Shown here: positions 1-64,000 of the stretch, piece after piece
Position numbering within the stretch: position 1 is the stretch's first letter
How the letters are laid out: every line of letters starts with the position of its first letter
Assembly: GCF_000233695.2 (NCBI RefSeq)
Contig: NZ_CM001488.1
Coordinates: forward strand, 460,049 to 524,048
Reading direction: 5' to 3'
DNA: 64,000 nucleotides
Source: Desulfobacter postgatei 2ac9
Lineage (GTDB): Bacteria; Desulfobacterota; Desulfobacteria; Desulfobacterales; Desulfobacteraceae
Translations under genes and position numbers: made by a program
The notes under the pieces: model-generated
Seen by the model: the letters and a program-made list of their open reading frames with translations, nothing else
The model's database searches: none
What the model was told of the DNA's origin: nothing

Positions 1-1
1 G

Positions 2-124
2 CAGAGCGTTCCTAAGATAAGAATCCGTCAGCTTCTTAAAAATCGCACAACACGAGAAGTGTTAAAATTTGAGCCCCGGAAAAATATTGAAGGCGTCCAC
101 ACGTTTACCGTTTCAGTCATATAG
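2..124 (+). CDS. C-terminal end of an unidentified protein (5' end outside window)
   Basis: An open frame enters from the left edge and ends at a TAG at 122-124, giving the last 40 residues of a basic protein ending in TFTVSVI. It lies 26 bases upstream of the aminotransferase start in the same direction, so the two may be co-transcribed. I do not recognise the family from this fragment. Without the upstream sequence it could also be a chance open frame. Confidence 0.45.
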   Translation, partial: QSVPKIRIRQLLKNRTTREVLKFEPRKNIEGVHTFTVSVI

Positions 125-150
125 GTTTCCGGTAATGAAGGTGAGTTCCC

Positions 151-1431
151 ATGACAAGTATGAGGAAAATACATAATTACAGGGGGTTCTCCACGGAATC
201 AGACAATTCCATCTTTAAGCTGGAAAACAACTTCGGCGCCCATCACTATACCAGGATAAATCTGGTGATCAGACGCGCCGAAGGCTGCTGGCTCACCGAC
301 GATAAGGGAAACAAATACCTGGACTGCCTGGCCGCCTACTCGGCTGCCAACCCGGGGCACCATCATCCCACGATTACCAATGCCCTGATCAACGCGCTGA
401 CCGGCAATTATGCATCGGTTATCTCCAACGTGGTTTTCACTGACCCTTTGGGCATATTTCTTTCCGAATGTGCCTCCTTTGCCCCTCAGCTTGGCCCCAG
501 ATTCGGTGCGCACGGCAACAAGGTCCTGGCCAAAAACGGTGGTGTGGAATCGGTTGAAACATCAATAAAAGCCATGCGCTACTATGGATTCAAACAAAAA
601 GGAATTGAAGACGGCAAGCAGGAAATCATTGTGTTTGACAGAAATTTCCATGGCCGTACCCTTTCTGTGGTCTCCTTTTCTTCCAACAAAAAATACCGTG
701 AAGGATTCGGTCCTTTAACACCGGGCTTTGTCTCTGTGCCCTTTGGGGATCTGGACGCGGTTGAAAAAGCGGTCACCCCCAACACCTGCGGTATTCTTGT
801 GGAACCCCTTCAGGGTGAAGGCGGTATGATTATCCCGCCCAGGGGTTTTCTCAAAGGATTGAGGGCCCTGGCTGATGAAAAAGACCTGTTCCTGGTCTGT
901 GACGAAATCCAGGTAGGATTGGGTCGTGCCGGCAAACGGTTTTGCTTTGAGCACGAAAGCATTGTGCCCGACGGCTTAATTCTGGGCAAGGCCCTTTCCG
1001 GGGGACTGGTGCCCTTGTCCGTCTTCATGACCAACGCCGAAATTATGGATATGATTTTTTCCAAGGGGTCTGACGGTTCCACATTCGGTGGCTACCCCCT
1101 GGCCTGTGTGGCCGGTATCGCAGCCCTGAAGGTATTTCAGGAAGAAAAACTGGATGAACAGTCCGCACAAAAGGGTGCCCGTTTAAAGAAACGCATTGAA
1201 GATATCGGCAAACGTTCTCCCTATGTCAAAGAGGTGCGGGGGTTGGGTCTTTTCATCGGCATTGAAGTTAAAGACAACAATGCCATGGAGTTCTGCCGCA
1301 AACTGATGAAGGAAGGAGTTGTTGTGAATGACAGCCACGGTCACACCATTCGTATTTCTCCGCCCCTGGTCATCAATGACGAGGAGATGGATTTCATGGT
1401 GGAACGTCTGGAGCGGGTTTTGGTTCCATAG
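151..1431 (+). CDS. rocD: Class III PLP aminotransferase, ornithine aminotransferase-like
   Basis: 426 residues, the usual length for class III (fold type I) PLP aminotransferases. The N-terminal block with DDKGNKYLDCLAAYSAANPGH is typical of ornithine-oxo-acid transaminases. The cofactor region shows NFHGRT, the aspartate of VCDEIQVGLGR, and the Schiff-base lysine in LGKALSGG. The expected role is transfer of the ornithine δ-amino group to 2-oxoglutarate, giving glutamate semialdehyde and glutamate in the cytoplasm. The ATG at 151 follows a GAAGGTGAG ribosome-binding site; a second ATG three codons on is possible. A strong terminator follows at 1481. Related enzymes act on acetylornithine or GABA, so family membership is near certain and substrate less so. 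The glutamate theme elsewhere in the window fits. Confidence 0.85.
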   Translation: MTSMRKIHNYRGFSTESDNSIFKLENNFGAHHYTRINLVIRRAEGCWLTDDKGNKYLDCLAAYSAANPGHHHPTITNALINALTGNYASVISNVVFTDPLGIFLSECASFAPQLGPRFGAHGNKVLAKNGGVESVETSIKAMRYYGFKQKGIEDGKQEIIVFDRNFHGRTLSVVSFSSNKKYREGFGPLTPGFVSVPFGDLDAVEKAVTPNTCGILVEPLQGEGGMIIPPRGFLKGLRALADEKDLFLVCDEIQVGLGRAGKRFCFEHESIVPDGLILGKALSGGLVPLSVFMTNAEIMDMIFSKGSDGSTFGGYPLACVAGIAALKVFQEEKLDEQSAQKGARLKKRIEDIGKRSPYVKEVRGLGLFIGIEVKDNNAMEFCRKLMKEGVVVNDSHGHTIRISPPLVINDEEMDFMVERLERVLVP

Positions 1432-1480
1432 GTGTTCGGAATACGTTCCGTATCTGGAACGTATTCCCATTAAAGGAATT

Positions 1481-1517
1481 AAAGGGCAGGCGGATCAAGC
1501 GATCCGCCTGCCCTTTT
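1481..1517 (+). terminator. Rho-independent terminator after the aminotransferase gene
   Basis: A 13-bp perfect inverted repeat (1484-1496 with 1501-1513, core GGGCAGGCGGATC) has a 4-nt loop, AAA before it and TTTT after it. It sits 50 bases past the aminotransferase stop codon. The A/T flanks allow termination in both directions. Confidence 0.9.
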
Positions 1518-1740
1518 CGTTTACATACAGGATCTACCAGCATCTGGCAGCGTGATTGCGTTGCCGGCCGCCACAATACCCGTCACCCCGGCCGTATGTC
1601 TGTCCGCCCATGGGAATGAAATGTTGTACGGCTGTGCCTTGGCTCTCAGCTCACTCTGGGTCTTGCTGATATTTTCGGACAGGGCCCTGGCTCTCTTGGG
1701 ATCAGGGTTTGTTCCTGCCGTCAATCCACTCAGTTCAGCC

Positions 1741-1812
1741 CGGTCGGCAGAGATTAAAAATATTGACGTGCGTGTGATTGTGGCCACCAACAAAGATCTG
1801 GAAAAAAATGCA
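1741..1812 (+). pseudogene. Remnant of a σ54-dependent (NtrC-family) activator AAA+ domain
   Basis: One frame reads KNIDVRVIVATNKDLEKN, the conserved segment just after Walker B in NtrC-type AAA+ activators (consensus DVRxIAATNxDL). Nothing before or after it in any frame continues the domain: GAFTGA, Walker A and the HTH are absent. It is therefore a short relic. The rest of 1518-1832 holds no gene I can support. The opposite strand is open across 1521-1793, but I recognise nothing in it. Confidence 0.55.
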
Positions 1813-1832
1813 GGCCGGGCCCTTTTTATACG

Positions 1833-2171
1833 TTAATCCATAACCCTTTGATACATTTCATCATTGTAACCAATCATTAGCATCTTATCGATTTCTATGG
1901 TTGGTGCTCGAAGATTACCTGACCTGCCTATTGCCGATTTCAATATCTCTTCACGATTTGTTTCATCCGGTGAAAAAGTCAGTACCTTCTTGCCCTTCCC
2001 AATATGAACGATGTCATACTGTTTGATTCTCTCCCAAGCTGATTCCAGATCAATTCCTTCCTTCCCGGCATCCGTCACCTGTCCTACCTCAATCTGATTA
2101 TCGTCAAAAAACTTTTGAGCTTTTTTGCATGATACTCAGCCTTTTCTGAAATATGCCCACCCCACTGTCAT
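1833..2171 (-). CDS. ArsC/Spx-family thioredoxin-fold protein with predicted selenocysteine
   Basis: Reading from an ATG at 2171 gives a 112-residue protein if the UGA at 2138-2136 (codon 12) is decoded as selenocysteine. The N-terminus reads MTVGWAYFRKG-U-VSCKKAQ. The UGA falls exactly where ArsC/Spx/YffB proteins carry the catalytic Cys of a CxxC or Cxx motif, so the active site becomes UxxC. Downstream residues match the family: GRSGNLRAPTIEIDK near the C-terminus is the expected cis-Pro region (RAPT) and IGYNDEMY the tail. The ATG has an excellent GGAGGGAG site 6 bases upstream, whereas the ATG after the UGA has none. A hairpin follows the UGA at a SECIS-like distance. Likely role: thiol/selenol redox reaction (reductase); true arsenate reduction is not shown. 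The alternative is a nonsense-mutated pseudogene, but the position of the UGA argues against it. Confidence 0.8.
2105..2138 (-). promoter_or_regulatory. In-frame UGA and candidate bacterial SECIS hairpin
   Basis: On the minus strand the UGA (2138-2136) is followed after 8 nt by CAAAAAA-G-CT-CAAA-AG-TTTTTTG (2127-2105). This can pair as a 9-bp stem with one bulged G and a 4-nt apical loop. Bacterial SECIS elements lie inside the coding region just 3' of the UGA, as here. The stem is AT-rich and thus weak, and its loop lacks the G usual among the first two loop bases, so this is a candidate. Confidence 0.5.
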
Positions 2172-2624
2172 GACAATCTCCCTCCAATCTATTCAAAGCG
2201 GTGATAATGGTTCCTGATAGAAATTTCGAGGACACCTTATTTATTGGCAGAAATTAAAGCATTTGTTTAAATTTATACCATTGCACGGATCAGTGCAGTG
2301 GCTCCGACTTTCCCTCATCACATTACACAAACAGGGAATAGACGGCAACAGACATTTTTCAGCGATCAGGAGTTCGAAGCCTATCTGAACCTTGATGTCG
2401 GAATGGTCCTGATCACCGCCCCGGTCTTGCAAAATATCCTGATGATTGGAAATGGAGCAGTGTCGGGGCACACATATGGATAAAAAGGATGAGATTCTTG
2501 TCAAAACAAGCCCTGCTGATCAGCGTCAATTATAATTCCCGCCGAACGACAATTAAAATTCCCGAAATTTAAAGAATCAAAAAAATGGTAAAAGCATCCA
2601 AATTTTACTGAAGGAGTGATTTGG

Positions 2625-4103
2625 ATGGTAACAAACCAACAAGTGAGGAGGTTGTTCAAGTTGATTCAATCTGAGAAGGATTTCGGGATCGCAGCAATGA
2701 AAGCAGGTATGGATGAGAAGACGGCTCGAAAGTACCGTGAAATTGGTAAATTACCAAGCGAGCTTCAACAGGAGCACGACTGGCGTACACGTAAAGATCC
2801 GTTTGAAGAGGCATGGGATAGTATCAAAGAAATGTTATCAATAAATCCGGGGTTGGAAGCCAAAACCATTTTTGAGGATATGCAGCGCAAACAGCCCGGC
2901 CGATTTGCCGATGGTCAATTAAGGACTCTGCAGCGACGGATCAAGCATTGGCGGGCCACAGAAGGTCCAGGCAAAGAAATATTCTTTGCACAAATACATA
3001 AACCAGGCGAACTATGCCAGTCTGACTTCACGCATATGGATAAGCTGGGTGTCACCATAGGCGGCGTTCCCTTTGATCACATGATCTATCATTTTGTTTT
3101 AACCTTTTCTAACTGGGAAACCGGGAGCATATGTTTTTCTGAAAGTTTTGAAAGCCTGAGCCATGGCCTGCAAAATGCCTTATGGAACTTGGGCGGTGTT
3201 CCCCATCGTCACCGTACAGATTGTTTGGCGACGGCTGTTAACAAGGAGACCCATCCGGAAGAGTTCACCCGCAGGTATCAGGATCTTATGGACCATTACG
3301 GTCTGACACCTTGCAAAACGAACCCATCCAGTCCCAATGAAAATGGTGATGTGGAGCAGCGCAATTATCGATTTAAAAAGGCTGTTGACCAGTCCCTTCT
3401 GTTAAAAGGCCACCGGAATTTTAAAGACCGGGAGGAATATGAGTGTTTTCTGTCCAAACTGTTTGGCCAACTGAATGCCGGGCGAAAAGACCGCCTATCA
3501 AAAGAACTTGAAATTTTGCATCGGCTACCCAAAACCCGAATCGACTCATGTAAAAAATTGGATCTCAAAGTCGGTCCCGGCTGTACCATACGAGTTAATC
3601 ACAACGTATACTCAGTGAACAGCAGGCTTATAGGAGAAAAAATACAGGTCCGCCTTTACATGGAATACCTGGAAATCTGGTACGGGCAAAAAAAGGTCGA
3701 TACCTTGCCGCGGTTACGGGGGGAAGGGAAGTACAAAGTCAATTACCGGCATATCATTGACAGTTTGGTCAGAAAACCGGGGGCGTTTGAAAATTATCGA
3801 TATCGTAATGACATGTTCCCCACCAGCCGTTTTCGGATCGCGTATGATTACTTAAAAGAGCGCTATACCGTTCAAAGCGCTGCGTCAAGATATCTGAAGA
3901 TTCTATACCTTGCCGCAAAAGACAGTGAAGTGGCTGTAGACAATGCCTTGACGATTTTAATTAATGAAGGCCATGAGATCAGCAAAGATGCGGTCCAGCG
4001 GCTTATGAAATCTAATGCCCCTGTTGCCGGGCCGGATGATATCCATATCCCGGCCATTGATTTAAGCAGTTATGACCAACTTCTCAAAATGGTGGAGGCA
4101 TGA
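2625..4103 (+). CDS. istA: IS21-family transposase IstA
   Basis: 492 residues from the ATG at 2625, which has AAGGAG at 2611-2616; an in-frame GTG at 2616 overlaps that site and is unlikely. The N-terminal HTH region (about residues 5-60) is followed by an RNase-H-fold integrase core: D in CQSDFTHMDK, D in HRHRTDCLATA, E in NENGDVEQRN. A C-terminal β-domain follows with HNVYSVNSRLIGEKI. IstA cuts and joins the element ends and needs the AAA+ partner IstB. The frame is intact, so the element may be active. The istB start overlaps the stop by 4 bases (ATGA). Compared with copy 2, two residues differ (Gly/Asp in the block after HMDKL and Gly/Cys in LFGQLNAG). Confidence 0.95.
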   Translation: MVTNQQVRRLFKLIQSEKDFGIAAMKAGMDEKTARKYREIGKLPSELQQEHDWRTRKDPFEEAWDSIKEMLSINPGLEAKTIFEDMQRKQPGRFADGQLRTLQRRIKHWRATEGPGKEIFFAQIHKPGELCQSDFTHMDKLGVTIGGVPFDHMIYHFVLTFSNWETGSICFSESFESLSHGLQNALWNLGGVPHRHRTDCLATAVNKETHPEEFTRRYQDLMDHYGLTPCKTNPSSPNENGDVEQRNYRFKKAVDQSLLLKGHRNFKDREEYECFLSKLFGQLNAGRKDRLSKELEILHRLPKTRIDSCKKLDLKVGPGCTIRVNHNVYSVNSRLIGEKIQVRLYMEYLEIWYGQKKVDTLPRLRGEGKYKVNYRHIIDSLVRKPGAFENYRYRNDMFPTSRFRIAYDYLKERYTVQSAASRYLKILYLAAKDSEVAVDNALTILINEGHEISKDAVQRLMKSNAPVAGPDDIHIPAIDLSSYDQLLKMVEA

Positions 4104-4855
4104 TGAGCGACAGAGACCAGATTGTAAACCATCTTAAAAGTCTGCACATGCCGACCATGCGCCGCAGCTATGAAGAAATGGCAGATCAGGCCCGGGCTGA
4201 GTCATGGGGGTATGAGCACTATCTTTTGCAGTTGCTGAATCTTGAATGTGAAGGGCGCTGGCAAAACCGGATAGCACGGAACCTGAGGGCATCCAGGCTG
4301 CCACCCTCGAAAACCTTTGAGAATTTTGATAAAAAGCGTCTTCCCATAAAGGTCGCTAATCATTTGAATGTACTGATCGACGGCTCTTTTTTAAATCAAT
4401 CTGAAAACATTTTGGCCTTTGGAAATCCTGGAAGCGGGAAAACCCATCTGTTATGTGCCATTGGTCATGAATTGATTGCACAAGGAAAACAGGTCCTTTT
4501 CATCCCATGCAGCCATCTTGTCCAGGATCTGCTGATCGCCAAAAGGGAACTTGAGTTGACAAAAAAGCTCAAAAGTCTTTCCAGATTTGATGCCGTGATT
4601 ATCGATGATATCGGATATGTCCAGCAAAGCCGGGAAGAGATGGAAGTTCTGTTCACCTTCCTGGCAGATCGGTATGAACAAGGCAGCCTGATGATCACCA
4701 GCAATCTTCCCTTTTCTAAATGGGAACAGATTTTTAAGGACCCTATGACAACTGCTGCGGCTATTGACAGGCTTGTTCACCACAGCATTATCTTCGAATT
4801 GAATGTTGAAAGCTATCGTATGGAGCAGGCCAAAAAGGAGGCAGAATCATGTTAG
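4100..4855 (+). CDS. istB: IS21-family helper ATPase IstB
   Basis: 251 residues, the normal length for IstB. Walker A is GNPGSGKTHLL, Walker B AVIIDDIGYVQQ, and the DnaC/DnaA-like AAA+ fold is clear, with the sensor-type SNLPFSKW block. IstB is an ATP-dependent target-selection factor that remodels target DNA and stimulates IstA. The ATG overlaps the istA stop, giving translational coupling. The protein sequence is identical in copy 2. Confidence 0.95.
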   Translation: MMSDRDQIVNHLKSLHMPTMRRSYEEMADQARAESWGYEHYLLQLLNLECEGRWQNRIARNLRASRLPPSKTFENFDKKRLPIKVANHLNVLIDGSFLNQSENILAFGNPGSGKTHLLCAIGHELIAQGKQVLFIPCSHLVQDLLIAKRELELTKKLKSLSRFDAVIIDDIGYVQQSREEMEVLFTFLADRYEQGSLMITSNLPFSKWEQIFKDPMTTAAAIDRLVHHSIIFELNVESYRMEQAKKEAESC

Positions 4856-5082
4856 TGCATGAAATGAATACTCCGTATACCCGGGAAGAGATCGTAGAAA
4901 TTGTCAAAATGATACGGCTACATTTATACAATAATGGGCTTCATTGTGGTGCCCGTGTTATCAGGGAGGACATGGAAGATGAGAATGTCCAGCCATTACC
5001 TTCTTTAAGCACTATTGGGCGTATCTTGTCACGCCATGGCTTAACACATGGCAGAACCGGATTTTATAACAATCCCGTTTAA
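4849..5082 (+). CDS. Small HTH protein in IS21 element, resembles N-terminus of an integrase
   Basis: 77 residues, with a start codon that overlaps the istB stop, so it is probably translationally coupled. The segment LPSLSTIGRILSRHGLTHGR is the helix-turn-helix that normally opens larger IS481/IS3-like integrases, where a DDE core follows. Here the protein stops right after the HTH. It may be a truncated remnant of an integrase captured by the element, or a small DNA-binding accessory protein. It is identical in the second copy. It is not a usual component of two-gene IS21 elements. Confidence 0.65.
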   Translation: MLVHEMNTPYTREEIVEIVKMIRLHLYNNGLHCGARVIREDMEDENVQPLPSLSTIGRILSRHGLTHGRTGFYNNPV

Positions 5083-5209
5083 AAATAGGCGGATAATAAA
5101 TAGTCATTTTTTTTTATGCGAAAATCACCTGTATTTTTTGTAAAGCGTAATACATTTATCTATGGTTCTTTCATAGCAGAGCTTTCGGGTGTTTTTTAAA
5201 GGAGACTGT

Positions 5210-5389
5210 ATGCGTGGCGGATATAGAGGAAAACCAAAACCCAAATTGCCGACACATCTAAAGCGGGTTCCTGTAAATGCACGAATCCAGCAGTGGATGC
5301 TTGATGAACTCAAAAGAAGAGGTGAGGTTGGGATAGTTTTGGAATATATACTGATTGAAGCGGGTTTTAAGTACCAACCAGAAAAATGA
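5210..5389 (+). CDS. Small basic passenger protein of the IS21 element
   Basis: 59 residues starting MRGGYRGKPKPKLPTHLKR, with AAAGGAG at a good distance before the ATG at 5210. A longer in-frame start at 5189 would read through that site and is less likely. The N-terminus is basic and Gly/Pro/Lys-rich; the rest is probably helical (IQQWMLDELKRRGEVGIVLEYIL). I do not recognise a family. It may bind DNA or RNA. It is present in both IS copies with identical translation. Confidence 0.5.
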   Translation: MRGGYRGKPKPKLPTHLKRVPVNARIQQWMLDELKRRGEVGIVLEYILIEAGFKYQPEK

Positions 5390-5471
5390 AGAAAGGCCCA
5401 ATGCCTCCGGCGGCCCTACGGAGTATTTGTTTCGCGCTAGGGCGCGAGGATTTTACGCATTAAAGACAAAA

Positions 5472-5522
5472 ACATGGGGGGGGAAGGACAGCATACAGTA
5501 AAGTGCATACTGCCCCCCATGT
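5472..5522 (+). repeat. Long hairpin in the non-coding tail of IS21 copy 1
   Basis: ACATGGGGGG (5472-5481) pairs with CCCCCCATGT (5513-5522) around a 31-nt loop. In copy 2 the G-run is shorter by about three bases, the only indel I see between copies. The 5390-5718 tail has no gene. The hairpin could block transcription entering or leaving the element, or be part of an RNA. Confidence 0.6.
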
Positions 5523-5910
5523 CTTCGTCACCAGTCACGGCGCTCGGGGTGCTTCCCAGCAGTTGCCCTATCCTCCGGGCTGGGGTGGGGGATATTATCA
5601 ATGTTACAAAAAATAGCAAGGGAATAATGGAAAACAAATACAAAATAAACAGGTTATAAAGAATGGGGAACGGGAATTTTAATTGTCGTTGAGGGAAAAA
5701 AATAATTGTCGTTGATCACCCTGCTTGAGATTGTCAATATCCCCTGGAGAGAGTTTTTATTTTCTGATATTCATAAATCTGAAATTGAATTATTCAGAAA
5801 ACATGAACGGACCGACTGACCGTTCAAACGACTTTTGTAAAATATTTGGAAGCTATTTTAGACAGGCGGCTGAGGCGCAAAAAAAACTGGTCGAAAGAAC
5901 AATGAGTAAG

Positions 5911-6380
5911 GTGTCCGTATGCCGTAACAACTGTAGTTCTAACAGGTTAAAGTCCTGAAGGAGGAATTATCCGTACGCCTTCTTAGCACCGGGAAGCAGC
6001 GTCTGGGTAACCAGGGGTTGTAAGTTTCTTATGGGCAAAGATGCAGGCCGTAACGAAAGTGAACCTATATGTAGCCTCGTCAACTAATTGAAGATGCCGA
6101 CCTTTTGGACATCAAGGGAAGGCCGTAGTGCCTGGGAGTAGAAAACGCAAATCCTTTCAGGTGATCTTCCGGGGTAGCAGGGATGGCATGTGTCGGAAGA
6201 ATTGCAGTGCAGTGCGGGAGACCCAATGCGGTTACGGTGAAGGGCCGTTAACTGATGGATATAAGGATATCCGAAATTCCATGGCTGTATTGGGAGTCGG
6301 AGGGGTTCATAGTACCGATTGAGGCTGAGGGACAACATAACCCCGGCCATGGAAAACCAGGTCATGCGGTAACCGTATTT
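5911..6380 (+). mobile_element. 5' fragment of a group II intron (domain I and start of the maturase leader), truncated
   Basis: From about 5911 (GTGTCCGTATGCCG) the DNA is rich in short complementary blocks and carries phrases typical of bacterial group II intron domain I, such as GAAGCAGCGTCTGGGTAACC, GGAAGGCCGTAGTGCCTGG and GGAGTCGGAGGGGTTCATAG. The last, translated, gives WESEGFIVPIEAEGQHN, the usual read-through leader of intron-encoded reverse transcriptases. No RT, maturase domain, domain V or domain VI follows, and from about 6380 the sequence is unrelated. It is therefore a dead 5' fragment lying directly behind the RAYT relic. Exact ends are uncertain by tens of bases. Confidence 0.7.
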
Positions 6381-6473
6381 ATAATGGCCCGCACCCCGGA
6401 GTACGACGATATAAATGCCGGGCGTTTTAGGGCCGGGCTAAATATGAATAATTTTAACCTCTTCTCTTTTTTC

Positions 6474-8018
6474 TCATTTTTTTTTCTTTGGCTTTTCCAG
6501 ATAATCGACGCCTTCCTCGTAAAGGTCCTTGAGCTTGGCCTCAATTGCTGTACACAATGTCTTGAGTACTTTGATACGGGCAAAATATTTATCATTGGCC
6601 TCTATCAGGGTCCATGGGGCATAATCTGTGCTGGTCCTGTCCACCATATCCGTAACCGCCAGTTCGTACTGTTCCCATTTTTTTCGATTACGCCAGTCTT
6701 CTTCCGTGATTTTGAACCGCTTGAAGCCGGTTTGCTCTCTGGTATGAAATCTTTCCAGCTGCTCTTCTTGAGTGATAGCCAACCAGAACTTGACCACCAC
6801 CATGCGATGGCGGGTGATCTGTAACTCAAACTCGTTGATTTCATTGTAGGCCCGCATCCAGTCAGCCTCCGAACAGAATTGCTCCACCCGTTCCACCAGT
6901 ACTCGGCCATACCAGGAGCGGTCAAATATAGTTACGCGGCCTTTACGGGGCAGATGCCGCCAGAATCTCCAGAGATAGGGCTGCTCTCTTTCTTCCTCTG
7001 TCGGTGCGGCAATGGGGATAACCTGATACCCGCGTGCATCAAGCGCCCCTGTGATACGACGTATGGCCCCTCCCTTTCCTGCGGCGTCATTTCCCTCGAA
7101 CACGGCTATGACCGAGGTGTATTTAAACTTTGGATCCCTGATCAGCAGGTTCAGTTTTCTCTGGTATTTTATCAACTTTTCCCGGTACTCCTCCTTCGTT
7201 AGGGATTGCGTCATATCTAATGTTTTCAGCACGTTGACATTATCAATGGACGGCATAAGAGGAGGCGAGAGGATTTCCGGAGAAGGCTGAGCATCCCTGT
7301 CCAATCGTTCCCGAATCGCGGTAAGGATAAGCTTGCCGACGGTTAAGTTGCGGTAGCGGGCATCCGATCCTTCAATGATAAGCCAGGGCGCTTCAGCGGT
7401 TGAGGTCTGACGAATAACCTTTTCGTGAACTTCACGAAACTTGTCGTAGTTCTTGAAATGCTTCCAGTCACGCTTAGTGACCTTCCAACGGGTCAATGGG
7501 TCTTTCTCAAGCGATTGCAGTCGTTTTTTCTGCTCTTCCCTGGAAAGATGAAACCAGAATTTAATGACCAGTGCACCCTCATTTACCAACATCTTTTCTA
7601 ACTTTATTGCCCGGCCCATGCTCTGTTCCAGATCCGCATCATTTGTTCTGCCATAGGCCCTGTTCAGAATCGGCCATGTGTACCATGACCCCAGGAAAAC
7701 ACCAATTTTACCTTTTGGCGGCAGGGCTCTCCAGAACCGCCACATCATAGGTCGATCCAGTTCCTCGTCCGTGGGGTCGCCCATGCCGTGAGTTTGAATA
7801 AAGCGCGGATCCATCCATTCGTTCAACAGATTCACTGTGGCCCCGCGCCCTGCACCGTCCAATCCGCCGACCAGGATAATTACTGGAAAAGAGGATGATT
7901 CGTTCAATTCCAACTGCACGTTGAGAAGTTCTTCACGCAGGGCAGGCTCTTCTTTTTTGTATTCTGATTTTGGTATCTTATGTCCCAATTCGGCAGATTC
8001 AAACATAAAGTCCTTCAT
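6474..8018 (-). CDS. pap: Polyphosphate:AMP phosphotransferase (two-domain PPK2, class II)
   Basis: 514 residues with two PPK2 domains in tandem. Domain 1 has the P-loop VGGLDGAGRG (about 50-59) and domain 2 FEGNDAAGKGG (about 307-317). The lid region of domain 2 is the intact FDRSWYGRVLVERV, whereas domain 1 has FLGSWYTWP in its place. The second domain is thus the likely catalytic one, as described for two-domain PPK2 enzymes. The reaction is AMP + polyP(n) to ADP + polyP(n-1), in the cytoplasm. It would salvage AMP made by the acyl-CoA ligases and allow polyphosphate use. It stands alone; the ATG at 8018 has only a weak ribosome-binding site. Confidence 0.92.
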   Translation of the reverse strand: MKDFMFESAELGHKIPKSEYKKEEPALREELLNVQLELNESSSFPVIILVGGLDGAGRGATVNLLNEWMDPRFIQTHGMGDPTDEELDRPMMWRFWRALPPKGKIGVFLGSWYTWPILNRAYGRTNDADLEQSMGRAIKLEKMLVNEGALVIKFWFHLSREEQKKRLQSLEKDPLTRWKVTKRDWKHFKNYDKFREVHEKVIRQTSTAEAPWLIIEGSDARYRNLTVGKLILTAIRERLDRDAQPSPEILSPPLMPSIDNVNVLKTLDMTQSLTKEEYREKLIKYQRKLNLLIRDPKFKYTSVIAVFEGNDAAGKGGAIRRITGALDARGYQVIPIAAPTEEEREQPYLWRFWRHLPRKGRVTIFDRSWYGRVLVERVEQFCSEADWMRAYNEINEFELQITRHRMVVVKFWLAITQEEQLERFHTREQTGFKRFKITEEDWRNRKKWEQYELAVTDMVDRTSTDYAPWTLIEANDKYFARIKVLKTLCTAIEAKLKDLYEEGVDYLEKPKKKK

Positions 8019-8473
8019 TTAGGTCAGTTGAATTTCATTTATCTCATGGAAAGCTCTAAGTCGCATTCGTCATTTCAGTTTTAGGTCTGTGGGGCCGTCA
8101 TCATTGTCAAACCATTTAATTTCAACCGAAAATAGAATACAAAATCTTGATAATTTCTTTTATGGTCAATAGTTTTTTATTCAATTTTTGGGCCTGCTGA
8201 AATTGACCGGAATGCTTTAGACACCCCAGGTTAAACGTATACAAATTTAAAAGGGTTTGCAAGTCTTAGCGCTTGTTGGGTGGGGAAAAATTTGAACAAA
8301 GCTCACACCTAATGATTCGGGGGAGAGCGAATTTTCAAAATTCCCCAGAGATGATACAATTTTTTGTGTGAAATGGTTCATGGCCCCTGATTTTTCCCTC
8401 GCATAAAATGACCGACCCGGGAACGTGTCCGGTAATATCTACAGTCATCCCAATCCCCAGGCAGACAGTAAAA
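8019..8473. other. Gene-free stretch between pap and the HNH gene
   Basis: 455 bases, AT-rich, with no open frame that has family resemblance or a convincing start. It should contain the pap promoter (minus strand). I see no clear -10/-35 pair, hairpin or repeat. Confidence 0.5.
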
Positions 8474-8833
8474 TTACAATTTGCCTTTGAGCATGTCGCC
8501 AAGCCCGGCAAAAGGATTGGTGGTGCCCCAGGAGTCTGAGGTGCTCCCGGCCACTTCATCGGAATAGGCATCGGCGACCTGGTCCCGGCAATGTTCGTTG
8601 TCGTGGCAATAGATACACAGTAATTCCCAGTTGCTCCCATCAGGCGGGTTGTTGTCGTGGTTATGGTCTTTATGGTGAATAGTGAGTTCCTTGACTCGTT
8701 TGCCTTCAAACTCACGGCCACAATGGGCACAGACCCAGGGGAACATCTTAAGTGCACGCTCCCTGTAACCGGCCTGTCGGGACTGTTGCTCTTCCAATAC
8801 TTTCTGAATATGGTTTTCTTTTTTGTTTGCCAT
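8474..8833 (-). CDS. HNH nuclease, YajD-like
   Basis: 119 residues from the ATG at 8833, which has AGGAG about 8 bases upstream; an upstream in-frame start at 8881 lacks one. The zinc/HNH signature is complete: CAHCGREF, then LTIHHKDHNHDNNPPDGSNWELLC and IYCHDNEH. This gives two CxxC pairs with the ββα-metal His residues. Family members nick or cut DNA, and YajD-type proteins are small stand-alone HNH proteins of unknown role. The C-terminal tail is disordered (GSTSDSWGTTNPFAGLGDMLKGKL). No restriction or phage partner lies nearby except the unknown TPR gene upstream on the same strand. Confidence 0.88.
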   Translation of the reverse strand: MANKKENHIQKVLEEQQSRQAGYRERALKMFPWVCAHCGREFEGKRVKELTIHHKDHNHDNNPPDGSNWELLCIYCHDNEHCRDQVADAYSDEVAGSTSDSWGTTNPFAGLGDMLKGKL

Positions 8834-9035
8834 ATAATCTACTCCTGTTTTTTTAATTGGTGCTTGAAGGAAAATTGCCACCCCCCTTTCGTTGATAATG
8901 ACAATTTTGATTTAAAAAATAATCTCAGGTCTCCCGTTAAATTGTTCGCAACTATTATTTTACCACATATACAGAACGTGCGAGAGACCAGTATAATTTT
9001 CACCATCCCATGCTTAAACGGTTGGATAATAATCT

Positions 9036-10076
9036 CTATTGAGCGTCAGAATCAATTTTATCCGTTATTGAATTGATTTTTGAAGACTGCGAACTATTTA
9101 ATATATTTTTTACCCAACTATATCTATCAGGATCATTCTTATACAAAAATTTAGCCAAATCCTTACGTTTAGATTTGTCGGATCGCATCAAGATACTGCG
9201 GAGATCATCATCTATTAATTTTTGAGGAGCACCAAGCTTTCTGGCCTTTTCATACCATGATTGTCCTTCTTCATATTTGCCAAGCTCCATATTGACAGCT
9301 CCTAAAAGAGTACAAGGTCGAAAATTATTTGGTGTAAGAATATGGGCTTGATTTCCAAAAGACAAAGCTTCATCAAATTCTTTTAAATCTCTTTTCACTC
9401 CTCCGAAAGTCGTTTTGAACGCGGAGTTTACTTTTTTTGTTTTTAAAATTGTATCATTGATCTTCTCCAAAAACGTGTTTGCTTTTTTTGATTGACCGCA
9501 CTTTCGAAAGTGGCTGCTTGCATTTATTGCATCCCAAGGGTTTTTCGTTTTTTTGAATTCCATTGAAAAAAAATCTGCTTCATTTTTATGATATTTTTCT
9601 CGAAGTCTATGAGTGTAGTACCCATAGTAGTTCCCTTTCCGAGCTATCATAAGCCATATGATTTCCTTTTGATCAAGTCTTGAACCCTGGTCTACTTTTT
9701 CAATGATGGTTTTCAATTTTTGGTAATCAGCCTTCTCGACTGATGACACAGGCAAATCATACTTTTGAAATAATCTTTTGACTAATGTTCGTTTTCTATT
9801 TTTTTCAGCCTTTATTGTTTCTTGCTTAACCCTTTTTTTTTGTTCAGATCGGGCATTTTCCAAATATTCATCAAATGAAAGTTGTTTACAAGCATATCTT
9901 AATAGACTCTTGAGTTTAGCCTTTTCTAAATATTCTTTTGTTATTTCAGGTATAAAATCCGGAGCCAATTCTAAGCGGCGAATTAGGTTAGAAAGGAAAG
10001 TTCCAGGTTTTGAGGAATCAGTCAAATCTTCAAGACAGTATTTAACTGCTAATGCTTTTAATTGGTTTTTATCCAT
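9036..10076 (-). CDS. Unknown AT-rich protein with TPR-like repeats
   Basis: 346 residues. The N-terminal half is Lys/Glu-rich and helical, with a charged segment at about 75-100 (KKRVKQETIKAEKNRKRTL). The C-terminal half has helical pairs that look like tetratricopeptide repeats: one from DLKEFDEALSFGNQAHILTPN, the next from LLGAVNMELGKYEEGQSWYEKARKLG. No signal peptide or catalytic motif is visible. Base composition is clearly more AT-rich than the metabolic genes around it, which suggests acquisition. It lies about 200 bases upstream of the HNH gene on the same strand, but the gap makes an operon uncertain. Function is unknown. Confidence 0.7.
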   Translation of the reverse strand: MDKNQLKALAVKYCLEDLTDSSKPGTFLSNLIRRLELAPDFIPEITKEYLEKAKLKSLLRYACKQLSFDEYLENARSEQKKRVKQETIKAEKNRKRTLVKRLFQKYDLPVSSVEKADYQKLKTIIEKVDQGSRLDQKEIIWLMIARKGNYYGYYTHRLREKYHKNEADFFSMEFKKTKNPWDAINASSHFRKCGQSKKANTFLEKINDTILKTKKVNSAFKTTFGGVKRDLKEFDEALSFGNQAHILTPNNFRPCTLLGAVNMELGKYEEGQSWYEKARKLGAPQKLIDDDLRSILMRSDKSKRKDLAKFLYKNDPDRYSWVKNILNSSQSSKINSITDKIDSDAQ

Positions 10077-10626
10077 TTTATGTCTATAAATCCTTAGTTA
10101 TCGTGCTTGCACCATGCCCTTAAAATCTGTGTGTTCTCCAGGAACATTGGAGCTTAAACATTCCCTGTAGAAAATTGCAACAGTCAATTTTATGCCCTGT
10201 TAAATTGCCTTTTCCCTGATTTAAAGAATCATGAGCCATGCTATTTGCAGCTCGCAGGTATCGGTGAAGGCTATGGCATAACGGTATTGGAAAGCTTCCA
10301 TGGGTACGAATCATACTGAACCGGGTAGTGACTGTTTGATTTTTTTTGCTCCTTTTTCAGGCTGGGAGGCTGCCTGAGCAGCCGATTCAGTCCCTTTCAG
10401 CAAAACCTCGTATGCTTTCCAAGATCGCCGTTCGGCCTGGCTTTAGACCGGTTTGCTTTGCCTGCAAAACCTTACAACCACTATTATTTTATACGCATTT
10501 TTATATGATTTTTATCGCGTTGTTTTATTTTTGATATTCAAATAAACACTTTTAATATAAACCAAATGCAAAACATCGCATTTTTATCGTGGTTAGGGTT
10601 TTTAAATGGGCCGAAGCGAATAGAAA
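10077..10626. other. Gene-free stretch upstream of the receiver/PEP-binding gene
   Basis: 550 bases between divergent genes. A perfect 6-bp hairpin (GGCTGC-CTGA-GCAGCC, 10368-10383) has no T-tract. The last 150 bases are very AT-rich and probably hold the promoter of the gene at 10627. Open frames of about 60 codons on both strands have no family resemblance that I can recognise. Confidence 0.5.
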
Positions 10627-13227
10627 ATGGATAAAATTACCGAAAAAATAAAAGTCAGACCTGAAAATTCACACTCCCCTGGTATTCAGGTCAGGAGTAT
10701 TCTATTTGTTTCCGCGCCTTACCAATTGCCGGGACTCAAAGCGGATATTCACCCATCCCCCTGGAAGATCACCTACGCTGTTTCCATGGAAGAGGCTGCC
10801 GCACTGCTCGGCAAGGCAGATTTTAACCTCGTTTTCATTGAAATGCAGACTCTGGATCACAAAACAGAGATCACGATACAGCACCTCAAGGGACTTTGCC
10901 CCGGCCTGCCGGTCATTCTTCTGGCGCCACCGGGCCACTGCAAAAACCGGTCTTTGGAACGGGATGCGGATCACATCTTTATCTGGTCCGGGACACCTGA
11001 GGTTTTCCATGCCATGGTCCGCTTCATTGAGGACCAGCGCTGCAAGGATACCACCCGCCGTGCAGTTCTACTGGTGGAGGACAGCCTTGAATACGCCTCG
11101 TTTTTCCTTCCCGCGGTATACAAAGGCATAGATACGGCTTTTCCGGGGGCCAGGCCTCCCAGGCTTGTCCTGGCCGGGTCTCATGAAACAGCCATGGCCC
11201 GGTTCCGTGAATTGGGAAACCGCCTTGAATGTGTCCTTTCCGATACCCGGCTTCCCTGGCAGGGAAGAGAAGCGTCCGGGGCCGGGATTGACATCCTGTC
11301 AACCATTCACAGGGAAATGCCCGAACTTCCCATTATGCTCATGAGTGCGGAATCTGCAAACAAAACAAGGGCGGAAAGCATCCCGGCGCCTTTTTTGGAT
11401 AAAAATGCCAAACATCTGGGCCCCAACCTCCATGAGTTTTTCCGCAGCCTGACAGCGAACCGCCCGGTTGGGGGGCGAAACACCCTTCCCAAAGACCCGT
11501 ATCCTGTGCAAACATGCCCTGCCGGGTTTACCAGAATCGGAAACGGATCCATCGGTGGTAAGGCCAGGGGCCTGGCCTTTCTGGCCCAGACCCTTAACCG
11601 CCGTCCCGACCTTGTAGCTGTCTATTCGGAAATGACCGTCAACATCCCTGATTCTCTGATCCTCTGCACAGACATTTTTGAGGATTTTGTCCGTGACAAC
11701 GGATTGGCAAGATTTACCGGCCGCCCCCTGGCGGATCTGGTCCAGGCATTCATTGACGCCCCTTTGACCGGGGAGGTGCTCGGGCATTTGCAAACCTATC
11801 TGGCCGGTACGTGTGCCCCTCTGGCAGTTCGCTCCTCCAGCCTTCTGGAAGATGCCGTGACCCATCCCTGCGCCGGGTTGTACAAAACTTACATGATCCC
11901 CAACAACCATGCCGACCCTGATCTCCGGTTGTCCCATCTTGCGACCGCAGTCAAGCTGGTCTATGCCTCTGCATACTATAAAAATGCGAGGGCTTTTATA
12001 CGCAGCACAACGACTCACCCCTTCAGGGACAGTATGGCCGTTATGATCCAGGAAACAGCCGGCAGCCGGCACGGAGATTTTTTCTACCCGGCCATTTCGG
12101 GCACGGCCCATTCCTTGAATTTTTACCCTGCGGCCAATGCCAAAGCCGATGAGGGTGTCTTGAACCTGGCACTGGGTTTAGGCCATACCCTGGCCCAGGG
12201 GGAGCAGAGTTTCAGGGTTTTCCCCAAGCATCCCCAGGCCACGCCCCAATTTTCCGGAACCCGTGATTTTCTGGAAAAAACACAAAATCGTTTTTATGCA
12301 CTCAGAATGACAGGCTACCCCGAGACCCTGTGCTTCGGGATTTGTTCCAACCTGGAACGTCGGGATCTGTCCCAGGCTTTAAATGAGGCCCCGGTCAAAA
12401 CCCTGGCCTCCACCTATATGCCTTTAGAGGACCGAATTCGAGATACTTGGTACTGTCGAGGCCCTAAAGTGATCACTTTTGCCCAGGTTCTGAAATACGG
12501 GGCCCCGCCCCTTACCGCCCTGGTGAACGATCTCATGACAGCTTTGGCTCATGCTGCCGGCGGCCCAATAGAGCTGGAGTTTACCGCCGACCTCCCGGAC
12601 AGATCAGGCGGACCCTGGAAAATTTCCCTGCTCCAGGTCCGGCCCATGTCAAGTCCACGGGACACCAGCCTGATCACCAGAGCAGATCTTGACGAAGCCG
12701 TCTGCGTCTCCACCTCGGCTCTGGGAAACGGCACCCTGGACACCATCCGGGACATCATCTATGTCAACCCGGAAGTTTTTGAGGGGGGTAAGACCCCGGA
12801 TATGGCACAGCAGATCAGCCGCATTAATGCGGAACTGGCCAAAACCAACCGCCGGTTTCTGCTGGCCGGTCCGGGGCGATGGGGGTCATCGGATCCTTGG
12901 CTGGGCATCCCTGTGGACTGGCAGCAGATCTCCGGTGCCGGTGCCATCGTGGAAATCCGGGACGGCACCATCCATGCCGATGCCTCATGGGGCTCCCATT
13001 TTTTTAACACCATCACTGCCCACGGTGTTCCCTATATCACCGTGAATTCGGGAACTTGCGACCGCATCGACTTGGAAAACCTGGCCGGCTGCCGCACTGT
13101 CCGGGATGAGGGATTCATCCGTCACATGCGCTTGAATCGTCCCCTGCTGATTAAAATCGATGGAAAACATTCCCGCGGTGTCATCATTGACGCCGGAAAA
13201 GCAGACAATGACATACAGGATCAATGA
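10627..13227 (+). CDS. Receiver-like domains fused to a PEP/pyruvate-binding (PPDK N-terminal) domain
   Basis: 866 residues. Residues about 20-135 form a degenerate receiver-like domain (FNLVFIEM at the phospho-site). Residues about 140-280 form a second receiver with its key residues kept: LLVEDS, VLSDTRLPW with the acceptor Asp, MSAES, and Lys in LDKNA. From about 295 comes the ATP-grasp-type PPDK/PEP-synthase N-terminal domain (GNGSIGGKARGL, PLAVRSSSLLEDA, ending near LLQVRPMSS). A C-terminal extension follows (LLAGPGRWGSSDPWLGIPV). The phosphohistidine swivel and PEP-binding domains of real PEP synthase are absent, so it cannot perform the full dikinase reaction. I infer a phosphorylation-regulated, ATP-dependent regulator or phosphotransferase. 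It is followed by gdhA 95 bases on. Confidence 0.8.
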   Translation: MDKITEKIKVRPENSHSPGIQVRSILFVSAPYQLPGLKADIHPSPWKITYAVSMEEAAALLGKADFNLVFIEMQTLDHKTEITIQHLKGLCPGLPVILLAPPGHCKNRSLERDADHIFIWSGTPEVFHAMVRFIEDQRCKDTTRRAVLLVEDSLEYASFFLPAVYKGIDTAFPGARPPRLVLAGSHETAMARFRELGNRLECVLSDTRLPWQGREASGAGIDILSTIHREMPELPIMLMSAESANKTRAESIPAPFLDKNAKHLGPNLHEFFRSLTANRPVGGRNTLPKDPYPVQTCPAGFTRIGNGSIGGKARGLAFLAQTLNRRPDLVAVYSEMTVNIPDSLILCTDIFEDFVRDNGLARFTGRPLADLVQAFIDAPLTGEVLGHLQTYLAGTCAPLAVRSSSLLEDAVTHPCAGLYKTYMIPNNHADPDLRLSHLATAVKLVYASAYYKNARAFIRSTTTHPFRDSMAVMIQETAGSRHGDFFYPAISGTAHSLNFYPAANAKADEGVLNLALGLGHTLAQGEQSFRVFPKHPQATPQFSGTRDFLEKTQNRFYALRMTGYPETLCFGICSNLERRDLSQALNEAPVKTLASTYMPLEDRIRDTWYCRGPKVITFAQVLKYGAPPLTALVNDLMTALAHAAGGPIELEFTADLPDRSGGPWKISLLQVRPMSSPRDTSLITRADLDEAVCVSTSALGNGTLDTIRDIIYVNPEVFEGGKTPDMAQQISRINAELAKTNRRFLLAGPGRWGSSDPWLGIPVDWQQISGAGAIVEIRDGTIHADASWGSHFFNTITAHGVPYITVNSGTCDRIDLENLAGCRTVRDEGFIRHMRLNRPLLIKIDGKHSRGVIIDAGKADNDIQDQ

Positions 13228-13319
13228 GTTCCCCCTCCGCTGATTTTTTTACGGATAATACCTAACAATTCGATCTCATTAATTCAATTTACAATACTCA
13301 CATTTCAAAGGAAAGGTAG

Positions 13320-14672
<1,353 letters not shown>

Positions 14673-14711
14673 CCCTTAAATTCCTGGTATATCACAATTT
14701 ATATCAGTATC

Positions 14712-14737
14712 AGCCGCCCTGTCAGTATCGGGCGGCT
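14712..14737 (+). terminator. Hairpin after gdhA, possible terminator or attenuator
   Basis: AGCCGCCC (14712-14719) pairs with GGGCGGCT (14730-14737) around a 10-nt loop. It is followed by GGAAAAATTTAGGAGG and has no proper U-tract. It lies 40 bases past gdhA and directly before the ribosome-binding site of the regulator gene, so it may end, trim or modulate the gdhA message. Confidence 0.45.
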
Positions 14738-14759
14738 GGAAAAATTTAGGAGGGAGGAA

Positions 14760-15710
14760 GTGGGGCATACTGTGGAGCAGCCAGATATCGAAAGCCTGGT
14801 CCGCCGCAACCGGGAGCTTGAACAATTGGAGCAGGAGCACCGGCGCATGGAGTTAATCTTCAAGCAGCAGGCCCATAATCTCCAGGAACGTATGAAGGAA
14901 ATCAACTGCCTGTACGGTATTTCCAAGATCCTGGAACAGACCGGCCTCTCCCTGGAAGAGACCTTCCAGAAAGTGGTCAATATCATTCCTCCCTCCTGGC
15001 AGTACCCGGAGATCACATGCGCCCAGCTCCTCATCAATGACCAGAGTTTCCGAACCAAAAATTACAAAAACACCTTTTGGAAACAGCAGACCGAAATCAT
15101 TGCCTACGGTGAACCCATGGGCATCCTTACGGTCTGTTACCTGGAAAAGCGCCCCGACCTTGACGAAGGCGCATTTCTGGCCGAAGAACGGTCGCTGATC
15201 AATGCTATAGCCGAACATCTCGGCCGGACGATAGAGCGGAAAATGGCGGAAAACGAACTGCGGGAATCCCGGCGCAAGCTCAAGGAACAGAACCAGCAGC
15301 TCAAGGAAAAAAATATTGCCTTGCGGGAAGTGATGAGCCAACTGCGTGAGGAAAAAGCCGATCTGGAAGAACGGGTTCTGGCCAATGTGGAAAATCTGCT
15401 GCTGCCCCTGGTCAAAAAAATGGGAGACCGGGGATCGCACTTGGATAAAGAATACCTGCGACTGCTGGAAGAAAACATCGCCCAGCTGACCTCTTCCTTT
15501 GGTTCCAAAATCGGTCACTTCAACCAACGCCTCACGCCCAGGGAAAGCGAAATCTGCAATATGATCCGCGCCGGCCTGGGCTCCAAGGAGATTGGAAAAA
15601 TGCTCAACATCTCCTACCGCAGTGTGGAAACCTATAGAAACCACATCCGCAAAAAGTTGGGCATCACCAATAAAAAAATTAACCTGACATCTTACCTGTC
15701 CGGCCTGTAA
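14760..15710 (+). CDS. GAF-like/coiled-coil LuxR-family transcriptional regulator
   Basis: 316 residues from a GTG at 14760 directly after a strong GGAGGGAGG site. Residues about 10-45 form a coiled coil and about 45-165 a GAF-like sensor segment (EINCLYGISKILEQTGLSLEE, then AEERSLINAIAEHLGRTIERK). Residues about 170-215 form a second coiled coil. The C-terminus has a LuxR/FixJ HTH: LTPRESEICNMIRAGLGSKE, IGKMLNISYRSVETYRNHIR. It is a cytoplasmic one-component regulator, without a receiver domain. It lies between the two glutamate dehydrogenase genes, 19 bases upstream of the second, and so probably controls one or both. Confidence 0.85.
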   Translation: MGHTVEQPDIESLVRRNRELEQLEQEHRRMELIFKQQAHNLQERMKEINCLYGISKILEQTGLSLEETFQKVVNIIPPSWQYPEITCAQLLINDQSFRTKNYKNTFWKQQTEIIAYGEPMGILTVCYLEKRPDLDEGAFLAEERSLINAIAEHLGRTIERKMAENELRESRRKLKEQNQQLKEKNIALREVMSQLREEKADLEERVLANVENLLLPLVKKMGDRGSHLDKEYLRLLEENIAQLTSSFGSKIGHFNQRLTPRESEICNMIRAGLGSKEIGKMLNISYRSVETYRNHIRKKLGITNKKINLTSYLSGL

Positions 15711-15729
15711 TCCGCATGGAGGAACACCC

Positions 15730-18700
15730 ATGGGCAACCTGCTGCCCGACATCAGCCACTCCCCCCATATTATTGACCGCGCCGACGCACTCAACCTCAG
15801 CATCAGGATTCTCTACGAGGCGGTCATTGATCTTTCCGCCCAGGGTCTGATTACGGCCCATTGCATCAATATGGCCGCAGGTATCCTGCTCAATGATTTG
15901 GGGCTCCCCAGCTATTTTTTCGAAAATATCACCAAGGACTCCCTCAAGCAGATCCTATCCTCCATTGCCTCCAGTATCGCCGTCCAGGATGGCCGGGTCG
16001 TCCTGGTGGGACGGGTAGCCCACATCGACTTTGACCTGGGGCAGGGCAGTGAGGTCCAGCGGGTCCGCATCGCCACCCGGGAAACCCGGGACGCTATGGA
16101 AAAACTTATGGAAAACATGATATCCGGCCATCGCAGGGAATATTACTACAGCCTGGAAAATGAATACTACACCTATATTTTCCGGCCGGAGACGGTAAAC
16201 GATTTCACCAAACATGAGTTTAAGGCATCTCCCTTTCTTTTCAACCTTGCCGGAGATTACACCGCAACCCCGGAATCCACCCGCATGCGGTATGAAGACT
16301 TTCTAAGGGATTGCAAGATATCGGTGACGCCCCTGGTGGAAGCCTTCAATCTGCCGGCCACTGCGGAAACCCGGATCATGTTCAACTCGGATTTCGCCAC
16401 CCCCCAAATCCCAATTTTCCGGCAGTTACTCAAAGACCACGGCTTCAGCCTCATGCGGGCCTATTGGGAACCCTATTGGGGCGGCACCGATGTTCCCACG
16501 TCTATCTGCTCCATATATATCCGGGGAGAACTTTCACGGACCCAGGAAAATAAATTGATTCGGGACATTCAGGATTTTTTGGCCTTTGATGTGGGCCCTG
16601 TCACTAAACTTTATGTGGAAGGAAAGCTGACCTACAAGGAAATGCTTTTTGCCGGCAATGCAATTGATTTTGCACGGATATTCATCTTCTCGGAAAGCAA
16701 GGCCCAAAGTGATTCTGCCATTATGTCCCGCCTGGATGACAGGGCCTGTGAAGAGGCTTTTGCCGCCCGGATCCACGAGGCCGCCCGCGCCGCCTTTGAC
16801 ATCCGAACCATTGAGGCCGCTGTTACGGCCCACCCCGGCCTGCTTAAAGCCTTATATGAATTATTTGCCCTTCGTTTTGATCCGACCACGGCCTCGCTTC
16901 GGTCGATAGCGGATTTCACAAAACAACTTGAGACGTTCCATCAAATGTGCCGGAGCCGCCTCACAGAACACCCCACAGCGCTGCAGGTCTTCCGGTTCAT
17001 GACAAAGCTTGTGACCAACTGCCAAAAGACCAATTTTTATACCCCGGGTAAACGGGCTTACAGCTTTCGCCTGGACAGCGGTATCCTGGACCCCCTGGTA
17101 TATAATCGGCCTGTTTACGGGATTTTTTTTATCAACGGCCACTATGCTGCAGGCATCCACATGCGGTCTGCCGACATTGCCCGGGGCGGTCTGCGCCTGG
17201 TAACAGGTGGGGCTGCGGCCCACGAAAGGCAGATCGAAAATGCGGCTCTGCTCAGCTTTATCCTGGGGCCCCGGGACCGGCGGCTTAAGCATAAGGACAT
17301 CTGCGAGGACGGCGCTGCAGGTGTAATCGTTCTCCATCCAATCTACTGTGAATATTCCAGGGATGCAGTGTTGGATTTCATCGAAGGTATCCTGGATATC
17401 ACCCTCCCCAATGAACATGTAATGGATTATTACGGCCGCCCTGAAATACTTTTTTTCGAACCGGATCGGGGCACGGCAGGTCTCATGTATACCGTGGCCC
17501 TCCGGGCAAAGGAGCGGGGCTATCCCCACTGGCGGACCATTGCCACCGAAAAGGGCTGCGGTATCCTCCACGATAATTACGGTCTTCTGGACAACGGCAA
17601 GCTGTTCGCGCTGCTTCCGGCCGGGAACGGCCTCAGCGACCTGCAAGTCGATGGAAAGTCCCAGCTGGTCACCAAAGATCTGGAGAGAGTTAGGAAAAAT
17701 ATCAGTGGGAAAATTAAAACCCTGGGCATGACCACCACGGCTATGATGGCGGCATTCCGCACCCTGATCCACCACCATGATATCCGGGAAAAAGATCTTA
17801 ATCTTATGGTCATCGGCGGACCCGGCGGCCGGTTGGCGGGAAATGAACTGATCTGCTGCCGGAGCCGGATTTGCCTGGCCATAGACAACGAAGGTGTCCT
17901 CTTTGATCCCACCGGCCTGGATCCAGGTGAATTGGAAAAATTGGTCTTAGCCGCCCGTACCGGCATCGCCGCGGGCACTATGGCCTTTCCTGCGGACATG
18001 CTATCCCCGGAGGGATTCAAGGTACCGGCGACGGCTGCGCGCATCTTTCTGCCCGACGGTACCGTGATCGAAGACAGTGCCCTTTTCCACCGGGCCTTTT
18101 TCTTTGATCCGGCAATGAGAGCCTACATTCGCAGGGCCGGCATCCGGGCCTGTCTGCCCTGCGGCGGATTCAAAGGTGGGGTCACCGGAAGAACCGTCAC
18201 ATCCTTTCTGAAAAATTTCAAGGAACTTGAATTCATCGTGGAAGGTGCCGGCCTTTTTTTCGACAACGACGCCCGGCGGTATATTGCGACAAACACCTGC
18301 ATCCGTCACCTCAAGGATAGTACTGCCAACAAGGGCGGCCTATTCTCCTCAGTCATGGCCGAAGTCCTCCCGGGTTTCCTTCTTGGGGACCAATACGAGG
18401 GCGCCATACTTGAAGATTCTAAAGTGTGCGGTGCCCTGATTCGAGAGATTATAGGTCTTGTTGAAACCCATGCGGCAGCGGAAACAAAGATAATAATCAG
18501 CCGCAGTAAAGCAGACCCGTCCATTCCGCTTTTTGCCCAATCGGACAAGGCAGGGGAAGAGATCCTGGCCCTTCAGGAAACATTGCGAACCAGACTCAAC
18601 ACCATATTAAAGCAGAAAACCCTGGTCTGGAAAATATTGGCGGCATATATCCCCGAGACGTTGGTCAAACTAATCGGGAAAAAGCGGATCACAGATATCC

Positions 18701-18909
18701 TCAATACCGATCCCATGCAGGAATACCGGAACGCCATCATCACCAAAAAACTGGCGGCCACGGCCTTTTACCGGTTCGGCCTGGAATGGGAGAATTTTAC
18801 GGCAAAGCTGGAAAAAGACTTTATAGGCACCGTGACAGATCTGGCAGCGCCTCTCTCTCATCAGAGCGCATGGCCGGTTTCAGCTGTGTCGCCCGGAGCG
18901 TTGCCGTAG
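15730..18909 (+). CDS. Large NAD-type glutamate dehydrogenase
   Basis: 1,059 residues, similar in size to the 115-kDa class of NAD-dependent glutamate dehydrogenases. A long N-terminal regulatory region (about 1-430) precedes the catalytic core. The core begins near YGIFFINGHYAAGIHMRSADIARGG and contains GAAGVIVLHP, the segment LPNEHVMDYYGRPEILFFEPD, and a Rossmann-like stretch LMVIGGPGGRLAGNELIC. A late segment, CLPCGGFKGGVTGRT, is also typical. It is expected to deaminate glutamate to 2-oxoglutarate with NAD+. GGAGG precedes the ATG by 7 bases, and the regulator gene is immediately upstream. A pairing with gdhA implies one assimilating and one degrading enzyme. Exact kinetics cannot be read from sequence. 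Confidence 0.88.
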   Translation: MGNLLPDISHSPHIIDRADALNLSIRILYEAVIDLSAQGLITAHCINMAAGILLNDLGLPSYFFENITKDSLKQILSSIASSIAVQDGRVVLVGRVAHIDFDLGQGSEVQRVRIATRETRDAMEKLMENMISGHRREYYYSLENEYYTYIFRPETVNDFTKHEFKASPFLFNLAGDYTATPESTRMRYEDFLRDCKISVTPLVEAFNLPATAETRIMFNSDFATPQIPIFRQLLKDHGFSLMRAYWEPYWGGTDVPTSICSIYIRGELSRTQENKLIRDIQDFLAFDVGPVTKLYVEGKLTYKEMLFAGNAIDFARIFIFSESKAQSDSAIMSRLDDRACEEAFAARIHEAARAAFDIRTIEAAVTAHPGLLKALYELFALRFDPTTASLRSIADFTKQLETFHQMCRSRLTEHPTALQVFRFMTKLVTNCQKTNFYTPGKRAYSFRLDSGILDPLVYNRPVYGIFFINGHYAAGIHMRSADIARGGLRLVTGGAAAHERQIENAALLSFILGPRDRRLKHKDICEDGAAGVIVLHPIYCEYSRDAVLDFIEGILDITLPNEHVMDYYGRPEILFFEPDRGTAGLMYTVALRAKERGYPHWRTIATEKGCGILHDNYGLLDNGKLFALLPAGNGLSDLQVDGKSQLVTKDLERVRKNISGKIKTLGMTTTAMMAAFRTLIHHHDIREKDLNLMVIGGPGGRLAGNELICCRSRICLAIDNEGVLFDPTGLDPGELEKLVLAARTGIAAGTMAFPADMLSPEGFKVPATAARIFLPDGTVIEDSALFHRAFFFDPAMRAYIRRAGIRACLPCGGFKGGVTGRTVTSFLKNFKELEFIVEGAGLFFDNDARRYIATNTCIRHLKDSTANKGGLFSSVMAEVLPGFLLGDQYEGAILEDSKVCGALIREIIGLVETHAAAETKIIISRSKADPSIPLFAQSDKAGEEILALQETLRTRLNTILKQKTLVWKILAAYIPETLVKLIGKKRITDILNTDPMQEYRNAIITKKLAATAFYRFGLEWENFTAKLEKDFIGTVTDLAAPLSHQSAWPVSAVSPGALP

Positions 18910-19011
18910 TTGCCTTGGAGCAAGAAATTCTGGAAATCTATGAATAAGTCATAGGACCGGACCTGCTCTTGGGCTTGAATACACAAAACAATCATCACAC
19001 TCAAGCTTACG

Positions 19012-20010
19012 CTATTTTTGGGGCCCAACTAAGCGCCTTGTTACATCAACCGGGGCCACGATCTGTTTTTCCTTGACCATGATGCTTTCAGTCTGCTGCC
19101 ATGCTCCGGCATCAATAATACCGATTTTTGTCCCTTTGTCCGGTTTGATCAACGGACGGGTGGCTTCAAGTTGTTTTTGGCGGATATCGTCTTTGGTGCC
19201 TTTATTCTTTTTTTTGATTTGGGCTAAAACCTCGGCTTCGTTGGCCGGATCCAGGGCAAATTCCCAGGCCGACAGCAGCGCCGCCATAAAAGCATTTACC
19301 GTGTCCGGATGTTTTTCCATCATGGTGCCTGACGTCACGACCGAGTTGGCCACAAAGGATACGCCATAGTCCGCAGGGTTCAGGAATTTTACCTGCTCGC
19401 CTTCTGCGGCCAGCCTCTCTTTTAAGATAACCCCCTGGGAGTTGCGATATACCGGCCACACCTCAACTTCTTTTTTCAGAAACGGGGTAAAGTCAAACCT
19501 GACGCTGGAGATGCGGATATCTTTTAATGTAAGCTCTGCTTTGGCTAAAAGGGTGGTCATGATGGTTTCATCATTCCCCCCGAAGGTGACCCCGATATGT
19601 CGGCCCCTTAAATCTGAAAGGCCTTTGATTTCAAGCAGGTCCGACCGGTAGATCCACTGCATGGGGTTGACCTGGAACAGCTGGGCCAACACCACCACGT
19701 CGGCGCCTTTTTCAAGGGCCCGGATGACCTGGTCGGCAGATGCCACGCCAAAGTTTGCATATCCCAGCTCAAGTTCCTTGATGGCATTTTTTCCGGTCCC
19801 GCCTTCATTTACGGAAACATCCAGCCCTGCTTTTTCAAAAAAGCCGCCGGTATCCGCAATGATGTCACCGGCCACAGAGGTGTTGAACAGCCATTTTAGA
19901 CGGTAATTAAGCGTATCGCCGGCAAAGGCAGGTGTGAGAGCAAAAAACATCATGCAAAGGACAATAAGTCCTGTCCCGTTTATGGTGTTGGTTTTAAACT
20001 TTTTATTCAT
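19012..20010 (-). CDS. ABC importer periplasmic binding protein, NMT1/SsuA type
   Basis: 332 residues from the ATG at 20010; a longer frame start at 20040 lies inside the permease and is unlikely. A signal peptide is clear (MNKKFKTNTINGTG then a hydrophobic stretch, cut near TPAFA-GD). The mature part has the NMT1/THI5-like pattern: YRLKWLFNTSVAGDIIA, GGFFEKAGLDV, LRGRHIGVTFGG. Such proteins bind pyrimidine precursors, sulfonates, nitrate or similar small ligands; the ligand here is unknown. Its ATG overlaps the permease stop (ATGA), making it the last gene of a three-gene operon. Confidence 0.88.
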   Translation of the reverse strand: MNKKFKTNTINGTGLIVLCMMFFALTPAFAGDTLNYRLKWLFNTSVAGDIIADTGGFFEKAGLDVSVNEGGTGKNAIKELELGYANFGVASADQVIRALEKGADVVVLAQLFQVNPMQWIYRSDLLEIKGLSDLRGRHIGVTFGGNDETIMTTLLAKAELTLKDIRISSVRFDFTPFLKKEVEVWPVYRNSQGVILKERLAAEGEQVKFLNPADYGVSFVANSVVTSGTMMEKHPDTVNAFMAALLSAWEFALDPANEAEVLAQIKKKNKGTKDDIRQKQLEATRPLIKPDKGTKIGIIDAGAWQQTESIMVKEKQIVAPVDVTRRLVGPQK

Positions 20011-20774
20011 AACAGATATTCTCCCTTTGGCGCGAACCATTTGGTTTTCATTTGTTCGCCCACGGTTTCCAGAATGCCCTGGTAAACCGAGATAATAATG
20101 CCGATGGAAAACAGGGCCACAAGAATGCAGGCAAGATCGCTCTGGTACAGGGCAATGCGTATACTGTAACCGATGCCTTGATCTGCTGCAATAAATTCCG
20201 CCACAATGGTGCCGGCCATGGCCAGTGTGGCGGATCCTGAAATCACCGTGGTCAGCTTGTTTAAATTTTCAAAGGCCCTGATCTTGACTTCCAGCTGCCA
20301 GCGCATCCGGCCGGTGGCAATGTAAAAATGTTCAATATCTTTTATGGGCGATGCCATGATTCCTAAAACCGACAGCAGCAAAGGGAAATAACAGATCATG
20401 GAGGCAATGAGCAGGCGGGATAAAAATCCGTCCCCCAGGAGAATGAAAATAATCGGAGCCAGGGCCACAATGGGATAGGCCTGTATGTTATAGGCCATGA
20501 CTTTGATAAATGAGCCTGCCCAGGATGATTTGCGGCCGATGATTCCCACCAAAAAGGCCATGAAAATCGAGATCATCTGCCCCAGCACAGTTACGGAAAG
20601 GGTATTGAGTACGTCAAAGAAATAGCCGCCGAGCATACGGTGTGCGGTATCAAAGATCACCGCTAAACCGGGGATAACATAATTGGAGAGACCCGCAGCA
20701 TATTTGACGGTTAAAAGGCCGACAACGCCTATGCAATAGACAATCAGAAACTGGTAGATTCGTCTAAACAGCAT
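20007..20774 (-). CDS. ABC importer permease, SsuC/TauC type
   Basis: 255 residues with about six hydrophobic segments and the binding-protein-dependent permease (BPD_transp_1) layout. The coupling-helix region is IASPIKDIEHFYIATGRM followed by ASGSATLAMAGTIVAEF-type sequence (about 175-195). It forms the inner-membrane channel for the neighbouring binding protein and ATPase. The start overlaps the end of the ATPase gene by 11 bases, and the stop overlaps the binding-protein start, so the three are translationally coupled. Confidence 0.88.
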   Translation of the reverse strand: MLFRRIYQFLIVYCIGVVGLLTVKYAAGLSNYVIPGLAVIFDTAHRMLGGYFFDVLNTLSVTVLGQMISIFMAFLVGIIGRKSSWAGSFIKVMAYNIQAYPIVALAPIIFILLGDGFLSRLLIASMICYFPLLLSVLGIMASPIKDIEHFYIATGRMRWQLEVKIRAFENLNKLTTVISGSATLAMAGTIVAEFIAADQGIGYSIRIALYQSDLACILVALFSIGIIISVYQGILETVGEQMKTKWFAPKGEYLL

Positions 20775-21459
20775 TCATAATTTCCAGCATGGACCGGTCA
20801 ATGGCCTGGGGATCTGAGGTATATCCTGTTTTATAATTTTGACCCTGCACCACGACGGCGCCTTTATTTTTACCCGGATGGCTTAACACCAGGATCTCTT
20901 TGCAGAATCGGGCCACTTCCATGAGATTGTGGGAAATATAAAGAAACAGCTTGGCTGGAAACATCTCTTTTATGGATAAGATAATGGTCTCCCGTAAGGC
21001 CTCATCCACATTGGCAAGACTTTCGTCTAAAATCAACAGGTCAAAGTCCTGGATAAGGTAGCGGATAAGGTTCATCCGGTTCTGCTGACCCATGGACAAC
21101 TGGGAAAATCGTGATCCCAAAAGAGATTCAAGCTTGAAAATTTTGACAAGTTCCTTTTTAAGATCTGAATTTTTGGGGGGACACACCTTTTCCAGATGGG
21201 TGCCGGTGCTGGACCAGCCGGGCAGACGCTCCTGATTGTAAGAATATAAAATGGTGGTAATGCCTTCATAAATCAAGGCATTGCCACCGGGGCCGCTGCT
21301 GCCCCCGGCAAGGATTCTTGCAAAGGAGGTTTTACCGACACCTGATGGCCCGAAAACAGCATTAAATCCCGGAGATGCCATGGAAAAATTAAGATTTTCC
21401 AGGACCGGTTTATCCGCCGCCGGGTAGGTAAAAGTCATGCCTCTGCATTCAAAATGCAT
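20764..21459 (-). CDS. ABC importer ATPase, SsuB/TauB-like
   Basis: 231 residues from the ATG at 21459, chosen because GGAG lies 6-7 bases before it; frames could also start at 21471 (ATG) or 21486 (TTG). Walker A is GPSGVGKTS, the signature is LSMGQQNR (the usual second G is M), Walker B LLILDES, and the H-loop ISHNLMEV. The Q-loop region is shifted (YSYNQERLPGWS). It energises uptake through the adjacent permease. It is the first gene of the operon; the 21487-21834 region upstream holds the probable promoter and a palindromic repeat. Confidence 0.88.
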   Translation of the reverse strand: MHFECRGMTFTYPAADKPVLENLNFSMASPGFNAVFGPSGVGKTSFARILAGGSSGPGGNALIYEGITTILYSYNQERLPGWSSTGTHLEKVCPPKNSDLKKELVKIFKLESLLGSRFSQLSMGQQNRMNLIRYLIQDFDLLILDESLANVDEALRETIILSIKEMFPAKLFLYISHNLMEVARFCKEILVLSHPGKNKGAVVVQGQNYKTGYTSDPQAIDRSMLEIMNAV

Positions 21460-21612
21460 ATTCTTCTCCATTTTATGGAGGGTCAAACCTTGATGATTGC
21501 CTTTTTACCTTGATTACGCTGATAAGCATCGTCGAATTTTATTCTTTAAGTTCTGTGCGTATTGTCAGATTATCAATATCTGAAATCCAAGTCAATTTGT
21601 AATACAAGAACC

Positions 21613-21733
21613 CAGCAATTCTAAATTTACTCTCGCACAAAGTCTCAAAGGCACAAAGGGTCAGAAAACCAAATAAAAGCTTTGTGTCTTGGTGCGAGTT
21701 TTTCAACTAAAAGATTCATATTTAGAATTGCTG
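21613..21733. repeat. 121-bp palindromic MITE-like element
   Basis: Outer 14-bp perfect inverted repeats CAGCAATTCTAAAT (21613-21626) and ATTTAGAATTGCTG (21720-21733) enclose a second pair, CTCGCAC (21632-21638) and GTGCGAG (21692-21698). A third CACAAAG/CTTTGTG pair lies inside. The nested arrangement can fold into one long cruciform. There is no coding capacity. It resembles small non-autonomous repeats of the CGCAAAG/CTTTGCG kind found in many genomes. It lies between the divergent ABC operon and the YkgJ-like gene. Confidence 0.7.
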
Positions 21734-21834
21734 ACAAGAATCAAGGTTTGACCCCTTGCTTTCACGGTCATTTGCATTTCATGGCAAGTAAGATATAAGA
21801 GGTGCTGAAAATAAACGAAGGGAGGGAAGGCTCA

Positions 21835-22380
21835 ATGACTGAGGATCTGCTTGACAATCTATTGAAAAATTACATGGATCTGATCTCACGGGTGGATGAG
21901 CATATCCAAAGGCTTGCCCGGGTCCATAAAGACCGGCTTGCCTGCAAAAAGGGGTGTGATGCGTGCTGCAGGCACTTGTCTTTGTTTCCGGTTGAGGCCC
22001 TTGTCCTGTCACGGGCCTTCAGTCGCCTGGAGGCCCCATGCCGGGAAAGGATTATTCGGCAGGCACAGCAGACCGATCGCACATGCCCCCTGCTTGTGGA
22101 CCATGTATGTATGGTCTATGAGGCCCGCCCTATTATCTGCAGAACCCACGGATATCCCCTGTACATGGAAAAAGAGGGCAGGGCCATGGTGGATTTTTGC
22201 CCTAAAAATTTCAAGGGCGTAAAAAAACTGGATCGTTCTGATATGCTGGATCTTGACCGGATGAATACCCTTTTAACTGCTGTAAACAACCATTTTACCG
22301 CCTGCTTTGAAGGCCCCCTGCCCGGGCGGATACCTGTGGACCAGGCTCTGGAATTATATCAGGATCTTGAAATATCCTGA
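21835..22380 (+). CDS. YkgJ-like cysteine-cluster protein
   Basis: 181 residues from the ATG at 21835 with GGAGGGAAGG upstream. The family mark is the cluster CKKGCDACCRH, followed by CPLL-C-YEARPIICRTHGYP and later DFCPKN. This matches the putative zinc- or iron-chelating YkgJ family. The function of the family is not settled; a metal-binding or Fe-S role in the cytoplasm is likely. It stands alone and converges on the deacetylase gene, separated by a hairpin. Confidence 0.85.
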   Translation: MTEDLLDNLLKNYMDLISRVDEHIQRLARVHKDRLACKKGCDACCRHLSLFPVEALVLSRAFSRLEAPCRERIIRQAQQTDRTCPLLVDHVCMVYEARPIICRTHGYPLYMEKEGRAMVDFCPKNFKGVKKLDRSDMLDLDRMNTLLTAVNNHFTACFEGPLPGRIPVDQALELYQDLEIS

Positions 22381-22402
22381 ACCCTGCAAAAATTGCAGGG
22401 TT
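22380..22402. terminator. Hairpin between two convergent genes
   Basis: A perfect 10-bp stem AACCCTGCAA / TTGCAGGGTT with an AAA loop lies exactly between the YkgJ-like stop and the deacetylase stop. It lacks a U-run on either strand, so it is a weak or Rho-assisted bidirectional terminator at best. Confidence 0.5.
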
Positions 22403-23642
22403 AACCCGAAGGGACCTCCACAAGCCTGCTGACCGGGACCAGCCGGACCTTGCCTCTTGTTTTGGGAAGCTCTCGTTTCAGCGCATCCAGGGTGGCCTGG
22501 TGGGGGTGGCCGATACCAATGGCACTGCCATTTTCCTTGGCCTCTTTGATAAGTTTTTTGATTTGCCCTGAAATGTACTCAACATTCTGGAAGTTATCCA
22601 GGAACACATCCCTGTGGGAAAATTTGAGTTGAAACATACGGGCGCACTGCTCTGCTTTGGATTCAGCAGATGTCCTGGAATCAATAAAAAAGAGATTGTT
22701 TTGTTTCAGTACCGTGAAAATTTGATTCATTTTGTTTGAATCGGCCGTAAGCCTGGAGCCCATGTGGTTATTTACCCCTACGGTGCCGGGAATCGCATGG
22801 ATATCCTTGTGAAGCTGGCTTAACAGTTCGTCCGGGGACATCTCAGACAACAACGCCCCTGGCCCGGGGTTGACTTTGGGGTACTGGGTCGGTTCCATGG
22901 GAAGATGCAGCATCAGTTCCGCCCCTTTTGCCGACAGGCTGTGAGCAAGTTGGGTTCCGGCAGGAGAAAAGGGCAGAATGGCGAAGGTGATATTCTTATC
23001 TATGTTGAGCAGGTCCATGGTCAGCTCTTTGTCATATCCGATATCATCAATGATAATAGCAATTTGAGGAACAAAATCATTCCTTTTCGGCGGCACAACC
23101 TTTTTGGGGGGTGTCGGCGTTACATCATCATACACTTCATAAACAATGGCCGAACCTTTTTTATGTACCTGTGTTTTGGTAATAGTGCTTTTATCCGGGG
23201 GATGCTGTTTTTCCTTAAGGCCCTCTGCTTTGGTTATGAGTTTGGGTTCAATGGCCGACCGGTCCTTTTTTGGGGTAGGCAGGGAATTGTCCTCTGGTGG
23301 CGTCGGGGCCGGGGCCTGAGGCGGTGCCACAGGCGCCTTTTTTTTGTCCGTCTGGGTTTCCGGTGCCACAGGGCGACCGGCTTTTAGAAAAATATCAACC
23401 AGCATGGCCGTGGTCAGGCAGACCGCCAAAAGGATGGCAATACCTAAAACCGTTTTTTTCACTTCATGGAAAGTTCCGGGGTTTTTTTTCTTATCAGGTT
23501 GCTTTGTTCCGGTCTTTCTGGTTGCCCTCGGTTTTTTCTTCGGTTTAGGACTCGGTTTTTGGGCGGCTTTTTTTAGGGCAGGAACCTTAGTCGTTTTGCT
23601 CTGGTTTTTTTTTGTACCGCCCGTGGATTTAGTTGGTGACAT
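22401..23642 (-). CDS. Divergent polysaccharide deacetylase family protein (DUF610), membrane-anchored
   Basis: 413 residues. An N-terminal basic Lys/Pro-rich cytoplasmic tail (1-60) is followed by one membrane segment (about 64-88) and a Pro-rich linker (90-190). The C-terminal divergent deacetylase domain begins at IAIIIDDIGYD and runs through ITFAILPFSP, ELMLHLPMEP, VNNHMGSRLT and FIDSRTSAES to AIGIGHPH. Asp and His residues of the NodB-like metal site are present in these motifs. It is likely to act on periplasmic glycans or peptidoglycan, though its substrate is unknown. It overlaps the ctp stop by 14 bases and ends the ftsEX-envC-ctp operon, a common arrangement in proteobacteria. Confidence 0.88.
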   Translation of the reverse strand: MSPTKSTGGTKKNQSKTTKVPALKKAAQKPSPKPKKKPRATRKTGTKQPDKKKNPGTFHEVKKTVLGIAILLAVCLTTAMLVDIFLKAGRPVAPETQTDKKKAPVAPPQAPAPTPPEDNSLPTPKKDRSAIEPKLITKAEGLKEKQHPPDKSTITKTQVHKKGSAIVYEVYDDVTPTPPKKVVPPKRNDFVPQIAIIIDDIGYDKELTMDLLNIDKNITFAILPFSPAGTQLAHSLSAKGAELMLHLPMEPTQYPKVNPGPGALLSEMSPDELLSQLHKDIHAIPGTVGVNNHMGSRLTADSNKMNQIFTVLKQNNLFFIDSRTSAESKAEQCARMFQLKFSHRDVFLDNFQNVEYISGQIKKLIKEAKENGSAIGIGHPHQATLDALKRELPKTRGKVRLVPVSRLVEVPSG

Positions 23643-24939
23643 TTATTTTACTGAACACACCATAGCTGATGAGAATATCAAGGGCACGTTTTATCTGGAC
23701 ATCTTTGCTCAGCTTTTCGATTTCAGCATCTTTTTGGGATTTTTTCTTGTTTTTGGTCTCGTCTTCTTCGGGTTTAAGACTGTTTTTTAAATCTTTTTCC
23801 TTGAGCATCAGCTCAAAGTCAGAATTATCTTTCGGGACTTCTTCAACCGTTCCCGGCTCCACAGGGATGTCAGGCTCAATGCCCTTGGCTTGGATGGAAT
23901 GCCCGCTGGGGGTGTAGTACCGGGCAATGGTATATTTAAGCCCGAATCCTTCATCTAGTGGCTGCACGGTTTGCACCGACCCTTTGCCAAAGGATGTTGT
24001 GCCTAAAATAAGGGACCGGGAGTTGTCTTTAAGGGCGCCTGCCACAATTTCTGACGCTGACGCAGACCCAGCGTTGATCAGGGTCACAATGGGGTAGTTA
24101 CGTTCCGGAAAATTGGGATTGGCCTTGAACACCTGGTTGTTTTTTTCAATGCGTCCCTTAATGGACACGATAGTCCCCTCGTTTATAAACAGATCAGAAA
24201 TTCGAATGGCCTGGTCCAGCAGCCCTCCCGGATTATCCCGAAGGTCAATGATCAGACCTTTAAGGCCGTTTCCCTGTTTTTCCAAGTTTGACAATTGTTC
24301 TATCACATCATCCAGGGTGTTCATTCTGAAATTGGTGATTCTTAAATATCCGAACCCCGGTGCCGGCATGGCCGAGCGCACACTGGTCATGGGGATCAGA
24401 TCACGCTTGACCGTAAAGACCAGCGGGGCTGACGCCCCCTCCCGGATGATGGTGATTTTAACTTCCTCATACCGTGGTCCTCTCATTTTTTTGACCGCTT
24501 CCCACATGGCCATGTCCTTGGTGGATGCATCATCAATTTTGACGATGATGTCCCCGGCGGTGATACCCGCCTCGTAGGCAGGGGTGCCTTCAATGGGGGA
24601 GACTACGGTGAGAATGCCGTCCTTCATGGTAATAACAATCCCGATACCGGAAAACTCCCCTTTGGTATCATCCTGAAGTTCATCAAAGGCATCCGGGGGC
24701 ATGAAGCTGGAATGGGGATCAAGATTGCCCACCATACCCTTTATGGCATTGTGTACGAGCTCTTCGGGTTTGACCTCATCCACATAATTATTTTTAAGTT
24801 CTTCCAGGACGTCCGCAAACAGTTTCAGGGATTGATAGGTTTTTTCGTCCGCCGCATGCACTGAACCTGCAGTCAGCATAAGGATCACAGCCGCAGTCAG
24901 CCAGAACCCCATCAACCCGGCCCAACTCATTTTTTTCAT
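23629..24939 (-). CDS. Carboxy-terminal processing protease, S41 family
   Basis: 436 residues with a signal peptide (membrane stretch to about VHAADEK). An S41 N-terminal segment (NYVDEVKPEELVHNAIKGM) is followed by a PDZ domain (FSGIGIVI to IIREG) and the protease core. The core shows LRDNPGGLLDQA and the catalytic serine in AGSASASEIVAGAL, with the lysine in FGKGSVQ. It acts in the periplasm, cleaving C-terminal tails or regulating murein enzymes. Location directly after envC supports a role in peptidoglycan hydrolase control during division. The start has GGAG upstream. Confidence 0.93.
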   Translation of the reverse strand: MKKMSWAGLMGFWLTAAVILMLTAGSVHAADEKTYQSLKLFADVLEELKNNYVDEVKPEELVHNAIKGMVGNLDPHSSFMPPDAFDELQDDTKGEFSGIGIVITMKDGILTVVSPIEGTPAYEAGITAGDIIVKIDDASTKDMAMWEAVKKMRGPRYEEVKITIIREGASAPLVFTVKRDLIPMTSVRSAMPAPGFGYLRITNFRMNTLDDVIEQLSNLEKQGNGLKGLIIDLRDNPGGLLDQAIRISDLFINEGTIVSIKGRIEKNNQVFKANPNFPERNYPIVTLINAGSASASEIVAGALKDNSRSLILGTTSFGKGSVQTVQPLDEGFGLKYTIARYYTPSGHSIQAKGIEPDIPVEPGTVEEVPKDNSDFELMLKEKDLKNSLKPEEDETKNKKKSQKDAEIEKLSKDVQIKRALDILISYGVFSKINVTN

Positions 24940-24942
24940 CTG

Positions 24943-26190
24943 TCATGCTCCTTTTTTCAGCCATTTGAGGGGATCGACGGGTTTGCCGTGGTGACGGACC
25001 TCAAAGTGAAGGCACGGCCCTTTCATAGAGCCGGTATCTCCTGCCGTGCCGATGATTTCTCCAGTGTCCACCCGTTCGCCCTTTTTCTTGTACAACTCTT
25101 CCACATGGGCGTAAAGGGTATCATAATTGTTTCCATGGTTGATGATCATCAGGTTGCCGTACCCCTTAAGCCACTGGGCAAAGATGACCTCTCCGTTGAA
25201 AACGTTTTTTACGGGTGCACCCCGTTCCGCCTTTATATCAATTCCGCTTTGAAATGTGAAGGCGTTGTAATCGCCTTTGCGTTTGGTGCCGAAATTTGAA
25301 ATGATTTCACCCTTTACCGGAGTCAGCAGTTGGCCTTTCTGTCGGTCAAAGGAGTTTTTTACACCGGAGGCACCGGCCGGGGGCGTGATGGCGGATATGG
25401 TCTGCTCCAGAGCCCGGGCCGATGCGTCAAGGGAATCCATGGCTGCCAGGGATAGGCTCTTTCGCCGTCTTATCTCTTTAAGGGTTTTTTCCTTTTTAAG
25501 GGTTTCTTTTTTGCGCAGTTCAATTTTATTGTCCAATTGTTCCTGCAGGTCTGATTTCAGCTTCTGTTGAACATTCAGATTCTGTTCAAGTTCGCTAAGT
25601 TCCTTCATGTTCCGGGCCTGTTTATCCAGTAGGGTAAAATCCGATGTCACCACTTTTTTAAGCGCGTTCTGGGTGGTGACAAAATGAAACAAAGACGACG
25701 GGGGACCCGCCATTTCAAGGCGGCCCATCATGTGCATGCGGAAAAGGGCATTCAGGCGTTTTCCTGCATAGTCCCGTGTGGCCTCCATTGATTTGTTCAG
25801 CTCTGCAATGTGTGCCTGTGTCCTTTCAATTTCCTGGGCAATGGCAAGGGCATCAAGCCTGAGCTCCCGGGCGGTTAGCCGTGCGCGGCTCAGGGCCATC
25901 TCAATTTCGTTAAGTTCGTCAAGAATCTGCATCTCCTGCTGAGAGAATTCCTTGACTTTCCGCTTCTCTTGCCGAATCCGCCTTGCAATGACCGCCTGTC
26001 CGGCTTGATCTGCCCCGGCGGTCTTTGAGGGGGCAGGTGTTTTCTTTATGAGCGTGGCCGCATTGATTTTTCCCTTATACAGGACTTGTGCGTAACATGG
26101 ATTTGCCAGGCTAAAAACGACGGCAATAGCCATAATTCCGGCAAAAAAGAAAGGCCCTATTTTAAAATTTGTTTCAGGGAGATGAAACAT
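24943..26190 (-). CDS. envC: Murein hydrolase activator EnvC-like, M23 domain
   Basis: 415 residues from the ATG at 26190; a TTG three codons upstream is possible. An N-terminal membrane/signal segment (FFFAGIMAIAVVFSLANPCYA) is followed by a long coiled coil (about 70-270) and a LytM/M23 domain. The M23 part begins near LLTPVKGEIISNFGTKR and holds FQSGIDIKAERGAPV, NHGNNYDTLYAH and LHFEVRHHG. Catalytic positions are partly replaced (the first zinc-site HxxxD reads FQSGID), which fits a non-enzymatic activator like E. coli EnvC that is gated by FtsEX. It overlaps the ftsX end by about 34 bases. Confidence 0.88.
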   Translation of the reverse strand: MFHLPETNFKIGPFFFAGIMAIAVVFSLANPCYAQVLYKGKINAATLIKKTPAPSKTAGADQAGQAVIARRIRQEKRKVKEFSQQEMQILDELNEIEMALSRARLTARELRLDALAIAQEIERTQAHIAELNKSMEATRDYAGKRLNALFRMHMMGRLEMAGPPSSLFHFVTTQNALKKVVTSDFTLLDKQARNMKELSELEQNLNVQQKLKSDLQEQLDNKIELRKKETLKKEKTLKEIRRRKSLSLAAMDSLDASARALEQTISAITPPAGASGVKNSFDRQKGQLLTPVKGEIISNFGTKRKGDYNAFTFQSGIDIKAERGAPVKNVFNGEVIFAQWLKGYGNLMIINHGNNYDTLYAHVEELYKKKGERVDTGEIIGTAGDTGSMKGPCLHFEVRHHGKPVDPLKWLKKGA

Positions 26191-27041
26191 CCGAACCAAC
26201 CTAAAAATGTACTGGAAAATAAAACTATTGCCACAGCCTGCCAGGAAAGAAAATGAATATCCAGATAAACATAGGCGCTCAGGTTCTGGGAAATGCCGGA
26301 AGCCAGTGTCAGGTAGCCTGATAGAAGAATGAGTATACCCAACACCCCGCCTAAAAATCCCTGGAGGAGCCCTTCAACATAAAAAGGTGTTTTGATGAAC
26401 CCGTCAGTGGCGCCCACCAGACGCATGATTTCTATTTCAGTCTGTCTTGCATAAAAGGCCAGACGCACGGTATTGGCCGTAATGAACAGGGCAATCATTA
26501 AAAACAGACCGCTCATCGCATACCCGGTCATTTTGAAAAGATTGAACAGCTTGAAGAAGCGGCCCAGCCATCCCTGTCCATACTCTACGGTATCCACCAT
26601 CTCTAACGCCTTAATCCGGTCGGCTCTCTTTTGAATCCGGTCAAAGTTTGAATGGTCGGTCATGGTGATTTCAAGGGCGTCGGGGAGGGGGTTCTCCTGA
26701 AGGGTGGACAGAAAACTGGTTTTGGCGCCCATCTCTTTTTTCAGCCGTTCCAGGGCTTGGGTTTTGGGTATAAATACTATTTTTTCGATGCCGCCTATGG
26801 ATACAAGCTGCTCTTTTACATTGGGCAGCATGGCAGGCGTGAACGCATCACTTAAGTAAACCATGGCCCGTCCGCCTTGATTCCAGGCAGAAAGAACCCG
26901 TCCGGTGTTTTCAAAAAAAAGCATGAAAACCGATACCAGAAGGATGGAAAGGGCGATGGTCATGATGGTCATGATGGTGATGATGTTTAAAAACCGGTTG
27001 GACCGGATATCCGTCAAGGCTTTACTTAGAAATCGCATCAT
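26157..27041 (-). CDS. ftsX: Cell division protein FtsX
   Basis: 294 residues with the FtsX topology: a cytoplasmic N-terminus, TM1 (about 22-45), a periplasmic domain (about 50-165) and three C-terminal TM helices. The family motif near TM3 reads EIEIMRLVGATDGFIKTPFY. It forms a membrane complex with FtsE and passes the division signal to the periplasmic activator encoded next. ftsE lies 25 bases upstream. Confidence 0.93.
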   Translation of the reverse strand: MMRFLSKALTDIRSNRFLNIITIMTIMTIALSILLVSVFMLFFENTGRVLSAWNQGGRAMVYLSDAFTPAMLPNVKEQLVSIGGIEKIVFIPKTQALERLKKEMGAKTSFLSTLQENPLPDALEITMTDHSNFDRIQKRADRIKALEMVDTVEYGQGWLGRFFKLFNLFKMTGYAMSGLFLMIALFITANTVRLAFYARQTEIEIMRLVGATDGFIKTPFYVEGLLQGFLGGVLGILILLSGYLTLASGISQNLSAYVYLDIHFLSWQAVAIVLFSSTFLGWFGCFISLKQILK

Positions 27042-27066
27042 ATCGCAATTAATCTTTTTCAGTTTT

Positions 27067-27765
27067 TCAGCATAAAATGGTTGATATCCCTTTAAGCTTC
27101 CCGTCTTCCAGGGCGATATTTCGTCCTTTACTAAAGCAGTCCATCTGCTTTATATTATGGCTGGCCATGAGAATGGTGGCTCCCTTTTGATGATACCCTA
27201 AAAGTAAATCAAGCACACGCTGGGCAGATTCACTGTCCAGACTGCCCGTAGGTTCATCCGCAAGGATAATGGAAGGTCCTCCCACCACCGCCCTTGCCAC
27301 GGCCACCCGCTGCTGTTCTCCGCCCGATAGCGTCGGCGGCAGGTGATTGGCCTTTTTCTCCATGCCCGTGACCCTGAGTACATGCATCACCTTTTTTTTT
27401 ATGTAGGACGGTTTTTCTCCGGCAATCTTGAGCACCAGGGCGACATTTTCAAAAACCGTGCGGCTGGGGATCAGCTTAAAGTCCTGAAACACCATGCCGA
27501 AACGCCGGCGTAAAAAAGGCAGTTTTGCCGATGAAATCCGTGCCAGGTTCATGCCGTCAATCAGAATTTGTCCTTCGGATACCCGTTCGGCCAGGTATAA
27601 AACTCTGAGCAGGGTGGATTTGCCCGCCCCGGAAGGTCCGGAAATAAAAATAAACTCGCCGGGCTCAATATCAAAGGTGATGTTATTTAGAGCTAACTTG
27701 CCGCCATAACGCTTGGTTACGTTAAACAGCCTGATAATATTAGCTTTGCCGCTGCTGGCGCTCAT
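27067..27765 (-). CDS. ftsE: Cell division ATP-binding protein FtsE
   Basis: 232 residues. Walker A GPSGAGKSTLL, Q-loop in FQDFKLIPSRTV, signature LSGGEQQRVAVARA, Walker B IILADEPTGSLD, and H-loop ASHN. The sequence RRRFGMVFQDFKLI is typical of FtsE. It drives FtsX on the cytoplasmic face at the septum. It is the first gene of the five-gene envelope operon, so the promoter should lie in 27766-27860. Confidence 0.94.
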   Translation of the reverse strand: MSASSGKANIIRLFNVTKRYGGKLALNNITFDIEPGEFIFISGPSGAGKSTLLRVLYLAERVSEGQILIDGMNLARISSAKLPFLRRRFGMVFQDFKLIPSRTVFENVALVLKIAGEKPSYIKKKVMHVLRVTGMEKKANHLPPTLSGGEQQRVAVARAVVGGPSIILADEPTGSLDSESAQRVLDLLLGYHQKGATILMASHNIKQMDCFSKGRNIALEDGKLKGISTILC

Positions 27766-27867
27766 ATAACATTTGCCTTGTACTCTTTTAGGGATAATTG
27801 ACTGAGATTGAATTTACTGATATAAACCGCCTGTGTCAAGGAGTGCTGCAAACAGTTTTTCTTACAC

Positions 27868-27919
27868 AAAGCCTTCACTGAACCCGTAAATCGGCTTCTT
27901 CCAAATCAGTGAAGGCTTT
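27868..27919. repeat. 14-bp perfect inverted repeat between ftsE and tatD
   Basis: AAAGCCTTCACTGA (27868-27881) and TCAGTGAAGGCTTT (27906-27919) are separated by 24 bases. It lies between divergent ftsE and tatD, so it is neither a normal terminator nor close enough to a start codon to be an attenuator. It may be a palindromic repeat or a regulator site. Confidence 0.6.
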
Positions 27920-28008
27920 AAACTTTGACGCCTTGGTTGTTTTGCTGCAAACTTACATTTGCTTTGCTTTTCAGGAAGAGGAAAGGAAAAAACCATAGGA
28001 ATATATAG

Positions 28009-28815
28009 ATGATTCTTTTTGATTCCCATTGCCATATTGACGATAAATGCTACGATAATGATTTGACCCAGGTCATGGACAGATCCCGCCAAAACGGGGT
28101 GAAGGCTGTGCTGGTAGTCGGGATTGACAGGGCCACCTCCAAAAAGGCCATAGATATCGCATCCAGGTTCGATCATGTTTATACCTCTGTGGGGGTTCAT
28201 CCCCATGATGCGGTTCAATGTTCCGCCCAGGTACTCAATGAACTTCGACAATTTGCCCTGACCCATGACTGTGTCAAGGCCTGGGGGGAAACCGGGCTGG
28301 ATTTCAACCGCATGTTTTCACCCCAGGAAGACCAGGAGGCCTGTTTTTCTGCTCAGCTTGCCCTGGCCGGGAAGCTCGACCTGCCGCTGATTTTCCATGA
28401 ACGGGATTCCAAGGGGCGGTTTTATGAGATATTGAAATCAGACGGGCCCAAGTCAAGAAAAGGGGTGGTTCACTGTTTTTCCGGTACAAAAGAAGAGATG
28501 TTTAAATACCTTGACCTTGGGTATTATATCGGCATTACAGGTATTCTCACCATTCTTCAGCGTGGTGAGTACCTGCGCAGCATTGTCCCTTTGATTCCTC
28601 GGGATCGGTTGCTTATAGAGACTGATGCCCCTTATCTGACGCCCACACCCCAGAAAAACAAACACCGGCGCAACGAACCTGCTTTTGTCCGGTCTGTGAT
28701 GGAATGCCTTGCCCAAGTGCGCGGAGAAGACCCGGATCAGTTGGCCTCTGCCGTGTTTAAAAATACCCTGGATCTTTATAATATTCCGGTGGATCCGGCC
28801 TGGCCGGATAAATAG
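28009..28815 (+). CDS. tatD: TatD-family metal-dependent hydrolase
   Basis: 268 residues, normal length. Metal-binding motifs are complete: FDSHCHID at the start, WGETGLDFNR, IFHERDS, VVHCFSGTKEE, and LIETDAPYLTP near the end. TatD proteins are cytoplasmic nucleases (3'-5' DNase/RNase activity reported for E. coli TatD). The ATG is preceded by AGGA. A tatA gene follows about 200 bases on, yet tatB and tatC are not nearby. Confidence 0.93.
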   Translation: MILFDSHCHIDDKCYDNDLTQVMDRSRQNGVKAVLVVGIDRATSKKAIDIASRFDHVYTSVGVHPHDAVQCSAQVLNELRQFALTHDCVKAWGETGLDFNRMFSPQEDQEACFSAQLALAGKLDLPLIFHERDSKGRFYEILKSDGPKSRKGVVHCFSGTKEEMFKYLDLGYYIGITGILTILQRGEYLRSIVPLIPRDRLLIETDAPYLTPTPQKNKHRRNEPAFVRSVMECLAQVRGEDPDQLASAVFKNTLDLYNIPVDPAWPDK

Positions 28816-29026
28816 AGCCTGTTCACAATTTTGTACTTTTCAGGAAAAAGCAAAATGCGTGAACAAGGTCTGCGTATAATAAAATGCAAACAGTTTGTCA
28901 CAAAATTGAAATATCATGATCTGTTCACATAAATCCTTAATGATTGACTTTGTGCAGGTTAAATGCTAATGACCTGATTTGGTGAATTTTATGCTAATGC
29001 CATGAACAAAACGAGGAGCTTGAATC

Positions 29027-29215
29027 ATGATTGGTGGTATAGGAATGCCGGAGTTGATAATCATTCTGGTAATTATCCTTATTATATTCGGTGCGGGTAA
29101 GTTGCCTGAAATCGGTGCCGGTTTAGGAAAAGGTATTAAAAATTTCAAAAAAGCAACAAAAGAGCCCATTGATGACGACAAGGAAAAGGAGCCTGAAAAA
29201 ATAGATAAAAATTAG
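29027..29215 (+). CDS. tatA: Twin-arginine translocase subunit TatA/E
   Basis: 62 residues: an N-terminal membrane helix ([22 protein letters not shown]) with the conserved F-G-x-x-x-LP hinge, then the amphipathic helix [14 protein letters not shown], and a charged tail. GAGGAG lies before the ATG. TatA oligomers form the pore for folded proteins exported with RR signal peptides. No tatC is in the window, so the partner must be elsewhere. Confidence 0.93.
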
Positions 29216-29470
29216 TGGTGATTGTTATTCGCTTCTTTCAGCATTCCACAGCCAAGCACGCCATGTGCCTGGCGGCTTATTCATGCCTTTTCAAAGATTC
29301 GACATATCATATACTCGCCTGTTGGTTTTTAAGATCTTATTTGGCGGTAGTTACAAAAAAGTAATATACCGCCTTTTAAAATAGACATTACTGTAACAAA
29401 GTTCGTCGTTTTCGTTTGTTTTCGGGGCTTAACTGCGTGTGCGTGTTGTAACTTGTTGAAAATAAAAGAT

Positions 29471-29486
29471 TGGCACATCCATTGCA
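29471..29486 (+). promoter_or_regulatory. σ54 (-24/-12) promoter for glnD-glnB-glnA
   Basis: TGGCAC-ATCCA-TTGCA matches the σ54 consensus (TGGCAC N5 TTGCA) at every defined position. It lies 125 bases before the glnD ATG with no gene between, so transcription would start near 29498. σ54 control implies an NtrC-type activator and induction under nitrogen limitation. The rest of 29216-29610 has no gene; an imperfect hairpin at about 29250-29275 follows tatA. Confidence 0.88.
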
Positions 29487-29610
29487 GTCTATTGCAATGA
29501 GTTGCAAGCAGTAATGAGAAGCATTTTATGGTATTGGTCGGGCGTATGAGATGGTTTGCCGAAAAGACGGACATATATTAAAAGGTCAAAATTAAAGATA
29601 TTGAACAGAC

Positions 29611-32569
<2,959 letters not shown>

Positions 32570-32658
32570 TGGTTAAGGTACTTTTGCGCCCCATTATTTC
32601 AAACCCAAAAACAGGGGTACCCCCCATAATAACTTTATATAGATAGAAAGGTAAAAAA

Positions 32659-34071
32659 ATGACACCAAAAGATGTATTGGCAATGGCTAAAGAAAACGAT
32701 GTTAAAGTCGTTGATATCCGCTACATGGACTTCATCGGCACCTGGCAACACTTTAGTGTGCCTGTGTCAGAACTGACAGAAGCTTCCTTTGAAGATGGAT
32801 TTGGTTTTGACGGTTCTTCTATGAGAGCATGGCAGAACATTGATAACTCCGATATGAACGTAATCCCTGAAGCAGGTACGGCAAAAATTGATCCGTTTTT
32901 TGAAGTTCCGACCCTGGTTGTTATCGGCAATATTCATGATCCTATCACCGGTGAAGCCTACTCCAGAGATCCCCGCGGTATTGCCAAAAGAACGGAAAGC
33001 TACATCAAGAGCACCGGCATCGGCGACACCATCTTTGTAGGCCCTGAGCCCGAGTTCTTTATCTTCTCCAACATCCGTTACTCTTCTGAGCCCCATGCTT
33101 CCTTTTTTGAAATTGATTCCCGGGAAGCATACTGGAACACCGGTGACGGTTCCGAGCCTAACCTTGGCTACAAAATCAGACCCAAGCACGGCTACTTCCC
33201 CCTGCCGCCCATGGACACCTATCAGGACATTAGAACTGAAATGATGCTGACCCTGCAGGATCTGGGCATTGACATGGAATGCCAGCATCACGAAGTTGCT
33301 ACCGCCGGACAGTCTGAGATTGACCTTCGGTTTGACTCCCTGCTGAATATGGGTGACAAGCTTGCCTGGTTCAAATATGTACTGAAAAATGTGGCTGCAA
33401 AACACGGACATTGCGTGACCTTTATGCCCAAACCCCTTTTCGGTGACAACGGTACCGGCATGCATACCCACATGAGTTTCTGGAAAGGTGGAGAGCCCAC
33501 CTTTGCAGGCAACAAATATGCCGGCCTGTCCGATAATGCCCTGTGGTCCATCGGCGGCATCATGAAGCATTGCAAAGCCCTGTGTGCTATCACCAACCCC
33601 ACAACCAATTCCTACAAACGTCTGGTCCCCGGTTTTGAAGCACCCATCAAAATGGCTTACTCCAGCCGGAACCGTTCCGCCGCTATTCGTCTGCCCATGT
33701 ACTCCGGATCACCCAAGGCAAAACGTCTTGAGTTCCGTACTCCCGATCCCAGCGCCAACGGTTACATGGCCTTTTCTGCCATTGCCATGGCCATGATTGA
33801 CGGCATCCAGAACAAAATTGATCCCGGAGATCCCATGGATAAAAACATCTATGATCTGCCGCCTGAAGAACTGGCTACTATTCCGTCCGCACCGGGTTGC
33901 CTTGAAGAAGCCCTGGAATCCCTTAAAGCAGATCATGAATTCCTGCTCAAGGGCGATGTTTTCACCAAGGACGTTATTGACCACTGGGTTGACTATAAAA
34001 TGGAAAACGAAGTTAAACCGGTTATCAGCCGTCCGCATCCCCATGAATTCTATCTGTATTTTGATATTTAA
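32659..34071 (+). CDS. glnA: Glutamine synthetase type I
   Basis: 470 residues, GSI-β length. The β-Grasp N-terminus has FEDGFGFDGSSMRAW, the catalytic barrel has VGPEPEFFIF, CQHHEVATAGQSEID and NGTGMHTHMSFWK, followed by NPTTNSYKRLVPGFEAP and RSAAIRLP. The adenylylation tyrosine is kept in KNIYDLPPEE, so GlnE-type control is expected. It makes glutamine from glutamate, ammonia and ATP. A ribosome-binding site AGAAAGG precedes the ATG, and a terminator follows at 34106. The 90-base gap after glnB could hold a second promoter, but I see no σ54 site in it. Confidence 0.97.
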   Translation: MTPKDVLAMAKENDVKVVDIRYMDFIGTWQHFSVPVSELTEASFEDGFGFDGSSMRAWQNIDNSDMNVIPEAGTAKIDPFFEVPTLVVIGNIHDPITGEAYSRDPRGIAKRTESYIKSTGIGDTIFVGPEPEFFIFSNIRYSSEPHASFFEIDSREAYWNTGDGSEPNLGYKIRPKHGYFPLPPMDTYQDIRTEMMLTLQDLGIDMECQHHEVATAGQSEIDLRFDSLLNMGDKLAWFKYVLKNVAAKHGHCVTFMPKPLFGDNGTGMHTHMSFWKGGEPTFAGNKYAGLSDNALWSIGGIMKHCKALCAITNPTTNSYKRLVPGFEAPIKMAYSSRNRSAAIRLPMYSGSPKAKRLEFRTPDPSANGYMAFSAIAMAMIDGIQNKIDPGDPMDKNIYDLPPEELATIPSAPGCLEEALESLKADHEFLLKGDVFTKDVIDHWVDYKMENEVKPVISRPHPHEFYLYFDI

Positions 34072-34105
34072 AAAAACAGCCTTTTGTTGGGGGGTAGCCT
34101 GACAA

Positions 34106-34148
34106 ACGGGTTCGGGAAGCCTTGGTTGTTTCCCGAGCCCGTTTTTTT
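34106..34148 (+). terminator. Rho-independent terminator of the gln operon
   Basis: ACGGGTTCGGGAA pairs with TTTCCCGAGCCCGT around a loop GCCTTGGTTG, followed by seven further T residues. It lies 35 bases past the glnA stop. Confidence 0.9.
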
Positions 34149-34304
34149 GCTATATTTCTCCGTCTGTGAAGCATCTTGAAATCGGCACTTTTTTGATGCA
34201 ATCAAAAACAAAATGCGTTATATAAACGTTAGCAAAACAGGACCTGGAACAGGAAAAAATATCCTGCCTCAAACTATCATAGCACAGGAGCAGATACCGC
34301 AAAT

Positions 34305-35201
34305 ATGAAAAATTCCGACCCATCCCCCAAACTCATCCTGAAAGTTATTGTGGCGCTGATCATCTGTTTTTCTGTTAATTTTTGTTATGCCCGGCAGGCT
34401 GATGTAGCGGACAGTGCCGGTGATGCCAATGAATTTGAATTTCTTACCCAGCGGCTTGTCCAGGATGGGTTTGATCAGGAAAAGACCAAAGCCTTGTTCG
34501 GTAATAAAACGGTTTGCTTTGATCCAGGGGGTGTCTCTTTATTTTTTATCCATTCGGAATCCAGTCTCAACTATGATCAGTTTTCTTCTCCGAAATCTAT
34601 AGCCGATGCCCAAATGTATATGGAGACTCATAAAGAGATTCTTAATAAAGCCCAGGAAGAATTTACAGTAGACAAAACCATCATTACAGCCATCCTTTTG
34701 GTGGAAACACGCTTGGGTACATACCTTGGCAATCGTGCAGTGCTAAACACCCTGGCCACTATGGCAGCGCTTGCGGATAAGGCGCTTGCCGAGAGGGTCT
34801 GGCGGGCTATATCAAATAATAAAAGACCCGAGCGATCCACTTTTAATAAAAAGGTGGATCAGAAAAGCAGATGGGGATATGAGGAGCTTAAGGCTCTGAT
34901 CAGCTATGCCAATCGTGAAGGAATCGACCCTGTTGCCATTAAAGGGTCTTACGCCGGAGCCATGGGTATTCCTCAATTTATGCCCTCCAACGCGCTCTCG
35001 CTGGCAAAGGACGGTAATACCGACGGGCGGGTGGATTTGTTTGACCATGAGGACGCCATTTTTTCCGTAGCCAACTATTTAAAACACCATGGCTGGAAAT
35101 CAGGTCTCACTCGTCAGCGCCAGCACCAAGTCCTGTTCCAGTATAATCATTCCAACTATTATGTAGATGCACTGCTTAAGATTTCAGATAAGTTGAAATA
35201 A
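34305..35201 (+). CDS. Lytic murein transglycosylase, MltB/SLT_2 type
   Basis: 298 residues with a signal segment (about 10-29, LKVIVALIICFSVNFCYA). The SLT_2 domain includes AILLVETRLGTYLGN with the catalytic Glu, then RSTFNKKVDQKSRWGYEELK, IKGSYAGAMGIPQFMPSN and DLFDHEDAIFSVANYLK. It cleaves the glycan strand to the 1,6-anhydro product in the periplasm. There is no lipobox Cys, so it is likely soluble rather than a lipoprotein like E. coli MltB. It stands in a monocistronic context after the gln terminator. Confidence 0.9.
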   Translation: MKNSDPSPKLILKVIVALIICFSVNFCYARQADVADSAGDANEFEFLTQRLVQDGFDQEKTKALFGNKTVCFDPGGVSLFFIHSESSLNYDQFSSPKSIADAQMYMETHKEILNKAQEEFTVDKTIITAILLVETRLGTYLGNRAVLNTLATMAALADKALAERVWRAISNNKRPERSTFNKKVDQKSRWGYEELKALISYANREGIDPVAIKGSYAGAMGIPQFMPSNALSLAKDGNTDGRVDLFDHEDAIFSVANYLKHHGWKSGLTRQRQHQVLFQYNHSNYYVDALLKISDKLK

Positions 35202-35273
35202 CGGCAAATGCTTGACCTGCAACAAAACGTGAGACCAATATCAATTGGTTTATAAATATCGGGGGAAAATTAA

Positions 35274-35489
35274 ATGACACCCAATGAACTTCTTTTGTAC
35301 ATTCTTCTCATTGTCGGCCTCTCCTTTGTATTGACTATGCTTGCTTTGATCGACCTGCTAAAAAAAGATTTCCCCACGTCAAAAGAAAAATTTGTTTGGC
35401 ACCTTGTGGCCATTGTTCCGGTCATCGGCTGGCTTTTCTATTTTGCCCTGGGCGCTAAAAAGGGTACCCGTAAAAAGTTTGATTCATAG
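35274..35489 (+). CDS. Small membrane protein with PLDc_N (phospholipase D-nuclease N-terminal) domain
   Basis: 71 residues: two membrane helices (about 6-27 and 43-62) joined by the loop IDLLKKDFPTSKEKFVWHLV, with the W-x-x-V-x-x-x-P-x-x-G pattern (WHLVAIVPVIGWLFYFALG). This stand-alone domain is the N-terminal part of cardiolipin synthases, and as a single small protein its function is unknown. Confidence 0.75.
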   Translation: MTPNELLLYILLIVGLSFVLTMLALIDLLKKDFPTSKEKFVWHLVAIVPVIGWLFYFALGAKKGTRKKFDS

Positions 35490-35615
35490 TAAATAGCATA
35501 GAAAAACGTGTTTAGCATGGATGTCCTATCGGCCTAAGTAAGATGCTTTAATTTTAATTTTGATTGACTTTTAAATCCAATCATAATAAGTATTCACCGC
35601 ATATAATGATTATGT

Positions 35616-35690
35616 GGTCCCATCGTCTAGCGGTTAGGACGCTGGCCTCTCACGCCGGAAACCCGGGTTCGATTCCCGGTGGGATCACCA
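35616..35690 (+). tRNA. tRNA-Glu (anticodon CTC)
   Basis: A 75-nt cloverleaf: acceptor GGTCCCA pairs with TGGGATC, then TC, a D-arm with CTAGCGGTTAG, anticodon arm CTGGC-CTCTCAC-GCCGG with loop anticodon CTC, T-arm CCGGG-TTCGATT-CCCGG, discriminator A and encoded CCA. The anticodon reads GAG (Glu). A TATAAT at 35602-35607 fits as the -10 element. Confidence 0.96.
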
Positions 35691-35763
35691 TCAAAAAAAA
35701 ACAAGTTATACAACTTTACATAGGCTATTCAGGCAGTTTACGTCTTCCTTGGATGTTTTTTTA

Positions 35764-35892
35764 TTACAGACCAAACGTAAGTTTGTCATAATCCGGTTCA
35801 TCCTTCCTTACTGGATTACGGTCCATGGAAAGACTTTCAAGCGCTTCACGAACATTTTCAAGTCCAATGCTTTGTGTCCTTTCGGCAAGCAT
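35764..35892 (-). pseudogene. C-terminal gene remnant, unidentified
   Basis: From ATG 35892 (frame open from 35928) 42 codons read MLAERTQSIGLENVREALES through MDRNPVRKDEPDYDKLTFGL to a TAA. The composition and clean end look like a true protein C-terminus. An in-frame TAG at 35931-35929 and the lack of upstream continuation suggest a fragment. I do not recognise the family. Confidence 0.35.
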
Positions 35893-35920
35893 GCGTGAAT
35901 TAAGCTTTAAATATCTTTTT

Positions 35921-35973
35921 GACAAGGACTACGAAATCGTCAAATCGTCATGGGCATGCTCGAAGTCCTTGTC
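35921..35973. repeat. Inverted repeat upstream of the binding-protein gene
   Basis: GACAAGGACTACGA (35921-35934) and TCGAAGTCCTTGTC (35960-35973) pair with one mismatch around a 25-nt spacer. It lies at the broken end of the gene remnant and about 80 bases before the binding-protein ATG, so it could be an operator, a hairpin, or the scar of an excised element. Confidence 0.5.
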
Positions 35974-36054
35974 ACTCTGAATGAGGTGGTCCGGCAAAAA
36001 GATATTTTTACTGGAATTAAAATTTTCCTGCCTGTAAAAAAAGGAAAAAGGCTC

Positions 36055-36834
36055 ATGAAATATATCCTACATATCAATCTAATAGCTATTTTTATCACCG
36101 TTGCATCGGCATATGCTCAACCTTTTAAGTTGACGATGGCATACGAAGATACCGCCTTACCGCCGTTTTATTTAGGGGAAGGCAAAGAGGTGCCGGCAAA
36201 ACCGGGCATCGCCATTGAACTTTTGAAGCAGGTTGATGAGCACATTCATGAAATTACAATCAATTTTCGGAGAATTCCTTGGGACAGATGTCAAAAAGAG
36301 CTCAAAGAGGGTTTGGTAGACGCCATATTTCCAGGCAGTTTCAATGTGTCCAGGATGAAAATTGGTGTATATCCTTTTAATAATAGCGAACCGGATGGCG
36401 TTCGATGCCTTGTTTTTCTCTCTTATTATTTCTATGTCATTGAGGGCGATCCATCTACCTTGGATGGTTATCAAGGGGGGCTGAAGGGTACTATTGGTAT
36501 TCCTACCGGGTACTCCATTATAAGGGATCTTAAAAGAGATGGCTTTGAGGTGGACGACACGGCTCAGACAACTTTGCAGAACCTGATAAAACTCAAAGCC
36601 GGCAATGTGCGTGCGGTTGCAGCCCAGGATGTTACGGCCGATCCTATCATCAAAAGCAATCCAGCATTGAAAGATATTGTTAAAATCTTTCCTGCCATAA
36701 ACACCAAGCCCAACTATCTGATATTCAGCCGTCAATTCTATACTGAACACCCTGGCCTGGCCAAACGGATCTGGTCGGAATTAAAAAGCGTTCGGGAGGA
36801 GAACTTTGAGGCACTTTCTCTCAAGTATATGTAG
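36055..36834 (+). CDS. Periplasmic solute-binding protein, SBP_bac_3-like
   Basis: 259 residues from the ATG at 36055, preceded by AAAGGAAAAAGG; the frame is open upstream to 35950 but that part has no start with a site. A signal peptide is clear (MKYILHINLIAIFITVASAYA). The mature chain resembles family-3 binding proteins: FKLTMAYEDTALPPFYLGEG, PGIAIELLKQVDE, LKGTIGIPTGYSI, ending near LSLKYM. No transport genes adjoin, so it may feed a signalling protein such as the neighbouring GGDEF-EAL protein. An insertion sequence begins exactly at its TAG stop codon (36832-36834). Reconstruction of the empty site gives the same stop, so the protein is whole. Confidence 0.8.
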   Translation: MKYILHINLIAIFITVASAYAQPFKLTMAYEDTALPPFYLGEGKEVPAKPGIAIELLKQVDEHIHEITINFRRIPWDRCQKELKEGLVDAIFPGSFNVSRMKIGVYPFNNSEPDGVRCLVFLSYYFYVIEGDPSTLDGYQGGLKGTIGIPTGYSIIRDLKRDGFEVDDTAQTTLQNLIKLKAGNVRAVAAQDVTADPIIKSNPALKDIVKIFPAINTKPNYLIFSRQFYTEHPGLAKRIWSELKSVREENFEALSLKYM

Positions 36835-36954
36835 TATCTGCTGATTTTCTATTTTGTTGGCTTTATAGAAACTATTGAATGTCACCCTACTTCTATTGTA
36901 CAAAAATTTGAAAAAATGGTCTTATGTTAATAAGCTGTAAATAAAGGATTGAAA

Positions 36955-38275
36955 ATGATAGAAAAAAAACTCTGAGGCTCTCAGTGAAGAATGGATAAAA
37001 GACAATATTCATGATCCAACCAACACATTCGTTATTTTACGTAAGATTATCCCTTGGCAAAAAATTACAGACAAACTGGTACACTATTATAGTGACAAAA
37101 CGGGACGGACAGGAACTCCAATCCGAACAATTATAGCTGTTTTTATTGCCGCAAAGCTCCGGTTGCTCAGTAATCGGGCGATTGTTAGCCAGATCAAAGA
37201 AAATCGGTATATTCAATATTTTTGCAATGTCCCAGATGAAAATTTATTCACATTCATGCATCACAGCAACCTGAGCAAATTGCGAAAACGTTTTGATATT
37301 AAGGGGATAGAGACCGTGGAATCAATCATTTTTAATATATTGAGAGTTGCCAAAGTAATTGATACAGACAGCATGTTGATTGATTCCACTGTACTGCCCG
37401 ATAACATCATTTATCCAACAGATGTCGGATTGATTTTCAAAGCCTTTAGAAAAATGGAGCAGTTTGCTCGACAGTATTATATTCCTATCTGGTGGGACAG
37501 GAAGGAGCTCAGGCAGCTACGGCGCGAATATAATTTGAATCGAAAAAAGACTGAAATTGAAGATTTATTTTTCGATGCTCTCTTGATATTTTCCGCTGGA
37601 TTGCGGAAGTTTAAAACAATAGTGAAAAGCCTTGAGGGTCCTGATCAAGACAGAAAAAAAGCTCAGCAGCTTTTGGCTCTCCTGATGTTATTCCAAGATC
37701 AGAATGCACTAAAACTTGGGGGCGAAAGACATATTCCAAATCGGATTGTCTCCTTTGATGAACCGGACTCCCGCCCGATTAAAAAAGGCAAAAAACATCC
37801 AAGCTGTGAATTTGGAAGTACACTTCAACTTTCGTTCAACCGACAGGGTTTTATGATTACAATGGAAAATTTTATCGGAAAGCCTAATGATAAAACCCTA
37901 TGGCCCGGGACAGCTCAATTGTTTGAAAAAAGAATGAAAGGTGTTCCTGAACATGCTATCGGGGATCAAGGTTACCGCAGCCGGTTAAATCAGGTAATCC
38001 CCAAAGGCTGTCCACACATCTTTCTTGGCAAAAGCCAGGATGTTGGCAAAGAGAAGCGGGACTTTTGTCAAAAAGCCCGTTCTGCAACGGAAGGCTTTAT
38101 CGCAATTTCAAAAAATATTCGCGGTTTTGGCTGCAGCCTTTATCAGGGAAGCGATGGAAACCGTATTTGGTCTCTTTTATGTCAGACCGCGTATAACCTG
38201 AAAAAATTTCTTCAGCTCTATAATGATGAAAAAATCAGTGAAGAAAGCCTGATGAGACTCGGCTTACTGGGCTGA
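36955..38275 (+). pseudogene. DDE transposase with frameshift at an A8 run near its start
   Basis: The ATG at 36955 has AAAGGA before it and reads MIEKKL then TGA. Shifting by -1 at the run of eight A (36962-36969) joins it to a long frame (NSEALSEEWIKDN...) that stays open to the TAG-free end at 38275, about 440 residues in total. The transposase shows SMLIDSTVLPDNIIYPTDVG with the first Asp, AIGDQGYRS with the second, and ATEGFIAISKNIRGFG with the Glu. The group is IS5/IS1182-like; exact family unclear. Either a lesion or transcriptional/translational slippage on A8 is possible. In the latter case the transposase would still be made at low level. Confidence 0.75.
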
Positions 38276-38596
38276 TTTAGATCACCCTTATTCAGCGATC
38301 TGACTACCTGCAGTTCATCGAGATGGGTGGATTGCGGCTAAAATACGATGAAATTGCTGATCAACGACAATTATTTTTTTCCCTCAACGACAATTAAAAT
38401 TCCCGTTCCCCATTCTTTATAACCTGTTTATTTTGTATTTGTTTTCCATTATTCCCTTGCTATTTTTTGTAACATTGATAATATCCCCCACCCCAGCCCG
38501 GAGGATAGGGCAACTGCTGGGAAGCACCCCGAGCGCCGTGACTGGTGACGAAGACATGGGGGGCAGTATGCACTTTACTGTATGCTGTCCTTCCCC

Positions 38597-38612
38597 CATG
38601 TTTTTGTCTTTA
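38597..38612. other. Non-coding tail of IS21 copy 2 (part)
   Basis: This marks the tail between the element end (38358) and the 59-codon gene. It holds the same large hairpin as copy 1, with arms at about 38553-38562 and 38595-38603. No gene is seen. Confidence 0.4.
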
Positions 38613-38683
38613 ATGCGTAAAATCCTCGCGCCCTAGCGCGAAACAAATACTCCGTAGGGCCGCCGGAGGCATTGGGCCTTTCT

Positions 38684-38863
38684 TCATTTTTCTGGTTGGT
38701 ACTTAAAACCCGCTTCAATCAGTATATATTCCAAAACTATCCCAACCTCACCTCTTCTTTTGAGTTCATCAAGCATCCACTGCTGGATTCGTGCATTTAC
38801 AGGAACCCGCTTTAGATGTGTCGGCAATTTGGGTTTTGGTTTTCCTCTATATCCGCCACGCAT
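38684..38863 (-). CDS. Small basic passenger protein of the IS21 element, copy 2
   Basis: 59 residues, identical to the product at 5210-5389, with the same AAAGGAG site before the ATG. That both copies keep it intact is expected for recent duplicates and does not itself prove function. No family recognised. Confidence 0.5.
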   Translation of the reverse strand: MRGGYRGKPKPKLPTHLKRVPVNARIQQWMLDELKRRGEVGIVLEYILIEAGFKYQPEK

Positions 38864-38989
38864 ACAGTCTCCTTTGAAAAACACCCGAAAGCTCTGCTAT
38901 GAAAGAACCATAGATAAATGTATTACGCTTTACAAAAAATACAGGTGATTTTCGCATAAAAAAAATGACTATTTATTATCCGCCTATTT

Positions 38990-39223
38990 TTAAACGGGAT
39001 TGTTATAAAATCCGGTTCTGCCATGTGTTAAGCCATGGCGTGACAAGATACGCCCAATAGTGCTTAAAGAAGGTAATGGCTGGACATTCTCATCTTCCAT
39101 GTCCTCCCTGATAACACGGGCACCACAATGAAGCCCATTATTGTATAAATGTAGCCGTATCATTTTGACAATTTCTACGATCTCTTCCCGGGTATACGGA
39201 GTATTCATTTCATGCACTAACAT
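38990..39223 (-). CDS. Small HTH protein in IS21 element, copy 2
   Basis: 77 residues, identical to the product at 4849-5082, with the helix-turn-helix LPSLSTIGRILSRHGLTHGR and a start overlapping the istB stop. It is probably a truncated integrase-like protein or accessory DNA-binding factor of this element. Confidence 0.65.
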   Translation of the reverse strand: MLVHEMNTPYTREEIVEIVKMIRLHLYNNGLHCGARVIREDMEDENVQPLPSLSTIGRILSRHGLTHGRTGFYNNPV

Positions 39224-39972
39224 GATTCTGCCTCCTTTTTGGCCTGCTCCATACGATAGCTTTCAACATTCAATTCGAAGATAATGCTGTGGTGAACAAG
39301 CCTGTCAATAGCCGCAGCAGTTGTCATAGGGTCCTTAAAAATCTGTTCCCATTTAGAAAAGGGAAGATTGCTGGTGATCATCAGGCTGCCTTGTTCATAC
39401 CGATCTGCCAGGAAGGTGAACAGAACTTCCATCTCTTCCCGGCTTTGCTGGACATATCCGATATCATCGATAATCACGGCATCAAATCTGGAAAGACTTT
39501 TGAGCTTTTTTGTCAACTCAAGTTCCCTTTTGGCGATCAGCAGATCCTGGACAAGATGGCTGCATGGGATGAAAAGGACCTGTTTTCCTTGTGCAATCAA
39601 TTCATGACCAATGGCACATAACAGATGGGTTTTCCCGCTTCCAGGATTTCCAAAGGCCAAAATGTTTTCAGATTGATTTAAAAAAGAGCCGTCGATCAGT
39701 ACATTCAAATGATTAGCGACCTTTATGGGAAGACGCTTTTTATCAAAATTCTCAAAGGTTTTCGAGGGTGGCAGCCTGGATGCCCTCAGGTTCCGTGCTA
39801 TCCGGTTTTGCCAGCGCCCTTCACATTCAAGATTCAGCAACTGCAAAAGATAGTGCTCATACCCCCATGACTCAGCCCGGGCCTGATCTGCCATTTCTTC
39901 ATAGCTGCGGCGCATGGTCGGCATGTGCAGACTTTTAAGATGGTTTACAATCTGGTCTCTGTCGCTCATCAT
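39217..39972 (-). CDS. istB: IS21-family helper ATPase IstB, copy 2
   Basis: 251 residues, identical to the product of copy 1, with Walker A GNPGSGKTHLL and Walker B AVIIDDIGYVQQ. It is the AAA+ target-selection partner of IstA. The start overlaps the istA stop by four bases. Confidence 0.95.
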   Translation of the reverse strand: MMSDRDQIVNHLKSLHMPTMRRSYEEMADQARAESWGYEHYLLQLLNLECEGRWQNRIARNLRASRLPPSKTFENFDKKRLPIKVANHLNVLIDGSFLNQSENILAFGNPGSGKTHLLCAIGHELIAQGKQVLFIPCSHLVQDLLIAKRELELTKKLKSLSRFDAVIIDDIGYVQQSREEMEVLFTFLADRYEQGSLMITSNLPFSKWEQIFKDPMTTAAAIDRLVHHSIIFELNVESYRMEQAKKEAESC

Positions 39973-41447
39973 GCCTCCACCATTTTGAGAAGTTGGTCAT
40001 AACTGCTTAAATCAATGGCCGGGATATGGATATCATCCGGCCCGGCAACAGGGGCATTAGATTTCATAAGCCGCTGGACCGCATCTTTGCTGATCTCATG
40101 GCCTTCATTAATTAAAATCGTCAAGGCATTGTCTACAGCCACTTCACTGTCTTTTGCGGCAAGGTATAGAATCTTCAGATATCTTGACGCAGCGCTTTGA
40201 ACGGTATAGCGCTCTTTTAAGTAATCATACGCGATCCGAAAACGGCTGGTGGGGAACATGTCATTACGATATCGATAATTTTCAAACGCCCCCGGTTTTC
40301 TGACCAAACTGTCAATGATATGCCGGTAATTGACTTTGTACTTCCCTTCCCCCCGTAACCGCGGCAAGGTATCGACCTTTTTTTGCCCGTACCAGATTTC
40401 CAGGTATTCCATGTAAAGGCGGACCTGTATTTTTTCTCCTATAAGCCTGCTGTTCACTGAGTATACGTTGTGATTAACTCGTATGGTACAGCCGGGACCG
40501 ACTTTGAGATCCAGTTTTTTACATGAGTCGATTCGGGTTTTGGGTAGCCGATGCAAAATTTCAAGTTCTTTTGATAGGCGGTCTTTTCGCCCGGCATTCA
40601 GTTGGCAAAACAGTTTGGACAGAAAACACTCATATTCCTCCCGGTCTTTAAAATTCCGGTGGCCTTTTAACAGAAGGGACTGGTCAACAGCCTTTTTAAA
40701 TCGATAATTGCGCTGCTCCACATCACCATTTTCATTGGGACTGGATGGGTTCGTTTTGCAAGGTGTCAGACCGTAATGGTCCATAAGATCCTGATACCTG
40801 CGGGTGAACTCTTCCGGATGGGTCTCCTTGTTAACAGCCGTCGCCAAACAATCTGTACGGTGACGATGGGGAACACCGCCCAAGTTCCATAAGGCATTTT
40901 GCAGGCCATGGCTCAGGCTTTCAAAACTTTCAGAAAAACATATGCTCCCGGTTTCCCAGTTAGAAAAGGTTAAAACAAAATGATAGATCATGTGATCAAA
41001 GGGAACGCCGCCTATGGTGACATCCAGCTTATCCATATGCGTGAAGTCAGACTGGCATAGTTCGCCTGGTTTATGTATTTGTGCAAAGAATATTTCTTTG
41101 CCGGGACCTTCTGTGGCGCGCCAATGCTTGATCCGTCGCTGCAGGGTCCTTAATTGACCATCGGCAAATCGGCCGGGCTGTTTGCGCTGCATATCCTCAA
41201 AAATGGTTTTGGCTTCCAACCCCGGATTTATTGATAACATTTCTTTGATACTATCCCATGCCTCTTCAAACGGATCTTTACGTGTACGCCAGTCGTGCTC
41301 CTGTTGAAGCTCGCTTGGTAATTTACCAATTTCACGGTACTTTCGAGCCGTCTTCTCATCCATACCTGCTTTCATTGCTGCGATCCCGAAATCCTTCTCA
41401 GATTGAATCAACTTGAACAACCTCCTCACTTGTTGGTTTGTTACCAT
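39969..41447 (-). CDS. istA: IS21-family transposase IstA, copy 2
   Basis: 492 residues from the ATG at 41447 with AAGGAG upstream. Intact DDE core as in copy 1. Two residues differ from copy 1: Asp in DKLDVTIGG (Gly in copy 1) and Cys in KLFCQLNAG (Gly in copy 1). Other base differences are silent. Both copies therefore encode full-length proteins, and either could mobilise the other. Confidence 0.95.
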   Translation of the reverse strand: MVTNQQVRRLFKLIQSEKDFGIAAMKAGMDEKTARKYREIGKLPSELQQEHDWRTRKDPFEEAWDSIKEMLSINPGLEAKTIFEDMQRKQPGRFADGQLRTLQRRIKHWRATEGPGKEIFFAQIHKPGELCQSDFTHMDKLDVTIGGVPFDHMIYHFVLTFSNWETGSICFSESFESLSHGLQNALWNLGGVPHRHRTDCLATAVNKETHPEEFTRRYQDLMDHYGLTPCKTNPSSPNENGDVEQRNYRFKKAVDQSLLLKGHRNFKDREEYECFLSKLFCQLNAGRKDRLSKELEILHRLPKTRIDSCKKLDLKVGPGCTIRVNHNVYSVNSRLIGEKIQVRLYMEYLEIWYGQKKVDTLPRLRGEGKYKVNYRHIIDSLVRKPGAFENYRYRNDMFPTSRFRIAYDYLKERYTVQSAASRYLKILYLAAKDSEVAVDNALTILINEGHEISKDAVQRLMKSNAPVAGPDDIHIPAIDLSSYDQLLKMVEA

Positions 41448-41718
41448 CCAAATCACTCCTTCAGTAAAATTTGGATGCTTTTACCATTTTTTTGATTCTT
41501 TAAATTTCGGGAATTTTAATTGTCGTTCGGCGGGAATTATAATTGACGCTGATCAGAAATTGCCTTAAAAAACGCTCTAAACCCCTAACAAGTCTTTTTT
41601 TACCATGATTTTTTAATGAAGGTCTTAAAAGGGGGTCAAGGCTATCTTCTTCATATAGGAGAAAATCAGCAGATACTATGTAGGCGGGCTATCCGAGGGA
41701 ATCCAGATGAACTATTTT

Positions 41719-43400
41719 ACTCGATGATCCAGTTTTTTGGGATTAGACAATGTCACAATATTGGGAAATGTAAAGGCTGGTCAAGTCGATGGTATAATAC
41801 CAACTATTCCAGCTGATATCTCACCCATCGGTTGGCCAGCCTCCACTGAGCAGAATAAAATAAGTTTTACTTGAATACAAGGGTTCCATTGCGATATATG
41901 CTTCATTTCTGCAAATAATAAATGAGGCGGATGTGTTAATAGAGAAGCTGTTGCCGTTTGTTGAAAATTATACCGAGTCACTGAATACTGAGTTAACAGA
42001 GTCTTCCCCTGGGATGACCTTAAGTAAATCACAAAAATTCTGGCTGGGTTTCTGCATCACTGGAATCATTTTAACCAACAGCATCAATTGGACTGCTTTT
42101 TCCCGTATCAGCATAGGACGGTATAAAAAAACAGCACTTTCCTGGATGTTTCGCCATTCTAAAATTGCTTGGGAGCATCTGTTCCACTTCAGTCTCAAAA
42201 TTATTTTCAAAGTATATGGTATCACCAAAGGCGTTGTCAGTATTGATGATTCCGATAAAAAGCGCAGTAAATGCACAACAAAAATTTTTGGCGTCCAACA
42301 AAATAAAAGACAAATCAACAGGCGGTTTTTGCATGGGTCAAGGCTTGGTATTTTTGGTATTGATAACACCGAAAATAACCATTCCAATAGGCTATGGCTT
42401 TCATGTTCCTGATCCAAAAATCAGCGAATGGGTCAAGGAGGATAAAAGGTTAAAAAGGCTGGAGTTCCAAAATCAGAACGCCCGAAAAAGCCGATGCGAT
42501 CAGATGAATATCCAACTATTTCAAGTATTTCTATAGCTCTTTTAAAAACCTTTGTACAGCAACACCCTGAAATAAAAATAGAAGCAATTGTTGCAGATGC
42601 CTTGTATGGTAATGCTGAGTTCATGGATGAGGCTTCAAAAATTGCAGGAAGCGCTCAAGTCATTAGTCAAATAAGGTACAATCAAAATATTTCATTCAAA
42701 AACAGTAAAAAATCAGTGGAAAAATATTTTGAAAATATTCAACCGATTCAAAAAACCATACATATACGCGGAGGCAAAGGGGTTGTTGTACTTATTAAAA
42801 GTGCCAGAATACATGTGTGTGCCCATAGAAAAAAACGATTTGTCATTGCAATAAAATACACTGGAGAAGAGGACTATCGGTACCTTGTCGCTTCGGACCT
42901 GACCTGGCGATATGCTGATATAATAGATGCTTTTACACTCAGATGGTTAGTAGAGGTTTTTATTCAAGACCACAAGGGTAATGAAGGGTGGGGAAATTTG
43001 ACCAAACAACCTGGTAAAGATGGGTCTTACAGAAGTTTGACCCTGAGCCTGTTGGTTGATCATTGTCTCCTCCTTCATCCGGACCAAGTGGCCTCGATAA
43101 ATAACAAACTGCCCGCAAAAACTGTTGGCAGCCTATGTGATATCGTCAAAGTTGACAGCATCTTATCCTTTGTCGAACAAATCATTCACAGTGATGACCC
43201 AGAATCCCATTTCAAGCAGATCTCGGTATTTTTAAAAGAGCATTTTGTAAAGTCAAATGATTCCAAAAAACACATGAATCTAAAACCTTGGGGAAATTAT
43301 CAATCCTCCCCATCATTAAAATATAAAGCATTCTGTTAACATGGGGATAATAACTGGTAGATACGTTCCATGTCAATTTTTAAAAACTGGATCATCGAGT
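41719..43400 (+). mobile_element. IS4-like insertion sequence with a broken transposase gene (1,682 bp)
   Basis: 19-bp perfect terminal inverted repeats ACTCGATGATCCAGTTTTT lie at 41719-41737 and, reversed, 43382-43400. The flanks share TTT, the only duplication visible. The element is 40 bp from the right end of the IS5/IS1182-like element. It has inserted into the last codons of the GGDEF-EAL gene and supplies that gene's present stop codon. Confidence 0.85.
41933..43339 (+). pseudogene. IS4-type DDE transposase, two frameshifts
   Basis: Three frames in succession make one protein. The first runs from 41933 (VLIEKLLPFVENYTES to KGVVSIDDSDKKRSKCTTKI, with the first Asp). The second begins about 42300 (KDKSTGGFCMGQGLVFL to EWVKEDKRLKRL). 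The third begins about 42470 (SDEYPTISSISIALLKTF, then IVADALYGNAEF with the second Asp and RWLVEVFIQDHKGNEGWG with the Glu). Frameshifts lie near 42300 and 42475. The element cannot move by its own transposase unless these are bypassed. Confidence 0.8.
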
Positions 43401-45851
43401 TTTAGCATTTTCCGCAGGTAGATTGGCTTGAAGATAGTTTTTTGACAGATATGCGGTAAATTCCTTAAAAGGCATGGGGCGAGCATAGTAAAATCCCTGG
43501 AACATATCACAGCCTTCTTTTATGAGAAATTCAATCTGTCCTTTTGTTTCAACGCCCTCTGCAATGGTGCTCATGCCCATGGCCTTGGCCATGGCCAGTG
43601 CCGCCTTGACAATGGCTTTTTTAGATTTCTTTTTTTCAATCCCGCTGATAAGAGAACGATCTAATTTCAAAGCTGAAAGTGGGAAATTATTGACTGAATT
43701 CAAGGAGGAATACCCGGTTCCGAAATCATCGAGTTCTATTTTGAGCCCGATATCACACAGTTGATTTAATATAACCTTGGCCCGGTCAATATCCTGGACA
43801 AGGCATGTTTCTGTTAATTCAAATCTAAGGTGTCCCGGATCAACACCGGTTCTATTGATGATGGCCATAACTTTATCCATAAACTTGTCATCCATAAATT
43901 GTCTCGCACTGATGTTTACAGCGATCGAAAACATGAACGGCCGGCGATACCTATCTAATTCTTTCAGATATTGACAGGCCCTTTCCAGAACCCATTCGCC
44001 TATGGGGATAATTAATCCGGTGTTTTCTGCAATGGGGATGAAGGATCCGGGGGATATCATTCCCCCCTCATGAGGCAACCAGCGGATCAGTGCTTCAGCC
44101 GAACATAGACTACCGTTGTTTAGAAATTGAGGCTGAAGGTAAAGTGAAAATTCCTGGTTGTCAATCGCCCGTTTCAGTGCATGGGCCATCTCCGTCTGGG
44201 AATTGACAAGTGCCTGACGTGATTCATTGTAGAAGCAGCATCGATTGCGCCCCAGATCCTTGGCCTCATACATGGCAACATCAGCTCTTTTCAGCACATC
44301 GCTGTCATTTGAATCGGCATCTTTAAAAAGGGTCATACCGATTGACGCAGAGCAATGGTGGGTATGCTCTTCTCGGCCGAGTATATATGCCTGGCCCAGT
44401 GCAAGCCTTATTTTTTCTGCGATCTGCATGGTCTTCTGGGCCCCCGTTGCCTCATCCGAACCGAGCAATTCGAGGACAACCACAAATTCATCGCCGCCAA
44501 GCCTTCCCACGGTGTCTGTTTCACGGACGCAACCAAGCAGTCTTCGGGCAACCTCCACCAACAGGGCATCGCCCACATTATGCCCCCTTGTGTCATTCAG
44601 ACTTTTGAAGTTATCCAGATCCAGCATCAGTATTGCACCATAGTTTTTGGTCCGTCTTGATGTTGTAATGGCATGGGCCAGGCGGTCTTTGATAAGGCGT
44701 CTGTTGGCAAGGCCGGTTAAAGAATCATACAATGCCATTCTTTTTATTTTGTTTTCTGAATTTTTCCGCTCGGTAATGTCTTGGATCGTGCCGACGATTG
44801 TTTCAACCTCGTTTCCGGTCTTATTTAAAATGGCGATATGCTGAAATACCACTCTCTCCTGGCCATCGGGCCTAAGTATACGGTATTCCATGTTCACGGG
44901 TTCATCAGAGTTACGAAGGGTGTGAAACGCCTGTTTTATAACCGCCTGGTCTTCTGGATGAACAACCTCCATGGATGATTTTCGGGTAACAACAAAATTT
45001 TCTTGGGAAACACCGCATATGTCGTAGACCTGATCCGACCATGTCAATTTTCCGGTTTTTAGATTCAATTCCCAGTCACCAACAATGGCAAGTTTCTGGG
45101 CGGTTAAAAGGCGCGTTTGGGTTTTCGTCAGCTGATTTATTGAGGATTCAAGGGATTGGAGCGTTTTTCTCATTTGTAATTCAAAGGGCCTGAATATAAA
45201 CATCAGTTCAATGAGAAGGGCTGTCATGACCGTGAGCCAGATAATCATCTCAAATTTTTCAATTTTTAAAATCGCAGCATGACTAATATTTTCATATTCT
45301 TCAACAGCTGCATCAAGAAGCGGTTCTAAAGCATGAGGGCCGTAGGTTGTCAGAAAAATGTATGCAGCAGAATCAATGTTCAATGTCTGGATATCCGAGT
45401 CATAGATCTGCTGAGCGTGCTCCAGAAACCGGGTCAGAGCCATTTCTAGCCCAACCATGGGATCGTCATATATGGTCATCAGGTTCATATTGGTGACCAT
45501 GGGAATTTTTTTATGTGGATTTCCGTTTCGCAGATCATCATGGGCAGATTTCATTTTATGAATGGTTCTTCCCACTTGGGAACGGGCCAGATCGAATTCC
45601 GACTGATCTGAAGTGGATGCCATTAAACTTGAAAAATAAGCTATCCTATTAGTCAATCCGGATTGGTGGCTGGCAAGATTAATCAGTTTTGCAAAGTCGC
45701 GTTGTTTGGATACGACCGTATACATGGTGATATATGAGGCGGTAGCCAGAAGTGCAATGGCGCTGAGCCCGAAAAGATATCGCAACCTCAAATTTTTTAC
45801 TGTATTGAGATGTATCAAACTGCCTTGTGCCCATCCATAATTGAAAGGCAC
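43392..45851 (-). CDS. Membrane PAS-GGDEF-EAL cyclic-di-GMP protein (last residues altered by IS insertion)
   Basis: 819 residues from a GTG at 45851; the exact start is uncertain. TM1 (about 25-47), a periplasmic helical sensor region (about 50-205) and TM2 (about 206-225) precede a PAS domain (about 255-375, GDWELNLKTGKLTWSDQVYD). The GGDEF domain follows (about 380-545, RLGGDEFVVV) and then the EAL domain (about 560-805, SAEALIRW, ELTETCLVQD, LDDFGTGYSSL, AEGVE). Both catalytic signatures are intact, so synthesis and hydrolysis of c-di-GMP are both possible. The C-terminus NAKTR ends on a TGA inside the terminal repeat of the adjoining insertion. In the reconstructed empty site the gene would end NAKIVHLDSLG. 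Confidence 0.92.
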   Translation of the reverse strand: MPFNYGWAQGSLIHLNTVKNLRLRYLFGLSAIALLATASYITMYTVVSKQRDFAKLINLASHQSGLTNRIAYFSSLMASTSDQSEFDLARSQVGRTIHKMKSAHDDLRNGNPHKKIPMVTNMNLMTIYDDPMVGLEMALTRFLEHAQQIYDSDIQTLNIDSAAYIFLTTYGPHALEPLLDAAVEEYENISHAAILKIEKFEMIIWLTVMTALLIELMFIFRPFELQMRKTLQSLESSINQLTKTQTRLLTAQKLAIVGDWELNLKTGKLTWSDQVYDICGVSQENFVVTRKSSMEVVHPEDQAVIKQAFHTLRNSDEPVNMEYRILRPDGQERVVFQHIAILNKTGNEVETIVGTIQDITERKNSENKIKRMALYDSLTGLANRRLIKDRLAHAITTSRRTKNYGAILMLDLDNFKSLNDTRGHNVGDALLVEVARRLLGCVRETDTVGRLGGDEFVVVLELLGSDEATGAQKTMQIAEKIRLALGQAYILGREEHTHHCSASIGMTLFKDADSNDSDVLKRADVAMYEAKDLGRNRCCFYNESRQALVNSQTEMAHALKRAIDNQEFSLYLQPQFLNNGSLCSAEALIRWLPHEGGMISPGSFIPIAENTGLIIPIGEWVLERACQYLKELDRYRRPFMFSIAVNISARQFMDDKFMDKVMAIINRTGVDPGHLRFELTETCLVQDIDRAKVILNQLCDIGLKIELDDFGTGYSSLNSVNNFPLSALKLDRSLISGIEKKKSKKAIVKAALAMAKAMGMSTIAEGVETKGQIEFLIKEGCDMFQGFYYARPMPFKEFTAYLSKNYLQANLPAENAKTR

Positions 45852-46075
45852 CCTCCGTTTCTTGTTTTGCTATCTGAACGCATTGAAGTAACGTTCTGTG
45901 TTTGGACCGTTAAATACATATTTTTAAACCATCTCATAGTCGGATCGGTTGAATTCTGTACGGCTACTTAAATTTGAGAATAGCAGCAAATTGTTAGAAT
46001 CTTATTAGTTCAAAAAAAGCTGGGGGATATGGGAAATTTCGTGCTGGCATTTTCTACAAGGTTTCATCTGTAATC

Positions 46076-48541
46076 TTAAGACGACTCCCTGCTCTGGTTT
46101 TTAAGATCAAAGTAAAATTTTACGGCAAGGGACAGTGACGCCAGTTTTGACCGTATGGAATCCCCCCTTGATGTCAGAATCAGGGGCATATCACCACACA
46201 GAATAACCCCGGCAAGGGCTGCCCCGGACTGAGTCGTCAGGGTTTTCCACAAAATATTGCCCGAATCAATATCCGGCAGGATCAGCACATCGGCGTTGCC
46301 CCGAATCCGGCCCGTGTAATGCTTCTCTTCGGCAATGCCAACATCCATGGCCACATCCAAAGATAAGGGGCCTTCCACAATGCAGTCGTCCCTGTCTGCA
46401 AAACGGGCCGCAATACGTTCTGCCTCCATGGAGCTGTCCACGCTGCGGTTTACGTTTTCAACGGCAGAAATAACTGCCACCTTGGGTACCTTGATATTCA
46501 GGTTATGCACCACTTTTAATGCATTCTCAAGGATGGCCATACGTTTTTGTTCGTCAGGGTAAGTGTTTAACGCACCGTCTGAAAATGCCAGCAATTTGTT
46601 CCGGGTGGGGATGTCCACAATGGCCGTGTGGCTCATGACCTGGCCTTTTTGGAGTAGACCACTGGATTTTAGGTATTTAAAAACCCCCCTGAGAAGATCT
46701 TCTGTATGGATGCTCCCTTTCATCAGGATATCAACTTTGCCCTGGTCCAAAAGGCTGACAGCTTCTTCTACGGGTGTTTCGGTATCAATGATGGTGTAGT
46801 TGTCATTGTCAATGACAAGGTCGTATTCATAGGCCATCTGGCTGATCTCCTGGAAATCACCAAGGAGAACAAATTTGGAGATGCGGAACTGGCCTTCTTC
46901 ATTGGCCTTTTTAGCCGCCTGGATTGCCTCTTCGTTGCTGGCGCCCACAATGGCGATGGTTGGGGCATAATTTGCTTCGACTGTCAGGTATGCCGCATCA
47001 ATGATATCGTCCAGGGTGGTCAATGGCGCGCCTTTTTTCTTGAACCTGATTTCGCGTTTGAATACGGGGGTGTCAATCAATGTGTCTTCATCATGCCTTC
47101 TTTTTTTAAGGGCATCCCGTTCGGTTTCGTAATCTTTGAGAGACTCAGGGGCATAATATCCCCGGATCTGTCCGGCAGCCAGGGCGTCATGTTCAAAGTA
47201 ACCGGGCATGACCACCACGGGGTAGCGCCCTGCGATATTCTGCTTGACCCGGTGCATCATGTCCGGATTTGAGGCAAGTCCGCCGGTGATTGCCATTACC
47301 CTCACATCTGCCCCGTCGGCAGTAAGCTTGAGCATGCCGCCGGCAATTTTTCTTGCCATAAAGTTTTGAACCAGTTCTATTTTTTTGCGCTGTACCGGGG
47401 TGGCCCCCTGGCGCAGGAATCCGATCATGGCATAGAAATCATTGGTGCCCACAAGGGAGAGAAGACCGCCCCGGCTGTCCAGGATCTGTTCAAGGTCCCG
47501 GATGGAGAGCTCCTTGGATTTGATGGATTTGACAACCCGGTCTATGTCGATGGCACCGCTTCGGCTTGTTGACGGCAGACCGGAATAGGCGTCTATGAGC
47601 ATGGTGACTTGTCCCCGTCGATGCGCGGCAAGGGAGGTGCCCCCGCCTAAATGGGCGGTGACGGCGTTCACATGTTCCGGTGCCTGATTCATCAAAGAGG
47701 CCACAATCCGCCATACCGCCTTGTGACTTAAATAATGTGCTCCGGCACCGTTGCGCTTGATTTTTACAAATCCTGTAACCCGGTCCACCAGATCCAGTTC
47801 ATCACAGACAAAGGGATCTGTGGTCGTCAAAAGCAGGTCCTTTTGACTGCCTGCCATCCGGGCCAGCTCCATACCCATGGGAATACCCATATTGCTGGCA
47901 TGGGACCTCAACGGCGCCTCCACAAGGTCCCTGACCATTTCCGGGACCACCCGGTAGGTTCCGGACGGAATGGGTTTGAGAAATCCTCCCTGGCAGGCAA
48001 TGCCGTCAAAGGAGCCAAGGGGGATTCCGGCGCGGTCCAGATGGGCGGCCACAGCTTTTATCCTGTGGTCTATGCTGTCATCCTCATCGGGAAGGAGATG
48101 TATTTCAAAACGGTGCACCTGTTCCAGACCCTGGTATACGGCAATCCGGGTGGAAACAGTACCCGGATTCAGTAGAAGAAATCGTATATCTCCCTGTTGC
48201 GCTTCCTGGGCCAGGGAAGGACCGAGAAGACGTCGTATCGCGGGGGATTTTTTCTGACCGGCACGTTCCATTTCCAGCATCATGGACAGGGCGTTGCCCA
48301 CAATGGTATTGATTCCGGGGGAAGGGGGGGATTTAATCAGGACCTCGATGACGGCTGAAAGATCACTTTGCATGATCCTGGCATCCAAAGTTTCCATACC
48401 TTGTTTTATCTGTTCTGAAAGATCAGCTAACCATGCTTCACTGGTCACGGTCAAATCTCTTTCAAAGGCGGACATGGAAACATTGATTTTTCCGATTTCA
48501 GCCACTGCTTCAATTATTTTATTACGAAGGTTGGCATTCAC
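46076..48541 (-). CDS. Fused butyrate kinase - phosphate butyryltransferase (acyl-CoA to acyl-phosphate to acid + ATP)
   Basis: 821 residues from a GTG at 48541 with GGGACC upstream. Residues 1-115 are a helical region of unknown role. Residues about 118-465 form an ASKHA acetate/butyrate-kinase domain: LLLNPGTVSTRIAVYQG (phosphate-1), TAHLGGGTSLAAH (about 295), ITGGLASNP (about 419). Residues about 505-815 form a phosphate acetyl/butyryltransferase domain: IVGASNEEAI, DILMKGSIHTEDLLRG (604-619), EGPLSLDVAMDVGIA, ADVLILPDIDSGNILWK (750-766). The two activities together convert a short-chain acyl-CoA, Pi and ADP to acid, CoA and ATP in one cytoplasmic polypeptide. They are normally separate ptb and buk genes. 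An ACS-like gene lies 68 bases upstream in the same direction. The acyl substrate (butyryl, isobutyryl, propionyl) is not determined. Confidence 0.88.
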   Translation of the reverse strand: MNANLRNKIIEAVAEIGKINVSMSAFERDLTVTSEAWLADLSEQIKQGMETLDARIMQSDLSAVIEVLIKSPPSPGINTIVGNALSMMLEMERAGQKKSPAIRRLLGPSLAQEAQQGDIRFLLLNPGTVSTRIAVYQGLEQVHRFEIHLLPDEDDSIDHRIKAVAAHLDRAGIPLGSFDGIACQGGFLKPIPSGTYRVVPEMVRDLVEAPLRSHASNMGIPMGMELARMAGSQKDLLLTTTDPFVCDELDLVDRVTGFVKIKRNGAGAHYLSHKAVWRIVASLMNQAPEHVNAVTAHLGGGTSLAAHRRGQVTMLIDAYSGLPSTSRSGAIDIDRVVKSIKSKELSIRDLEQILDSRGGLLSLVGTNDFYAMIGFLRQGATPVQRKKIELVQNFMARKIAGGMLKLTADGADVRVMAITGGLASNPDMMHRVKQNIAGRYPVVVMPGYFEHDALAAGQIRGYYAPESLKDYETERDALKKRRHDEDTLIDTPVFKREIRFKKKGAPLTTLDDIIDAAYLTVEANYAPTIAIVGASNEEAIQAAKKANEEGQFRISKFVLLGDFQEISQMAYEYDLVIDNDNYTIIDTETPVEEAVSLLDQGKVDILMKGSIHTEDLLRGVFKYLKSSGLLQKGQVMSHTAIVDIPTRNKLLAFSDGALNTYPDEQKRMAILENALKVVHNLNIKVPKVAVISAVENVNRSVDSSMEAERIAARFADRDDCIVEGPLSLDVAMDVGIAEEKHYTGRIRGNADVLILPDIDSGNILWKTLTTQSGAALAGVILCGDMPLILTSRGDSIRSKLASLSLAVKFYFDLKNQSRESS

Positions 48542-48609
48542 TTTTTAGGTCCCTTTTATTTATCGTCAATCATTTTTTTGAGTCCATTAATGGCCCCTGG
48601 GATGGCATG

Positions 48610-50421
48610 TCAGTCAAGGGGTTCCTCCCCGGCTGCAATGCGGCGCAAAACAGACCGGAACAGTTTTCCTGTGGCGGTCTTTGGCAGCTGGTCCGTGATG
48701 ATGATTTTTTTCGGTACGGCAAAACGCCCGATTTTATCCGTAATATAATCTTTTATCTGGTCAACACATTTTTGTTCATCCTGAATCTTATTACGGGGCA
48801 CCACGAAGATTACAATATCCTCACCGGATTTGTTCTGGGTGCTGATAATAGCCGCTTCTTCAACCAGGGGATGGGAGGTAAGCACACCTTCGATCAAGGA
48901 TGCGCCCAGGCTCTGTCCTTTGACCTTAATGCTGTCATCAAGCCGTCCCATGAACCAGAAAAAACCGTCTTTATCGCTTCTTACCCCGTCGTAGGTGAAG
49001 AAATAGCCTTTGAATTTTGAAAAATAGGTCTTTTTAAAATGTTCGGTTGTGCCCGGGGTGGCCATTGGCATAGCCGGCCATGACTGCGAAAAAACCAGGT
49101 TGCCGCTGATGTTTGTTTTACAGGGCTCTCCAAAATCGTTTATAATTATGGGTTCCACCCCTAAAGCACCAAATCCGAGGGTGCCGGGCCGATTCAGTTC
49201 CGGGGTCGGGTATGAATTGAGCAGTGCGATACCGCTTTTGCTCTGCACCCAGAGGTTTACCACCCGTTCCGGACCCTTTACCAGTATACTGTCTGCATAT
49301 TTAACCAGCCGGGGGGGGAGGGCGTTTCCACAAGAGGCAATGACGGAAAACCGTTTGGATGTGTTCAGCTGCCCCTGACCCAGTTGTTCCCTAACTTCTG
49401 AAATCAACGTCGGAGGGCACAGCAGCGCCGGATTGGGTTGCTCATTGAGAATATCTTCAATGGTATTCACCCGGAGATCCTCATCAATGAGGATAATACC
49501 TGTGCCATTGGTCAAAGGTCCCCACAGGCCGTATGCCTGGGCAGGGGCTTTGTAGATATCCAGCGTGTTGACGATCATTTGGGGTTTGTCCTGATCAAGG
49601 GCTTTATTGAAAATATCGTCAAAGGAGGCGTGGGCCTGGACCAGGAATCCGCCGGTTGGGAAAACAGACCCCACATGTTTACCGGCCAGGCGGTTTTCAT
49701 AAACAGTAAACAGGGGATGATTCGCCTCGGGACAAGCCGGCTCCAGTCCGGAAGGATCTGCCTTAGCCATGTATTCTTCAAGCGTTGGGATACCTTCAAT
49801 CGTTTCACCTGAAATGAGTATGGAGAGATCTTCAAGCAGGGCACGGACCGTCCGGGCATGGCTCTTTTTTTCTTCGTAAGCGTCGCTGTTTGCCATGATG
49901 ACAAGTTTTGCCCTTGATGCGGTAATATCCTCTGCCACAATGGAAGAGGGCAGATGGCACCCTATGGGCAGGTAGGTGATCCCAAGATAGGCGGCTGCCA
50001 GGGCGCTGATGACAAATTCAGGACAGTTTGGCAGGTTTAAGGCGATGCAGTCCCCCTGAGTCAGGCCGGCCCGGTGAAAAGCCGCTGCCAATCTGAGTAC
50101 CTTGTCTTTAAGTTCATTGAAGGTCAGGGTGTAGGCATCGCCGGATTTTTGATAAAAGACCAGGGCCCGTGCGTCTCCCTTCCCTTTTTCAATTATTCTG
50201 TGAAGTGCGTTTTGGGCGGCATTGATCTGTCCGTCCCAGAACCAGGATGCCAGGGGAATAGAAAAATCCTCCTTGACCACATAAGAAAAAGGCGTCTGCC
50301 ATTGCAGCTGTTCTGCTATTGCAGCCCAGAATTGTTCACGATGGTCAAGCGTATGTCTGTGCAGGCGGCGGAATGCGTCAAGACGTGTGGGTAATTTTTG
50401 GACAAGGTCAATGCTTTCCAT
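48610..50421 (-). CDS. Acetyl-CoA synthetase-like protein with degenerate ATP-binding motifs
   Basis: 603 residues with the ANL-superfamily fold of acetyl/propionyl-CoA synthetases, including the N-terminal segment FWAAIAEQLQWQTPF and SWFWDGQINAAQNAL. The P-loop motif A3, normally YTSGSTGKPKG, reads YENRLAGKHVGSV (241-253). The A5 motif WWQTETG reads WVQSKSG (391-397), so the conserved Glu is Lys. Other parts are kept: FTYDGVRSDKDGFFWFMGRLDD (about 475-496) and the C-terminal lysine in LPKTATGKLFRSVLRR. It may have lost adenylation and keep acyl/CoA binding, or have a changed chemistry. It probably shares a transcript with the Buk-Ptb fusion. AGGGAG precedes the ATG. Confidence 0.85.
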   Translation of the reverse strand: MESIDLVQKLPTRLDAFRRLHRHTLDHREQFWAAIAEQLQWQTPFSYVVKEDFSIPLASWFWDGQINAAQNALHRIIEKGKGDARALVFYQKSGDAYTLTFNELKDKVLRLAAAFHRAGLTQGDCIALNLPNCPEFVISALAAAYLGITYLPIGCHLPSSIVAEDITASRAKLVIMANSDAYEEKKSHARTVRALLEDLSILISGETIEGIPTLEEYMAKADPSGLEPACPEANHPLFTVYENRLAGKHVGSVFPTGGFLVQAHASFDDIFNKALDQDKPQMIVNTLDIYKAPAQAYGLWGPLTNGTGIILIDEDLRVNTIEDILNEQPNPALLCPPTLISEVREQLGQGQLNTSKRFSVIASCGNALPPRLVKYADSILVKGPERVVNLWVQSKSGIALLNSYPTPELNRPGTLGFGALGVEPIIINDFGEPCKTNISGNLVFSQSWPAMPMATPGTTEHFKKTYFSKFKGYFFTYDGVRSDKDGFFWFMGRLDDSIKVKGQSLGASLIEGVLTSHPLVEEAAIISTQNKSGEDIVIFVVPRNKIQDEQKCVDQIKDYITDKIGRFAVPKKIIITDQLPKTATGKLFRSVLRRIAAGEEPLD

Positions 50422-50749
50422 GGTTTTACTCCCTAATTTGGAATATTCAAGGGGTCATCCGTATGTGATTGCGACCATCATCATATCATAATTGCCAGCC
50501 TATCAGTTAGAGTAAATACCATTAAAATAGGTGTCAGCACAAAAAGCTTAACGATGAATTTGGTGAAACCTATAGATTCGGCAAAAGAGGCAGGCTCATG
50601 TTGCGCTTCAGGGTCGTATAATGGTAGAGGGTAAATGCTATCGGAGTTACGTTGCAAAAACCTAACCGTACATCACTGGGGCCTGTCTGGTTTTTACAAT
50701 ATTGAAACTCTTTTCCGGATGCTTATTTTTTACAAACATGTGAATCGGT
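50422..50749. other. Gene-free stretch between divergent genes
   Basis: 328 bases that must carry the promoters of the ACS-like gene (minus) and of the ABC exporter operon (plus). I see no clear consensus promoter, hairpin or repeat. Confidence 0.5.
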
Positions 50750-52531
50750 TTGCTGCCGCAGCCCATTGACCGGAGTCAAAAGTTGAAGTTGATCCTTTAC
50801 TATTTCAAAAAAAACTTAAGAAAGATCGCTGCGGGTGTCTTCTGTATAATTGTGGTGGATCTGCTTCAGCTTGTGGTTCCCCAGGTTATCAGCAGGGCTG
50901 TTGACATTTTGGCGGATGCAGATTTTGACCGTCATGTCCTTTTAACGCAATGCGCCGTGATTGTGGGGGCCGGGCTTATCATGGCCCTGCTCCGTTCCGG
51001 GTGGCGCATGCTTTTAATGGGCTCGGCCTGGGATCTTGAGCGGGGCATTCGGGATGAACTGTACACCCATATGCTCAGCCTGGACACGGCCTATTATGAC
51101 AAAACCCGGGTCGGGGACATCATGGCCCATGCCACGTCGGACATTGTTCATGTGCGTATGGCATTTGGTTTCGGCATCATCGCCTTGGTGGACACCCTGC
51201 TTCTCGGCAGTGCCTGCATCGGCATCATGGTCTGGACAAGCCCCAAGCTTGCGGCCCTGTGTCTGATCCCCCTTCCTTTTCTGGTTCTGGTTACAAAAAA
51301 TCTGGGCAACAGGATGCATAAGTATCACAACACAGCCCAGGAGGCTTTTTCCGAACTCACCGAACAGATCCGGGAAAGTTTTTTCGGTATCCGGGTGATC
51401 AAGGTGTTCAACTTTGAGCCCCAGGTCCGGAAAAAGACGGAAAACCACGCACGGGACTATTTTAGAAAGAATTTGAAACGGGCCTATATCAATGCCCTGC
51501 TGCATCCTTTACTGGGACTTTTTTTTAATATATCCACCCTGATCATTGTTTTTTACGGCGGGACCCTGGTCATGGAAAACCGATTAAGTCCCGGAGAGTT
51601 TGTGGCCTTTATTCAATACTTGGGGATTCTTGCCTGGCCGGTGATTGCCATCGGGTGGATGACCAATCTGATCCAGCGGGGAATGGCATCCCTGAAACGA
51701 ATAAATGTTCTTTTGAACACCCGGTCCCAAATCACTTTCCCTGAAGGTACGGTGATGCCGGACATTGTGAAGGGCAATATCCGGTTTGAAAAGGTGTGTT
51801 TTTCCTATGATAAAAAGATGAACGCGCTTTCCGGTATTTCCATGAATATCCCGGCCGGGGCCAGGATCGGCATCACCGGTCCGCCGGGTTGCGGGAAAAC
51901 TACCCTGCTTTCATTGATCTCGCGCCTGTATGACCCAACAAGCGGCCGGGTTTGCCTGGACGGGAAAGATTTGAAAACCTTTGATCCTCAATTTCTGAGG
52001 CGCCATATCAGCTTCATGGCCCAGGAACCGTTTTTGTTTTCAGGGACGCTGGAAGATAATATCCTTATGGGGAAGAGCGTTTCCGACAGTAACGACCGTG
52101 GCATTCTGGACCAGGTCATTAAAATCTGCGCCCTGGAAGAAACCGTTGATCAGATGCCCGACGGTCTTGCCACTCTGGTTGGGGAACGGGGGGTGACATT
52201 GTCCGGCGGGCAGAAGCAGCGGGTGACCCTGGCCCGAACCCTGGTGTCCCCTAAATCCGTGATCCTTCTGGATGATCCGGTCAGCCAGCTGGATACCCGC
52301 ACCGCAGACCGGGTGATCCGGGGCATCAACCGGATGAATCGAGATGCCGTCATGATCATGGTCTCCCACAGGCTTTCGGCCCTTGCCGACTGTGACCGGA
52401 TTTATGTCATGGACAACGGCAGAATTGCGGACCAGGGCACCCATGAGCAGCTAAAGGCATCCAATGCCTTTTACCGTACATCCTTTAATGTCCAGCAGTC
52501 AGAGGGTGAGCCATTAGGAGACCGGCTATGA
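50750..52531 (+). CDS. ABC exporter half-transporter 1 (degenerate ATP site)
   Basis: 593 residues: six-helix transmembrane domain (about 15-320) and a C-terminal ATPase domain. Walker A is GPPGCGKTTLL (about 376), signature LSGGQKQRVTLART, and Walker B VILLDDPVSQLD (about 503), where the catalytic Glu is Asp. H-loop is SHRL. The start is a TTG at 50750, the only one after an in-frame stop at 50741; an internal start is possible. The stop overlaps the ATG of the second half-transporter (ATGA), so they form a heterodimer of the multidrug/lipid exporter type. Substrate unknown. Confidence 0.9.
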   Translation: MLPQPIDRSQKLKLILYYFKKNLRKIAAGVFCIIVVDLLQLVVPQVISRAVDILADADFDRHVLLTQCAVIVGAGLIMALLRSGWRMLLMGSAWDLERGIRDELYTHMLSLDTAYYDKTRVGDIMAHATSDIVHVRMAFGFGIIALVDTLLLGSACIGIMVWTSPKLAALCLIPLPFLVLVTKNLGNRMHKYHNTAQEAFSELTEQIRESFFGIRVIKVFNFEPQVRKKTENHARDYFRKNLKRAYINALLHPLLGLFFNISTLIIVFYGGTLVMENRLSPGEFVAFIQYLGILAWPVIAIGWMTNLIQRGMASLKRINVLLNTRSQITFPEGTVMPDIVKGNIRFEKVCFSYDKKMNALSGISMNIPAGARIGITGPPGCGKTTLLSLISRLYDPTSGRVCLDGKDLKTFDPQFLRRHISFMAQEPFLFSGTLEDNILMGKSVSDSNDRGILDQVIKICALEETVDQMPDGLATLVGERGVTLSGGQKQRVTLARTLVSPKSVILLDDPVSQLDTRTADRVIRGINRMNRDAVMIMVSHRLSALADCDRIYVMDNGRIADQGTHEQLKASNAFYRTSFNVQQSEGEPLGDRL

Positions 52532-54354
52532 ACCAGTCCCACGTCTTTTCCGACGAGGAGAAAAAGGTCAGTCTGGCGAATCCGACCCTGTTTAAAGCAT
52601 TGATCCCTTACGTTCGGCCCTATGCCTGGATGCTTGCTTTAACAACGGTTCTGGTGTTCATGGTCACGGGGTTTGAACTGTTTCAGCCCTGGCTCATCCA
52701 GCAGGCCATTGATGGCTTCATCCTCGTTTCCGGTACCCCGGGACTTCATATCATGGGTCTTGAAATCGAGCAGTTTTCCGTTTTTTGCATCTGGTTTGGC
52801 GTGGTGATCCTGGCGGGGTTTGTCCTGGATTTCAGCCAGGCCATGTTCATGGAGTACACGGGCCAGAAAATTATGCTCAATCTTCGGTGCCGCCTGTTTG
52901 ACCATATGACGGACCTGCCCGTGGCCTATTTTGATAAAAATTCCTCGGGAAGACTTGTGGCCCGGGTAGCTGGGGATATTGAAAATATGAACGAAATGTT
53001 TACAAGCGTTCTTGTTTTTATTTTCAGGGATCTTCTGCTCATGACCGGCGTATTTGTCATCCTGTTTTTAACCAATCGCCGCCTTGCCTTTTATTTAAGC
53101 CTGATTGTTCCCGTGGTCTTTGTGGGCGTGGTTTATTTTTCGGGTATCCTGCGCAGGGTGTTTCGTGTGTTGCGGCAGAAAAATGCCGAGATCAATCACC
53201 GTTTTTCCGAAGCCATTACCGGTATCCGGGCCATCCAGACCTGTATGGCCGGCCTGCATTTTATCCATGAGTTCAAGCGTCTGAACCTGGCTCACTTCAG
53301 GGCAGCCATGGCCCACATCCGGGTGTTTTCCGTGTTCATGCCTGTCGTGGGGCTCATGGGTACCTTAGCCGTGGCTGTCATTATCTGGAACGGCTCTTTT
53401 ATGGTGCAGCGTCAGGTCTTGACCATTGGTGAGCTTGCGGCGTTTTTGACCTATATGAAATTGTTCTTCAGGCCCTTAAGGGAGTTGTCCGAGAAATTTA
53501 ATCTATTGCAGAATGCCTTGGCCTCAGCCGAAAGGATAATTACGGTATTGAACACACCCGAAATCCGACAGGATACGACGTTCAAGGGGCCGGATCCCGG
53601 CGGTATCCGGCATCTGGTATTTGAAAACGTGGCATTTTCATACACACCCGGTGTTCCGGTATTGAAAAATATCAGTTTCAGTCTTGAGAAGGGCCGGGCC
53701 ATGGGCATTGTGGGTCAGACCGGTGCAGGAAAAAGTACCATCATCAATCTCACGGCCGGGTTTTACAGCCCCACCGGTGGACGCATCCTCATTAACGGTC
53801 AGGACTATGTGCACATGGATATTGCCGGCATCCGGCATCACACTGCCCTGGTCATGCAGGATCCCATCCTGTTTTCAGGAACGGTGCGGGAGAATATTGC
53901 ACGCCCTCTGGATGGTGACATCCGCCAGGATGATCAAGGTCTTGAAAGCGCTCTGAAAAATGCCGATTGCGCTTTTCTTTTCGATAAATATTCAGGACTT
54001 GACACCATGCTGCAGGATGGCGGCCGCCCTCTGTCTTCGGGGGAGAAACAACTGGTCTGCATTGCCCGGGCCTTTTCATTTAATCCGGATCTGATCATCT
54101 TTGATGAGGCAACCTCTTATATGGATTCCCAATCCGAGGTAAAAATCCATGCCGCCATGAAAAAACTGATGAAAGGTCGCCTGTCCATTATTATTGCGCA
54201 TCGCCTTTCAACAGTCAAATCGTGTGATCACATACTGGTGTTGAGGGATGGACAGATCATTGAACAAGGCACCCATGAACAGCTTGCCCTGGCCGGTGGC
54301 GAATATGCACGGCTTCTTGAAAAGGAATGGTCTGGATGGAATCCAACTCTTTAA
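52528..54354 (+). CDS. ABC exporter half-transporter 2 (catalytic Walker B)
   Basis: 608 residues with a six-helix domain (about 20-335) and an ATPase domain. Walker A GQTGAGKSTIINL (about 395), signature LSSGEKQLVCIARA, Walker B LIIFDEATSYMD with the catalytic Glu, H-loop AHRLSTV. The signature is the non-canonical LSSGE. Together with the Asp in Walker B of half-transporter 1 this gives one degenerate and one active ATP site, the usual asymmetry of heterodimeric exporters (BmrC/D and TM287/288 type). Confidence 0.92.
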   Translation: MNQSHVFSDEEKKVSLANPTLFKALIPYVRPYAWMLALTTVLVFMVTGFELFQPWLIQQAIDGFILVSGTPGLHIMGLEIEQFSVFCIWFGVVILAGFVLDFSQAMFMEYTGQKIMLNLRCRLFDHMTDLPVAYFDKNSSGRLVARVAGDIENMNEMFTSVLVFIFRDLLLMTGVFVILFLTNRRLAFYLSLIVPVVFVGVVYFSGILRRVFRVLRQKNAEINHRFSEAITGIRAIQTCMAGLHFIHEFKRLNLAHFRAAMAHIRVFSVFMPVVGLMGTLAVAVIIWNGSFMVQRQVLTIGELAAFLTYMKLFFRPLRELSEKFNLLQNALASAERIITVLNTPEIRQDTTFKGPDPGGIRHLVFENVAFSYTPGVPVLKNISFSLEKGRAMGIVGQTGAGKSTIINLTAGFYSPTGGRILINGQDYVHMDIAGIRHHTALVMQDPILFSGTVRENIARPLDGDIRQDDQGLESALKNADCAFLFDKYSGLDTMLQDGGRPLSSGEKQLVCIARAFSFNPDLIIFDEATSYMDSQSEVKIHAAMKKLMKGRLSIIIAHRLSTVKSCDHILVLRDGQIIEQGTHEQLALAGGEYARLLEKEWSGWNPTL

Positions 54355-54440
54355 AACGGTTTTGAAATTGCTTGCATTGGCCTATAATGCGGTATATAAC
54401 GCCCCAATAAGGGTGAACTGGTTAAAATAGGGGGTATATT

Positions 54441-55052
54441 ATGACTGCATTAAGTGATAATGACATCAAAAGGCTTTGGAATGAAGGATGCTTTGTTGTA
54501 GATCCTTTTCCAAGTAAGATAAACCCTGCTTCCATTGACCTGACACTAGGCAATAAACAATATCAGTATAATTTTGAAAATTATATACTCGGATCTGAGA
54601 TTGACTCAGAAAAAGATGTTGTACAAACAGAATTTTTAGATCTCACGTTAGAACACGGAGAATCAGTATATATAGGAATAGCTGAAAAGCTTACCATACC
54701 TTACGATGCTATGGGTTATGTTTTTCCAAGGAGTAGCATTACGAGGTTAGGCGTTCAGATCATTCCAGTATTTATGAACCCTGGCTATACAGGGTATATG
54801 CCGCTTACAATTACTAATCACTCAGGTAAATCCGTAACAATAAAACCAGGTTGCAGGATTGCTCAATTAAGCCTGTTTTCACTCAATACCAAATCTGGGA
54901 ACACATACGGTCGTAGAGAAGACGCAAAATATCAAAATGAAGATGTTTCCCACTCGCAGCTTCATAAGGATGAGGAATTTCAAGCCGCTATTGATAGGGC
55001 TGTGCAACGCATGGCACCCAACATCAGTAAATTAATCAATGCGTCTAAATGA
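54441..55052 (+). CDS. dCTP deaminase/dUTPase-family protein lacking the catalytic glutamate
   Basis: 203 residues. Family motifs are clear: INPASIDLTLGN (27-38), VFPRSSITRLGV (94-105), MNPGYTGYMPLTITNHSG (112-129), CRIAQLSLFSL (138-148) and KYQNEDVSHSQLHKDEE. In dCTP deaminases the third motif reads DPGWSGCIVLEFYN, with Glu as the general base; here the aligned residue is Thr123 and the Asp before PG is Asn113. Classic deamination is thus unlikely, while the trimeric nucleotide-binding fold should remain. The gene is AT-rich compared with the neighbouring exporter genes, and its stop overlaps the start of a membrane-protein gene by four bases. A nucleotide sensor, or a phage-defence or housekeeping variant, are possible roles. 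Confidence 0.8.
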   Translation: MTALSDNDIKRLWNEGCFVVDPFPSKINPASIDLTLGNKQYQYNFENYILGSEIDSEKDVVQTEFLDLTLEHGESVYIGIAEKLTIPYDAMGYVFPRSSITRLGVQIIPVFMNPGYTGYMPLTITNHSGKSVTIKPGCRIAQLSLFSLNTKSGNTYGRREDAKYQNEDVSHSQLHKDEEFQAAIDRAVQRMAPNISKLINASK

Positions 55053-55369
55053 GCAAGGCTACTCGACAGGATATAATAAAATCAATCGGCGCTGGTATTG
55101 AGTATGATATCCTCAAAGAAGGTCAAATCAAACCTGAGGATTCACCTAAATTCAAGGCATTGGTAGAAGACAAAGCAACCGCCATGCTCGAAAAGTATGA
55201 AGGGTCTATGCGCCCAAGCTTCTGGTATGGTGTTTGGCAGAGCGTTACAGGTAATTTTATTTGGCTCATAATATTGGCGATACTTGCCTTTATATTGGCA
55301 ATATTCAGCCTGAATATATGGGATCTGCTGATTGATTCAATAGCGACAAAACTTAAAACTATGCCATAA
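55049..55369 (+). CDS. Small membrane protein coupled to the Dcd-like gene
   Basis: 106 residues. The N-terminal 70 residues are soluble and charged (IKSIGAGIEYDILKEGQIKP to KATAMLEKYEGSMRPSFWYG). They are followed by a long hydrophobic stretch (about 69-97, NFIWLIILAILAFILAIFSL) able to span the membrane once or as a short hairpin. No known domain recognised. The start overlaps the Dcd-like stop (ATGA), so both are made together. A soluble nucleotide-binding partner plus a membrane partner resembles a sensor-effector layout, but this is inference. Confidence 0.65.
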   Translation: MSKATRQDIIKSIGAGIEYDILKEGQIKPEDSPKFKALVEDKATAMLEKYEGSMRPSFWYGVWQSVTGNFIWLIILAILAFILAIFSLNIWDLLIDSIATKLKTMP

Positions 55370-55392
55370 TTATAGCCATGCTTCTCTGCTGT

Positions 55393-56307
55393 CTATTTGA
55401 TATTAATCATTGTTTTAACCGCATTCATGGCTTTGATACGGATCGCTTCTTCGACCACCACCCTTCCTGACATTTTTTCAAGACAGTTCCAAATGTCCTG
55501 CAATTGCGTTTTTTTCATGTCCGGGCATACCAGTTGATCTGATACGGGAAAAAATTTTTTTTCAGGGAGTGCCTTTGAAATGGCGTGGATCAAGCCTATT
55601 TCTGTGCCCAGGATGAACTGGTCTGCCGAGCTTTCACCGGCAAACCGGATCATTCCCGATGTGGACTGGATGCTGTCGGCAAGTTCAAGCACATCGGGGC
55701 GGCACTCCGGATGGACCACGAACAGGGCTTTGGGGTGGGCGGCTTTTGATGCCTTGACCGCTTCAATACTTAAATCGTTGTGAAAGGGACAGTAGCCGTC
55801 CCATAAATGGATCTTTTTGTCGGTATTAGCCGCGGCATACCGGGCCAGGTTACGGTCCGGTGTCATGAGTACTTCTTTTTCTTTTAATGCGTTCACCACC
55901 TTGATCACATTGGCGGAGGTGCAGCAGATATCTGAGACCGCCTTTACTGCGGCAGATGAGTTGACGTAGGTGATGACAGGGATGCCGCCAAGGTCGCCCT
56001 TGCGCCTGACCAGCGCCTCGGGAGTCACCATGTCTGCCATGGGACACCCGGCCTCGGGGTTGGGCATCAGCACTATTTTGTCCGGGCACAGGATGGCTGC
56101 GGTTTCAGCCATAAAGCGGACCCCGCAGCAAATAATAATGTCCGCGTCCGTGGCAGCCGCCTTTATGCTCATCTCAAGGGAATCGCCGCACAGATCCGCT
56201 ACGTCTTGGATCGGGGCAGACTGGTAATTATGGGCCAGGATAATGGCCTTTTTTGCCTTGGCCAGGTCCCGGATTTTCTGGTGGAGTGTAGAATTTTTAG
56301 TCGTCAT
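55393..56307 (-). CDS. nadA: Quinolinate synthase A
   Basis: 304 residues, usual length. Motifs: ILAHNYQSAPIQDVAD at the start, DLCGDSLEMS, CCGVRFMAETAAIL, MPNPEAGCPMADM, ITYVNSSAAVKA, CCTSANV, VHPECRPDV and LVCPDMKKTQL, which supply the three cluster cysteines of the [4Fe-4S] centre. It condenses iminoaspartate with dihydroxyacetone phosphate to quinolinate for NAD synthesis. nadB and nadC are not in the window. Confidence 0.94.
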   Translation of the reverse strand: MTTKNSTLHQKIRDLAKAKKAIILAHNYQSAPIQDVADLCGDSLEMSIKAAATDADIIICCGVRFMAETAAILCPDKIVLMPNPEAGCPMADMVTPEALVRRKGDLGGIPVITYVNSSAAVKAVSDICCTSANVIKVVNALKEKEVLMTPDRNLARYAAANTDKKIHLWDGYCPFHNDLSIEAVKASKAAHPKALFVVHPECRPDVLELADSIQSTSGMIRFAGESSADQFILGTEIGLIHAISKALPEKKFFPVSDQLVCPDMKKTQLQDIWNCLEKMSGRVVVEEAIRIKAMNAVKTMINIK

Positions 56308-56399
56308 TTTATATTAAAACTTCAATACGTAGTTAAATTACTTTGATGTTTTGTTGTAGGTTGAGTCTGGGTGTAGATAGGCCAGGCAGCCCATGGCTG

Positions 56400-57071
56400 T
56401 TAGTCCATTTCGATAATTTCAGTCCCCGGCAGGGGGGTAAATTCAAATATCTGTTCGTCAAAGGTACTGAACTGGATATTGGTAAATATGAATTTGGTGA
56501 TATCTCCGTAAATATTTTCAGTTTCAACCACAGGAATTTCATACCCTGGAAGATTTACTGTGATACGTATTTTTGCAAGCTCCGGGGTTTCCTTTTTAGG
56601 CGTCAGCACAAGCTGTGCAAAGTTTTTTCCCGATTTGCCCGGTTCAACGGTAAATTCTTTCCTGATTTTGTGAATATCTGCCAGAAAGGCGCCGCCGGAG
56701 CCGGATTGGAAAAACGGGGCGGCATCTCCGATCATCACCTGGTTTTCTTCGGGACGGTAAATCCACAGATTTTTTCCATTGGTGATGATTTCATGGTTGT
56801 CTGAACTGTCGTATACCCATTTCATTTTCCCCGGATGGCTGAACCAGGCCCTGCCTTTGGCAATTTCAGTCACATCCAGGGCCGTCAGACGGGATGCCTG
56901 TTCAAAGTCGGCAATAAAGCTTTTGTTGGCGTATTTTGCTTCAATGCCGGAGACGATTTTGGCGGTTTGGGCATCAAGGGACTGGGCTGCATTGCAGGGC
57001 ACGGTTACCAGTAACATGGAGATAAAAATCGTCATTGCGCATGGGGTAAGACGCGTGAGCATATATTTCAT
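56400..57071 (-). CDS. lolA: Outer-membrane lipoprotein carrier LolA
   Basis: 223 residues with a signal peptide (MKYMLTRLTPCAMTIFISML to about CNAAQ). The LolA β-barrel pattern follows: IADFEQASRLTALDVTEIAK, GRAWFSHPGKMKWVYDSSDN, NGKNLWIYRPEENQVMIGDA. It carries lipoproteins from the inner-membrane LolCDE complex across the periplasm. The start lies 12 bases after the acyl-CoA ligase stop with AAAGGAAT upstream, so the two are co-transcribed. Confidence 0.92.
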   Translation of the reverse strand: MKYMLTRLTPCAMTIFISMLLVTVPCNAAQSLDAQTAKIVSGIEAKYANKSFIADFEQASRLTALDVTEIAKGRAWFSHPGKMKWVYDSSDNHEIITNGKNLWIYRPEENQVMIGDAAPFFQSGSGGAFLADIHKIRKEFTVEPGKSGKNFAQLVLTPKKETPELAKIRITVNLPGYEIPVVETENIYGDITKFIFTNIQFSTFDEQIFEFTPLPGTEIIEMD

Positions 57072-57083
57072 TTTGGTATTCCT

Positions 57084-58673
57084 TTATTTGAGCAGTAGAT
57101 CCATGGATTTACGTTTGTCTTCCGCATAAATTCTTCGCAGTCTCGGCTTTTCTATTTTACCGGTGGGGTTTCTGGGTACATCGCCGAAAAATATTTTTTT
57201 CAGTTGCTTGTACCTGGGAAGCTTGCTCTGGAAATCAAGAACATCCTGTTCGCACATCATGGTATTGGGCTTAAGGCTGATAATTCCGGTAGGGATCTCT
57301 CCTAAACGTTCGTCTGGCACACCGATTACCGCAATATCCCGGATTTTTTCATGTTTGAGAAAGAAATTTTCAATTTCCACAGGAAAAATGTTTTCCCCGC
57401 CATAGATGATCACATCCTTTTTGCGGTCCACAAGCCAGATAAATCCGTCTTTGTCGTACCTGGCCATGTCCCCTGTAAACAACCAGCCGTCTTTTATGGT
57501 TTTGGCCGTGGCTTCCGGGTCTTTGTAGTACGCTTTCATCACCCCGGGGCCTTTGACAATAAGCTCTCCGGTTTCACCAAAGGGCAGTTGGCTGCCCTGC
57601 TTGTCTACAATTCGGGCTTGCCATCCATATCCGGGAAGGCCGACGGGGCCGATACGGTCCGCATTTTCCACGCCTAAATGGACACATCCGGGGCCTGATG
57701 ATTCGGTTAATCCGTAATTGGTGTCGTAATCCTGACCCGGGAAATGTTTGCGCCAGTTCAGGATCAGGCTTGGGGGCACGGGCTGGGCCCCGATGTGCAT
57801 GAGGCGCCACTGGGAAAGGTTGTAGTCGGCTGGTTTGATTTGCCCACTGTCAATGGCAATGACAATGTCATGGGCCCAGGGCACGAGCAGCCACACAATG
57901 GTGCACTTTTCTTCGGAGACTGCCTCAATGATCCATTCCGACTTGACGCCGTTGAGCAGGACGCATTTCCCTCCCACCAGAAAAGAACCCATCCAGTGCA
58001 TTTTGGCACCGGTATGGTAAAGGGGCGGGATACACAGGAATACATCATCATGGGTTTGGCGGTGGTGGTCATTTTCCACGTCACATGCATGCCTCAAGGC
58101 CCTGTGGGTGTGCAGAACCGCCTTGGGGGTGCCGGTGGTACCGGAGGTGAAATACAGGGCAGCATCGTCTTCAGGGGTTATTTCCACGTCCGGAGGTGTG
58201 AGCCTGTCCGCCTCACAGATAAATTGTTTAAAAGAACAGGCCCAGTCCGGGCAATCGTTTTCCGGCTCTGTATATATCCACAATTCCACAAATTGGGATA
58301 ATTCCTGCCTGATTTCTTCCAGCCGGTCCACAAATTCCGGTCCGAAAATAAAAATCTTGGCTTCTGCGGTTACGGTGCACAAACGGATTTTGTCTGATTC
58401 AAACCTGAAATTCAGGGGAACGATCCAGGCCCCGGTATATAATACACCGAAATAGATGGGCAGCCATTCGAGGCAATTGGTCATCAGCTGGACCACTTTA
58501 TCCCCTTTTTTAACGCCCTTTGCCTGCAGGGCATTGGCTGTCTGAACGCTTTGCCCGTAAAAGTCGGACCAGGTGATTTGTGTTCGCCGGCCTGTGGCCG
58601 GGGTTCGTTCAATTAATGCTGCTTTTTCCGGATAAAGAGCGTTGTTCTGCCGGAGGATATCAGTAATTATCAT
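57084..58673 (-). CDS. Long/medium-chain acyl-CoA ligase (AMP-forming)
   Basis: 529 residues. The ANL motifs are canonical: LYFTSGTTGTPKAVLHTH (A3), YGLTESSGPG (A5), LFTGDMARYDKDGFIWLVDR (A7), KKDVIIYGGENIFPVEIE (A8) and NPTGKIEKPRLRR with the catalytic Lys (A10). It forms acyl-CoA from a carboxylic acid, ATP and CoA; chain length cannot be told from sequence alone. It contrasts with the degenerate homologue at 48610. It is the first gene of a pair with lolA. Confidence 0.9.
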   Translation of the reverse strand: MIITDILRQNNALYPEKAALIERTPATGRRTQITWSDFYGQSVQTANALQAKGVKKGDKVVQLMTNCLEWLPIYFGVLYTGAWIVPLNFRFESDKIRLCTVTAEAKIFIFGPEFVDRLEEIRQELSQFVELWIYTEPENDCPDWACSFKQFICEADRLTPPDVEITPEDDAALYFTSGTTGTPKAVLHTHRALRHACDVENDHHRQTHDDVFLCIPPLYHTGAKMHWMGSFLVGGKCVLLNGVKSEWIIEAVSEEKCTIVWLLVPWAHDIVIAIDSGQIKPADYNLSQWRLMHIGAQPVPPSLILNWRKHFPGQDYDTNYGLTESSGPGCVHLGVENADRIGPVGLPGYGWQARIVDKQGSQLPFGETGELIVKGPGVMKAYYKDPEATAKTIKDGWLFTGDMARYDKDGFIWLVDRKKDVIIYGGENIFPVEIENFFLKHEKIRDIAVIGVPDERLGEIPTGIISLKPNTMMCEQDVLDFQSKLPRYKQLKKIFFGDVPRNPTGKIEKPRLRRIYAEDKRKSMDLLLK

Positions 58674-58724
58674 GTATAAATGAGTTTAAATAATTTTTTA
58701 AAGTTAATTTACCCTGTAAATAAA

Positions 58725-58759
58725 AATCCTGCCGGGTCAATATAGATTACGGCAGGATT
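58725..58759 (-). terminator. Rho-independent terminator of grpE-dnaK
   Basis: AATCCTGCCG (58725-58734) and CGGCAGGATT (58750-58759) pair perfectly. Read on the minus strand the hairpin is followed by TTTTATTTA, as expected for the end of the dnaK message, about 70 bases past its stop. Confidence 0.8.
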
Positions 58760-58826
58760 ATATTCAACATCAAAAGCCCCTCCTCAATCAGCAATTATAA
58801 TTCGGGGCGGGACCTATCGAGCATTG

Positions 58827-60740
58827 TTATTTATCTTTTTTGACCTCTTCAAAATCCGCATCAACTACATCATCATCGTCACTGGTAGATCCGGCATTCG
58901 TACCGGCGGCTTGTCCGGCCTGGCTGTCTGTCTGCGCCTGCTGGTACATGACTTCGGCCAGCTTGTGGGAGGCCTGGGACAGGGTTTCGATTTTGGCCTT
59001 GATATCCTCAAGGTTGTCGGAGTCTTTGGCCTGCTTCAGCGCCTCGGCCGCGTCCTCAATGGATTTTCTGGTGGCTTCATCGACTTTGCTCCCGTGTTCT
59101 TTCAGGGTTTTTTTGGTTTGGTCCACCAAGGCTTCTGCCTGGTTTTTTGTATCCACCAGTTCTCGTTTCTTTTTATCTTCGTCAGCGTGCAGTTCAGCAT
59201 CTTTAACCATGCGCTGGATTTCATCCTCGCTTAAGCCGGAGGCTGCGGTAATCTGGATGGACTGCTCCTTGCCTGTGGCCTTGTCTTTGGCAGATACATG
59301 AACAATACCGTTGGCATCAATGTCAAAAGTTACCTCAATCTGGGGAACGCCTCTGGGTGCAGGGGGGATGTCGGATAGTTCAAACTGACCCAAGGTCTTA
59401 TTGTCTGCGGCCATCTGTCGTTCGCCCTGGAGTACGTGAATGGAGACGGCCGGCTGGTTGTCGGCTGCCGTGGAAAATACCTGGCTCTTTTTGGTGGGAA
59501 CGGTAGTGTTCTTTTCGATCAGCCGGGTCATCACGCCGCCAAGGGTCTCAATGCCCAGGGAAAGGGGGGTGACATCCAGCAGAAGCACGTCGTTGACATC
59601 ACCCTGGAGCACGCCGGCCTGGACTGCGGCACCCATGGCAACCACCTCATCCGGGTTAACACCCTTATGGGGTTTTTTGCCGAATATTTTTTCAACGCGT
59701 TCCTGAACCGCAGGCATACGGGTCATGCCGCCAACCAGAACCACCTCATCCACATCGCCGGGTTTCATGTGTGCGTCTTTCAGCGCTGTTTTACAGGGCA
59801 TTTCCAGTTTGTCTAAGAGATCGGATACAAGGGACTCCAGTTTCGCTCTGGTCAGTTTAATATCCAGATGCTTGGGGCCGGATGCGTCCGCTGTAATAAA
59901 AGGCAGGTTAATGCTGGTTTCCGTGGAGGTTGATAACTCCATTTTTGCCTTTTCAGCAGCCTCTTTCAGCCGCTGAAGGGCCATTTTATCGTTTCTCAGG
60001 TCAATGCCCTGGTCTTTTTTGAACTCACTTGCCAGATAATCAATGATCCGCAGGTCAAAGTCTTCGCCGCCCAGGTGCGTATCACCGTGGGTGGATTTTA
60101 CTTCAAAAACCCCGTCGCCGATTTCAAGGACAGAGACGTCGAATGTACCTCCGCCAAGGTCAAAAACAGCGATTTTTTCCTCACCTTTTTTATCTAGGCC
60201 ATAGGCCAGGGACGCGGCTGTGGGTTCATTGATAATACGTTTGACTTCCAGGCCTGCGATTTTACCGGCATCCTTGGTTGCCTGACGCTGGCTGTCGTTA
60301 AAGTAGGCCGGGACAGTAATAACGGCCTCGGTTACGGCCTCTCCAAGGTAATCCTCGGCAGTTTTCTTGATATTGGCAAGAATAAACGAGGAAATTTCGG
60401 CAGGGCTGTACTGCTTGCCCCTGATGTTGATCCGAGTATCGCCGTTGGCGGCTGCCTCTATTATATATGGCAGTATGGGAATGTCATTCTGGACTTCCTT
60501 TGAGTTGAATTTCCTGCCGATGAGACGTTTTACACCGAAAATTGTATTTTCCGGGTTTGTTACGGCCTGGCGCTTGGCAGTCTGGCCTACAATACGCTCC
60601 CCGCTTTCAGTGACAGCCACAATGGACGGTGTTGTTCTGCCGCCTTCGGCATTGGTAATAATTTTTACCTCTCCACCGGGTTCCATAACCGCGACACATG
60701 AATTGGTTGTGCCAAGGTCGATTCCAATAATTTTACCCAT
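58827..60740 (-). CDS. dnaK: Molecular chaperone DnaK (Hsp70)
   Basis: 637 residues, normal length. The N-terminus [21 protein letters not shown], the actin-like ATPase motifs [17 protein letters not shown] and [16 protein letters not shown], the linker region [16 protein letters not shown], and the disordered acidic C-terminus ending in DADFEEVKK are all typical. It works with GrpE, encoded just upstream, and with DnaJ, which is not in the window. Confidence 0.98.
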
Positions 60741-60762
60741 AACAATTCCTTTCTAAATATCT

Positions 60763-61368
60763 TTATTCTTCTTCAGTAGGTTCTTGAGTCTGCGTTTCAA
60801 CTCTTTTTGAGACAACCACCATGGCTGGTCTGAGCAGTCTGTCATGCAGCAGATATCCTTTTTGCAGGACATCGGTGACGGTATTGTCCGGAACATCATT
60901 ATTCTGTGCATGGGTGACGGCCTGATGAAAATTGGGGTCAAAGGGTTGATTTTCTGCCTCAACCGGCTTTACGCTGAAGGATTCAAACAGCTTGAGGAGT
61001 TCTTTGTGCGTCAGTTTTACGCCTTCAAGCAGGCTGGTTTCCTCCACGGCATCCGTTGCCGAGCCAATGGCCCTCTCAAGGTTATCCACCACTGAGAGAA
61101 GCTGTCTAAAAACGGTTTCATTGGCAAATTTCTTGAAATCATCAATTTCTCTTTGCTTGCGTTTCTTGAAATTTTCAAATTCAGCAGATAATCTGAGCAC
61201 CTTATCTTTTTCCGCATTTAATTGATCTTCAACCCCTTTGTGATCATCCTTTCCTTCCGGGTTATTTCCTTCATCGGAATTTTTTTGCTCGTCTGTCTCA
61301 GGAGTATCCGGGGAATCTGTTTTTTCCTCTTTCCCGTCAGCTTTGTTTTTATTCTCTTTGAGTACCAA
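60763..61368 (-). CDS. grpE: Nucleotide exchange factor GrpE
   Basis: 201 residues. An acidic Glu/Lys-rich N-terminus is followed by the long dimer helix (EKDKVLRLSAEFENFKKRK) and the β-wing motif FDPNFHQAV with VLQKGYLLHDRLLRPAMVVVS. It releases ADP from DnaK. It lies 22 bases upstream of dnaK. No hrcA or CIRCE palindrome is visible upstream. Confidence 0.96.
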   Translation of the reverse strand: MVLKENKNKADGKEEKTDSPDTPETDEQKNSDEGNNPEGKDDHKGVEDQLNAEKDKVLRLSAEFENFKKRKQREIDDFKKFANETVFRQLLSVVDNLERAIGSATDAVEETSLLEGVKLTHKELLKLFESFSVKPVEAENQPFDPNFHQAVTHAQNNDVPDNTVTDVLQKGYLLHDRLLRPAMVVVSKRVETQTQEPTEEE

Positions 61369-61434
61369 TGTATTTGCTCCAAAATCCCTTATTTTAAGTG
61401 TTTAAAAGTTAATTGAATGATAAATTATGGCTGA

Positions 61435-61462
61435 AAAATAAGTCTGTTTGAAAACATGTCAA
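61435..61462 (-). promoter_or_regulatory. σ70-type promoter for grpE-dnaK
   Basis: On the minus strand a perfect TTGACA (61462-61457) is followed after 16 bases by TATTTT (61440-61435). It sits about 65-95 bases before the grpE start, directly behind the T-rich end of the SRP RNA gene. No heat-shock consensus was recognised. Confidence 0.55.
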
Positions 61463-61506
61463 GATATAAAAGGGAGGTAAAAAAAGAAAACCCGGCTGAC
61501 CAAATA

Positions 61507-61631
61507 GGACGGATAATTGCGTGACCGGGATCGATCCACGACACTGAAGGTATCACTTATCGCTGCTTCCTTCCGGACCTGACGAGGTTCATGGCCTTCG
61601 GTTACGAGGCGACCGATCAGAATTATCCGCC
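61507..61631 (-). ncRNA. ffs: 4.5S (small type) signal recognition particle RNA
   Basis: The minus strand carries the universal domain IV core CGTCAGGTCCGGAAGGAAGC with the facing GCAGC loop strand. The ends pair as GGCGGATAATT (5' end at 61631) and AATTATCCGTCC (3' end near 61507), giving an RNA of about 125 nt. A T-rich run (61480-61494) follows as a terminator. Its 5' end overlaps a 7-bp hairpin CCCGACT/AGTCGGG at 61630-61648. It binds Ffh for co-translational targeting. Confidence 0.92.
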
Positions 61632-61813
61632 CGACTTGATCAGTCGGGAAGTTTTATTTTATACGTGGTTTTAAATTAAAATTCAAGGTGAAAATAAATG
61701 TGAAATTTTTAATTGGTTTTAAATTTGAAGATAATTTTTGGATTTGAACAAAAATAGATTTTAAGTTAGTATGTAAATTTAAGTCAACTTCGTCATTTTA
61801 AAAGGAGAGAAAG

Positions 61814-62119
61814 ATGAGTGAAATAGTCAATAGCGCGGACCAGACTATAGTGAAGCCCGGCGAAGATGTGGTGGCGTCCATGGCTGAAGCTTTTAAGGGG
61901 GAACTGCTTTCCGCCGTCGATTCCTCCCAGGGTACTTTGGTTATTGATCTTGACGGCGTGAACATGGTCGATTCCGTTGGTATTGGCGTGATTATTGCTG
62001 CCCATAATTCCCTGAGCCATTCCAATCGTAAGTTAAAGGTCATCAATGTTGCACAGGATATTTACGGTCTATTTTCAACCATGAGGCTGAACCGCCGTTT
62101 TACCGTGGAAGCGGCTTAA
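61814..62119 (+). CDS. STAS-domain protein (anti-σ factor antagonist type)
   Basis: 101 residues, a single STAS domain: TIVKPGEDVVASMAEAFKGE, then LVIDLDGVNMVDSVGIGVII with the phosphorylatable Ser in DSVG, and LKVINVAQDIYGLFSTMRL. AAAGGAGAG precedes the ATG. Such proteins bind an RsbW/SpoIIAB-like kinase in partner-switch signalling. No kinase lies in this window; it is followed by a small lipoprotein gene. Confidence 0.88.
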   Translation: MSEIVNSADQTIVKPGEDVVASMAEAFKGELLSAVDSSQGTLVIDLDGVNMVDSVGIGVIIAAHNSLSHSNRKLKVINVAQDIYGLFSTMRLNRRFTVEAA

Positions 62120-62143
62120 TAGTCTCAAAGGCAGGATAGCTCA

Positions 62144-62503
62144 ATGCGTTTTTTTTTGATCCCTTTTCTGGTTTCTCTCATGGCTGTATTGACTGCCTGT
62201 AACAGCGAGGACGACAATTACTCCGGTGTCGGTAAGCTCATCGCTGATAGAAATAAGATGCGCTATCAGCTGGCTGAAGAAACAGGAAACAATAAAGGCA
62301 AAACAGAAGCATCGAATCAAAGCATTGATTCTGTCTCCAAAGATGCTTCAGAGAGGCTTGCCCGTAAAAAAGAATTATTAACGAACGGATTGGATGAAAA
62401 ACAAATCGTTATCGTTGACTCCTCCTCCGGAGAACCCCTTGGTCAAGGGGTTGCTTATGTAAACCAAAAAGGCGAAATTATAAAAATTAAATTATCCAAT
62501 TAA
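62144..62503 (+). CDS. Small predicted lipoprotein
   Basis: 119 residues with a signal peptide and lipobox (MRFFLIPFLVSLMAVLTAC-N). The mature chain is polar (KLIADRNKMRYQLAEETG, then a Lys/Ser/Glu-rich stretch) and ends with a small β-rich part (QIVIVDSSSGEPLGQGVAYV). No known domain. The start is 24 bases past the STAS stop, so co-transcription is likely. The residue after Cys is Asn, so the Asp sorting rule for inner-membrane retention does not apply. Confidence 0.7.
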   Translation: MRFFLIPFLVSLMAVLTACNSEDDNYSGVGKLIADRNKMRYQLAEETGNNKGKTEASNQSIDSVSKDASERLARKKELLTNGLDEKQIVIVDSSSGEPLGQGVAYVNQKGEIIKIKLSN

Positions 62504-62757
62504 TAAATGCGGATGTTTCTGTATTGGTCAGACCTGCGTCAGCTTCTTTCCGAGGTTTTCGATTCCGGTGTTGGCTTCACAACTGCTTTCAACAATTTTT
62601 TTTTCAAACATGTCAAGGTCTTCGATGGCTATCCCCAGATCATTGAGCCGGTGTTCCTTATTCACGCCGTTGGTATAAATTCTCTTGTTTTGAACCTAAA
62701 TGTCTGACATTAAATAGGGGCCGGATTTTAACCGTCTCAAATCATAGGAGTGTGCTT

Positions 62758-64000
62758 ATGCTGTCAGAACTTTTCAGTCCCATCCGAATCCAGCACATGG
62801 AAGTGAAAAATCGGCTGCTTATGTCGGCCATGAGTATTAATTTCGGCGTGGATGAGAATTGCCATGTCACGGACCAGCTTACGGAATACTTCGCGACCCG
62901 GGCCAAAGGCGGTGTCGGCATGATACTTGTGGGCGGTGGCGGGGTTCACCCCAGCGGCCAGGAACTGCCGGATCTTCCCCAGATGTATGAAGATTCTTGT
63001 ATTCCTTCCCTGAAAAGAATGGTGAACCGGATTAAGGAATATGATGTCTGTTTCGGGGTTCAGTTGCTTCACGGCGGCCGGCAGTCCTATCTGCCGGAAA
63101 AAGTGGCACCTTCGGCTATACCGGCGCCTGCCGTGGTTAAGGGCCCCGTTCGTGCCCTGGAAATAGAGGAGATAAAAAACCTTGCCATTTGCTTTGGACA
63201 GGCGGCCCGGCGGTGTCGGGAGGCCGGGTTTGATTTTATAGAATTGCACGGTGCCCATGGATATCTGATCAACCAGTTCCTGGCACCAAATTCCAATATC
63301 CGCACCGATCAATATGGCGGCAGTTTCGAGAATCGCACCCGATTTTTGTTTGAGGTGATTGATGCGGTAAAGCATACCGCAGGTAAGGACTATCCTGTGG
63401 GAATCCGCATCAATGGCAACGATTATATTGAAAACGGGTGGGAACTTAAAGATACCCTGCGCATTGCCCCCCTCTTGGAAAAGGCCGGGGTGGCCTATAT
63501 CCATGTGTCCGGCGGTGTTTATGGATCCACGGAGTTGACTATCCCGTCCATGTATACGCCCCAGGGGTGTTTTATTCATATGGCTGAGGCGGTCAAGCAG
63601 GTGGTCAATGTGCCTGTAATCACCGTAGGACGGATCAAGGACCCTGAGATGGCCAATGCCGTCATCAGGGATGGGAAAGCGGATATGGTGGCATTGGGAC
63701 GTTCCATTATTGCAGATCCGGAATATCCGAATAAGGCCAAATCCGGAAAAGCCTCCCTTATCCGGCCCTGTGTGGGGTGCTGCCTGGGGTGTATCCATGC
63801 CGTGCTTGCCAAGGAACCAGGTTCCTGTGTGGTCAATCCCGATGTGGGTCGGGAATATAAACTGGCCCAAGAAAAGGCACCGGAAAAAAGTCAGAAAATT
63901 CTTGTGGCCGGGGCCGGGCCTTCCGGGCTTGCTGCCGCAAGGATGTTTGCCCAAAGGGGGCATGAGGTGAAAATATTGGAAAAAGGTTCCGAGCAGGGCG
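62758..64000 (+). CDS. NADH:flavin oxidoreductase / 2,4-dienoyl-CoA reductase-like, truncated at window end
   Basis: At least 414 residues, from the ATG at 62758 with AGGAG upstream. The FMN TIM barrel (about 1-330) begins LFSPIRIQHMEVKNRLLMSA and has FIELHGAHGYLINQFLAP, NIRTDQYGGSFENRTRF and ALGRSIIADPEYPNK. It is followed by the [4Fe-4S] cysteines in CVGCCLGCIHAVLAKEPGSC (about 339-358). The FAD-binding part starts with ILVAGAGPSGLAAARMFAQ. This is the layout of dienoyl-CoA reductase, trimethylamine dehydrogenase and bile-acid enoate reductases. The substrate cannot be told. The C-terminus lies beyond 64000. Confidence 0.9.
   Translation, partial: MLSELFSPIRIQHMEVKNRLLMSAMSINFGVDENCHVTDQLTEYFATRAKGGVGMILVGGGGVHPSGQELPDLPQMYEDSCIPSLKRMVNRIKEYDVCFGVQLLHGGRQSYLPEKVAPSAIPAPAVVKGPVRALEIEEIKNLAICFGQAARRCREAGFDFIELHGAHGYLINQFLAPNSNIRTDQYGGSFENRTRFLFEVIDAVKHTAGKDYPVGIRINGNDYIENGWELKDTLRIAPLLEKAGVAYIHVSGGVYGSTELTIPSMYTPQGCFIHMAEAVKQVVNVPVITVGRIKDPEMANAVIRDGKADMVALGRSIIADPEYPNKAKSGKASLIRPCVGCCLGCIHAVLAKEPGSCVVNPDVGREYKLAQEKAPEKSQKILVAGAGPSGLAAARMFAQRGHEVKILEKGSEQG

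Follow-up and report, generated by a model that had tools for sequence, protein, structure and literature searches.

A very probable selenoprotein gene of the ArsC-related family NF041106 in Desulfobacter postgatei 2ac9

A UGA-interrupted frame and the genomic setting

The stretch of DNA analyzed here (the window; 64,000 nucleotides) comes from the genome of Desulfobacter postgatei 2ac9, which is a single contig of 3.97 Mb. On the minus strand, at positions 1833–2171, we found a frame of 112 codons running from an ATG at 2171 to a TAA at 1835–1833, with a TGA at 2138–2136 as its sole internal stop. Reading this TGA as a selenocysteine (Sec) codon would give a protein of 112 amino acids with Sec at position 12 (RKG-U-VSC-KK) and, encoded at 2127–2129, Cys15 as the presumed resolving Cys of a UxxC motif. 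With a spacing of 9 nt to the ATG, GGAGG at 2185–2181 forms the ribosome-binding site, which the first-pass annotation of this locus had noted as strong. Downstream of the UGA, a putative bacterial SECIS hairpin (2104–2118, minus strand) consists of a 6-bp stem, pairing 2118–2113 with 2109–2104, and a GUU loop (2112–2110) at a UGA-to-loop distance of 23 nt.

By contrast, a mechanical ORF list under table 11 contains only an 81-aa ORF from a GTG at 2078 at this locus. This short ORF lacks the redox motif, as had been claimed, and matched zero Pfam families at E 0.01. The accompanying claim that gene callers would miss the N-terminus holds for the table-11 list, but pipelines drawing on NCBIfam do have a matching model, since the family is already named there as a selenoprotein family.

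Other features of the window were also recorded. An open frame on the plus strand (1552–1836) overlaps the 3′ end of the gene by 4 bases and contains IDVRVIVATNKDLEK, which we take to resemble a remnant of a sigma-54 activator; a Pfam search of this frame was empty at E 0.01. An IS21-type pair (rve-domain transposase and IstB ATPase; 2616–4855, plus strand) lies upstream of the gene and divergent from it, and a two-domain PPK2 polyphosphate kinase with two PPK2 stretches in Pfam is encoded at 6474–8018 (minus strand).

The first-pass annotation had proposed a search for sel genes as a check, and the genome contains the complete set that we searched for: tRNA-Sec (73 bits; gathering threshold 47), SelA (598 bits; cut-off 268), SelB (353 bits; cut-off 242) and SelD (374 bits; cut-off 125). 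As sub-cut-off matches to the sel and tRNA-Sec models were frequent in 14 control genomes, only matches above cut-off were counted. The SelD gene (L018; genome positions 2076894–2077817) is itself interrupted by an in-frame TGA, and SelD of this strain is therefore probably a selenoprotein as well.

Family membership, fold and the exchange of Sec for Cys

The full frame matched the NCBIfam model NF041106 (ArsC_rel_Se_1, "ArsC family (seleno)protein") at 124.1 bits (cut-off 85; E 3.4e-36) over profile positions 1–107 of 107, and carries the UxxC motif of this family as U12-V-S-C15. Scores against related models all fell under their thresholds, with 15.4 bits for Pfam ArsC PF03960 (gathering threshold 24), 29.5 bits for Spx/MgsR TIGR01617 (cut-off 75.05), 21.3 bits for a second Spx model (cut-off 159), and a sub-cut-off score for the arsC_related model.

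Proteins of this kind have been catalogued before. Table 1 of PMC13188914 (2026) includes, among selenoproteins, "Arsenate reductase-like protein, NF041106, UxxC, 1", and this was the only paper found in a full-text literature search on the model number. A UxxC arsenate reductase-like protein is also listed in PMC9312934 (2022), where it is credited to the 2008 GOS survey; a table in that survey (PMC2398784) gives the ArsC-type selenoprotein as 'Arsenate reductase 2, cd03032, UxxC'. An ArsC-like selenoprotein was listed still earlier, in 2006, for the deltaproteobacterium Desulfotalea psychrophila (PMC1794560). The Desulfotalea and GOS proteins are thus both ArsC-like selenoproteins, the GOS one with UxxC, and are linked to the window gene through review tables. 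With the NF041106 protein of PMC13188914 the window gene shares a match over the whole profile, the motif and the place of Sec, in a family in which Cys forms exist, and we found no difference that sets it apart. Since ArsC-like selenoproteins are listed in papers from 2006 to 2026, this kind of protein is already known. The window gene is very probably a selenoprotein gene of the catalogued family NF041106.

Conservation was assessed in a protein alignment of 25 of the 56 distinct sequences described below (22 Sec, 3 Cys; L044 excluded), all 25 of which match NF041106. WAY, RKG, the U/C position (with U written as C), the SC of the motif and G-x-L-R-A-P are invariant in these 25 rows; outside them, WAY is altered in L032 and L038, and the second Cys is Ser in L044. 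The latter sequence is a Sec form with U-A-S-S, a UxxS variant within a UxxC family. An AlphaFold2 model built from the 25-row alignment reached a pLDDT of 95.3, and a Foldseek search of the PDB with this model returned Spx as the best match (6ghb, 5e-5), followed by ArsC-related 3gkx, 2kok and YffB 1rw1, with TM-scores of about 0.5 and rmsd of about 7–8. We describe the window protein as a small thioredoxin-fold protein of ArsC/Spx type, and "ArsC" is correct as a statement about fold, although these TM-scores and rmsd values, like the Pfam ArsC score under its threshold, count against this description.

To place the UGA in its evolutionary context, we read the family in two genome samples, which have genomes G000 and G333 in common. 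In the phylum sample, 28 of 395 genomes contained an NF041106 match above cut-off, each with one TGA within the match (28/28). In the order sample, 50 of 389 genomes did so, with one TGA in 45 and none in five; TGA positions were read in the 28 phylum loci and the parsed order loci. Of the 50 order genomes, 30 were represented by loci, and the stop count alone applies to the other 20. Altogether 58 loci were read (28 phylum, 28 further order, and two from one scan of genome contigs), and 56 distinct sequences were kept after dropping L060 (motif not parsed) and L070 (identical to L051 over the compared segment). UGA occupies codon 12 or its equivalent in 51 of these, including the window, and a Cys codon (TGC) stands exactly at that place in the other five, in agreement with the earlier claim that the UGA sits at the catalytic Cys position. 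Relatives thus carry UGA or Cys here and the genome has its sel genes, so that neither of the two findings named as refuting in the first-pass annotation was obtained. Cys15 is conserved in 50 of the 51 Sec rows, the exception being L044 with Ser. A MAG labelled Desulfobacter postgatei encodes a protein 92% identical to that of the window, with UGA at the same place. L049 and L050 (genomes G311 and G067) score under the NF041106 cut-off and have a TGA immediately before TTC-R-K; they represent a more distant ArsC-like family, probably with Sec. The 2006 survey PMC1794560 has an entry for a 'distant ArsC homolog' in Desulfuromonas. Six pattern matches in viral contigs yielded none that was confirmed as a relative, and plasmids yielded zero relatives, so that these two collections point to neither a phage nor a plasmid gene.

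The five Cys sequences (L053, L056, L062, L069 and L073) come from genomes of the genus of the window organism (G728, G698, G695, G761 and G676, respectively) and share one additional codon later in the protein. In a tree built from all 56 proteins after masking of the U/C site (109 columns, midpoint root, many forks unresolved), they form a single group (100/100) surrounded by Sec rows, which favours a single Sec-to-Cys change within the genus. SelA and SelB were found above cut-off in all 16 same-genus genomes tested (five with the Cys form, six with the Sec form and five without a family match), with the best SelB match in G731 and G763 spanning just the first ~270 profile positions. Losing the machinery is therefore not the reason for the change, given that SelA and SelB persist in the Cys genomes.

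Could the UGA nevertheless be an ordinary stop, leaving either a pseudogene or just the 81-aa ORF from GTG 2078 as the product? The short ORF is open, the long frame is broken under table 11 and the hairpin of the window is weak (see below), all of which this reading would accommodate. Against it stand the retention of the UGA in distant relatives across the phylum, the substitution of Cys for UGA in one group, the Sec machinery of the genome, and a short ORF with neither redox motif nor Pfam match. Substitution patterns on either side of the UGA point the same way. Between the window and L051, pS is 0.23 and pN 0.04 in the codons 3′ of the UGA, and the nine codons 5′ of it are identical; for these nine codons, comparison of the window with the 50 other Sec rows gave a pooled pS of 0.73 and pN of 0.23. 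With pN low relative to pS on both flanks, the sequence before and after the UGA has the look of coding DNA under purifying selection. We therefore consider an ordinary stop extremely improbable, and insertion of Sec at codon 12 very highly probable on the sequence evidence, in line with the first-pass reading of a UxxC selenoprotein starting at the ATG.

The hairpin downstream of the UGA

Among the 51 Sec rows, the best stem 13–39 nt past the UGA had a mean score of 14.37, versus 8.12 in synonymous recodings (sd 0.66, with a maximum of 10.15 over 500 sets), although the rows are related and do not amount to 51 independent tests. Stems of at least 4 bp occurred in 51/51 Sec rows, 3/5 Cys rows and 79% of recodings. 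A stricter pattern, defined after the sequences had been viewed, requires a stem of at least 5 bp, a loop of 3–5 nt located 20–25 nt past the UGA, G in the first two loop bases, and GG or GU within the first three; it was found in 45/51 Sec rows, 0/5 Cys rows and 15/1071 other offsets in the Sec genes. The eighth codon past the UGA, which holds the loop G position, also shows a bias, with Glu written as GAG in 24 of 25 cases versus 165 of 355 elsewhere (Fisher p 3.5e-7, ignoring relatedness). These comparisons show that a hairpin is conserved in the Sec relatives beyond what protein coding demands.

The published bSECIS criteria as given in PMC13188914 comprise a loop of 3–9 nt, a stem of 4–16 bp, G in the first two loop bases, a spacing of 16–37 nt and a minimum free energy (MFE) of at most −7.5 kcal/mol. 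Leaving the energy limit aside, the window hairpin (6 bp, GUU, 23 nt) conforms to them, as do hairpins in 49/51 Sec rows and 3/5 Cys rows; they are also matched at 644/1176 other offsets and therefore say little on their own. With respect to the energy limit, the window reaches −7.9 kcal/mol when folds start from the UGA and −0.8 kcal/mol for the hairpin alone, and 45 of the 51 Sec rows pass in the former case and 11 in the latter.

Taken alone, the window's own hairpin is weak. It is AU-rich, and comparison with synonymous recodings gives p 0.032 for its stem score. In the 39 nt past the UGA, the structure of lowest energy is another hairpin, which has a CAAA loop (−5.3 kcal/mol, z −0.71, p 0.23). 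The MFE of the same 39 nt is a weak test across the 51 Sec rows as well (mean z −1.11; p <0.05 in 8). The putative SECIS of the window is therefore assigned mainly by comparison with relatives: the hairpin noted in the first-pass annotation can form, and what supports it is its conservation in Sec relatives.

Gene context, likely role and significance

Flanking regions of the 56 loci (1.5 kb per side at most loci) contained 176 listed ORFs, 59 of which were picked by hand for Pfam searches. Loci with a layout like one already chosen (e.g., L023, L025, L026 and L029) were left out, and the counts therefore understate recurrence within a lineage. The top family reached 4/59: decarboxylase together with overlapping aminotransferase/lyase models accounted for 4 and rhodanese for 4, followed by rubrerythrin (3) and pyridine nucleotide-disulphide oxidoreductase (3). 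Recurring layouts, known partly from a second look at 20 ORFs, are bound to lineages. L021 and L022 have gyrase A ahead of the gene; the gene is followed by an NFACT-type protein in L022, L023 and L030, by a YifB-type ATPase in L041 and L045, and directly, on the same strand, by a rhodanese-rubrerythrin gene in L032, L046 and L048; and L053, L055 and L067 have a convergent PLP decarboxylase. No neighbour common to the whole family was found among the ORFs checked from the 56 loci listed, and since neighbours vary between lineages, the context names no substrate. The rhodanese-rubrerythrin neighbour fits a redox role and hints mildly at a part in defence against oxidants. In L059, the gene is followed by an ORF (L059:1879–3312) for a multihaem cytochrome, for which the (seleno)protein ExtKL model scored sub-cut-off (70.8 vs 250 bits).

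Two more specific roles for a selenoprotein at this locus were weighed. A true arsenate reductase would agree with the ArsC-like fold and the weak ArsC profile match. In a pairwise alignment with Spx, however, the Arg before the Pro of the Spx RRP motif, which presumably corresponds to an arsenate-binding Arg of ArsC, is Ala89 in the window protein, within the RAP that is invariant in the 25 aligned sequences. Zero arsenic gene families appear among the 25 neighbour families listed of 89 matched, and the motif is UxxC, whereas the Sec arsenate reductase is listed with UxxS (tables in PMC2398784 and PMC13188914). Arsenate reduction by the window protein is thus not supported, and we regard this role as very unlikely.

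The other role is that of an Spx-like regulator that would bind RNA polymerase and use Sec12-Cys15 as a redox switch. Spx structures are the closest solved folds, TIGR01617 and the Spx models match weakly, and the Spx/YffB proteins (6ghb, 1z3e, 2kok, 1rw1) share the thioredoxin-like ArsC fold, with the aligned Spx carrying Cys at both motif positions. They differ from the window protein, however, in having Cys in place of Sec, and identity in the structural alignments is about 16–22%. The Spx scores lie far under their cut-offs (29.5 vs 75.05; 21.3 vs 159), and the second Arg of RRP is absent, the window protein having RAP. A role as such a regulator is consequently very improbable. A selenium redox switch with an Spx-like fold, in which a Sec12-Cys15 bond would sense oxidants and control a partner, and whose redox threshold the Sec-to-Cys change would have shifted in the one group of the genus that keeps SelA and SelB with the Cys form, we likewise hold to be very unlikely.

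The explanation that we favour is highly likely as a whole: an NF041106 selenoprotein with Sec inserted at codon 12 and a Sec12-Cys15 redox centre. It is held somewhat less firmly than Sec insertion alone because it also covers mechanism and the window hairpin is weak. At the sequence level it builds on the frame, its family, the sel genes, the Sec/Cys exchange and a hairpin that relatives conserve. SelB and tRNA-Sec, together with the hairpin just past the UGA, would insert Sec at codon 12, and the Sec12-x-x-Cys15 pair would most likely serve as a thiol/selenol redox centre. In this scheme, an oxidised substrate would be attacked by the selenolate, Cys15 would resolve the intermediate, and thioredoxin or a similar reductant would recycle the Sec12-Cys15 centre.

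The window gene is a clear example of a gene start that is lost from a plain ORF list and recovered from the raw sequence. The family also offers a natural Sec/Cys pair within one genus, in which SelA and SelB are kept in all the genomes tested, and such a pair is useful for asking why a lineage drops Sec yet keeps the machinery to insert it.
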